From contig VYCT01000213.1 of assembly GCA_009843785.1 (NCBI GenBank), positions 1 through 36,917 of the forward strand: 36,917 nucleotides of DNA. The letters run 5' to 3'. Below, piece after piece: positions 1-36,917 of this stretch. Position 1 is the stretch's first letter. Each line of letters opens with the position of its first letter. A program made the translations under genes and the position numbers. Source of the DNA: Candidatus Poribacteria bacterium (GTDB taxonomy: Bacteria > Poribacteria > WGA-4E > WGA-3G). The notes beneath the pieces were generated by a model. That model ran no database searches and had not been told where the DNA came from. It saw only the letters and a list, made by a program, of their open reading frames with translations.

Positions 1-36
1 TCAAATCCATCACATAAAACTACATTTAATTTTAAT

Positions 37-65
37 TTGCTTTACCAATTCAATTATGCTATAAT
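37..65 (+). promoter_or_regulatory. Sigma-70-type promoter for the hairpin RNA
   Basis: A TTGCTT -35 box (37-42) and a perfect TATAAT -10 box (60-65) are separated by 17 bases. The expected start, about seven bases after the -10 box, is near base 72, right where the first of four hairpins begins. The -35 box is weak in its second half. No gene starts directly behind it, so it probably serves the structured RNA rather than the lipoprotein further on. Confidence 0.55.
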
Positions 66-71
66 TAAAAT

Positions 72-228
72 TGCGATAGTGGGGGCATCAAATACCCCAC
101 TATAAAAACGAGGTATCTAATGCCTCACTTGTTGCAATGATTAGGCAGTCCAGTCGCTAAATTGTTCTGCCTAGCCATCACTGGAAAAATAGGGGCAATT
201 TATTTTTTGTCCCTATCTCCCTTTTTTA
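72..228 (+). ncRNA. Candidate multi-hairpin small RNA with terminator
   Basis: Four consecutive stem-loops are readable. The first is a perfect 9-bp stem (76-84 with 95-103). The second is a short GAGG/CCTC stem (110-126). The third is a 7-bp TAGGCAG/CTGCCTA stem (142-148 with 167-173). The fourth is a 10-bp stem with one G-U pair (189-198 with 207-216), followed by a T-run at 222-227 that would act as an intrinsic terminator. The first two loops are near reverse complements of one another (84-96 against 112-124, 11 of 13 positions), so they could kiss or form an alternative long helix. No open reading frame of note is present. I recognise no RNA family; a leader of the following lipoprotein gene is the main alternative. 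Confidence 0.45.
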
Positions 229-293
229 ATTGTAGCATCTAACAAGTGCTTTGTCAAGAAAAAAGGAATTTTTGTTTTTGGTCAAAAACCTTG

Positions 294-339
294 GATAGTT
301 ATTCAGACATAAGCACTTTTCGTTTAGGTGCTAACTATC
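294..339 (+). promoter_or_regulatory. Stem-loop in the lipoprotein leader
   Basis: GATAGTTA (294-301) and TAACTATC (332-339) are exact inverse copies. Inside them AGCAC (312-316) can pair with GTGCT (328-332). The structure ends 16 bases before the GTG start of the lipoprotein and just upstream of its ribosome binding site. It could modulate translation, or be a relic of a palindromic repeat. Confidence 0.3.
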
Positions 340-354
340 GTATAGAGGTGTATA

Positions 355-1245
355 GTGATTCGCAATCTGTTTTTATGCCTAATGGCAATTATTGTAATTG
401 GCGGCTGTTCGGACACATCAAACCTAATCACACCCAACCAGATAGACACGATTTTATCAACCTGCGATACCGACATAGATATTGACATCGCCAACGGCAA
501 CTATACTGGCAATTTTGACATCAACAAAGCCTGCGTAGATAACGTATTGCTTACAACGAACCCCGTTGACGATACAACTGAACCTGTTACCACCAAAGGC
601 TCGTTAGTCCGAAAGGTTTCTGTTGATCAGTTAGTTAGTGATACTAAAAACGGTAAGACTTCTTATCAAGGTAAATTAGTGTTTCTAACTGCGAATGTTA
701 GGCGTAATTCTGATAATGAGCGTTTATATTTATCTACGACTGATAACACTGTTTCCTTTTCAATAGATGCCCCAGGTGATATTTTCGATGGCACTTTTGA
801 AAAGAACTATATTGCAGGGCAAACTTACGATTTTGTTCTTTATATTAGAGAACAGGAAACTCCTAATCTCACGGATCAGTTTACTTTCAACGACAACAGT
901 TGGTACATCCGATCTTACTTGGTAGAAGATGGCGATAATATTCGCAATATCACTATGGATCAATTAGTAAGTGATACAAAACAAGATCAAAAGACTTACG
1001 AAGGCAGTGTTGTATCGTTTAATGCCGAAATTCGGTTTGTTTTGACATCGGGGACTATTACTTTGACTACCAACGATGATAATGTTTCCTTTTTCGTAAG
1101 TTCCCCAGGTGGTATTTCGGATCGCACTTTTGAAAAGAACTATATTGAAGGTCAAACTTACGATTTTATTCTCTATATTCAAGAACAAGAACAGCCAGAT
1201 GCAACAGATGGCAGTTGGGATATTTGGTCTTATATCGTTGAATAG
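355..1245 (+). CDS. Exported lipoprotein with two tandem OB-like domains
   Basis: The GTG start is preceded by an AGAGGTG ribosome binding site. Residues 1-17 form a short hydrophobic signal ending in a lipobox (VIGGC), so Cys18 is the likely lipidated residue and the protein probably sits in the envelope. After a low-complexity, Asp-rich linker there are two similar domains (about 88-190 and 198-296). Both begin with a V/MDQLVSDTK-like motif, continue with K-TY-G--V-F-A, and share a FEKNYI-GQTYDF segment followed by a short hydrophobic strand and a W-I-SY-VE end. The opening pattern resembles the tRNA_anti-like OB-fold family found in small lipoproteins, but that match is from memory only. 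The function is unknown. The AT-rich composition differs from the housekeeping genes further right, suggesting acquired DNA. Confidence 0.7.
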   Translation: MIRNLFLCLMAIIVIGGCSDTSNLITPNQIDTILSTCDTDIDIDIANGNYTGNFDINKACVDNVLLTTNPVDDTTEPVTTKGSLVRKVSVDQLVSDTKNGKTSYQGKLVFLTANVRRNSDNERLYLSTTDNTVSFSIDAPGDIFDGTFEKNYIAGQTYDFVLYIREQETPNLTDQFTFNDNSWYIRSYLVEDGDNIRNITMDQLVSDTKQDQKTYEGSVVSFNAEIRFVLTSGTITLTTNDDNVSFFVSSPGGISDRTFEKNYIEGQTYDFILYIQEQEQPDATDGSWDIWSYIVE

Positions 1246-1251
1246 CAATTA

Positions 1252-1286
1252 GGCAGGTATCTAACCAGATGCTTGCCTTTTCTTTT
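1252..1286 (+). terminator. Intrinsic terminator after the lipoprotein gene
   Basis: An 11-bp stem (1252-1262 with 1267-1277, two G-U pairs, AACC loop) is followed by the T-rich tail 1278-1286. It begins seven bases after the lipoprotein stop codon. The ribosome binding site of the next gene lies directly at its 3' edge, so that gene is either read through or attenuated. Confidence 0.55.
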
Positions 1287-1297
1287 AGGAGATTAGC

Positions 1298-1501
1298 ATG
1301 AATTCTATTTTTGGGATTAAGAATGAAAAATTAGAACGAGCAAGGCGAAAGGCTAATTTATCAAGGCGGGATGTTGCTACGGAATTAGGTTTATTGGATT
1401 CTACATCCATTAGAGATTGGGAATGGGGCTTAGTCGTCCCGGAAAAACATCGTAAGAAACTTATTGAATTATATGGGCTTGATAAGAAATACGATTGTTG
1501 A
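1298..1501 (+). CDS. Small XRE-type helix-turn-helix regulator
   Basis: This 67-residue protein has AGGAGA at 1287-1292, six bases before ATG. Residues 11-60 carry the XRE/Cro pattern: an LERARRKANLSRRDVATELG segment for helices 1 and 2 of the DNA-binding fold, then S-SIRDWEWG as the recognition region, then VVPEKHRKKLIELYGL as the closing helices. The protein is only the DNA-binding domain, with no ligand or dimerisation domain. It may be a regulator of the neighbouring lipoprotein or a remnant of a mobile element. No partner toxin gene is adjacent. Confidence 0.7.
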   Translation: MNSIFGIKNEKLERARRKANLSRRDVATELGLLDSTSIRDWEWGLVVPEKHRKKLIELYGLDKKYDC

Positions 1502-1618
1502 TTTCTTGACAAGAGAAGTGCCGACGTTGGCTCATGTATAAATTCAATGCAACTGCGTCAGTGAAGCCAATAACTACAAGGTTTAAATTTTTCTTAGGCA
1601 TTCGTTCCTGACATAAGC

Positions 1619-1710
1619 CGAAGTTTTTCGGTTAGGTAGTGAGATATTAGACCGACATTGACTTGTGACTCAAAAATTTGGCAAAAACATTGTCAAACCG
1701 AAAAACCTCG
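1619..1710. repeat. Imperfect inverted repeat
   Basis: The arms at 1619-1635 and 1694-1710 are inverse copies over 17 bases with two mismatches; the shared core is CGAAAAAC / GTTTTTCG. They enclose about 58 AT-rich bases with no gene. The stretch lies between the XRE gene and the MITE-like element and may be part of a composite insertion. Confidence 0.4.
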
Positions 1711-1722
1711 TACAAAATACCT

Positions 1723-1860
1723 GAGGGGTGTGCATTATTCCAAGCGTTGGATACACGTTTCCGTAGGGGCGAGGTTCCCTCGTCCGCTATCAAACTATTA
1801 TCCGTTCATTGTCGGGTTGGGAAACCCAACCCGACGCGGAAATATTTATGCACACCCCTC
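1723..1860. mobile_element. MITE-like palindromic element
   Basis: The 138-bp element has 13-bp perfect terminal inverted repeats, GAGGGGTGTGCAT at 1723-1735 and its reverse complement at 1848-1860. Inside are a small hairpin (1770-1774 with 1778-1782) and a strong 25-base hairpin (1811-1835) whose arms are GTCGGGTTGGG and its complement around a two- to three-base loop. There is no transposase. An open frame that starts inside it and runs into the nuclease-like gene is treated as read-through, not as a real N-terminus. Confidence 0.6.
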
Positions 1861-1887
1861 AAATACCTAAAGGTAAGGAATCCGCTA

Positions 1888-2325
1888 ATGAGTAATCATG
1901 ATCAGTTAACATCCGATGTAAAGGATAATTCTCAGAAGCTGTTTGGTGAAGATATCTGTTGGGTAGACCCTCCACCGGAACTTAAAGCACTTACGCGCCG
2001 TAAACCGCCCGATTTAGTAGGTAAAACCTCTAACGGAAATATCATTATTGTTGAAGTAAAAACAGAATTTGACAATACTGATAAGACCAATAAACTTGAT
2101 GGAATGGATAAATCTATAGGACAAGTTCTACGGTATGCTTATGCCTATGTAGAGGAACTGATTTGCCAAGATCGAAAACCCTCGGATGAAACATTGAAAG
2201 AGGAACTTAAAAAATTTCGCCTATTTATCGTCGGTAGAGAACATTTGCAACGCCTTGAGGATATTTGCCAGTTATTGCAAGCACACGGCATCAATACCTA
2301 TCACAGGGTCCTTCCAGACAACTGA
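1888..2325 (+). CDS. PD-(D/E)XK nuclease-like protein
   Basis: I chose the ATG at 1888 because AAGGAA lies seven bases upstream and the longer open frame would begin inside the MITE-like element. The resulting 145-residue protein shows a PD-(D/E)XK core: PPDLVG (Asp near residue 37), then a strand IIIVEVK (Glu-x-Lys near 49-51), then a helix with GQVLRYAYAYVE whose Gln is typical of the fold. The C-terminal half contains a FRLFIVG strand. The family includes restriction-like and repair nucleases. No methyltransferase or helicase is adjacent, so the substrate cannot be inferred. It ends 8 bases from the convergently transcribed DUF58 gene. Confidence 0.65.
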   Translation: MSNHDQLTSDVKDNSQKLFGEDICWVDPPPELKALTRRKPPDLVGKTSNGNIIIVEVKTEFDNTDKTNKLDGMDKSIGQVLRYAYAYVEELICQDRKPSDETLKEELKKFRLFIVGREHLQRLEDICQLLQAHGINTYHRVLPDN

Positions 2326-2333
2326 CAGCCACC

Positions 2334-3224
2334 TTACTTTCGGCGAGATAGATACTCAGATAGCGCGTAGTCGAACGGTGTGGCGGTATCCATCTGCACA
2401 TAATCAATCTGGCTCGCGCCGCACCCACGACGGTAACTCTGGATAAATCCGTTCAGTTTCTCAAGGTAGTCCGTTTTCAGCGTATCGGCTTGGGTTGAAA
2501 GTGTCTCTCCGGTTTCCATATCCCGAAAAACGACAGAGCCAGTATAAGGGAAGGTAAGTTCGGCAGGATCAAGCAGGTGAAAGACAATCACCTCGTGTTT
2601 TTGGTGGCGGAGATGTTTCAACGCTGAGATGACTTGCGAGGGTTCATCGAGCAGATCTGAGATAACGATGACTAAACCGCGTCGCACAATCCGCTTAGCG
2701 AGTTCGTGGAAAAAACTGCTCAACTTGGTCTCCTGACCGGGGGTCGCGTTTTCCAACGCGGACATAATCGCTTGAAGATGTGTTGCTGCACCCCTTGGTG
2801 GAATGTATTGCGTAATATCTGTATCGAAGAGTGCCAATCCAACGGAATCGCGTTGTTTCAGCATGAGGTAAGTGAGTGTCGCTGCGAGGTAACAGCCGTA
2901 TTCAAACTTCGTCAACGACTCCTCGGTATGTTTATAGTTCATTGACGCGCTCGTGTCAAGCAGAATATAGGCACGCAGGTTGGTCTCTTCTTCAAACTTC
3001 TTGACGTAATACCGGTCGGATTTTCCGAAGACTTTCCAGTCGATATAACGGATCTCATCGCCGGGCATATATTGCCGGTGTTCCGCGAATTCGACGCTGA
3101 ACCCTTGATACGGACTTTTGTGCAGACCCGTGACGAACCCTTCAACAACGAGTCGTGCAACAAGTTCCATACCGCCAATCCGAGAGAGCGCGACCGGGTC
3201 TAAGTATTTATGAGATGTTTGCAT
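2334..3224 (-). CDS. DUF58 / VWA domain protein
   Basis: The 296-residue protein begins with the typical DUF58 start ([20 protein letters not shown]). It continues with the signature around residues 40-75 ([38 protein letters not shown]), which introduces a von Willebrand A-like domain. The metal-binding MIDAS motif DTSASM follows near residue 91. The C-terminal part contains the VIVISDLLD strand and completes the VWA fold. Such proteins are usually encoded beside MoxR AAA ATPases and are thought to work with them as cofactor-insertion or assembly chaperones. No moxR gene is visible here, so the partner must be elsewhere. It is last in a minus-strand series and starts 17 bases after the YgiT-type gene ends. 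Confidence 0.85.
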   Translation of the reverse strand: [296 protein letters not shown]

Positions 3225-3241
3225 GTTTTTCGTTTACCAAA

Positions 3242-3469
3242 TTACTCGAAAGTGGCAACTGACACCGGGCGTTTTGGCGCAACAGTTTGCTGATTTCGCT
3301 TAATACGTTCAATTTCTTTTATGGTCTGCGCCGTCAAGTACCCCTCACCACAATTCGGGCAATGGATCGTAGGCACATTTTCGATAACGAGAAGGGATTC
3401 ACCTTTGTGATAACTCCGCGAAACATAGCGTTGGCGCGCACCCTCTTCTCCACAAATATCACACTTCAT
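3242..3469 (-). CDS. YgiT-type zinc finger protein
   Basis: This is a 75-residue protein with two CxxC knuckles, CDIC near the N-terminus and CPNC in the middle, separated by a strand-rich stretch (LLVIENVPTIHCPNCGEGYLTA). This is the zinc-binding half of MqsA/YgiT-type antitoxins. The helix-turn-helix DNA-binding half of MqsA is absent, as in many short YgiT proteins that pair with small toxins. Here the usual partner (DUF4258 or MqsR-like) is not next to it; its upstream neighbour is a PIN toxin, 22 bases away. It could be an orphan antitoxin or part of the PIN operon. The identification is firm, the pairing is not. Confidence 0.8.
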   Translation of the reverse strand: MKCDICGEEGARQRYVSRSYHKGESLLVIENVPTIHCPNCGEGYLTAQTIKEIERIKRNQQTVAPKRPVSVATFE

Positions 3470-3491
3470 TGTTTGATGTCTTTTTTCACTT

Positions 3492-3899
3492 TTATTGGAA
3501 CTCTGCCAGAAAGTCCGCTGGCTTTACAATAAGGATACCCTGATAATTTCCAAGTGGCAACAGATGCTTCTGATCGCCAGTAACAATATGGGTAGCTCCT
3601 CCGACAACAGCACATTCTATTATCATGTCGTCGTCTGGATCGGTTGTGATGCCTTTGAGGCGATTGGGAATTTCTACCGTTTGGAGGAAACCAAGAAGCC
3701 GGGTCTTCACTACCGAGGTCCGGGTCGAAGGAATACCCAACTTGATCATTAGCTTATCTTCAAATTCATCAAGAATCTCATCACAAATTAACCCTTTAAC
3801 CTTATTTTCCTGTGCCAGTTCAATGGATCGATAAGGCACACCACCCCAAATCATACCCGATATCAGAACATTTGTATCATAAACGACTACCGGTTGCAT
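3492..3899 (-). CDS. PIN-domain toxin
   Basis: The 135-residue protein starts with VVVYDTNVLISGMIWGG, the first acidic motif of PIN-domain ribonucleases. A mid-region acidic residue lies in the LICDEILDEFEDKL helix, and later a cluster TDPDDDMIIECAV is followed by THIVTGDQKHLL, together giving the conserved acidic residues that hold Mg/Mn. The G-P-F---I---DFL type ending matches the PIN_3 (COG1569) group of putative toxins. The start overlaps the 3' end of the upstream gene by 13 bases, the usual arrangement for translationally coupled antitoxin-toxin pairs. It probably cleaves RNA when unneutralised. Confidence 0.8.
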   Translation of the reverse strand: MQPVVVYDTNVLISGMIWGGVPYRSIELAQENKVKGLICDEILDEFEDKLMIKLGIPSTRTSVVKTRLLGFLQTVEIPNRLKGITTDPDDDMIIECAVVGGATHIVTGDQKHLLPLGNYQGILIVKPADFLAEFQ

Positions 3900-4144
3900 T
3901 CACGATCCTCGTGGACGATGTCGTCAATAAAATATAAACGCTCGTCGTCTGTCATCGTGTCCCAGTCTAATCCGCGTTCGGCACATAATTGTCTAACTTT
4001 TGATTCAGCATATTTCATCCGTTCCTCGCGTTCTGCTGGTGTTTCCTTTGTCAGTGCACGAACAACCAAGAATTTTTCTTCCGGCGGCATCTGCTGAACC
4101 AGATCAATGATTTGTTCAGTTGTTAATTCAAGCGTCAAATTCAT
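3887..4144 (-). CDS. Putative antitoxin of the PIN pair
   Basis: The 85-residue acidic, helical protein is preceded by a perfect AGGAGGTGA ribosome binding site on the minus strand (about 4150-4160). The N-terminus (MNLTLELTTEQIIDLVQQMPPEEKFLVVRAL) looks like the short strand-helix start common in small antitoxins that sit before PIN toxins in cyanobacteria and other uncultured lineages. The charged C-terminal half probably wraps the toxin. There is no clear helix-turn-helix. The function is inferred from the 13-base overlap with the toxin gene and the size. Confidence 0.6.
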   Translation of the reverse strand: MNLTLELTTEQIIDLVQQMPPEEKFLVVRALTKETPAEREERMKYAESKVRQLCAERGLDWDTMTDDERLYFIDDIVHEDRECNR

Positions 4145-4238
4145 TTTGATTCACCTCCTAAATCTTGAAGTTCAATTATAACAAAAATTTGCTTGAATAT
4201 CAACTGAAATTCAAGGAACAGCAGGAACATATTGTAAA

Positions 4239-7200
4239 TTATGTGAGCAGTGGCTTCAACCACCGCTTTGCCGTTTCCATGTCCATGCCGGTGCGTTCCG
4301 CATAATCTGCAACCTGATCCTCCCCGATCCTACCGATGCTGAAATATCGCGCTTCTGGATGCGAATAATACCACCCACTCACAGATGCCGCCGGAGCCAT
4401 CGCCAGACTTTCAGTGAGAGAGATCCCCGTATTTTCTGTTACATTCAACAAATCGAACAACACCCGTTTTTGGTTGTGGTCGGGACAGGCAGGGTAACCG
4501 GGTGCCGGACGGATCCCTCGGTATTTTTCGGCAATCAAGGCATGGTTATCCAACGTCTCATCAACGGCATACCCCCAAAGCTTTGTGCGGACGTGCTGAT
4601 GCATCTTCTCCGCGAACGCCTCTGCGAGTCGGTCTGCCAACGCCTTCGCCATGATGCTGTTATAATCGTCCTGCTGCTGCTCAAATTCGGCACAGAATTC
4701 GGAGACACCGATACCGGTTGTCACTGCAAACGCCCCGATATAGTCTGGCATTGTTGTCGCCTTCGGCGCGATGAAATCGCCAAGGCTGAGATTCGGTCTC
4801 GTGAACGGCTGTTCCGTCTGTTGGCGTAGGTGGTGTAGTGTAGCGATGGGTTCCGTCCGCGCTGCGTCGGCATAGATTTCAGTGTCTTCGCCGACACCGT
4901 TGGCTGGGAAAAGCCCAACGACAGCGCGTGCCTGAAATCTTCTCTCTTCGACAATGATCCGCAAAAGTGCTTCCGCATCTTTAAGGAGTTTACGTGCTTC
5001 TTCACCGACCTCCGGATTTTCCAATATATTTGGATACTTACCACGGAGTCCCCAAGTCGTGAAAAACGGACTCCAGTCGATGTAGTCAACGAGTTTCTCC
5101 AAAGCGTAGTCATCGAAGACCGTAACACCTATTGTTGAAGGTTTAGCGGGGCGGTAATTCTGCCAGTCCGGCATGAATTTCCGTTCTTGGGCAACAGTGA
5201 AGGAAAGCAAGTTCGCCTGTTTCCGATTTTTCGCACGGCGTTCTCGGATGTCTGTATATTCTTCACGAATGTGTTCGGTGAACGCCCCCTGTCTTTCACT
5301 GCTCATCAAATCGCTAACAACGCCAACGCTTCGGGACGCATCTTTGACATGGATCGTTGAACCGTTGTAAGTAGGTTCAATTTGGACCGCAGTATGTATC
5401 TTAGAGGTGGTCGCGCCACCGATGAGGAGCGGGATACGGAAGCCTTCTCGTTCCATCTCTTCAGCGACATGTACCATCTCATCTAACGATGGTGTGATGA
5501 GTCCACTTAATCCGATAATATCGGCATTCTCTTGCCGTGCCGTCTCCAGAATCTCTTCCGCCGGCACCATTACCCCAAGATCGATAACTTCGTAATTGTT
5601 GCAGCCGAGCACAACACCGACGATATTTTTTCCGATGTCGTGTACATCGCCTTTCACCGTCGCCATCACAATTTTGCCCCTGGATCGGATAGCGCCTTCC
5701 GCTTGTTCTTTTTCAATAAAGGGTATGAGATGTGCGACTGCCTTTTTCATCACACGCGCACTTTTGACCACTTGCGGCAGAAACATTTTACCGTCCCCAA
5801 AAAGTTCACCGACGCGGTTCATACCGTCCATCAGTGGTCCTTCGATCACCTGTATCGGCCGTTCGTATGTCAGACGTGCTTCTTCCGTGTCTGCTTCAAT
5901 GTATTCGATAATCCCTTCAACGAGTGCATGACTGAGCCGTTTTTCAACCGGGAGTTTCCGCCATTTTCGACTCACACGCTTCTTTTTCCCTTTCCCTTGC
6001 AGCGTGCCAGCGAGTGTGACGAGTCTATCCGTAGCATCTTCTCGCCGGTCGAATAGGACATCCTCCACTGCTTCGAGAAGCGTTTTCGGTAGGTCGTCAT
6101 AGACGGCGAGTTGCCCGGCATTGACAATTCCCATGTCCATACCGGCATTAATGGCGTGGTAGAGGAACGCGGCGTGCATCGCCTCTCGTACCGTATCGTT
6201 GCCACGGAAAGCGAAAGAGATATTGCTAACGCCGCCACTCACCAAAGCGTCCGGACAGGTGGTTTTAATCGCCTCACACGCCTCAATAAATGCCTTCGCG
6301 TATGCGTTGTGTGCCTCAATGCCGGTTGCGACGGCGAAGATGTTCGGATCGAAAATGATGTCCTCCGGTGGAAACCCGGCTTCTTCTGTCAAAATTCGGT
6401 ACGCCCTACGGCAGATCTCCACCTTCCGTTCATAGGTATCCGCTTGCCCCGCTTCGTCGAACGCCATCACAATAACGGCGGCACCGTATCGACGGATCAG
6501 TCGCGCTTTCGCTAAGAAATCTGACTCCCCTTCTTTCAAGCTAATCGAGTTGACGACGCCTTTCCCCTGAACGCACGCCAACCCCGCTTCTATCACTTCC
6601 CACCGGCTCGAATCCAGCATGATAGGCACACGACTAATGTCCGGTTCAGCAGCAATCAGGTTCAAGAACTTGACGATTGCGGTTTTGGCATCTAACATAC
6701 CCGCGTCCATGTTAATGTCGATGAGTTGCGCGCCGTTTTCCACTTGGTCGCGCGCAACCTCTAACGCGGTTTCGTAGTCCTCATTTTTAATGAGCGTCGC
6801 GAATCGGCGTGAACCTGTTACGTTTGTCCGTTCACCAACGTTAACAAAGAGAGAATCCGGCGTGATGTTAAACGCCTCTAAACCGCTCAGACGGCAGGCG
6901 CGTTCTTGTGGCATCGGTTGACGCGGCGAGTATTCAGCGGCGACTTTGGCAATCGTTTCGATATGTTCAGGTTGGCTGCCGCAACAGCCACCGACGATAT
7001 TGACAAAGCCGTTTTGCGCGAATTCATGCATCCAATCTCCCATTTCCGTGGGTGTCTGTGTATACTGACCGAGTTCGTTGGGGAGCCCAGCATTCGGATA
7101 GCAGATAACCGGTATGTCCGCCATCTTTGCCATCTCTGCGAGGTAGGGACGGATCTGTTGCGCGCCAAAACCGCAGTTCAACCCGACAGCGAGCAGATTG

Positions 7201-7913
7201 GCATGTCGAACGGAGTTCCAGAACGCTTCAACTGTTTGCCCTGAAAGGTTGCGTCCACCACCGCCACTTCTGTCAGAGGAGACGATAAGCGGGATGTCGA
7301 TGCCTCGCGTCTCGGCGAGTGTTTGTATCGCAAAGAGCGCGGCTTTACAATTGAGCGTGTCCATGACGGTTTCGACAAGGAGAAAGTCAGCACCACCGTC
7401 AATTAAGCCTTCTGCTTGCGTTGTGTAGGCGGAAACGAGTTGTGAGAACGTAATATTTCGGTAGCCGGGATCGTTGACGTTCGGTGAGATGGTGCAGCTG
7501 CGATTCGTAGGTCCCATGCTACCAGCGACGAAACGCGGTTTATTTGGCGATGTCCATTTATCTGCGACTTCACGCGCAATACGTGCTGCGGCATAGTTTA
7601 CCTGATACGCAATATCTTGGAGTTGATAATCCGCCATTGAGACAGATGTGCTGGTAAAGGTGTTTGTTTCAATGATGTCCGCGCCAGCACTACAATAGTT
7701 TGCGTGTATTTCTCGGACAATGTGTGGTTGTGTTATGGAGAGTAGATCGTTGTAACCTTTGAGTTCGCAGGAGTGATCTGCAAACTGTTCGCCACGAAAA
7801 TCTGCTTCTGTGAGCCGATAGGTCTGCAACAGTGATCCCATCGCACCGTCAAGAATCAGAATCCGTTTTTCCAGTTCGTTTTTAAGATATGTTATCCGTT
7901 CAGAATTTGCCAT
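4239..7913 (-). CDS. metH: Cobalamin-dependent methionine synthase
   Basis: MetH transfers a methyl group from methyltetrahydrofolate to homocysteine through methylcobalamin. At 1224 residues it is full length. The N-terminal homocysteine domain has the zinc ligands Cys247, Cys310 and Cys311 (VGLNCGFG and GGCCGS), at the same numbering as in E. coli. The pterin domain follows (about 350-640; [11 protein letters not shown] and D-NMDAGMLD). Then come the helical cap and the B12 domain, with DVHDIG and its cobalt ligand His758, and the AdoMet reactivation domain to the C-terminus, with a [11 protein letters not shown]-like motif. All modules needed for turnover and reductive reactivation are present. 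The start is immediately preceded by a micro-ORF that ends four bases upstream. No AdoMet or cobalamin riboswitch was recognised in the leader. Confidence 0.97.
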
Positions 7914-7917
7914 ATTT

Positions 7918-7971
7918 TTAATTTACCTTGCGGAGGTAGAACATACGTTTCAACGATAAAGTGCGTTCCAT
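7918..7971 (-). CDS. Putative 17-residue leader peptide, proximal copy
   Basis: The minus-strand ATG at 7971-7969 follows a GGAG motif by about nine bases and opens 17 codons ending in TAA at 7920-7918. The product is basic, starting [17 protein letters not shown]. The stop codon is four bases before the metH ATG, so ribosomes could re-initiate there; metH itself has only a distant AGG. It may be a translational-coupling leader or a chance frame in a repeat. It contains two Met codons (start plus one internal), too few for a classical Met attenuator. Confidence 0.4.
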
Positions 7972-8019
7972 AAATCCGCTCTCCATTACATTACGAGCTA
8001 CGGGTTTTGAGGCGAATTT

Positions 8020-8073
8020 TTAATTTACCTTGCGGAGGCAGAACATACGTTTCAACGATAAAGTGCGTTCCAT
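8020..8073 (-). CDS. Putative 17-residue leader peptide, distal copy
   Basis: This copy is the same frame as the proximal one, one repeat unit upstream. One residue differs: Cys replaces Tyr at position 12. Both the GGAG motif and the frame are preserved. With only one substitution between copies, conservation of the frame cannot be separated from recent duplication. Confidence 0.3.
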   Translation of the reverse strand: MERTLSLKRMFCLRKVN

Positions 8074-8274
8074 AAATCCGCTCTCCATTACATTACGAGC
8101 TACGGGTTTTGAGGTGATCTTAAGAGGAACACTTTAGTTAGACGAAAACATCTTAACAGCCAACTGCTATTTATGCTACCATAGCGCGACATGCGGCTGT
8201 CCTATGCATACATCACGTGTTATAATATACCACATAAAAAGCCACTTTGTCCATTTAAAGTCTACGAGATTTCC

Positions 8275-8655
8275 ATGCAAAACCGAAACGAAGAACTGCA
8301 ACGTTCACCACATTCCCATAAATACGCCATCCATTTTGACATCCTTCCAGAGATCTCTTATCTCAATGAAGACCTCCCGGTTCTCATAGCGGATCTCTTG
8401 CCAATTTTTCACGGTTTCCCAGAAGAGGTCTGGATCTCTGAAAAATGGGTAGACGAAGGGCTCGATTTTTGTCGGGTGGTTTTCTCGGTGTCTGCCGAAT
8501 CCCCAGATGCGATTAAAACTTTCGGTAACTGGTTTCAGGCGATCTTCCGAGAACCCTCCGTCACCGAAGTTTTAGAACGTCTCGTCGCGCACGCTTTGGA
8601 TGAACCCAACGCTGCCGAGGTTATGCTGACAGATTGGACACGGTTGGCGAATTAG
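8275..8655 (+). CDS. Hypothetical protein, 126 residues
   Basis: I do not recognise this protein. The preferred ATG at 8275 starts MQNRNEELQRSPHSH; the open frame extends 28 codons further upstream, but those codons look like non-coding leader. The central part (HFDILPEISYLNEDLPVLIADLLP and EVWISEKWVDEGLDFCRVVFSV) suggests an alpha/beta fold, and the C-terminus is helical. No signal peptide, metal site or membrane segment is seen. The ribosome binding site is weak. It stands alone between the metH leader and a tandem repeat. Confidence 0.5.
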   Translation: MQNRNEELQRSPHSHKYAIHFDILPEISYLNEDLPVLIADLLPIFHGFPEEVWISEKWVDEGLDFCRVVFSVSAESPDAIKTFGNWFQAIFREPSVTEVLERLVAHALDEPNAAEVMLTDWTRLAN

Positions 8656-8686
8656 TTATCCGTTTTCAGTTCGCTTCGCTTTCAGT

Positions 8687-8884
8687 TAATCAGGACTGAC
8701 GCAACGCGCAATAATGCACCTCGCATTTGGGGTTTTTGCTGGGGGTATTTGCTTGGGTATTTCTGCGGATTTCTTCGCGTACGCCTAATCAGGACTGACG
8801 CAACGCGCAATAATGCACCTCGCATTTGGGGTTTTTGCTGGGGGTATTTGCTTGGGTATTTCTGCGGATTTCTTCGCGTACGCC
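8687..8884. repeat. Perfect 99-bp tandem duplication
   Basis: Bases 8687-8785 and 8786-8884 are identical as far as I can read them. The unit begins with TAATCAGGACTGACGCAA and contains a G/T-rich middle. Because 99 is a multiple of three, long open frames run through it on both strands, but they consist mostly of repeat sequence and have no ribosome binding site. The opening of the unit resembles the end of the MITE-like element at 25632. The flanking 8656-8686 and 9041-9080 carry AACTGATAACT-type repeat fragments; I see no gene between 8656 and 9087. Confidence 0.75.
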
Positions 8885-9087
8885 GCAGAATTGCGCGACT
8901 ACGAACCGGACTGCTTTTGAGAAACACGCGTATTTCCAAGGGACCCTGTTTGTAGTAAAGCGATTCATTGTCTGCCCGCGTAAGGCCTATTTAATATCTT
9001 GTGGGAGTCCAGTTTACTGTATCTGCTACAGAAACCCTCTGAACTCTCACTGCGAGGCAAACTGATAACTGATAACTAAAAAATGCG

Positions 9088-9116
9088 TTGACATCGAAAA
9101 ATAAAATAGGTATAAT
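9088..9116 (+). promoter_or_regulatory. Sigma-70-type promoter of lolA
   Basis: A perfect TTGACA (9088-9093) and a perfect TATAAT (9111-9116) are spaced by 17 bases, so this is a strong constitutive-looking promoter. Transcription would start near 9123, giving a leader of about 45 bases to the lolA ATG. It probably drives the following lolA-pgsA-thpR series, and perhaps recA. Confidence 0.8.
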
Positions 9117-9168
9117 ATTAGGTGAAAATCAGTTTCCAAAACACGATTTGGAAAAACAGGAGATAGTG

Positions 9169-9903
9169 ATGATCCGACAAAACAATTGGCGTACTGTGTT
9201 GCGGAAATCTGTGGGATTTCAAAAATTTCTATTAGCAGTGCCGCTCCTTTCTTTGCTATTTGTTAGCAGTGCGTATTCGCAAAATGTTGATGAAATTTTT
9301 CAAAATTTCAAACAGGCTTATGACAAGTCTGATAATTTCAGCGCGAATTTTGAGGAGACAACACTGTTTGCGAATACGAAAAGCGTCGCTCGTGGACGGA
9401 TTGTTTTTAGGAAACCGAATTTACTCCGTCGGGAGTACGTAGGGAAAAAAGATGCCGCTAAAGTCATCCAAGTTACTGTTTTTGATGGAGAGTACGGTTG
9501 GACGTATACGCCGATGCTCGACCAAGTGAATAAGATGAAATTGGACAACCCGAAAGGGCAGTTGTTTCCGGGTATCGGGGCATCACTTGATGATTTTGAA
9601 GCGATGTATGATATGGCACTTGTCCCTGACGAATTCGCGAATCCGAAAGGTATACACAATATTGAATTGACCCCGAAAAAGGGCTTGGCGAATCCGGCAG
9701 TGAAGGAGAAATTTCAAATCTGGGTAAAGTCCGATGGGTGGCTCCCCGTTCAAGTGGGTCACGAAATTGAACTTGAAGACGGATCTCGTCAAAGCGCGAT
9801 TGTTAAGTTCTCGGAAATTAAACGCGATAAAAAACTCGCACCGGACCTTTTCAAGTTTGTGGTGCCTGAAGATGCCGAGGTCATCGATCTTTCCGAAAAT
9901 TAG
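9169..9903 (+). CDS. lolA: Outer-membrane lipoprotein carrier protein LolA
   Basis: LolA shuttles lipoproteins across the periplasm from the LolCDE exporter to the outer membrane. The ATG at 9169 is chosen because AGGAGA (9158-9163) precedes it; the longer frame begins within the promoter. Residues 1-40 form a long signal peptide with a hydrophobic core (FLLAVPLLSLLFVSSAYS) and probable cleavage after AYS. The mature part shows the LolA pattern: an N-terminal helix (VDEIFQNFKQAYDKSDNFSANFEE), G-I-FRKPNLLRREY, an FDGEYGWTYTP strand, and a late LPVQVGHEIE segment. The length (244 residues) is normal. Its presence supports a double-membrane cell and matches the several lipoproteins in the window. 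Confidence 0.88.
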   Translation: MIRQNNWRTVLRKSVGFQKFLLAVPLLSLLFVSSAYSQNVDEIFQNFKQAYDKSDNFSANFEETTLFANTKSVARGRIVFRKPNLLRREYVGKKDAAKVIQVTVFDGEYGWTYTPMLDQVNKMKLDNPKGQLFPGIGASLDDFEAMYDMALVPDEFANPKGIHNIELTPKKGLANPAVKEKFQIWVKSDGWLPVQVGHEIELEDGSRQSAIVKFSEIKRDKKLAPDLFKFVVPEDAEVIDLSEN

Positions 9904-9935
9904 AGCCTATCTCTAATGATGAGAGAATCTCTGAT

Positions 9936-10574
9936 GTGGCGGCAATATACATTATGGATTTCGGTACCCTTTTTCGGTTGGCAAATCTTCTAACGCTTTT
10001 ACGGCTGTTCCTGATACCGCCTTTCATCTTCTGTTTTCAAGCAGATATGATGGTCCCTGCCTTCCTTATTTTTATTCTCGCTGCGCTAACAGACAATATT
10101 GATGGAAAAATCGCGCGGAGACAAGGTGTCACCAGTTTCGGGAAATTCATGGACCCGCTCGCAGACAAATTGTTAATCGGTGCCGCCTTAATCTGTTTAA
10201 CCTTTTTTCAGGGCATCGGTGGTGGACTTATCCCAATGTGGATGGTTGTTGTCATTATGGGGCGGGAAGTGCTTGTTACGCTTTTGCGGATCGTTTTCAT
10301 CGCAAAGTACGGGCAGGTGGTCTCCGCAAGCCAGTTGGGAAAATACAAGATGACTTCACAACTGATTGTTATTGCTATCGGTTTAGTTTTGCTTGCGGTC
10401 CAGAACGATCAGACCGCCACATTTGTATTGAAAACCCGGGGACCGATCTATTTTATGATGTATCTACCCTTGGTACTCACAGTCGGGTCTGGTGTGGAGT
10501 TTTTCGTTAATAACCGCAAAGCTTTATCCGCACTGATCTTTTCAACCGGTTACGATCCAGAAGCAGGTGCGTGA
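9936..10574 (+). CDS. pgsA: CDP-diacylglycerol-glycerol-3-phosphate 3-phosphatidyltransferase
   Basis: PgsA makes phosphatidylglycerol phosphate, the committed step to phosphatidylglycerol, in the inner membrane. The CDP-alcohol phosphotransferase motif is clear: Asp53, Asp56-Gly57, Ala60-Arg61, then Gly69, Asp73 and Asp77 (DNIDGKIAR and FGKFMDPLADK). Several hydrophobic helices surround it (about 13-35, 37-52, 80-100, 125-145, 160-180). The start is uncertain: the GTG at 9936 has a weak AGAGA upstream, while the ATG at 9954 gives a conventional MDFG start but lacks a ribosome binding site. The stop codon overlaps the next gene by one base (TGATG). Confidence 0.93.
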   Translation: MAAIYIMDFGTLFRLANLLTLLRLFLIPPFIFCFQADMMVPAFLIFILAALTDNIDGKIARRQGVTSFGKFMDPLADKLLIGAALICLTFFQGIGGGLIPMWMVVVIMGREVLVTLLRIVFIAKYGQVVSASQLGKYKMTSQLIVIAIGLVLLAVQNDQTATFVLKTRGPIYFMMYLPLVLTVGSGVEFFVNNRKALSALIFSTGYDPEAGA

Positions 10575-11212
10575 TGGCCACAGCTAAAGGTGAGAGTATT
10601 CGGTGTTTTGTAGCCATCGAAATACCAAAAGCGATACAGGCGTTGTTCAAGCCTGTACAGACACACCTCCAATCCTTAGGAAAATCACGCGAGCCCGATC
10701 ATCGTGATGACGTGATTTCGCCAATTCGCAAAGCTTCATGGACAAAACCCGGCAACTTTCATCTGACCTTAAAGTTCCTCGGTGATGTCCATTCTGAAGC
10801 GGTGGGTGCCGTGAGCGAAGCGGTTCAGAACATCGCCGCGACACAGGCTCCATTTTCTATTCAATTCGGTGGCATCGGCGCGTTTCCCACGCTGGCGCGG
10901 CCGCGGGTTATCTGGATCGGGGTCAAACACGGCGCAGCGATTGTCTCACACCTTGCGAAAGCCGTGAATCTTGAACTGAAGCCTCTCGGTTTCCCAACGG
11001 ACAATCGCTTTCATCCGCATCTTACACTCGGACGGCTTAGAAGTCCGGTAAATCTTCAACCGCTAAAAAACGTTCTACGGAAATATGATACAATTGATGA
11101 GGCAACGGTGAGTGTCAATGAAATCACTGTCATGCAAAGCCAACTTCACCCGAATGGCGCGATTTATACGCCTTTAAGCGTATGCCGTTTTTCGACGCGA
11201 GGTCGAGGTTAG
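10574..11212 (+). CDS. thpR: RNA 2',3'-cyclic phosphodiesterase (2H family)
   Basis: Members of this LigT-type 2H family hydrolyse 2',3'-cyclic phosphates to 2'-phosphates on RNA ends. The two catalytic HxT motifs are visible: His63-Leu-Thr65 in FHLTLKFLGDV and His149-Leu-Thr151 in FHPHLTLGRL. The protein starts CFVAIEIP, as usual for the family. About 20 residues (roughly 36-56) before the first motif form a charged insertion not needed for the fold. It is coupled to pgsA by a TGATG overlap and followed by recA, an arrangement common in bacteria. rtcB, the ligase that uses 2',3'-cyclic ends, lies 21 kb away in the same window, but no direct link is shown. Confidence 0.9.
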   Translation: MATAKGESIRCFVAIEIPKAIQALFKPVQTHLQSLGKSREPDHRDDVISPIRKASWTKPGNFHLTLKFLGDVHSEAVGAVSEAVQNIAATQAPFSIQFGGIGAFPTLARPRVIWIGVKHGAAIVSHLAKAVNLELKPLGFPTDNRFHPHLTLGRLRSPVNLQPLKNVLRKYDTIDEATVSVNEITVMQSQLHPNGAIYTPLSVCRFSTRGRG

Positions 11213-11264
11213 AAACCTCTTTCACAAGAAGTTGGAACTGTCAGAAATCGGGGTTAGAAACCCC
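11205..11264 (+). repeat. Pair of related hairpins before recA
   Basis: Two hairpins have the form GAGGTT-aga-AACCTC (11205-11219) and GGGGTT-aga-AACCCC (11250-11264), each followed by TTCACAAGA or TTCCACAAGA. The first overlaps the last codons of thpR. There is no T-run, so these look like members of a short palindromic repeat family rather than terminators. Confidence 0.5.
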
Positions 11265-11298
11265 TTCCACAAGAGAAATAAAGGAGAACCCTTAGAAC

Positions 11299-12366
11299 AT
11301 GTTAGATGAACAAAAACAGAAAGCTATCGACCAAGCGATCTCACAAGTGGAACGTGAATTCGGTAAAGGTGCTATTATGCGTTTCACAGACAATGATATT
11401 GTACCTGTCGAAGCGATCCCGACCGGCGCACTCTCGCTGGACCTCGCCCTCGGTGTAGGCGGTGTACCGCGCGGTAGAATCATTGAAATTTTTGGACATG
11501 AAGGGACCGGTAAGACAACTTTGGCACTTCATATCGTCGCCGAAGTACAAAAATTAGGCGGCACGGCTGTGTTCATTGATGTTGAACACGCACTTGACAC
11601 CACCTATGCGCGAAATATCGGGGTCAATATGGAAAACCTGTTGATCGCGCAACCTGATGCAGGCGAACAGGCGTTGGAGATTGTTGAGACGCTCATCCGG
11701 AGTGGGGCTATCGACTTGGTCGTTGTTGATTCTGTCGCGGCATTGACACCCCAAGCCGAGATTGAAGGTGAAATGGGGGACGCGCATGTCGGATTGTTAC
11801 CGCGTCTGATGTCCAAAGCGCTGCGAAAGTTGTCCGGTGTTACCAATAAGTCTCAGACGTGTGTGATCTTTACGAACCAGATTCGGCAAAAAATCGGAAT
11901 TATGTTCGGTAATCCGGATACAACACCTGGTGGACTTGCGCTCAAGTTCCATGCTTCCATTCGGTTGGAACTCCGCCGCGGCACTCAAATTAAAGATGGT
12001 AATGAGATTCTTGGGAGCAGTGTACGTTTCAAAGTGGTCAAAAATAAGGTGGCTCCTCCTTTCAAGGAGGGAGAATATGACGTTACCTTCGGACAGGGCA
12101 TCTCTAAAGAAGGAAATCTCTTAGATATTGCCGTTGACAACGAGTTTATCCAGAAAAGTGGGTCTTGGTTTGCCTACAACGGTGAACGTATTGGGCAAGG
12201 CAGGTCAAATGCCAAGAAATATTTGGAGGATAACCCTGATATTGCCGCAGAAGTTGAGGCGAAGGTCCGTGAAGCGATGCGTATGTCGCCAGACGCGGGT
12301 GCCGGCGCGATTCCGGAAGAGGAAGATGATGTCCACGAGACGGTTGAGACCGTCGAAGAGGACTAA
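11299..12366 (+). CDS. recA: RecA recombinase
   Basis: RecA forms filaments on single-stranded DNA for strand exchange and SOS signalling. The 355-residue protein has an AAGGAGA ribosome binding site. The Walker A motif (66-73) reads GHEGTGKT instead of the usual GPESSGKT, with the same numbering as E. coli; the catalytic Lys72 and Thr73 are kept. The [10 protein letters not shown] strand (Walker B) follows. The loop L2 region, [20 protein letters not shown], is well conserved. The C-terminal domain ends in a strongly acidic tail, as in most RecA proteins. The gene follows thpR by 86 bases. I see no obvious LexA box upstream. Confidence 0.98.
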
Positions 12367-12371
12367 AATTG

Positions 12372-12401
12372 GTATAGCAAGGTCTTTGTGCCTTGCTATA
12401 C
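12372..12401 (+). terminator. Hairpin after recA, probable terminator
   Basis: GTATAGCAAGG (12372-12382) and its exact reverse complement (12391-12401) form an 11-bp stem with an eight-base loop, five bases after the recA stop codon. No T-run follows, so termination may be inefficient or Rho-dependent. Confidence 0.45.
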
Positions 12402-12538
12402 AGAGTAGCTTGAATATTAAGATTTATGCATTTCCTCCTTAAAGGCCCCCTGATAAGGCGGATTTAGGGGTTAAATAACTGAATGCGATGCATTTTTGGC
12501 GAAAATATATCGCTTTTGGACGCAAGTTGATGTTTTTC

Positions 12539-12567
12539 TTGACACTATTTTTTCAAAGTGCTATACT
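12539..12567 (+). promoter_or_regulatory. Sigma-70-type promoter of the proteasome cluster
   Basis: A perfect TTGACA (12539-12544) and TATACT (12562-12567) are spaced by 17 bases. Transcription would start near 12574, just before a palindromic element, leaving an untranslated leader of about 175 bases before the ARC ATPase gene. Confidence 0.7.
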
Positions 12568-12579
12568 CTAATAAAATGG

Positions 12580-12726
12580 TTGTCAGTCGTCGGTTATCGG
12601 TTTGGCTTTTGAAATTAGGAAATCTTTTTCTATCTCGGACGTGCTTATAGGTAACGACGATTACAAGAAGCTGTTAGAGAATCAGAAACCTCTTAACTGA
12701 AAACTGATAACCGATGACCGATAACT
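12580..12726. repeat. Palindrome-ended intergenic element, copy 1
   Basis: The left end (12582-12602) and right end (12700-12726) are approximate inverse copies built from GGTTATCGGTT / AACTGATAACCGA motifs. The element fills the leader between the promoter and the ARC gene. It belongs to the family also seen at 14541, 16198, 17324, 19736, 22527 and 30084. Confidence 0.6.
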
Positions 12727-12750
12727 ACTTGGAAAGTGAGAACTTGACGT

Positions 12751-14535
12751 ATGGCTATCAAAAGAGGAAATTCCGAGGATGCCTTTGAAGAGCAGAAGAC
12801 GCTCGATATTGTCTGGTATCAACAGCAGATGCGCGCACTTCAAGGGACAATTGACATGCTTGAGGGGGAACTCGAAAGCATGCGGCAGCAGCAGCGAGTT
12901 GTACATGTCAAGGAACTTGAAACACAGCTCTATGAGACGCAACGTGAATTGATGGCGGTGGAACGACGCAACAAGCGGTTGACGGGTACCTTGCAAGAAG
13001 CCAAGGAGAAGCTGCAAATCCTGAAAGAAAAAGTCGCTCAACTCAGTGCACCTCCCAATAACTACGGAGTCTTCCTCGGCGCGAACGAAGATGATACTGT
13101 CGATATCGATATCAGCGGCAGAAAATGGCGCGTCAATATGGATCCAGCCCTCAAGGGGAAACCGCTCGCAGTCGGACAAGAGGTTATTGTCAATAGCGGA
13201 ATGAACGTTGTTGCTATTAAAAGTGCTGAGAGACACGGCGACGTTGTGAAAATTAAAGAACGCATTGAAGATGAACTCGCTATTGTCAGTCTCCGCACCG
13301 ATGAAGAACGCGTCGTTAGAATCGCTGAATCTCTCAAAGAGATGCCTCTGAAAACCGGTGATAATGTACTCCTCAACCATACGACAAGTATGCTCATGGA
13401 AAAACTTCCGAAACGCGAAGTTGAAGACTTACTCCTTGAGGAGGTCCCAGATATCGGTTATACGGATATCGGCGGGCTTGATACGCAGATAGAGGCGATT
13501 CGCGATGCCATTGAGCTGCCCTACCTCTATCCGAAAGAGTACGAGGAGTTTAACCTCTCGCCGCCCAAGGGGGTGCTCCTGTACGGGCCCCCCGGATGTG
13601 GTAAAACCTTGATAGCCCGAGCCGTGGCAAGTAGTATCGCAGAACGCGTCCGAAAAGAGAGCGGGAACGATGAAGTTCGCGGTTATTTTATCAACATTAA
13701 GGGACCTGAACTGCTGAATAAATATGTCGGCGAAACGGAACGTAAGATCCGAGAAGTTTTCCAGAAAGCGCGTGATAAATCGAGGGAAGGGTTCCCTGTT
13801 ATTATCTTTTTCGATGAGATGGATTCACTTTTCCGTTCCAGAGGCATGGGGATCTCATCGGATATGGAATCGACACTCGTGCCGCAGTTTCTCTCCGAAA
13901 TAGATGGCGTTGAAAACTTACGCGATGTGATTGTCATTGGCGCGAGCAATCGCCAAGATCTCCTTGACCCAGCGGTTTTACGACCCGGCAGACTTGATAT
14001 TAAAATTAAAATCGATCGGCCCAACCAAGACGGAGCTAAAGACATTTTCGCAATATATTTGACACCGGAGCTACCGTTCGCAAAAAAGAGTTGTCAGCAA
14101 TTCGCTGGGGATACACAGGCGGTCGCTGACCACTTCATTGATGAAGCTGTCCGTGAGATGTACGCCACCACGGATGACAATCGGTTTATTGAGGTGACTT
14201 ATGCCCGCGGTGAACGTGAAACCCTCTTTTTTAAAGACTTCGTCAGTGGCGCAATGATTGAAAACATCGTTTCACGCGCGAAAAAAGCAGCGATCAAACG
14301 CTTTATCGGCTCTGATGGAACAGACAAAGGGATGTGTCTTGAGGATCTCAAGGCAGCCATCCGGGAAGAATATCACGAAAATGAGGATCTGCCGAACACG
14401 ACGAATCCTGACGATTGGGCAAAAATTTCAGGGCGTAAGGGCGAAAAGATTGTTAATATTCGTGCCTTGATTAATGAACCCGCACGCGATAAAAAACAGG
14501 ATACCCGAGTCACACGAGGCGGCACTTTTCTCTAA
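12751..14535 (+). CDS. mpa: Proteasome-associated AAA ATPase (ARC/Mpa)
   Basis: This hexameric unfoldase recognises Pup and feeds tagged proteins into the 20S proteasome. The 594-residue order is typical. An N-terminal coiled coil covers about residues 25-95, rich in heptads such as ELETQLYETQRELMAVE, and binds Pup. Two OB domains follow (about 100-235). The AAA module has Walker A GPPGCGKT (279-286), Walker B IIFFDE (Asp355, Glu356) and the arginine-finger region near LRPGRLD. The C-terminus is TFL, so the penultimate residue that docks in the proteasome alpha ring is Phe where Mpa has Tyr (GQYL). There is no clear Shine-Dalgarno; GGAAAG lies 20 bases upstream. The next gene is dop. Confidence 0.96.
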   Translation: MAIKRGNSEDAFEEQKTLDIVWYQQQMRALQGTIDMLEGELESMRQQQRVVHVKELETQLYETQRELMAVERRNKRLTGTLQEAKEKLQILKEKVAQLSAPPNNYGVFLGANEDDTVDIDISGRKWRVNMDPALKGKPLAVGQEVIVNSGMNVVAIKSAERHGDVVKIKERIEDELAIVSLRTDEERVVRIAESLKEMPLKTGDNVLLNHTTSMLMEKLPKREVEDLLLEEVPDIGYTDIGGLDTQIEAIRDAIELPYLYPKEYEEFNLSPPKGVLLYGPPGCGKTLIARAVASSIAERVRKESGNDEVRGYFINIKGPELLNKYVGETERKIREVFQKARDKSREGFPVIIFFDEMDSLFRSRGMGISSDMESTLVPQFLSEIDGVENLRDVIVIGASNRQDLLDPAVLRPGRLDIKIKIDRPNQDGAKDIFAIYLTPELPFAKKSCQQFAGDTQAVADHFIDEAVREMYATTDDNRFIEVTYARGERETLFFKDFVSGAMIENIVSRAKKAAIKRFIGSDGTDKGMCLEDLKAAIREEYHENEDLPNTTNPDDWAKISGRKGEKIVNIRALINEPARDKKQDTRVTRGGTFL

Positions 14536-14540
14536 AGAAT

Positions 14541-14681
14541 AGTTACAAGTTATAAGTCTGGTTTCTGGTTCTCAGGTTGCTTTGTTACCTTTTCATTTCA
14601 ATAGGGTAACAACGGCTCCTAAGAAGGATGAAACCCTCGGAGACCTCTTAACTAAAAACTTATAACGAATGACTAACAACT
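14541..14681. repeat. Palindrome-ended intergenic element, copy 2
   Basis: The ends at 14541-14557 and 14655-14681 carry inverse AGTTACAAGTTATAAGT / AACTTATAAC motifs. Inside, TTGTTACC (14582-14589) pairs with GGTAACAA (14605-14612). The dop ATG lies six bases after the element and lacks a recognisable ribosome binding site, so the element forms the whole ribosome-loading region. Confidence 0.5.
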
Positions 14682-14687
14682 ATTAAA

Positions 14688-16199
14688 ATGGAAATACCAA
14701 TAATAATGGGAACAGAGACTGAGTACGGCATCTCAGTCAAAAATGCACGTGAGCAAGACCCGGTCGCTGCCTCTACTTTGGTGGTCAACGCTTATAAGAC
14801 TTGTAGAGGCGATGTGCCGAGTACCGCTACTTCTGTCACATGGGATTACGATCAGGAAAGTCCATTAATGGATGCGCGGGGGTTCCTCGCAGAGACAGAA
14901 ACACCGGTTTCCGAGGCGGACACCAGCAGTGCTGTTAATGACATTTTGATCAACGGCGGGCGTTATTATGTTGATCACGCACATCCTGAGTATTGTACGC
15001 CGGAATGCGCAAATGCGCGCGATCTCCTGCTATATGAAAAAGCAGGCGAATTAATATTAGAAGTCAGTCGGCTCGCAGCCGAACGGCTCCTACTTGACAA
15101 TCAAGAAATTATCATATATAAAAACAACACCGATTACAAGGGGCATAGCTACGGTGCACATGAAAACTATCTCATGTCCCGTAAAGTCGCATTTGATGCT
15201 ATCGTTGATGGGTTGATGCCTTTCCTCGTTACTCGGATTATCATCACCGGCAGTGGCAAAGTCGGTGCTGAAAATGGGGCGCAGGCGGCGGATTATCAAA
15301 TCTCCCAACGCGCAGATTTCTTTGAGAAAGAGGTCGGGCTTAGCACTATGGTGAACCGACCGCTGATTAACACCCGTGATGAACCGCATGCTGATGACAA
15401 ACTCTATCGACGTTTACACGTTATCGTCGGCGACTCGAACATGTCTGAATTCAGCATCTATCTCAAAGCAGGTATCACGTCTATCGCGCTCCAGTTAATC
15501 GAAAAAGGGGTTGTACAAAAGAAATTTAACTTGAAGGACCCCGTCGCAGCGATAAAGAGTATCTCGCGCGACTTGTCTTGCAAAGAACAGATAGAACTCG
15601 CAGATGGACAACTGTGGTCGCCGATAGAGGTGCAACGCGCATATCTCAAACTTGCGCAGCAACACCTCACGCCTGAGGAACGGACCCCGGTTGTTGAAGA
15701 TGTCCTCAAAAAATGGCAGTTCGTGCTGGATAACTTGGAAATAGACCCAGCGCGGCTCAGCCGCTATCTTGACTGGGTTATCAAAAAGAAGTTGATCGAC
15801 GCATACCGCAAACGGCACGCATACCAATGGGACGACGCACATGTTCGGATGCTTGACTTGCAGTACCATGATATTCGTCCAGACAAAGGACTTTATATCC
15901 GGCTACTCAAAAATGGGCATGTTAAACGCTTACTCAGCCATGAAGAAATTGTGCACGCAATGCACTATCCGCCTGTAGACACACGTGCCTATTTTCGCGG
16001 CACCTGTTTACGGAGATTTCCAAAGCACATTTATAGTGCAAGTTGGAATTCAATGATTTTTATCGGTGAATCGGGGGGACTTGACAAAATTATGATGGAT
16101 CGTCCCCACTTCGGGACACAAAAGATTGTTGGCGATCTGCTGAACAACTGTACAGCAGAGGAGCTCGTTAAGGAAATCCGAGGCAATGCCTCAGGATAG
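14688..16199 (+). CDS. dop: Pup deamidase / depupylase Dop
   Basis: Dop converts the C-terminal Gln of Pup to Glu and also removes Pup from substrates. The 503-residue protein belongs to the glutamine-synthetase-like Dop/PafA family. The N-terminus IMGTETEYGIS contains the metal-binding Glu10 and Glu12. The stretch about residues 40-82 (including TSVTWDYDQESPLMDARGF) corresponds to the Dop loop that distinguishes Dop from PafA. NGGRYYVDHAHPEY carries the catalytic Asp96. Later motifs NTRDEPHAD, RLHVIVGDSNMSEF and the long C-terminal domain are intact. It lies between the ARC ATPase and pup, the classical order, and is needed here because the Pup ends in Gln. Confidence 0.95.
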   Translation: MEIPIIMGTETEYGISVKNAREQDPVAASTLVVNAYKTCRGDVPSTATSVTWDYDQESPLMDARGFLAETETPVSEADTSSAVNDILINGGRYYVDHAHPEYCTPECANARDLLLYEKAGELILEVSRLAAERLLLDNQEIIIYKNNTDYKGHSYGAHENYLMSRKVAFDAIVDGLMPFLVTRIIITGSGKVGAENGAQAADYQISQRADFFEKEVGLSTMVNRPLINTRDEPHADDKLYRRLHVIVGDSNMSEFSIYLKAGITSIALQLIEKGVVQKKFNLKDPVAAIKSISRDLSCKEQIELADGQLWSPIEVQRAYLKLAQQHLTPEERTPVVEDVLKKWQFVLDNLEIDPARLSRYLDWVIKKKLIDAYRKRHAYQWDDAHVRMLDLQYHDIRPDKGLYIRLLKNGHVKRLLSHEEIVHAMHYPPVDTRAYFRGTCLRRFPKHIYSASWNSMIFIGESGGLDKIMMDRPHFGTQKIVGDLLNNCTAEELVKEIRGNASG

Positions 16200-16307
16200 T
16201 TATCAGTTAAAAGAGATATCTGATAATTCCAAAGTCTGTTTTTCTCACTGCGAAGCAAACTGAAAGATTTTTTTCGGAGAAAAAAATCGTACTGACGACT
16301 GACAACT
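16198..16307. repeat. Palindrome-ended intergenic element, copy 3
   Basis: AGTTATCAGTTAAAAGAG at the left and ACTGACGACTGACAACT at the right are inverse-related ends. Inside is a 9-bp hairpin (16266-16274 with 16280-16288) of the GATTTTTT / AAAAAATC type also seen in copies 5 and 6. The sequence TCTCACTGCGAAGCAAACTG is shared with copy 5. The element separates dop from pup; a good ribosome binding site for pup follows at once. Confidence 0.6.
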
Positions 16308-16323
16308 ATTAAAGGAGAAACCC

Positions 16324-16521
16324 ATGTCGACTGAAAAACAACAGGAACACCTCAATCGCCATGTCGATGAAACCGAAGACATGCAACCCGATGTTGGAAA
16401 CGGCGAAATGGATGAGGCGTTCGTCGAAGATTTGGACACACTGCTTGACGAAATTGATGAGATTTTGGAAGAAGATTCACAGGAATTTGTCGAAAACTAT
16501 ATCCAACGGGGAGGGCAGTAG
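16324..16521 (+). CDS. pup: Prokaryotic ubiquitin-like protein Pup
   Basis: Pup is the protein tag of the bacterial proteasome. The 65-residue product is acidic and probably disordered, with a helical C-terminal half (about 27-57, MDEAFVEDLDTLLDEIDEIL) that docks on the ARC/Mpa coiled coil. It ends in RGGQ, the Gln form that Dop must deamidate to Glu before PafA can ligate it; actinobacterial Pup ends KGGQ. An AAGGAG ribosome binding site precedes the ATG. The prcB GTG start begins two bases after the stop codon, so pup and prcB are translationally linked. Confidence 0.96.
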   Translation: MSTEKQQEHLNRHVDETEDMQPDVGNGEMDEAFVEDLDTLLDEIDEILEEDSQEFVENYIQRGGQ

Positions 16522-16523
16522 GA

Positions 16524-17318
16524 GTGCTCGACCTCAGCGATTATGGCACCTCCGGCTTTTTCCAAATCCTCAAACGTCGCCACCCTGAATTACTCGCGAC
16601 GTTCAATGCGTCCGATGGTGCCTCAAATGCTCCAGTAACGGAAGCGTCATTCCGGCACTATGAAGCAACAACTGTCCTCGCGGTTGTCTACAACGCAGGG
16701 GTCGTTATGGCAGGCGACCGGCAAGCAACAGAGGGCTATCAGGTCGGCGAGCGACGAATTCAGAAGGTCTATCCAGTTGATCGGCACTCCGCAATCGCTG
16801 TTGCGGGGGCCGCCGGTCCCTGTATTGAAATGGCAAAACTCTTCCAAGTTGAGATCGAATTTTACGAAAAAACGGAAGGCGTGAGTCTCAGCCTCGAAGG
16901 ACAGGCAAACTTCCTTTCACACTTGGTACGTTCAAACCTCGGACTCGCAATGCAGGGATTGATCGTCTTACCCCTCTTTGCCGGTTATGACCTGAATCGG
17001 CAACGCGGTCGGATTTTTAAGTATGATGCAATCGGCGGGCGGTATGAGGAAGATGACTATTACGCAATCGGTTCCGGCGGTAAAGATGCCCGTACGACTC
17101 TTAAAAAACGCTACACACCAGAGATGGACCGTCAAGGCGCGTTAGAAATCGTCGCCGAAGCTATCTGGGATGCTGCCGATGAGGATATCGCAACCGGCGG
17201 CCCCGATCTTATCCGGAAAATTTTCCCAACACTTTACACTGTTGCTGAAGAAGGAGTCGCCGAAGTTCCTCAGACGGATGTTGAGGAACTCTATCGCGAA
17301 CTGATCTCGCGGCTATAG
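16524..17318 (+). CDS. prcB: Proteasome beta subunit PrcB
   Basis: PrcB forms the catalytic rings of the 20S proteasome. The 264-residue precursor has a propeptide of about 48 residues followed by TTVLAVVYNAGVVMAGDR, making Thr49 the likely nucleophile after self-processing. Relative to Thr1, Asp17 (Asp65) and Lys33 (Lys81) are in place. The GSGGKDA segment also fits the beta-subunit active site. The residue before the nucleophile is Ala48 instead of the Gly found in almost all processed beta subunits. The GTG start uses a GGAGGG/AGGAG site within the end of pup. The N-terminal FFQILKRRHPEL stretch resembles propeptides of actinobacterial PrcB. Confidence 0.95.
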   Translation: MLDLSDYGTSGFFQILKRRHPELLATFNASDGASNAPVTEASFRHYEATTVLAVVYNAGVVMAGDRQATEGYQVGERRIQKVYPVDRHSAIAVAGAAGPCIEMAKLFQVEIEFYEKTEGVSLSLEGQANFLSHLVRSNLGLAMQGLIVLPLFAGYDLNRQRGRIFKYDAIGGRYEEDDYYAIGSGGKDARTTLKKRYTPEMDRQGALEIVAEAIWDAADEDIATGGPDLIRKIFPTLYTVAEEGVAEVPQTDVEELYRELISRL

Positions 17319-17323
17319 GAGAA

Positions 17324-17443
17324 TAGTTACCAGAAACCAGTTATCAGTAGCCAGTTAAAGAGGGGATATTGTGGCGGGAACATTATCTGTTACTGCCACG
17401 AGCAGACTCGTAGCTGGAAACTCGTAACTGGAAACTGACAACC
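17324..17443. repeat. Palindrome-ended intergenic element, copy 4
   Basis: The left end contains CCAGTTATCAGTAGCCAGTT and the right end CTCGTAACTGGAAACTGACAAC, inverse-related. A GTGGC / GCCAC hairpin (17371-17375 with 17395-17399) lies between them. It fills the space between prcB and prcA and reaches to three bases before the prcA ATG, which has no Shine-Dalgarno. Confidence 0.5.
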
Positions 17444-17446
17444 GAT

Positions 17447-18169
17447 ATGTCCACACCCTATTATGTTTCACCGGAGCAAATTCGCCAGGATAAAGAGGAT
17501 TTCGTCAGTCGCGGCATCGCACAAGCGAAGGAGGTCGTCGTCTTAGAATACCGAGATGGACTCCTGATGGTTGCTGAGAATCCGCGCAAAACGACCTTCA
17601 AAATTTCTGAAATTTATGACCGCATCGCCCTCGCAGCAGCCGGTAGAATCGCTGAATATGAGATACTCCGTGTCGTCGGTATCCGTGAGTCTGAAGTTAA
17701 AGGCTTTCGCTACTACCGTGAAGATGTTACCGCAAAATGGCTGACGAATCTCTATTCCCAGCACATGGGCGCAGTCGCACAAGCCTGGGATGCCAAACCC
17801 TTGGAGATAGAACTCCTTGTTTGCGAATTAGGTGTAGCGGACGCACCTGCAAACTCAGGGCTACAGAACAATCAGATTTACCATATTGCTTTTGATGGTA
17901 TCTATTCGGAAGAGGAAAATTATGCCGTTATCGGCGGGCGTGCTACAGCCATAACAGAAATCCTGGAGCAGCGGTACACGGATGGGTTAGAGATGTCAGC
18001 AGCACTCCAACTCGTAACGGAGACCTTTCGGACCATTGAAGCAAATGCCGCGGACGATTATGAAATAAATCCGCAGACAATAGAAGTGGCGTGCCTTGAG
18101 CAGACCGCTGAACGCCGAAAATTCCGGCGACTCTCTACCGACGAAGTTACGACACTTTTGGATTTTTAA
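17447..18169 (+). CDS. prcA: Proteasome alpha subunit PrcA
   Basis: PrcA forms the outer rings that gate the 20S proteasome and receive the ATPase tails. The 240-residue protein starts STPYYVSPEQIRQDKEDFVSRGIA, the alpha-type N-terminal gate and H0 helix. AKEVVVLEYRDGLLMVAENP, FKISEIYDRIALAAAGR and EIELLVCELG follow, closely matching actinobacterial PrcA. No N-terminal Thr nucleophile is present, as expected for an alpha subunit. The C-terminus stops at TTLLDF, without the long variable tail of Mycobacterium PrcA. Confidence 0.95.
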   Translation: MSTPYYVSPEQIRQDKEDFVSRGIAQAKEVVVLEYRDGLLMVAENPRKTTFKISEIYDRIALAAAGRIAEYEILRVVGIRESEVKGFRYYREDVTAKWLTNLYSQHMGAVAQAWDAKPLEIELLVCELGVADAPANSGLQNNQIYHIAFDGIYSEEENYAVIGGRATAITEILEQRYTDGLEMSAALQLVTETFRTIEANAADDYEINPQTIEVACLEQTAERRKFRRLSTDEVTTLLDF

Positions 18170-18275
18170 AGTTTCTTGGGGGTGCGTCATGTTACTTGAA
18201 GAATTCAGGAGCCCTCTGCAGAGCCTCTTTCCATTTCGTTATAGGCTTACGTTAGCGGATAATTTCAACAGAAAC

Positions 18276-18352
18276 CCGATTTTTTGACCAAAAACTCGAC
18301 TCCGAATATAATGGCGTAAGGCACGAGTTGTTGGTCAAAACGGAAAAATCGG
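18276..18352 (+). promoter_or_regulatory. pafA promoter embedded in a long palindrome
   Basis: A TTGACC -35 box (18284-18289) and a perfect TATAAT -10 box (18307-18312) are spaced by 17 bases, about 65 bases before the pafA ATG. The same stretch is palindromic: 18284-18298 and 18324-18338 are inverse copies at 14 of 15 positions. Outer arms (18276-18283 and about 18341-18352) extend the pairing. The -35 box lies in the left arm and the -10 box in the loop. The rest of 18170-18375 holds no gene. Confidence 0.6.
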
Positions 18353-18376
18353 AGCAGAAACCTAATATTTAAAAAT

Positions 18377-19735
18377 ATGAAGCGCAGAATTTATGGACTC
18401 GAGACTGAATTCGGAATCATCTGGACACCAGATGTGGCGCATAGAAAGACGCTCACTGTTCAGAACGTTGTGATGTACCTCTTCCGAGAAATCGTAGCGG
18501 GAAGAATGTACCCGGATGTCTTCCTTGAAAATGGCGCACGGTTTTACCAAGACATCGGATGCCATCCAGAGTACGCAACGCCAGAATGCGATGATGTTGC
18601 CGAACTCGTCGCTCATGATAAAGCAGGCGAACGCATTATCACACGGCTCGCGAGTACCGCAGAACGGCGCATGCGAAATGACGGGTTCTACGGAAAAATC
18701 TCCATTTTCAAAAACAACTTGGATACCCCCGGAAATACTTATGGATGCCACGAGAACTATCTCATGGAACGGCACGTCGATTTCCGTCAATTAGCATCGC
18801 AACTCATCCCGTTCTTTGTCACGCGTCAGGTCTTCGCAGGGGCTGGAAAAATCAAGCCGAGCCATCGCGGCTATTATGCAATCTCACAACGTGCGGAGCA
18901 TATCCGAGAGGAGATTTCTATCGGAACAACAACGGCACGCGGCATTATTAACACGCGCGATGAACCCCATGCCGACCGAGAAAAATATAGACGTTTACAC
19001 GTCATCGTCGGTGATTCCAATATGTCCGAATTTTCGACTTTTTTGAAGGTAGGTACCACCGGTATTATCCTCCGTATGATTGAAGACAACTTCATTCAGC
19101 AACGCTTCGCACTCCGTAATCCTGTCAAAGCCATCCGAGATATTTCTGACGATGTCACATGCAAGCACCCCATCGAACTCCAAAACGGGAAACGCCTCTC
19201 CGCAGTCGAACTGCAGTGGCAATATCTCGAATGTGCCAAGCGTTACCTTGAGCAAGCCGAATCTGATGCAACGACGACACAGATTATGGCGCGTTGGGAG
19301 TATGTTCTCACCTGTTTGGAAAGTGATCCGATGCAGTTGGACAGGGAATTGGATTGGGTCATTAAGTGGAAATGGCTGCAAACTTACCTCTCTAAGCGTG
19401 GATTTGAGTGGGACGCTCCCCAGGTGAAACACCTCGATTTGAAATACCACAATGTACGACAGGAGGAAAGTCTTTACTATACCCTTGAGAACCGATCGGA
19501 AGTTGAGCGGATCGTCAAAAATGAGCAGATTCGGCATGCTGAGCACTTTCCGCCTGAACGGACCCGGGCAAAGTTCCGAGGTAAATTTATCAAGAAAGTC
19601 AATGAGGGGAAGATCTTATGTGGTGTCAATTGGAGTTATATACAACTTTATGAACCCTATCAGATCCTCTACCTCTCGACAGATCCATTTAAGCCCGAAT
19701 TTGACGAGGCAAGTCGCACTATTTATTCAATTTAA
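18377..19735 (+). CDS. pafA: Pup-protein ligase PafA
   Basis: PafA uses ATP to attach the C-terminal Glu of Pup to substrate lysines through a gamma-glutamyl phosphate. The 452-residue protein starts MKRRIYGLETEFGI with metal-binding Glu9 and Glu11. FLENGARFYQDIGCHPEY contains the catalytic Asp59. ATPECDD, HENYLM, NTRDEPHAD and RRLHVIVGDSNMSEFS follow. It lacks the Dop loop, which separates it from the paralogue 3.7 kb upstream. It has its own promoter and no clear ribosome binding site. The C-terminal domain, used for Pup binding, is complete. Confidence 0.95.
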   Translation: MKRRIYGLETEFGIIWTPDVAHRKTLTVQNVVMYLFREIVAGRMYPDVFLENGARFYQDIGCHPEYATPECDDVAELVAHDKAGERIITRLASTAERRMRNDGFYGKISIFKNNLDTPGNTYGCHENYLMERHVDFRQLASQLIPFFVTRQVFAGAGKIKPSHRGYYAISQRAEHIREEISIGTTTARGIINTRDEPHADREKYRRLHVIVGDSNMSEFSTFLKVGTTGIILRMIEDNFIQQRFALRNPVKAIRDISDDVTCKHPIELQNGKRLSAVELQWQYLECAKRYLEQAESDATTTQIMARWEYVLTCLESDPMQLDRELDWVIKWKWLQTYLSKRGFEWDAPQVKHLDLKYHNVRQEESLYYTLENRSEVERIVKNEQIRHAEHFPPERTRAKFRGKFIKKVNEGKILCGVNWSYIQLYEPYQILYLSTDPFKPEFDEASRTIYSI

Positions 19736-19868
19736 AAGTTGTCAGTTTTCAGTTGTCAGTTTTCAGTTAAAAGAGGTTTTTGATGATCCTAAAGCCTCTT
19801 TTTCTCACTGCGAAGCAAACTGAAAGATTTTTTCGCAGAAAAAATCGTACCGACAACTGAAAACTATA
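19736..19868. repeat. Palindrome-ended intergenic element, copy 5, with terminator-like stem
   Basis: Left ends are repeats of GTTGTCAGTTTTCA; the right end is GACAACTGAAAACT. Inside, AAAAGAGG (19769-19776) pairs with CCTCTTTT (19795-19802), a possible two-way terminator after pafA. A perfect 9-bp hairpin with loop GCA (19826-19834 and 19838-19846) follows. The sequence TCTCACTGCGAAGCAAACTGAAAG matches copy 3. Confidence 0.65.
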
Positions 19869-19884
19869 ACACAGGAGGCTTTTG

Positions 19885-22518
19885 ATGCCACAACCAAAGT
19901 ACGTCTACTTCTTTGGAGGCGGTGAAAGCGATGGCAACGCCACGATGCGAACGCTGCTTGGCGGAAAAGGGGCAAATCTCGCGGAGATGAGCAATCTCGG
20001 CGTGCCAGTCCCGCCAGGATTCACTATCTCCACTGAGGTCTGTAAATTATACTACGAAAACGACAAGCAATATCCCGCCGGACTTGACGAACAGATTGAC
20101 GAGAATTTAGAGAAATTAGAAGCCGCACTCGGCGCGACATTCGGTGATACCGAAAATCCACTCTTACTTTCTGTCCGTTCCGGTGCCGCAGTCTCAATGC
20201 CCGGTATGATGGACACGATTCTCAACCTCGGTTTGAATGATAACGCCGTCAAAGGGCTTATCGCCAGATCTGGAAACGAACGTTTCGCTTACGATTCATA
20301 CCGACGCTTTGTCCAGATGTTCGGGAATGTTGTGCTCAATGTCGATCACGATGAATTTGAGCATTTACTCGAAGAAAAGAAAAAGGCGAAAGGTGTTGAA
20401 TTAGATACCGAATTAGAAGCTGATGATTTAGTAGAACTCGTCCACGAATTCAAGCGTGCCGTCAAACAGCACACAGGTAGCGATTTTCCGGATGACCCGC
20501 GTCAACAATTAGACATGGCACGCGATGCCGTTTTTGAATCTTCTGGCAACCCCCGCGCGATTACCTATCGGCGTCTCAACGATATTTCCGAAGAAATGGG
20601 ACGCACCGCTGTCAACGTCCAAGCAATGGTGTTCGGGAATATGGGCGGAACTTCCGGATCCGGGGTCGCTTTCACGCGTAACCCTTCGACCGGCGCAAAC
20701 CAATTTTACGGTGAATTTCTCATTAACGCCCAAGGTGAAGATGTCGTCGCTGGTATCCGCACGCCCTTGCCTGTCTCCGAATTGAGAAATATTTTGCCCG
20801 ATGTATACACTGACTTGGTGGATATCGGTTTGAGACTTGAGAAGCACTATCGCGATATGCAGGATGTGGAGTTTACCATTCAAGACGGCACGCTCTTCAT
20901 GCTCCAGACGCGGAACGGCAAACGTACAGGGCAGGCGGCTGTCCGCATCGCCGTTGAGATGGTTGAAGAAGGTTTGATTGATAAACAGACGGCCTTGACA
21001 CGGGTGCCAGCTAACGATCTCGATCAGTTATTGCATCCGAGCGTTGACCCGGATGCGAAGGTTGAGGTTATCGCACAAGGGTTACCGGCTTCCCCGGGTG
21101 CCGCTGTCGGTAAAGTTGTCTTTACCGCGCTCCACGCCGAGGAGATGGCAGCTGCTGGCGAAAAAGTCATCCTCGTCCGTACCGAAACGTCGCCAGAAGA
21201 CATCGGCGGTATGGATGCCGCAGAGGGGATCCTCACGGCGCGTGGTGGTATGACAAGCCACGCTGCTGTCGTCGCGCGTGGCATGGGAAAATGCTGTGTC
21301 GCTGGTTGCTCCGCACTCTTTATCAATGAAGATGCATTAGAATTTTATGCTGAGGGGAAACGCTATGCCGAAGGTGATTTCATCACCCTCAACGGCTCCA
21401 CAGGCGATGTCCTCAATGGACAGGTCGCACTCATCCAACCTGAACTGAGCGGGCAATTCGGGACGCTCATGGAGTGGGCTGACGAAGCACGCGCATTGGA
21501 TGTTCGCACGAATGCCGATACACCCGAAGATGCCAAAAATGCAAGGCAATTTGGTGCCGAAGGGATCGGGCTCTGCCGAACCGAGCACATGTTCTTCGGC
21601 ACAGGGATTGATGCCGTTCGTGAGATGATTCTCGCGGATGAAACCGCAGAACGCGAAGCGGCATTGGCGAAATTGCTCCCGCATCAACGTTCAGATTTCA
21701 TCGGGATCTTCGAGGCGATGGCTGGCTATCCTGTCACAATCCGGACGCTGGATCCGCCGCTTCACGAGTTCTTACCGAAAAACGAAGCCGAAATCCATGA
21801 ACTCTCAGGGCGCATCGGCGTTGATGCGCGAAAACTCAGTGAGCGTGTTGAGGAATTGCACGAATTCAATCCGATGCTCGGACATCGTGGATGTAGGCTC
21901 GGTATCGTCTACCCGGAGATAACTGAGATGCAGGCGCGTGCGATCTTTGAAGCCGCTGTTGATGTTGCTAAACGCGGTATCACCGTACTCCCTGAGATTA
22001 TGATTCCGCTTGTTGGACATATCAACGAATTCTCGCTACAGCGCAAAGTCGTCGTTGACACCGCCGAAGCCGTCTTTAAAGAAACCGGCACACGCGTCGA
22101 GTACCTTGTCGGGACGATGATTGAGCTGCCCCGCGCAGCACTCACGGCTGACAAAATCGCCGCCGAAGCCGAATTCTTCTCCTACGGCACCAACGATCTC
22201 ACACAGACAACTTTCGGCATGAGCCGTGATGACGCAGTGAAGTTCCTTGACGATTATGTCAAGAACGGTGTGCTTGAATATGATCCGTTCCAGATACTTG
22301 ATCAGGAAGGGGTCGGCAGCCTCTTACAAATCGGTGCTGAAAAAGGTCGCGCCGCACGTCCCGATCTGAAGGTCGGTATCTGTGGTGAGCACGGCGGTGA
22401 ACCGAGTTCCGTGAAGTTCTGCTACGGGTTAGGGTTCAACTACGTATCGTGTTCCCCGTTCCGTGTCCCGATCGCGCGGCTCGCCGCAGCGCAGGCTGTC
22501 ATTGAAGCAGAAGATTAG
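19885..22518 (+). CDS. ppdK: Pyruvate, phosphate dikinase
   Basis: PPDK interconverts pyruvate, ATP and phosphate with phosphoenolpyruvate, AMP and pyrophosphate. The ATG at 19885 is preferred over the TTG one codon earlier because AGGAGG ends six bases before it. The 877-residue protein has the N-terminal ATP-grasp part ([26 protein letters not shown] and the TRNPSTG loop). The phospho-His swivel domain follows, with [15 protein letters not shown] (His459). The PEP-binding barrel ends in [11 protein letters not shown], with the catalytic Cys856. It suggests gluconeogenic or reversible, pyrophosphate-linked glycolysis. It follows the proteasome cluster, separated by a repeat element, and is probably functionally unrelated. 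Confidence 0.97.
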
Positions 22519-22526
22519 TCTGGTAA

Positions 22527-22754
22527 TAGTTAACAGTTATCAGTTACAGAAGTTAACAGTTAACAGTACGCTGCGCTTTCAGTTATCAGTTACAAGAGGT
22601 TTTGGATAATCCTAAACCCGTACTGAAAACTGAAAGATTTTTTCGTAGAAAAAATCGTACTGAAAACTGTTAACTACTACAAGAGGTTTCTTGTGGTTGT
22701 CGTAGAATTGGTAACCGCCACAAGGTCTTAACTGAAAACTGAGTACTGTTAACT
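22527..22754. repeat. Palindrome-ended intergenic element, copy 6, composite
   Basis: The stretch begins with AGTTAACAGTTATCAGTT and ends with AACTGAGTACTGTTAACT; an internal end at about 22660-22675 suggests two elements side by side. A perfect 9-bp hairpin lies at 22636-22656, as in copy 5. CTTGTGG (22690-22696) pairs with CCACAAG (22718-22724). No gene is present. Confidence 0.6.
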
Positions 22755-22772
22755 TCCTGACGAGGTGAAAGC

Positions 22773-23031
22773 ATGAACGCACAAGAATTTGGCGCACTCC
22801 CTCCGGACGGAAACTCCGATGCCCTACTCTCGCCAGAAGGGCTCCCTCTAAAACCTATCAAGATGACGTTAGAGGAGTTCCTTGAAAGCGATTTAGAGGG
22901 GTATGAATACATTAACGGTAACTGTCTATCGTTCGGAGACAGACATCACGCTCCTCACGCGAAATGACACCCTCACCGGTGAGAATGTCGTTGAAGGATT
23001 TTCTTGTCAAGTGGCGGAACTTTTTGAATAG
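22773..23031 (+). pseudogene. Uma2-family endonuclease remnant with internal deletion
   Basis: The ATG has a GAGGTGA site upstream. The first 50 codons end in the Uma2 N-terminal motif MTLEEFLESDLEGYEYINGN. The frame then changes near 22920, and the following bases in another frame encode the Uma2 C-terminal motif (VTVYRSETDITLLTRNDTL, then GENVVEGF and VAELF) up to a TAG at 23029-23031. The whole middle of the roughly 190-residue PD-(D/E)XK domain is missing. So this is a decayed gene, not a 64-residue protein. Confidence 0.75.
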
Positions 23032-23050
23032 GGACATTTAGGCCTTCTGT

Positions 23051-23080
23051 AGGAGCGAGCTGTGCTCGCGATTTTCTTTT
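23051..23080 (+). repeat. GCGAGC hairpin with T-rich tail
   Basis: GCGAGC (23055-23060) and GCTCGC (23064-23069) form a tight hairpin followed by a T-rich stretch. It may terminate transcription or be a copy of a short palindromic repeat. It lies between the Uma2 remnant and the cupin gene. Confidence 0.4.
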
Positions 23081-23125
23081 CGCAATTGGTGACTGGAACG
23101 AAAATCTTGGAAAGGACAACATAAT

Positions 23126-23569
23126 ATGCTAATCGCAGATCTAAATGAAATTGAAGGGCGCACCTATCCTGCCCGTAGACGCACTAAAAACCTTGTTGGC
23201 GGTGCATCTCCGATCCAGATAGGCGAATTCTGTATGGGGTTCGTTGTTTTAGAACCTAACGGTGGGCAAGTGCCGTGGCACAATCACGAACAGGAAGAGA
23301 TCTACTTCATCGTTGAAGGCGAAGGCGAGATGTGCCTCGGTGAAGAGCGACAAACCCTCTCGGCGGGTCAGACCGTCTTTATTCCGTCATGGGTTTTTCA
23401 CCAGTTGACGAACACCAGCGACACACCCATGCAGATGGTCTACTGCTATGGACCCGCGGGTGATGTGGCGCATTGGAAACAAGAGCTCGCTGGCACACTT
23501 CCAAAAGCCGGTGTTGAAGCACCACCACTCCCCGAAGGCGCAGCCCCGCAATGCACTGACAAACCTTAG
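23126..23569 (+). CDS. Single-domain cupin protein
   Basis: The 147-residue protein carries both cupin motifs. The first is GGQVPWHNHEQEEIYFIVEGEG, with His-x-His and Glu as metal ligands; the second is GQTVFIPSWVFHQLTN, with the fourth ligand His. A metal-binding beta barrel is therefore expected. Such small cupins bind or isomerise small molecules, often sugars or phenolics, and cannot be assigned a substrate from sequence. The C-terminal 20 residues are Pro-rich and probably flexible. A weak GGAAAGGA site precedes the ATG. Confidence 0.85.
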   Translation: MLIADLNEIEGRTYPARRRTKNLVGGASPIQIGEFCMGFVVLEPNGGQVPWHNHEQEEIYFIVEGEGEMCLGEERQTLSAGQTVFIPSWVFHQLTNTSDTPMQMVYCYGPAGDVAHWKQELAGTLPKAGVEAPPLPEGAAPQCTDKP

Positions 23570-23628
23570 ACATATCTATCCTTTTCGCGTAGAACGGGCA
23601 TAGAATCAGGAAGCAGAATCAATTAACT

Positions 23629-23967
23629 ATGCGTAACGCATACCCGAGAGAAGTAGAAATCTACCGTTCTCGGAATGGTCGAGAACCTTTCACAGAATGG
23701 TTGAGCGCAATTCGAGATCAGAAAACACAAAGACGCATTCGGACCCGGCTTGCAGCTCTTAAATTAGGCAATTTCGGGGATTACAAATCTGTGGGTGAAG
23801 GGGTCTTTGAGTTGCGTTTTCACTTTGGGGTGGGTTATCGAATTTATTTTCGTGAAGTGGATAACACCGTTGTTCTTCTGCTCTGTGGAGGCGATAAATC
23901 ATCACAGGCGCGCGACATTGAACGTGCAAAAGCCTATTGGTTAGCGTACAAGGAGACGCACCTATGA
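23629..23967 (+). CDS. RelE/HigB-type toxin (Gp49-like)
   Basis: The 112-residue basic protein matches the phage-Gp49-like toxin family (COG3657). FTEWLSAIRDQKTQRRIRTRLAALKLGNFGDYKSVGEGVFELRFHFGVGYRIYF contains the core strands and the conserved G-YRIYF motif, followed by VVLLLCGGDKSSQARDIERAKAYW. Toxins of this type cleave mRNA, usually on the ribosome. The stop codon overlaps the antitoxin ATG (ATGA). The toxin-first order is typical of higBA-like pairs. Confidence 0.88.
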   Translation: MRNAYPREVEIYRSRNGREPFTEWLSAIRDQKTQRRIRTRLAALKLGNFGDYKSVGEGVFELRFHFGVGYRIYFREVDNTVVLLLCGGDKSSQARDIERAKAYWLAYKETHL

Positions 23968-24365
23968 GAAAAATGAGAACGTACCGCGAGTACCTTATTG
24001 ATATATTCACCGATCGCGATGAAGCAATTGGGCACCTCCAAGTGGCACTTGAAGATTACCAAACTCACGGGAATACAGACATATTTCTATTTTTGCTTGA
24101 AACCGTCGTAGAAGCCCAAGGCGGGATTGCTGAACTGGCAAAACAAACTGATACCAAGCCACACGTGCTTTCGGACGCGCTCACAAGGGACGATGTACCG
24201 CTGATTGACAGAATCGGGACGATTCTTAAAGTCCTCGGATACCGGCTTTCAATCGAACCGTTAGAAGCGGAAAGCCTCAATCTTGAAACTGCTACCACGG
24301 CGGGACAAGCTGCAACAGCACCTCTGTCAGAAAATCAAGGCACACCACGACGAGCAGGTAAATAA
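23964..24365 (+). CDS. HigA-like antitoxin
   Basis: I chose the ATG at 23964, with AAGGAGA eight bases upstream, over an in-frame TTG farther back. The 133-residue protein has YLIDIFTDRDEAIGHLQVALEDY at the start, the usual N-terminal motif of COG3636 addiction antidotes. A helix-turn-helix follows (GGIAELAKQTDTKPHVLSDAL, then PLIDRIGTILKVLGYRL). The last 40 residues form an Ala/Glu-rich tail longer than normal. It should bind the upstream toxin and repress the pair. Confidence 0.85.
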   Translation: MRKMRTYREYLIDIFTDRDEAIGHLQVALEDYQTHGNTDIFLFLLETVVEAQGGIAELAKQTDTKPHVLSDALTRDDVPLIDRIGTILKVLGYRLSIEPLEAESLNLETATTAGQAATAPLSENQGTPRRAGK

Positions 24366-24375
24366 TAGGAGACAC

Positions 24376-25545
24376 ATGACCAATCAGACTGAAAAAACAC
24401 ACCGCGTCGGTATCATCATGAACGGTGTCACCGGCAGGATGGGAACCAACCAACACCTCATCCGCTCCATCTTGGCAATCGCAGAAGAGGGCGGCATCCC
24501 AATCGGCGACGGCGAAGTTATCATGCCCGACCCGTATCTCGTCGGACGGAACCCGGTGAAACTGGAGAAACTCTCCGAAACCACCGGTGTTGAAAAATGG
24601 ACAACAGACCTCAACGCTGCCCTCGCCGATGAAAATTACAGCGTCTATTTCGACGCACAGGTTACGTCACGCCGCGTCGATGCAGTTGAAGCCGCAATCG
24701 CAGCGGGCAAACACATCTATTGTGAAAAACCGACCGCTACCACGACTGCGGATGCCTATCGCCTCTATGAACAAGCAGCAAAGGCAGGACTCAAAAACGG
24801 GGTCGTTCAGGATAAGCTCTGGCTACCCGGTATCCAGAAACTCAAACGTTTGATAGATGCTGACTTTTTCGGACAGATTATCGCTGTCCGCTGCGAATTC
24901 GGCTATTGGGTCTTCCAAGGCGACGCGATCCCGACCCAACGTCCGTCGTGGAACTATCGAACCGAAGACGGGGGCGGCATTATCCTTGATATGTTTAGTC
25001 ACTGGCGATACGTCATTGACAACCTGTTCGGCGCGGTCAAAGGTGTTTCTTGTATCGCTGCCACACACCTCCCACAACGCTGGGATGAAGCAGGCGAACC
25101 CTATCGCTGCACCGCTGAAGATGCCGCTTATGCGACATTTGAATTGGAAAACGGGATCATCGCGCATTTTAACTCATCTTGGGCTGTCAGAGTCCGCCGC
25201 GACGATCTACTGACGATACAGGTAGATGGCTTGAACGGTTCTGCTGTTGTTGGCTTGAGGGATTGTTGGATTCAACCGCTCTCCGGCACGCCACGTCCTG
25301 TCTGGAACCCCGACATCGAACAACCGATCAAATTCTTTGATGGATGGCTTAAGATCCCCGAACAAGAGACCTACGAGAACGCATTCCGGGCACAGTGGGA
25401 ATTGTTCCTCCGCCACGTCGTCGCCGACGAACCGTTCCCGTGGACGCTGCTCGCGGGTGCAAAAGGCGTGCAGTTGGCAGATAAAGGCATGGAATCGTGG
25501 CAGACCCGCAAGTGGGTAGAATTGCCGGAGTTAGCAGCCCTGTAA
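24376..25545 (+). CDS. Gfo/Idh/MocA-family oxidoreductase
   Basis: The ATG at 24376 follows TAGGAGA; longer frames start inside the antitoxin gene. The 389-residue protein has an N-terminal Rossmann domain (VGIIMNGVTGRMGTNQHLI) and the EKP motif (HIYCEKPTATT) whose Lys contacts cofactor and substrate. The C-terminal alpha/beta domain contains GGGIILDMFSHWRYVIDNLF, with the His typical of the catalytic site. The family oxidises or reduces sugars, inositols and related compounds with NAD(P). The substrate cannot be named. An unusual point is the insertion of about 30 residues after the glycine-rich loop (EEGGIPIGDGEVIMPDPYLVG). Confidence 0.9.
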   Translation: MTNQTEKTHRVGIIMNGVTGRMGTNQHLIRSILAIAEEGGIPIGDGEVIMPDPYLVGRNPVKLEKLSETTGVEKWTTDLNAALADENYSVYFDAQVTSRRVDAVEAAIAAGKHIYCEKPTATTTADAYRLYEQAAKAGLKNGVVQDKLWLPGIQKLKRLIDADFFGQIIAVRCEFGYWVFQGDAIPTQRPSWNYRTEDGGGIILDMFSHWRYVIDNLFGAVKGVSCIAATHLPQRWDEAGEPYRCTAEDAAYATFELENGIIAHFNSSWAVRVRRDDLLTIQVDGLNGSAVVGLRDCWIQPLSGTPRPVWNPDIEQPIKFFDGWLKIPEQETYENAFRAQWELFLRHVVADEPFPWTLLAGAKGVQLADKGMESWQTRKWVELPELAAL

Positions 25546-25631
25546 CCCAGACCCGATAGGTGTGGTTTTTCAACAAAAAACATTTCTACCCTTTCCCGCG
25601 CCCCCGCAGGCACCCCTCTCCAGTGACGAGT

Positions 25632-25749
25632 TAGGACTTACGCAATAATATTTGACATAACCTCGTAGAACGGATAATATGTTCTGTGAAGAGGTTGTAA
25701 AAATGAACTAAAATCTCCTGCGATATAAATCGCTGGTGCGTAAGTCCTA
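25632..25749. mobile_element. MITE-like element with 13-bp inverted ends
   Basis: TAGGACTTACGCA (25632-25644) and its exact reverse complement (25737-25749) enclose 92 bases without a gene. A TTGACA (25652-25657) with an approximate -10 box 15 to 17 bases later (GATAAT or TAATAT) lies inside and could drive the metalloprotease gene 60 bases downstream. The ends resemble the start of the 99-bp tandem repeat at 8687. The stretch 25546-25631 before it shows no feature. Confidence 0.6.
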
Positions 25750-25809
25750 TCTTTATTAAACCCCGCCTAACAGCGGTGTGCATATACTTGGAGTAGGAGG
25801 TGCCGCGTT

Positions 25810-28326
25810 ATGCAAATAAGAAAACTCTATCCCTTTTTTATTATTTTCTCGATAACCCTTGTGTTCGTAATACACGGCGCAGCACAGAACACCGCCGATG
25901 ATGCGCCAGCGACAGATTATTTCGAGCAGGTTACACTCTTTTCCGGTGGCAGAATCACGCGCTTTACACAGATGCCGATTCGCGTGCATATCTCACCTAC
26001 GCTCAAAGCACTCCCCTATCTAAACGAGATACGCTACGCTATGAACACTTGGGAATCCGCCACCGATGGCAAAATCCGGTTTCAAGAAACCGAAACCCCG
26101 GAACAGGCAGACATCCGTGTCACCTCAACCTATACCGGTAATCTTAGTTTTCTTGATACGCGGCTCGGGACCGCGAATTTAACTCGACTTGAGCAAGGTA
26201 CATACACCGTTTCCAGCACCAAGCCCCAAGCACAAAGGCGGGACACTGATCAGTCTTCAAACACAGTAGGGGGCGGGTCTCCCGCCCCGTCCATTGATTT
26301 CACAGTAGAAGTGATCCTTGTGTTAGAGAGTGACGGCACCACCGGCGAACTCTCACAACAAAAGATGCGTACTGTGTGCCTCCATGAATTTGGGCACGCC
26401 ATCGGTTTATGGGGACACAGTCCAAACACCGATGATGTCTGCCATGCCATGGCGACTGCGCAACACCCAACACCTCGCGATATCAACACATTGCTGAAGA
26501 TTTACAACACACCGCTCCACACCTCGCAGCACGACATCGCCATTGACCTCTTGAAAAAGGAGATCCAGAGGAATCCGAGGCTCGCGCGTCCGCACTACCT
26601 CCTCGGGGCAGTCTACTTCGACAAAGGCGATACGGCATTGGCGATCCCTAATTTTCAGAACTGCCTCGGGGTTGACCCGAACTACGAGCCAGCATGGACG
26701 AAACTGATTCAAGCGTATCAAAAAACAGGACAGTCGAGCCAAGCCGCTCGTCTCGTTGAACAGCGCGTGAAAAGCCAGCAGGGACACCGATCCCTCCGTG
26801 ACAGTGCTGAATCCTATAACCGTCTCGGCACGCTCCATTACCAACAAGGCGATACGGACAAAGCGATACAGGCATTTGAGAGCGCACTGAAACGCTCACC
26901 ACACCACAAAACGGCGAAACAAAACCTCAACCAACTCTACCGCCAAAAAGCTTTCAATGCCTTGAAACGCCGCGCTTTTGACGAAGCGACCGCCTATTTT
27001 GAAAAAGCCATCCGTCTCGATCCGATGAACGCCACCACCTATCGGGTTATGGGAGACGGATACGCACTCGCCTCCGAATTCGCCCAAGCGATTACACACT
27101 ACCAAAAGGCACTCGAGCTCACACCCGACGACGCAGAAGCGCAGAAGAACCTCGTAATCTCTTGGACGAACCACGGGGTGACGCTCCGGAACAAGGGCGA
27201 ATGGGACGCAGCAATTCGCGCCTACCGCAACGCTCTGGTGCTACAACCGACCTACCAACTCGCCAAGACAAACCTTATTGACGCACTCTCACAAAAGGCG
27301 GACACCCAACGGCAATCTGGACGTTCCGACGAGGCGATCGCGACCTACCTCGAATTGCAAAAACTGCAACCGGACGATCCGACTATCGAAAGCCTCCTCG
27401 GCGAGTTATACCTAAAAATCCGGGACTACCCTGCGGCGATTTCGGCGTTCCACAAGGTTTACACCGCGCAGTCCACCAAACAGACCACCAACGAACAGGC
27501 ACGGCGTAACCTCAGTGCTGCATATCAACAGTACGCGCAGACTTTGAGAAACCAGAGGGATTACACCGCTTCAGCGACGCAGCTCCAGAAAGCGGTAGAC
27601 CTCTTTCCGAAAGACATCAACCTCCGTCTGAGCCTGTCGCAGGCGTATCAACACCTCGGCAAGTACGAACAAGCACAAAGCGAATTAGAACAGATTTTAG
27701 CGCAAGACCCAGACAACAAGAACGCAAAGACAGAACTCGTGAACATCCAAATCCGACGCGGAAATGCCCTGATGAACCGCCAGAGATACGCCGAAGCAGC
27801 AGCCGTCTTTGAATCGATTCCGGCATCCGAAAAGACTTTGGATATGCACAACACAATCGGCTATCTCTATCTGATGCAGGGTGAACACTTCAAAGCGTTA
27901 GCAACATTTGAAACCGTCCTCACGAGACAACCGAAAAATGCGGTCGCCTATCAAAATCTGCTCTCGCTTGAATCGCAACTCGATGTAGCACTCAGTAAAG
28001 CGAGAGAGACTACCACACCGGTTCCCGGCACTGGTGAAACAGCTTCGGTCCCAGATACAGTGCCAGACACCGCCGACCCAATTGCTGAGAAATTATCTCG
28101 CGTGCAGTGCGTCCTCGCGCGTTGTCTAATCAACCGCAAGCAATCGAAGGAAGCGATGGAAAAATACCGACAAGCGTTAGATGCGAAACCGTATACACCG
28201 GAATTGCGAACCGTCCTGATAGACACCGGCAAGCAGCTCGCCAACCGGTTCCAGAAACAAAACGACACCGAACGCTATGACACAATCACCCGTTGGGTAA
28301 AGGAGCATACCGATGAATCTTTATAA
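25810..28326 (+). CDS. Exported matrixin-like metalloprotease with TPR repeats
   Basis: An AGGAGG site precedes the ATG. Residues 1-27 form a signal peptide ending near GAA. The N-terminal domain (about 35-225) resembles a secreted zinc protease: MPIRVHI at the start, RYAMNTWESATDGKIRF, then HEFGHAIGLWGH (His192, Glu193, His196 and His203). Relative to HExxHxxGxxH there is one extra residue before the third His. About 600 residues of TPR units follow (for example GDTALAIPNFQNCLGVDPNY, GDTDKAIQAFESALKRSPHH), with a short Thr/Pro linker near 740. The protease probably acts outside the cytoplasm, with TPRs as protein-binding scaffold. The 3' end overlaps the next gene by 14 bases. Confidence 0.85.
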   Translation: MQIRKLYPFFIIFSITLVFVIHGAAQNTADDAPATDYFEQVTLFSGGRITRFTQMPIRVHISPTLKALPYLNEIRYAMNTWESATDGKIRFQETETPEQADIRVTSTYTGNLSFLDTRLGTANLTRLEQGTYTVSSTKPQAQRRDTDQSSNTVGGGSPAPSIDFTVEVILVLESDGTTGELSQQKMRTVCLHEFGHAIGLWGHSPNTDDVCHAMATAQHPTPRDINTLLKIYNTPLHTSQHDIAIDLLKKEIQRNPRLARPHYLLGAVYFDKGDTALAIPNFQNCLGVDPNYEPAWTKLIQAYQKTGQSSQAARLVEQRVKSQQGHRSLRDSAESYNRLGTLHYQQGDTDKAIQAFESALKRSPHHKTAKQNLNQLYRQKAFNALKRRAFDEATAYFEKAIRLDPMNATTYRVMGDGYALASEFAQAITHYQKALELTPDDAEAQKNLVISWTNHGVTLRNKGEWDAAIRAYRNALVLQPTYQLAKTNLIDALSQKADTQRQSGRSDEAIATYLELQKLQPDDPTIESLLGELYLKIRDYPAAISAFHKVYTAQSTKQTTNEQARRNLSAAYQQYAQTLRNQRDYTASATQLQKAVDLFPKDINLRLSLSQAYQHLGKYEQAQSELEQILAQDPDNKNAKTELVNIQIRRGNALMNRQRYAEAAAVFESIPASEKTLDMHNTIGYLYLMQGEHFKALATFETVLTRQPKNAVAYQNLLSLESQLDVALSKARETTTPVPGTGETASVPDTVPDTADPIAEKLSRVQCVLARCLINRKQSKEAMEKYRQALDAKPYTPELRTVLIDTGKQLANRFQKQNDTERYDTITRWVKEHTDESL

Positions 28327-29500
28327 AAAATCAACCCAGATAGGTCTGGTCATCCTGTTAGTTCTCCAGATCGCCATCTTCAGCGGTTGCGAGCAATACG
28401 AAGAATTCACCAATGATCCGCCTGAAATAACCACCCTCACGGTCCCAGCAGAAGTTGAATACGGCGAAACCGTTCAATTCCGAATCAGGGCTTTTGATGC
28501 GAATGACGACTCTCTAACCTATGTATGGGATGTCTCCGAAGGGACGTTAACCGGCGACACGGGGCCCGAAGTGCAGTGGACCGCCCCTGAGGCAGACGAA
28601 GAGATGGTGCCATCGAGAGTCGTAACCGTTAATGTCTATGTCCGAGACGGTAGCGAGAAAGATGCATCCAAAACGGCAACGATCCTCGTCTATGCCAAAC
28701 CCTACAGGGTCGCCGAGACGCTCAGCGGCACCTATACGCTCGCTGCCAAAAGTGTTCACGGCGATCCTGTCCAAGTAACAGGCACCCTACGCCTCACACC
28801 CACAACCTTCACACAAGAATTCCAAGAGGTCTTAGCAGACGAAGCACAATCTCAGAAACAGTTCGTCACCGGCTCCTACAAACTCGTCAGACCGTTTGAC
28901 CAAAACAGCGGAACGATCCACTGGTTCACGCATGGAGACCCGAAGCCTTTGGTCGTTACATATACCTGGGATGGACGATTCTTGGCTCTGATTTTTCGTG
29001 CCGATGCCACGCAGTACATCTACAACCGTGAAGGCCCGGACCCCGAAGTCGTCGCAACCGATGATGTGGACCCTGAACCCCTTGAAGAAGATGTTGAGCC
29101 GGAGCCGATTGACCCTGAACCCCTTGAAGAAGATGTTGAACCGGAGCCGATTAACCCGGATCCGGTTAATACCGATGGCAAACCCGTTACAATAACCGAT
29201 GCAACGTTCAATGCCAAGGTGTTGGAGGCTGAATTGCCCGTTGTGCTTGAATTTGAAGCCGATTGGTGTCCGTTTTGCAGACAAATGAAACCCATCGTTG
29301 AGTTGATCGCATTAGAACACCGTGATACTTTCATCATTGGGAAGTTGGATATCGATGAAAACCGTCAGACGATGGAGGCATATAAGGTAAAAGGGATTCC
29401 AACTTATATCATATTCCAAAACGGTGCAGAGGTCACAAGATTCGCAGGCGCGATGCCGAAACAGGTTTTTGAAAATAAAATCCTTGATGCGCTGAAATAG
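28313..29500 (+). CDS. Lipoprotein with Ig-like domain and C-terminal thioredoxin domain
   Basis: The ATG lies inside the end of the protease gene, so the two are translationally coupled. The lipobox IFSGC places the lipid on Cys26. Residues about 35-135 form a PKD/Ig-like domain (PPEITTLTVPAEVEYGETV and LTYVWDVSEG). A second beta-rich domain (about 140-235) has LSGTYTLA and SGTIHWF motifs. An acidic spacer repeats DPEPLEEDVEPEPI twice. The C-terminal thioredoxin domain (about 285-395) has the redox motif WCPFC (Cys319, Cys322) and the GIPTYIIF cis-Pro loop. It is probably a membrane-anchored periplasmic disulfide reductase or isomerase. Its thioredoxin part closely resembles the gene at 31059. 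Confidence 0.88.
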   Translation: MNLYKKSTQIGLVILLVLQIAIFSGCEQYEEFTNDPPEITTLTVPAEVEYGETVQFRIRAFDANDDSLTYVWDVSEGTLTGDTGPEVQWTAPEADEEMVPSRVVTVNVYVRDGSEKDASKTATILVYAKPYRVAETLSGTYTLAAKSVHGDPVQVTGTLRLTPTTFTQEFQEVLADEAQSQKQFVTGSYKLVRPFDQNSGTIHWFTHGDPKPLVVTYTWDGRFLALIFRADATQYIYNREGPDPEVVATDDVDPEPLEEDVEPEPIDPEPLEEDVEPEPINPDPVNTDGKPVTITDATFNAKVLEAELPVVLEFEADWCPFCRQMKPIVELIALEHRDTFIIGKLDIDENRQTMEAYKVKGIPTYIIFQNGAEVTRFAGAMPKQVFENKILDALK

Positions 29501-29563
29501 GTTTCACATGGACATCAGTGAAAATATGCTGAATGACTCTAATTCCAAAAGGAGCACACTTCT

Positions 29564-30028
29564 ATGAAACGTAAACAATTTTTGATACTGCTACTCATTA
29601 GTTTTCTGCCCCTTGTGCTGCTGCACAACGCTTTTGCACAAGACTACACGTGGTTCAATTTGCCAGAAGATGCAAAACGCCGCATCGGCAAAGGGAGAAT
29701 AACTGACATGGCTTACTCACCTGACGGGAATCAACTTGCAGTGTCCACTAAGATCGGGATTTGGATATACGACGCGCGTACCGGCGAAGAACGCAATGCG
29801 TTGCTCGATGATACACAAGGCAGCATCATGGGTATCGCGTATTTGCCGGACGGTCGCACATTGGTTAGCGGGATTGGCAGGGCGATCCGCTTGTGGGATA
29901 CCACCACCGGTAATCCTAAAGCCCCTTTCATAGAGCAGGTCCCTCGCGGTATCCATCGTATTGCGCTCAGCCCCGATGGCAAAACTATCGCCGCTCATGT
30001 AAAAAGTATGTGCGATTGCTCTCAGTGA
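29564..30028 (+). pseudogene. Truncated exported WD40-repeat protein
   Basis: A signal peptide (KQFLILLLISFLPLVLLHNAFA) is followed by WFNLPEDAKRRIGKGRITDMAYSPDGNQLAV and then about three WD40-like blades (each with SPDG/LPDG and a D-like W-strand). The frame ends after 154 residues in an unrelated tail (VKSMCDCSQ), in the middle of a blade; propellers normally need seven. The tail is encoded by the left end of a palindromic element (29993-30083). No continuation of the propeller is found downstream. It is probably a broken gene, though expression of the stub is possible. Confidence 0.75.
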
Positions 30029-30083
30029 AGATAGGCACCACAAGAATTGGACATCTTCATTAGCACATAGTCTTTACATGAGC
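29993..30083. mobile_element. Small palindromic element interrupting the WD40 gene
   Basis: The 21-base ends (29993-30013 and 30063-30083) are inverse copies with two mismatches. Inside, TGAAGAT (30025-30031) pairs with ATCTTCA (30053-30059). The 91 bases can fold into one long rod. The left end replaces the expected next WD40 blade. A copy of the palindrome-ended intergenic family follows directly. Confidence 0.6.
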
Positions 30084-30174
30084 CGAGGTTTTTGATGATC
30101 CTAAAGTTTCTTTCTGATAACTGAAAGGTTTTTCGCAGGAAAACCGTACTGATAACTGGTAACTACTCTAACAA
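30084..30174. repeat. Palindrome-ended intergenic element, partial copy 7
   Basis: GAGGTTTTTGATGATCCTAA matches the inner part of copy 5. A GGTTTTTC-type hairpin (30127-30145) and the ending ACTGATAACTGGTAACTACT also belong to the family. The left palindromic end is missing. Confidence 0.5.
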
Positions 30175-30186
30175 CGGAGCATATCA

Positions 30187-30909
30187 ATGAATCCTTTTAA
30201 CAAATCAACTCAAGCAGGTTTGGTTATTCTATTAATTCTCCAAGCCGTCATCCTTATCGGATGCACACAATTTGAAGAACTCACCAACGATCCGCCCGAA
30301 ATAACCACTTTCACCATCCCGAATGAAGTTGAATATGGTGAAACCGTCACATTTAAAGCCAGAGTCTTTGACCCGGAAGACGATCCGTTGAGGTATGCGT
30401 GGGAGGTAACCGATGGCGTTTTGGCAGGTGAAGCGGGCCCCCAAGTCGAGTGGACTGCCCCCGAACTGCCACCGGATGGCATCGTCCCGCCGAAAGTCGT
30501 AACCGTTTATCTCTACGTCCGCGATGACGGTGAGGAAGATGTCCACAAAATGGCAACCATCACCGTCTTCTCCAAACCCTATAAAATCGCCCAATTCTTC
30601 AGCGGCACCTATACGCTGATCTCCAAGCAGGTCAACGGGGACCCCATTGCAGAAACCAGTATCCTACGCCTCACACCGACGACATTTACACGAGAAATCC
30701 AATCGAATCTGGAAGCAGAGATCCAAGAACCGACGCAGTTCATCACCGGCTCCCATAGGTTTGTTGAGCCCTTTGATGAAAGCAGCGGGACGATCCACTG
30801 GTTCCCTACCGGAAGCACGACACCCGATGTCAGCACGTATACGTGGGACGGCAGACTTTTCGTCATCTTCTACCCCGAAACCGCCACCAGTTATATTTAT
30901 GAAAAGTGA
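30187..30909 (+). CDS. Lipoprotein with Ig-like domain, paralogue without thioredoxin
   Basis: The 240-residue protein aligns along its whole length with the first 240 residues of the lipoprotein at 28313. They share the lipobox region (LIGC, Cys26), TNDPPEITT, VEYGETV, the W-V-DG strand, SGTYTLI, RLTPTTFT and SGTIHWF. It stops just after TSYIYEK, exactly where the paralogue enters its acidic spacer. It therefore lacks the thioredoxin module. It is probably an envelope protein of unknown role, a product of gene duplication and domain loss (or the paralogue gained the domain). The start codon is preceded by CGGAG. Confidence 0.75.
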   Translation: MNPFNKSTQAGLVILLILQAVILIGCTQFEELTNDPPEITTFTIPNEVEYGETVTFKARVFDPEDDPLRYAWEVTDGVLAGEAGPQVEWTAPELPPDGIVPPKVVTVYLYVRDDGEEDVHKMATITVFSKPYKIAQFFSGTYTLISKQVNGDPIAETSILRLTPTTFTREIQSNLEAEIQEPTQFITGSHRFVEPFDESSGTIHWFPTGSTTPDVSTYTWDGRLFVIFYPETATSYIYEK

Positions 30910-30979
30910 GTATATAAACATCAGTGGAGTTCGGTGGGCGCGGTTTATTGAATGACCCTGCATTCTGCGTCTTCCATCC

Positions 30980-31008
30980 TTGCATCCGACTTCAAACTAT
31001 GCTATAAT
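30980..31008 (+). promoter_or_regulatory. Probable promoter of the UGA-containing thioredoxin gene
   Basis: A perfect TATAAT (31003-31008) lies 17 bases after a weak TTGCAT -35 box. The leader to the ATG at 31059 would be about 45 bases. The gene thus has its own promoter and need not depend on the upstream lipoprotein. Confidence 0.5.
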
Positions 31009-31058
31009 AGCAATTACAGTTGAACGGAATATTCTGCTAAATATGAAGGAACCCTCTT

Positions 31059-31538
31059 ATGAAAACACTGTTTAGAACGTGCGTTTTACTGATCATCGGT
31101 TTAGTCGCTGTCTACACCGCCGGCTGCGGTGAAGATATTGAACAGGAGATAGACCCCGTAGCGGTTGATACAGAATCCGCTCGCGAAGAGTCTTCTGAAC
31201 CGGTTGCGGCTGATGGGAAACCCATCACAGTCACCGATGCAACCTTTGAAGCCGTTGTGTTGGAGGCTGAATTACCGGTTGTGCTTGAACTCGGCGCGGA
31301 GTGGTGAGGCTTCTGCCGGTCAATGCGACCAACCGTTGATGCAGTTGCATCAGAATATCGTGAAAAGTTTATCATCGCGAAATTAGACATTGATAAAAAC
31401 CGTAAGACCGCGGGAGAATACGGAGGACAGGGGATTCCGGCTTACATTGTCTTCCGTGATGGCGAAGTCGTCGGAAAATTTATCGGAGCACTGCCCAAAG
31501 CCGCTTTTACCCAGCAAATTCTTGATATCTTGAAATAG
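31059..31538 (+). CDS. Candidate selenoprotein: thioredoxin-like lipoprotein with UGA at the redox Cys
   Basis: A GAAGGA site precedes the ATG. The signal ends in lipobox YTAGC (Cys23). An acidic linker leads to a thioredoxin domain that aligns with that of the lipoprotein at 28313. At codon 83 (31305-31307) there is an in-frame TGA, exactly where the paralogue has the first Cys of WCPFC. The frame continues after it without further stops for 76 residues (GFCRSMRPTVD..., IIAKLDID, GIPAYIVF, a normal C-terminal helix). Read as selenocysteine, the motif becomes W-Sec-G-F-C, with Cys86 as partner. A stem-loop lies about 29 bases after the TGA. The alternative is a nonsense mutation, but its position at the catalytic residue and the intact downstream frame argue for recoding. 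Full length would be 159 residues. Confidence 0.75.
31337..31352 (+). promoter_or_regulatory. Candidate bacterial SECIS stem-loop
   Basis: TGATGC (31337-31342) and GCATCA (31347-31352) form a 6-bp stem with loop AGTT, which has a G in its second position. The loop begins 35 bases after the TGA. That is near the upper limit I recall for bacterial SECIS elements. A second option, CTGC-CGGT pairing with ACCG and GCAG (31313-31344), starts closer to the TGA. Which one SelB would bind cannot be decided by eye. Confidence 0.4.
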
Positions 31539-31605
31539 CCGTCAGCCATCGGTTCCCATCGGCTTTCAGCAGTCGACAGTTATACTATTAAGGAGATTCT
31601 CTCAC

Positions 31606-32211
31606 ATGGCGTATAGCAATTTTACCTTAGACGCAGCACTCGAAGCGTTTGATTTAGAAGAGGTTGATGCTGCCGGTATCTTCGCTGCCAGTGAACCGGT
31701 GAAGCCGAGTGAGCTGCTCACCTCCGTGTTAGCGCGGAACATACCCCTTGCACTTGCTGTCGGCACAGAAAAAGTCAAATCAGAGTTAATTGTCGCGAAT
31801 GTCCTCGTTGAACTCCGCGAACAATTGGAGCACCGCGTCAGTTTTTTTTCAGGGATTGAGTTCAACGTTGATGCCGATGCCGGCCTTACCGGTGTGTGTG
31901 ATTTTATGATAAGCCTCTCGCCACGCCAATTTTCTTTAAAGGCACCTATCATCATCCTTGTTGAGCCAAAAAAAGATGACATGCTGGTTGGGGTAGGGCA
32001 GTGCGTCGCGGAAATGGTAGCCGCCCAACGTTTTAACGCAGAAGAAGGGAATGACATCGCTCACATTTATGGGACCATCACATCCGGGATAGATTGGATC
32101 TTCCTCAAATTGGACAGAAAGCAACTCTACATTGACATGGCTCCCTATCAAATCGCGCAGTGCGACAAAATTCTCGGTATCCTCGCAAGTATGGTTGAAC
32201 AAAAGGCATAG
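31606..32211 (+). CDS. PD-(D/E)XK-fold protein of unknown role
   Basis: The 201-residue protein follows an AAGGAGA site. It contains KSELIVANVLVELREQ, then SFFSGIEFNVD, then GLTGVCDFMISLSP (Asp), then IIILVEPKKDD (Glu-x-Lys), and a helix with GQCVAEMVAAQ. This order of Asp, ExK and a following Gln helix fits the PD-(D/E)XK nuclease superfamily. Similar proteins are common as lone genes in cyanobacteria and related lineages, without known activity. There is no signal peptide. It is followed by the membrane protein gene after 12 bases, suggesting an operon. Confidence 0.6.
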   Translation: MAYSNFTLDAALEAFDLEEVDAAGIFAASEPVKPSELLTSVLARNIPLALAVGTEKVKSELIVANVLVELREQLEHRVSFFSGIEFNVDADAGLTGVCDFMISLSPRQFSLKAPIIILVEPKKDDMLVGVGQCVAEMVAAQRFNAEEGNDIAHIYGTITSGIDWIFLKLDRKQLYIDMAPYQIAQCDKILGILASMVEQKA

Positions 32212-32223
32212 GGAGAATTCATT

Positions 32224-32649
32224 ATGAAAACTTTAGGACTCCTTCTTATCATCATAGGGCTTCTATTTTCCAGCGATTATGCATTGAGTGAATTAAGCGT
32301 TGAAGATTTAGAGAAAATTCGCCAGATCGTCAACGAAACCGAGACGAGACTGGGGAAGTCTATCACCGATGTTGAGACAAGGGTGGAAAAGCGGATCAGT
32401 GATGTTGAGAAACAATTCTCTAATGGGCTTAAACTGCACGGAGAACGGATCACGGATTTAAGGGCGCGCGTAGACTTTCAAGGGAATCTAATCATTGCCC
32501 TGATCTGTGCTATCATTGCTTTCGTGAGTGCACCATTGGCGTACATCGCCTATCAGTTCAACAAATACCGCGCCCGACAAGAGGCAGAGATGGACGTAAT
32601 GAAACAGAGAATGGAAGAACTTGAAGGTAGACAGATTATCCAGACTTAA
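32224..32649 (+). CDS. Membrane-anchored coiled-coil protein
   Basis: I do not recognise this as a named family. The 141-residue protein has an N-terminal hydrophobic segment (about 4-20, signal or anchor). A long charged helix with heptad character follows (about 25-80, IVNETETRLGKSITDVETRV). A second strong membrane span lies at about 88-110 (LIIALICAIIAFVSAPLAYIAY), and a basic then acidic cytoplasmic-looking coiled-coil end follows. The architecture resembles small dimeric membrane proteins of the DUF1640 or Bdr type. It lies 12 bases downstream of the PD-(D/E)XK gene and 23 bases before rtcB. Confidence 0.6.
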   Translation: MKTLGLLLIIIGLLFSSDYALSELSVEDLEKIRQIVNETETRLGKSITDVETRVEKRISDVEKQFSNGLKLHGERITDLRARVDFQGNLIIALICAIIAFVSAPLAYIAYQFNKYRARQEAEMDVMKQRMEELEGRQIIQT

Positions 32650-32672
32650 CCGATTTTTTAACTTTACAAAAC

Positions 32673-34130
32673 ATGGCACAACAAAACATAACACTCCAGA
32701 AAATCGACGAATACCGCTGGCGTATCCCGAAAAGTTACATGAAAGGCATGCGCGTCGATGGCATCGTCTATGCCAACGAAAAACTCCTTGAACACGCAAA
32801 GAGCGATGAGGCGTTGCAACAGGTCGCAAACGTCGCACACCTCCCCGGTATCGTCAAACACTCGCTCGCAATGCCCGATTTACACTGGGGATACGGTTTC
32901 GTTATCGGCGGTGTCGCTGCGACGGATCCGAAGGCAGACGGCGTGGTCTCTCCCGGCGGCATCGGATACGACATCAATTGCGGGGTCCGCCTCATCCGAA
33001 CAAACCTTGATGTCTCGCAGCTTGATGGAAAACGGAAAGCACTCATCGGCAAGTTGTTCGAGAACGTCCCGTGCGGTGTCGGCTCCAGCGGCGCGATTCG
33101 GCTCACCGTCCAAGAAGAACGGCGAATGTTGGAAAAAGGCGCGCTGTGGGCAATTGAGCGGGAATATGGACACCCAAACGACCTTACCTTCACCGAGGCG
33201 ACCGGTTTCCTCCAACACGCCAACGCCGATGCTGCGAGCCAACGCGCATTAGAACGCGGTAAAAACCAACTCGGCACCCTCGGCTCCGGCAACCATTTCC
33301 TTGAAGTCCAAGCCGTTGATCGTATCTTTTACCGAGAAGCCGCCGATGCGATGGGCTTAAGCGAAGGTAATATCTGTGTCATGATTCATACCGGTTCACG
33401 CGGCTTCGGCTACCAGATCTGCGATGAACACGTCAAGAGTTGGGTCAAAGTCGCCGAAAGATACGGTATCAGACTCCCCGACCGGCAGCTCGCCTCCGCA
33501 CCCATCAACTCGCCGGAGGGACAGGATTACATCACCGCCATGGCGTGTAGTGCCAACTATGCGTGGAACAATCGGCAGTGTATTATGCACCTCGTCCGCC
33601 AGACCTTCATGCAGTTTTTTGACACGACAGAAGCAGAACTCGGTTTAGAGCTGGTCTACGATGTCGCGCATAACATCGGAAAATTCGAGAAACACACCGT
33701 TGATGGCAAAGAACGTGAGTTGTTTATTCACCGCAAAGGGGCGACGCGCGCATTCCCCGCAGGACATCCAGAGATTCCCGAAAAATACCAGAAAGTCGGG
33801 CAACCCGTGCTGATCCCCGGTGATATGGGAACCGCCTCTTATGTGCTTGTCGGCAATCCGGGCGCGATGGCGGAGACATGGGGCACCACCTGCCACGGTG
33901 CCGGGAGAGTCCTCTCGCGCCGGAAAGCGATTGCCTTAACGAAGGGACGTTCTATCCAAAAGGATTTGGAAGCACAAGGCATCTTCGTCCGTGCGGAAGG
34001 CAGACGCACTCTCCAAGAGGAGGTCCCCGAGGCTTATAAGGATGTTGATGAGGTCGTCCGTGTCGTTGACAAAGCCGGACTTTCACGGCGTGTTGCACGC
34101 CTCCGCCCCATCGGGGTCGTAAAAGGTTGA
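32673..34130 (+). CDS. rtcB: RNA-splicing ligase RtcB
   Basis: RtcB joins RNA ends carrying 3'-phosphate or 2',3'-cyclic phosphate to 5'-hydroxyl ends, using GTP and Mn. The 485-residue protein has AMPDLHWGYGFVIGGVAA, GGIGYDINCGVRLI (metal-binding Cys103), GTLGSGNHFLEV, VMIHTGSRGFGYQIC, the GDMGTASYVLVG segment and TCHGAGR, whose His408 is the expected guanylylation site. The ending LRPIGVVKG is typical. No Shine-Dalgarno is clear. The upstream neighbours are close enough for co-transcription. A sigma-54-type promoter lies about 100 bases downstream; in enterobacteria rtcBA is sigma-54-controlled through RtcR, though there the promoter is upstream. Confidence 0.97.
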   Translation: MAQQNITLQKIDEYRWRIPKSYMKGMRVDGIVYANEKLLEHAKSDEALQQVANVAHLPGIVKHSLAMPDLHWGYGFVIGGVAATDPKADGVVSPGGIGYDINCGVRLIRTNLDVSQLDGKRKALIGKLFENVPCGVGSSGAIRLTVQEERRMLEKGALWAIEREYGHPNDLTFTEATGFLQHANADAASQRALERGKNQLGTLGSGNHFLEVQAVDRIFYREAADAMGLSEGNICVMIHTGSRGFGYQICDEHVKSWVKVAERYGIRLPDRQLASAPINSPEGQDYITAMACSANYAWNNRQCIMHLVRQTFMQFFDTTEAELGLELVYDVAHNIGKFEKHTVDGKERELFIHRKGATRAFPAGHPEIPEKYQKVGQPVLIPGDMGTASYVLVGNPGAMAETWGTTCHGAGRVLSRRKAIALTKGRSIQKDLEAQGIFVRAEGRRTLQEEVPEAYKDVDEVVRVVDKAGLSRRVARLRPIGVVKG

Positions 34131-34146
34131 AAGTTGTAGGCACAAA

Positions 34147-34216
34147 TGTCTATTTTTTTATCATGGGGTGTCTAAAAAATAGGCAATACGCGCACGGATG
34201 TTGCCTAAAATAGACA
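34147..34216 (+). promoter_or_regulatory. Possible activator sites upstream of the sigma-54 promoter
   Basis: TGTCTA occurs at 34147-34152 and 34169-34174 and in inverse orientation at 34211-34216. The last two belong to a palindrome (34169-34186 against 34201-34216) with TAGGCAA / TTGCCTA cores. Repeated dyad sites just upstream of a -24 element are what an enhancer-binding activator would use. They are closer to the promoter than is typical, and a simple repeat element is an alternative. Confidence 0.35.
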
Positions 34217-34225
34217 CTTTCCGAT

Positions 34226-34240
34226 TGGCATAAAAATTGC
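34226..34240 (+). promoter_or_regulatory. Sigma-54-type (-24/-12) promoter
   Basis: TGGCATAAAAATTGC has the invariant GG (34227-34228) and GC (34239-34240) at the required spacing and matches the TGGCAC-N5-TTGC consensus except at one position. The start would be near 34252, just ahead of the structured stretch at 34271-34375. Confidence 0.55.
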
Positions 34241-34251
34241 TTAAGTTTTAA

Positions 34252-34375
34252 GTAAGCCTCCTTGGGTAAGCCGGAAGCATCGTTCCTAAAGAGCATAGTT
34301 TGCAAGCCTCTATTGCATGCGTTAGGTTAGAATCCCTGAAGCCTTTTAGGAACATCGCTTCCGGTCCCTTTTTTT
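34252..34375 (+). ncRNA. Candidate sigma-54-driven structured RNA
   Basis: The arms 34271-34290 and 34345-34364 are inverse copies over 20 bases with three mismatches in the middle (CCGGAAGC and TTCCTAAA blocks pair). They enclose about 54 bases with an internal hairpin TGCAA / TTGCA (34301-34305 with 34313-34317). Seven T residues follow at 34369-34375, giving a terminator-like end. No coding frame is evident. The RNA would be roughly 120 nucleotides. I know no family that fits. Alternatives are a leader of the downstream restriction gene or a palindromic mobile element. Confidence 0.45.
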
Positions 34376-34390
34376 CCAACAAAATTTCCC

Positions 34391-34419
34391 TTGCCTCTCT
34401 CCCTTAACTCCTATATAAT
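34391..34419 (+). promoter_or_regulatory. Sigma-70-type promoter of the restriction-modification gene
   Basis: TTGCCT (34391-34396) and a perfect TATAAT (34414-34419) are spaced by 17 bases. The leader to the ATG at 34484 is about 58 bases and contains two copies of GTGCCGTCCA (around 34443-34452 and 34463-34472). Confidence 0.6.
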
Positions 34420-34483
34420 GCAAGGTAGTAGGCACGCTCCGTGTGCCGTCCACAGAGTAGTAGTGCCGTCCATAAGGGGTACC

Positions 34484-36917
34484 ATGCCGAATCTCAACAT
34501 CAAAACCACACACAAACCGATAAAAACATACTACACCGAACTCGAAAAATACGCACAACTCGGCGCGGAAAACGAAGGCACTGTCCGTGCTGCGTTCCAA
34601 AACCTTCTCCAACACTACTGCGGTCAATCTAACCTCACGCTCCTCTGCGAAAAAAGCCACTACACACCGGAGAGACGTAGGATAATCCCTGACGGTGAAG
34701 TCGTTGACAGCTTCGGCTTACCACATGGCTACTGGGAAGCAAAAGATACACAGGACGACCTCCACGTTGAAGCAGACAAAAAGTTTGCCGCAGGCTACCC
34801 GTCAAAAAATATTGTTGTCCAATCTCCGACCCATGCACTCCTCTATCAACACGGGCAGCTGCAGCTCGATTTGGACATCACCAATCCGAGAAACCTTGTT
34901 CACGTCCTCGAAACCTTCTTCGCGTATCAGGAAGAGAACATCGCTGCGTGGCATACCGCGGTCGCTGAATTCAGGGAAATTGTGCCGGAACTCGGCGAAA
35001 AATTGGCAGCGTTGATTGAAACTGAGCGCCAGAACAATCCGCACTTCCAGAAGGTATTCACCAATTTCCACGAACAGTGCCAAGCCTCCATTAACCCGAA
35101 CCTCTCCATCGCTGCTGTTGAAGAAATGCTCATCCAGCACCTATTGACCGAACGGATCTTTGCGACAGTTTTCGATAACCGCGACTTCACACGCCGAAAT
35201 ATCATCGCCCGCGAAATCGAGAACGTTGTCGACGCGCTCACCGAACGGACGCTGAACCGCTCCGAGTTTCTCCGTCCGTTGAATCCGTTCTACGTCGCGA
35301 TTGAGCAGACCGCCAGCACAATCACCGACTTCTCACAAAAACAGGGGTTCCTCAACACCGTCTATGAACAATTCTTTCAAGGCTTCTCTGTCAAGGTAGC
35401 AGACACGCACGGCATCGTCTATACACCACAACCGATCGTCGATTTCATGGTGAAAAGTGTTGAACACATCTTACAGACCGAGTTCAACCGTTCAATGTCC
35501 GATGCCGGTGTGCATATCATTGATCCATTCGTCGGCACGGGTAACTTCATCGTCCGCATCATGCAAGCACTTGACCCGATCGCGTTAGAGCGAAAATACA
35601 CGGCTGACCCACCGGAACTCCAGTGCAACGAGGTGATGCTCCTACCCTACTACATCGCCAGTATGAACATTGAACACGAGTTTTTCACCGCAACGCACCG
35701 ATATATGCCTTACGAAGGGATATGCTTGGTAGATACTTTTGAGATGGCAGAAGCGCAGCAGATGTCGCTATTCACCTCCGATAACACAGCGCGCGTTGAG
35801 AAGCAGAAAGAGTCCCCTATGTTTGTTATCATCGGCAACCCGCCTTACAATATAGGACAGGTTAACGAAAACGATAACAATAAGAACCGGAAGTATGAGA
35901 CGATGGACCAGCAGATAGCGGACACCTACGCAAAAGATTCTAAAGCAACACTCAAAACTGCGCTCTATGATCCATACATAAAGGCAATTCGGTGGGGGTT
36001 GGATAGGATTGGAGAGGAAGGCGTTGTCGCCTTTGTAACGAATAACAGTTTCCTCAGCGGTTTGGCATTTGACGGGATGCGGAAACACCTCGCGGATGAT
36101 TGTGACGCTATCTATGTAATTGACTTGGGTGGGAATGCAAGAAAGGGATTAAAGGTCTCTAATGCGAATGTGTTCGGGATTCGTGTTGGTGTGAGTATCA
36201 ATTTGTTTGTAAAAAAGAAAGGGAATCTATCAGAAGTACCCCGTATCTTCTACTATCGCACTGATGAATTATGGGATAAAAAACAGAAATTTGATTTTTT
36301 GAAAGAATATCAACACATAGGTGGTATTACATGGAAATCCATTCAACCAGATGCGCGGCATACATGGATCACCGAAGGACTTCACACTGAGTTTGAGACC
36401 TTTATTCCAATGGGAAGTAAGGAAGCAAAGAGAGAAAAAGATGAAGCAATAGGTGTTATTTTCAAAACTTATAGCAACGGTGTGAAAACTAATCGGGACG
36501 CATGGACTTACAACTTCAACCAAAATGTGCTCACTGAAAACATGAGCCAGATGATTGATAATTACAATATAGAAGTTGCCCGATGGGCACAACGAACAGA
36601 TCGGGATGCCAACCTTGATAATTATGTAATTTCTGATGAAGCGGAAATCAAGTGGAGTTCCACTTTAAAACAGAGGTTACAGAGTGGGCAATCTGCTGCA
36701 TTTACAGATGTAAAAATTCGCCAATCTCTCTATCGTCCGTTCACGAAATTGAATCTCTACTTCGATCGAATGATGGTTGACAGAGTGCTTGTATTTCCAT
36801 CTATCTTCCCTTCCTTGGAGACAGAAACGCAAAATCGAGTAATAATCGTCAGCGATCATGGCTTCCGCGCAGGCTTTATAGTAGATTATGAAAATAAGTT
36901 TACATTTTATGAGATTT
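34484..36917 (+). CDS. Single-chain restriction-modification enzyme, type IIG/ISP-like (partial)
   Basis: The frame is open from ATG (AAGGGG site upstream) to the window edge, 811 codons, so the C-terminus is missing. Near the N-terminus there is a PD-(D/E)XK nuclease: Pro69-Asp70, then WEAKD with Glu85 and Lys87, followed by a DLHVEADKKFAAGYPSKNIVVQ segment. A helical linker leads to the N6-adenine methyltransferase: motif I DPFVGTGNF (347-355) and motif IV NPPYN (452-456). Residues beyond that (KTYSNGVKTNRDAWTYNF) match a target-recognition-side segment typical of type ISP and related enzymes. No helicase domain lies between nuclease and methyltransferase, so it is closer to type IIG-like architecture. 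It cuts and methylates DNA as one polypeptide. Confidence 0.85.
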   Translation, partial: MPNLNIKTTHKPIKTYYTELEKYAQLGAENEGTVRAAFQNLLQHYCGQSNLTLLCEKSHYTPERRRIIPDGEVVDSFGLPHGYWEAKDTQDDLHVEADKKFAAGYPSKNIVVQSPTHALLYQHGQLQLDLDITNPRNLVHVLETFFAYQEENIAAWHTAVAEFREIVPELGEKLAALIETERQNNPHFQKVFTNFHEQCQASINPNLSIAAVEEMLIQHLLTERIFATVFDNRDFTRRNIIAREIENVVDALTERTLNRSEFLRPLNPFYVAIEQTASTITDFSQKQGFLNTVYEQFFQGFSVKVADTHGIVYTPQPIVDFMVKSVEHILQTEFNRSMSDAGVHIIDPFVGTGNFIVRIMQALDPIALERKYTADPPELQCNEVMLLPYYIASMNIEHEFFTATHRYMPYEGICLVDTFEMAEAQQMSLFTSDNTARVEKQKESPMFVIIGNPPYNIGQVNENDNNKNRKYETMDQQIADTYAKDSKATLKTALYDPYIKAIRWGLDRIGEEGVVAFVTNNSFLSGLAFDGMRKHLADDCDAIYVIDLGGNARKGLKVSNANVFGIRVGVSINLFVKKKGNLSEVPRIFYYRTDELWDKKQKFDFLKEYQHIGGITWKSIQPDARHTWITEGLHTEFETFIPMGSKEAKREKDEAIGVIFKTYSNGVKTNRDAWTYNFNQNVLTENMSQMIDNYNIEVARWAQRTDRDANLDNYVISDEAEIKWSSTLKQRLQSGQSAAFTDVKIRQSLYRPFTKLNLYFDRMMVDRVLVFPSIFPSLETETQNRVIIVSDHGFRAGFIVDYENKFTFYEI

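Follow-up and report, generated by a model that had tools for sequence, protein, structure and literature searches.

In this study we have analysed a stretch of 36,917 nucleotides from a Candidatus Poribacteria bacterium (contig VYCT01000213.1 of assembly GCA_009843785.1; hereafter the window), in which a short gene for a thioredoxin-like protein carries an in-frame TGA (Table 1). Translated through this codon, the gene forms a single frame whose product reads ...LELGAEWUGFCRSMRPTVD... around residue 83, and the TGA, the only one in the frame, occupies the first redox position of the thioredoxin domain. The Pfam Thioredoxin match (PF00085) runs across the TGA from residue 56 to residue 154, with 81.5 bits against a gathering score of 23.5, and PF13098 is a secondary match (2.5e-07 versus 4.9e-23). 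The protein is laid out as a hydrophobic N-terminus with a lipobox-like motif, an acidic linker, and the thioredoxin domain, in which both hallmarks of a thioredoxin are found, namely the redox pair spaced by two residues (UGFC) and the cis-Pro loop (GIPAY); C/U83, C86, and P127 are invariant in our thioredoxin alignment (A4). In an AlphaFold2 model the thioredoxin fold is confident from residue 48 onward, the N-terminal 47 residues are disordered, and residue 83 lies immediately before the active-site helix (residues 84–99, pLDDT >90). The single 159-residue frame and the Pfam match across the TGA bear out the original prediction of a thioredoxin fold in frame on both sides of codon 83.

Table 1. 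Features of the window discussed in the text.
Feature	Position	Strand	Details
Sec-thioredoxin gene (probable lipoprotein), 159 aa, Sec at codon 83	31059–31538	+	one TGA in open frame; PF00085 match spanning it (4.9e-23); 15 further genomes with orthologues
In-frame TGA, probably read as selenocysteine (WUGFC)	31305–31307	+	kept in 16/16 distinct copies
Candidate bacterial SECIS hairpin, UUGAUGC[AGUU]GCAUCAG	31336–31353	+	7 pairs; 4-nt loop at 31343–31346; G second in loop; 35 nt after UGA
Putative signal peptide, closed by a lipobox-like VYTAG-C (Cys23)	31059–31130	+	direct sequence reading; N-termini of relatives compared
Cys paralogue (WCPFC): thioredoxin domain at the C-terminus of a PKD-like lipoprotein	28313–29500	+	PF00085 2.1e-23; sister to Sec family in tree; syntenic in relatives
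PKD-like lipoprotein resembling the N-terminal part of 28313–29500, without thioredoxin domain	30187–30909	+	conserved neighbour

The paralogue encoded upstream has Cys at the aligned position (codon TGT), as had been proposed. In the thioredoxin-domain tree this Cys lipoprotein is the sister of the Sec family of the window, and the two genes are near neighbours both here and in most of the relatives checked, where the order Cys-thioredoxin, PKD-like lipoprotein, Sec-thioredoxin, and rtcB recurs with insertions. Between the two PKD-like lipoprotein genes of the window lies an open reading frame for a WD40-type β-propeller (29564–30028), which stops at 154 aa and appears truncated; counterparts (38–51% matches) occupy the equivalent site in several relatives. 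A promoter scan upstream of the Sec-thioredoxin gene gave nothing above chance. By eye, a TTGCAT-17-TATAAT arrangement, below the threshold of the scan, can be seen about 50 nt upstream of the gene start.

Under the standard table 11, translation ends at the TGA, and the listing of open reading frames gives only 31059–31307 for this gene. This is what would be expected if the TGA were a true stop, leaving either a pseudogene or a fragment of 82 residues followed by the remnant of a frame. Such a fragment, however, would have neither of the redox residues and little of the fold, no further stop is found in the thioredoxin domain of the 16 distinct copies, and the codons beyond the TGA are constrained to the same degree as those before it, with a dN/dS in the window family of 0.223 over 34 codons upstream and 0.244 over 70 codons downstream. 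In two other UGA-thioredoxin families the values before and after the UGA are 0.116/0.133 and 0.259/0.384, again purifying on both sides. The frame after the UGA is intact, in line with the earlier claim, and is maintained by selection; the selection pattern refutes a pseudogene or an 82-residue product, and we regard a true stop as extremely improbable.

The codon itself is conserved in a very restricted manner. The window gene is present in 16 genomes of the genus and contains exactly one TGA in all of them, always at the same codon. Over the 105 related thioredoxin-like domains that were fetched, the redox position is TGA in 87 and Cys in 18, with no other codon, which is the TGA/Cys alternation that had been anticipated among relatives; the second redox Cys is retained in 97/97 domains for which the codon was tabulated. 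A chance TGA is ruled out by these counts, and a sequencing error by the recurrence of the TGA in metagenome-assembled genomes of several record series and in one single-contig chromosome. Two genomes of genus g2 (L054, L176), which form a separate second clade, have Cys where the orthologues of genus g1 have TGA, and the domain tree as a whole needs three Sec/Cys changes. Among the genomes compared, the window organism's own family (genera g1 and g4) was the only one in which UGA thioredoxins were found.

All four genes for selenocysteine incorporation that the original prediction had called for are found in the same genome. selA lies on contig C335 (4.8e-157), and contig C234 carries selB (3667–5607) directly upstream of selC, a tRNA-Sec at 5622–5711 (or ending at 5715) with the anticodon TCA and a score of 78.1 bits against a gathering score of 47. 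The SelB protein has the EF-Tu-like domains together with both SelB winged-helix domains. selD (6.8e-108) also has an in-frame TGA, at the familiar Sec site of SelD proteins (CAGUASKL); the selD locus (L031, around 3174, minus strand) is itself a UGA selenoprotein gene. In a set of 84 genomes, mostly of the phylum, selA is found in 70 and tRNA-Sec in 70 and, because of this, selenocysteine decoding is considered old in the Poribacteria lineage. Six draft relatives with UGA thioredoxins (G030, G033, G034, G004, G025, and G013) are without a match to selA and/or selC, and selB is present in four of the six. For G030, G034, and G004 it is a full selA match that is missing, and G030 and G034 also have no tRNA-Sec match. 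Assembly gaps are the likely explanation in drafts such as G030, which is 96% complete and has selB.

The same data bear on whether the UGA could be read as another amino acid, either by a general change of the code (UGA as Trp or Cys) or by plain readthrough. The frame would be open under any such reading, but TGA is an ordinary stop elsewhere in the window, as in rtcB (32673–34130), which it terminates, and the 20 other open reading frames of the window have no internal TGA, against 80 TGG and 79 Cys codons; a general reassignment is rejected on these grounds. Furthermore, the UGA is confined to the redox Cys position and the Sec site of SelD, the genome has SelB and a tRNA-Sec with a UCA anticodon, and a conserved hairpin, as described below, is expected for SelB decoding only. 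We consider insertion of an amino acid other than selenocysteine very improbable.

A SECIS-like hairpin downstream of the UGA had also been predicted, and one is found, but it is centred at 31336–31353 and does not start right after the UGA. The rules given for bacterial SECIS elements (PMC13188914, Fig 2A) are a loop of 3–9 nt, a stem of 4–16 bp, a G at loop position 1 or 2, a spacing of 16–37 nt, and a minimum free energy of at most −7.5. The hairpin lies within these ranges (4-nt AGUU loop, 35 nt spacing, and 7 bp, or 6 when folded alone), with an energy of −7.5 by itself, just at the threshold, and −17.7 for the 60-nt region. Considered in the window gene alone, it reaches p 0.14 under synonymous codon resampling, and a stem as long occurs at about 4% of random in-frame points of the window. 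The hairpin of a single gene is by itself weak evidence, and the weight comes from its register, fixed in all 16 copies of the family, and from the synonymous sites: the lowest synonymous change of the family alignment, 0.09 where the mean is 0.44 (p 0.018 by permutation), falls at codons +11 to +15, coinciding with the hairpin. The stem pairs in 98.2% of cells, versus 29–55% when slid by one to three columns, and RNAalifold recovers it unprompted; one compensatory double change (U-A to G-C), the only one seen in the family, is present in one relative. The shuffle controls for the hairpin treat the sequences as unrelated, their relatedness being ignored. The Cys paralogue has no comparable hairpin, and of ten Cys homologues one (L059) has such a hairpin, by chance. 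At Rfam gathering thresholds there was no match to a SECIS family in the window or in five stretches of its own genome, the tRNA-Sec being the only match.

Beyond what the original prediction covered, two further UGA thioredoxins, both fused to dockerins, are encoded in tandem on contig C18 of the same genome (L028, 4536–6047 and 6131–6739), and both families occur through most of the genus. The long protein (503 aa) has a WUHFC thioredoxin together with a bacterial Ig-like domain (Big_5) and a type I dockerin, while the short one (202 aa) consists of a type I dockerin and a thioredoxin with the motif SUIYC. In the dockerin families (e.g., L143, L148, L155, and L163) the Trp before Sec is replaced by Thr, Gly, Phe, Arg, Ser, or Asn, and motifs such as TUPFC, GUPFC, FUIYC, and RUIYC have a residue at this place that is unusual for thioredoxins. 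In genome G028 (L047), two WUG-type Sec thioredoxins are adjacent, one of them preceded by an Ig-like domain and not by a lipoprotein signal, an arrangement suggesting domain shuffling of Sec domains. As regards the hairpins, synonymous change in the long C18 family is entirely absent from codons +6 to +10 (p 0.0004). The stem of this family is GGCG-C-C[AGUU]G-U-CGCC, with an AGUU loop identical to that of the window family and five cells in which both sides have changed; a scan for perfect stems missed it on account of a C-U mismatch, and it was detected by pair counts and RNAalifold. In the case of the short dockerin family, two subgroups have different registers, CUGU[GGUC]ACAG and GCGACC[GGU]GGUCGC, with no single shared stem, a weak RNAalifold consensus, and a synonymous dip that is not significant (p 0.063); one common SECIS is not claimed for this family. 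The UGA of selD is followed, 17 nt downstream, by the hairpin GGCUCC[GGG]GGAGCU.

Selenocysteine is by far the likeliest residue at position 83, because the established biology of SelA/B/C/D and of SECIS elements inside the gene (PMC13188914) comes together here with a strictly conserved UGA, a frame that stays open and under selection beyond it, the genes of the machinery, and a conserved hairpin. Our preferred reading, to which we assign a probability of about 0.94, is that the gene encodes an exported selenoprotein of thioredoxin fold, probably a lipoprotein, whose UGA is decoded via SelB and the hairpin and which is redox-active outside the cytoplasm. SelB with Sec-tRNA(Sec) would bind the hairpin in the mRNA, the UGA would be decoded as selenocysteine, and the ribosome would complete the protein, which would then be exported and probably attached to lipid at Cys23. 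In terms of the original prediction, the selenoprotein reading is well supported by the machinery, the TGA/Cys-only position, the downstream selection, and the hairpin. As regards the lipid anchor, a putative signal peptide and a lipobox-like motif (YTAGC) can be read from the sequence, but position −3 is Thr, off the strict consensus. This position is Ile, Thr, or Ala in relatives, and the G-C of the motif and the hydrophobic stretch are kept among the N-termini of lipoprotein-type relatives that were compared. Judging from these N-terminal signals, the protein is likely to be exported with a lipid anchor, and it is because of this N-terminus that we place its presumed action in the envelope.

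There the thioredoxin domain would work as a selenol/thiol-disulfide oxidoreductase, with Sec83 as the nucleophile attacking a disulfide or an oxidant of the envelope and Cys86 as the resolving residue, by analogy with thioredoxins. A selenoprotein with a different role, for instance a peroxide- or metal-binding envelope protein, would fit the variation of the x-x pair (GF, GA, GV; PF, HF, and IY in the sister families) and of the residue before Sec, and no partner reductase has been identified; the window family nevertheless keeps the cis-Pro position (GIPAY) and the W-x-x-x-C context and still matches PF00085, and such a role seems to us unlikely.

Sec thioredoxin (Trx, PF00085, UxxC) is listed among the experimentally verified selenoprotein families (PMC13188914, PMC9312934). 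Like this family, the window protein has Sec at the first redox position of a PF00085 fold, in a UxxC motif, but it has in addition a lipoprotein-like signal and a linker, and dockerin and bacterial Ig-like domains are fused to its paralogues. The name TrxA is not appropriate for the window protein, since it scores under the cut-off of the NCBIfam equivalog TIGR01068 (82.8 versus 96.8 bits). Predicted UxxC selenoproteins include a thiol:disulfide interchange protein (PF13098) and DsbG-like and DsbA-like proteins (PMC13188914, table). These are likewise thiol-disulfide oxidoreductases of the UxxC type, although from different Pfam families. From their names, these three probably reside outside the cytoplasm. 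A HUIPC-motif thioredoxin-like selenoprotein (NF047660) and SaoT (NF040730), also listed in PMC13188914, are similarly named thioredoxin-like and have UxxC, but neither model matches the present proteins at 1e-3. In-frame UGA with a conserved frame, Cys homologues, SelA, SelB, SelD, and tRNA-Sec, and a bSECIS hairpin are all present, and we assign the window protein to the known UxxC PF00085 type of selenoprotein because that family is already verified and UxxC oxidoreductases of exported type are already listed. The unusual features are the lipoprotein-like signal at the N-terminus, the fusions to dockerins, and the expansion across the genus. In the open-licence papers searched we found no description of such an N-terminus, of dockerin fusions of selenoproteins, or of an expansion on this scale, nor of selenoproteins linked with Poribacteria thioredoxins.

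All together, the several exported Sec-thioredoxins might, as a tentative proposal, form a dedicated extracytoplasmic selenium redox system in Poribacteria, that is, an expanded selenoproteome of the envelope and surface linked to life in sponges, with one kind lipid-anchored and two bearing dockerins that could plug into cohesin-bearing scaffolds. As gene callers would cut these genes short at the UGA, the redox domain would be missed genus-wide. With three Sec families, close Cys sisters, and matched hairpins, a single genus offers a clean natural series for studying the timing and the causes of the replacement of Cys by Sec, as well as the minimal make-up of a bacterial SECIS. That a sponge-associated lineage would carry Sec on exported proteins of modular build further raises the question of which oxidant or disulfide these proteins encounter outside the cell.
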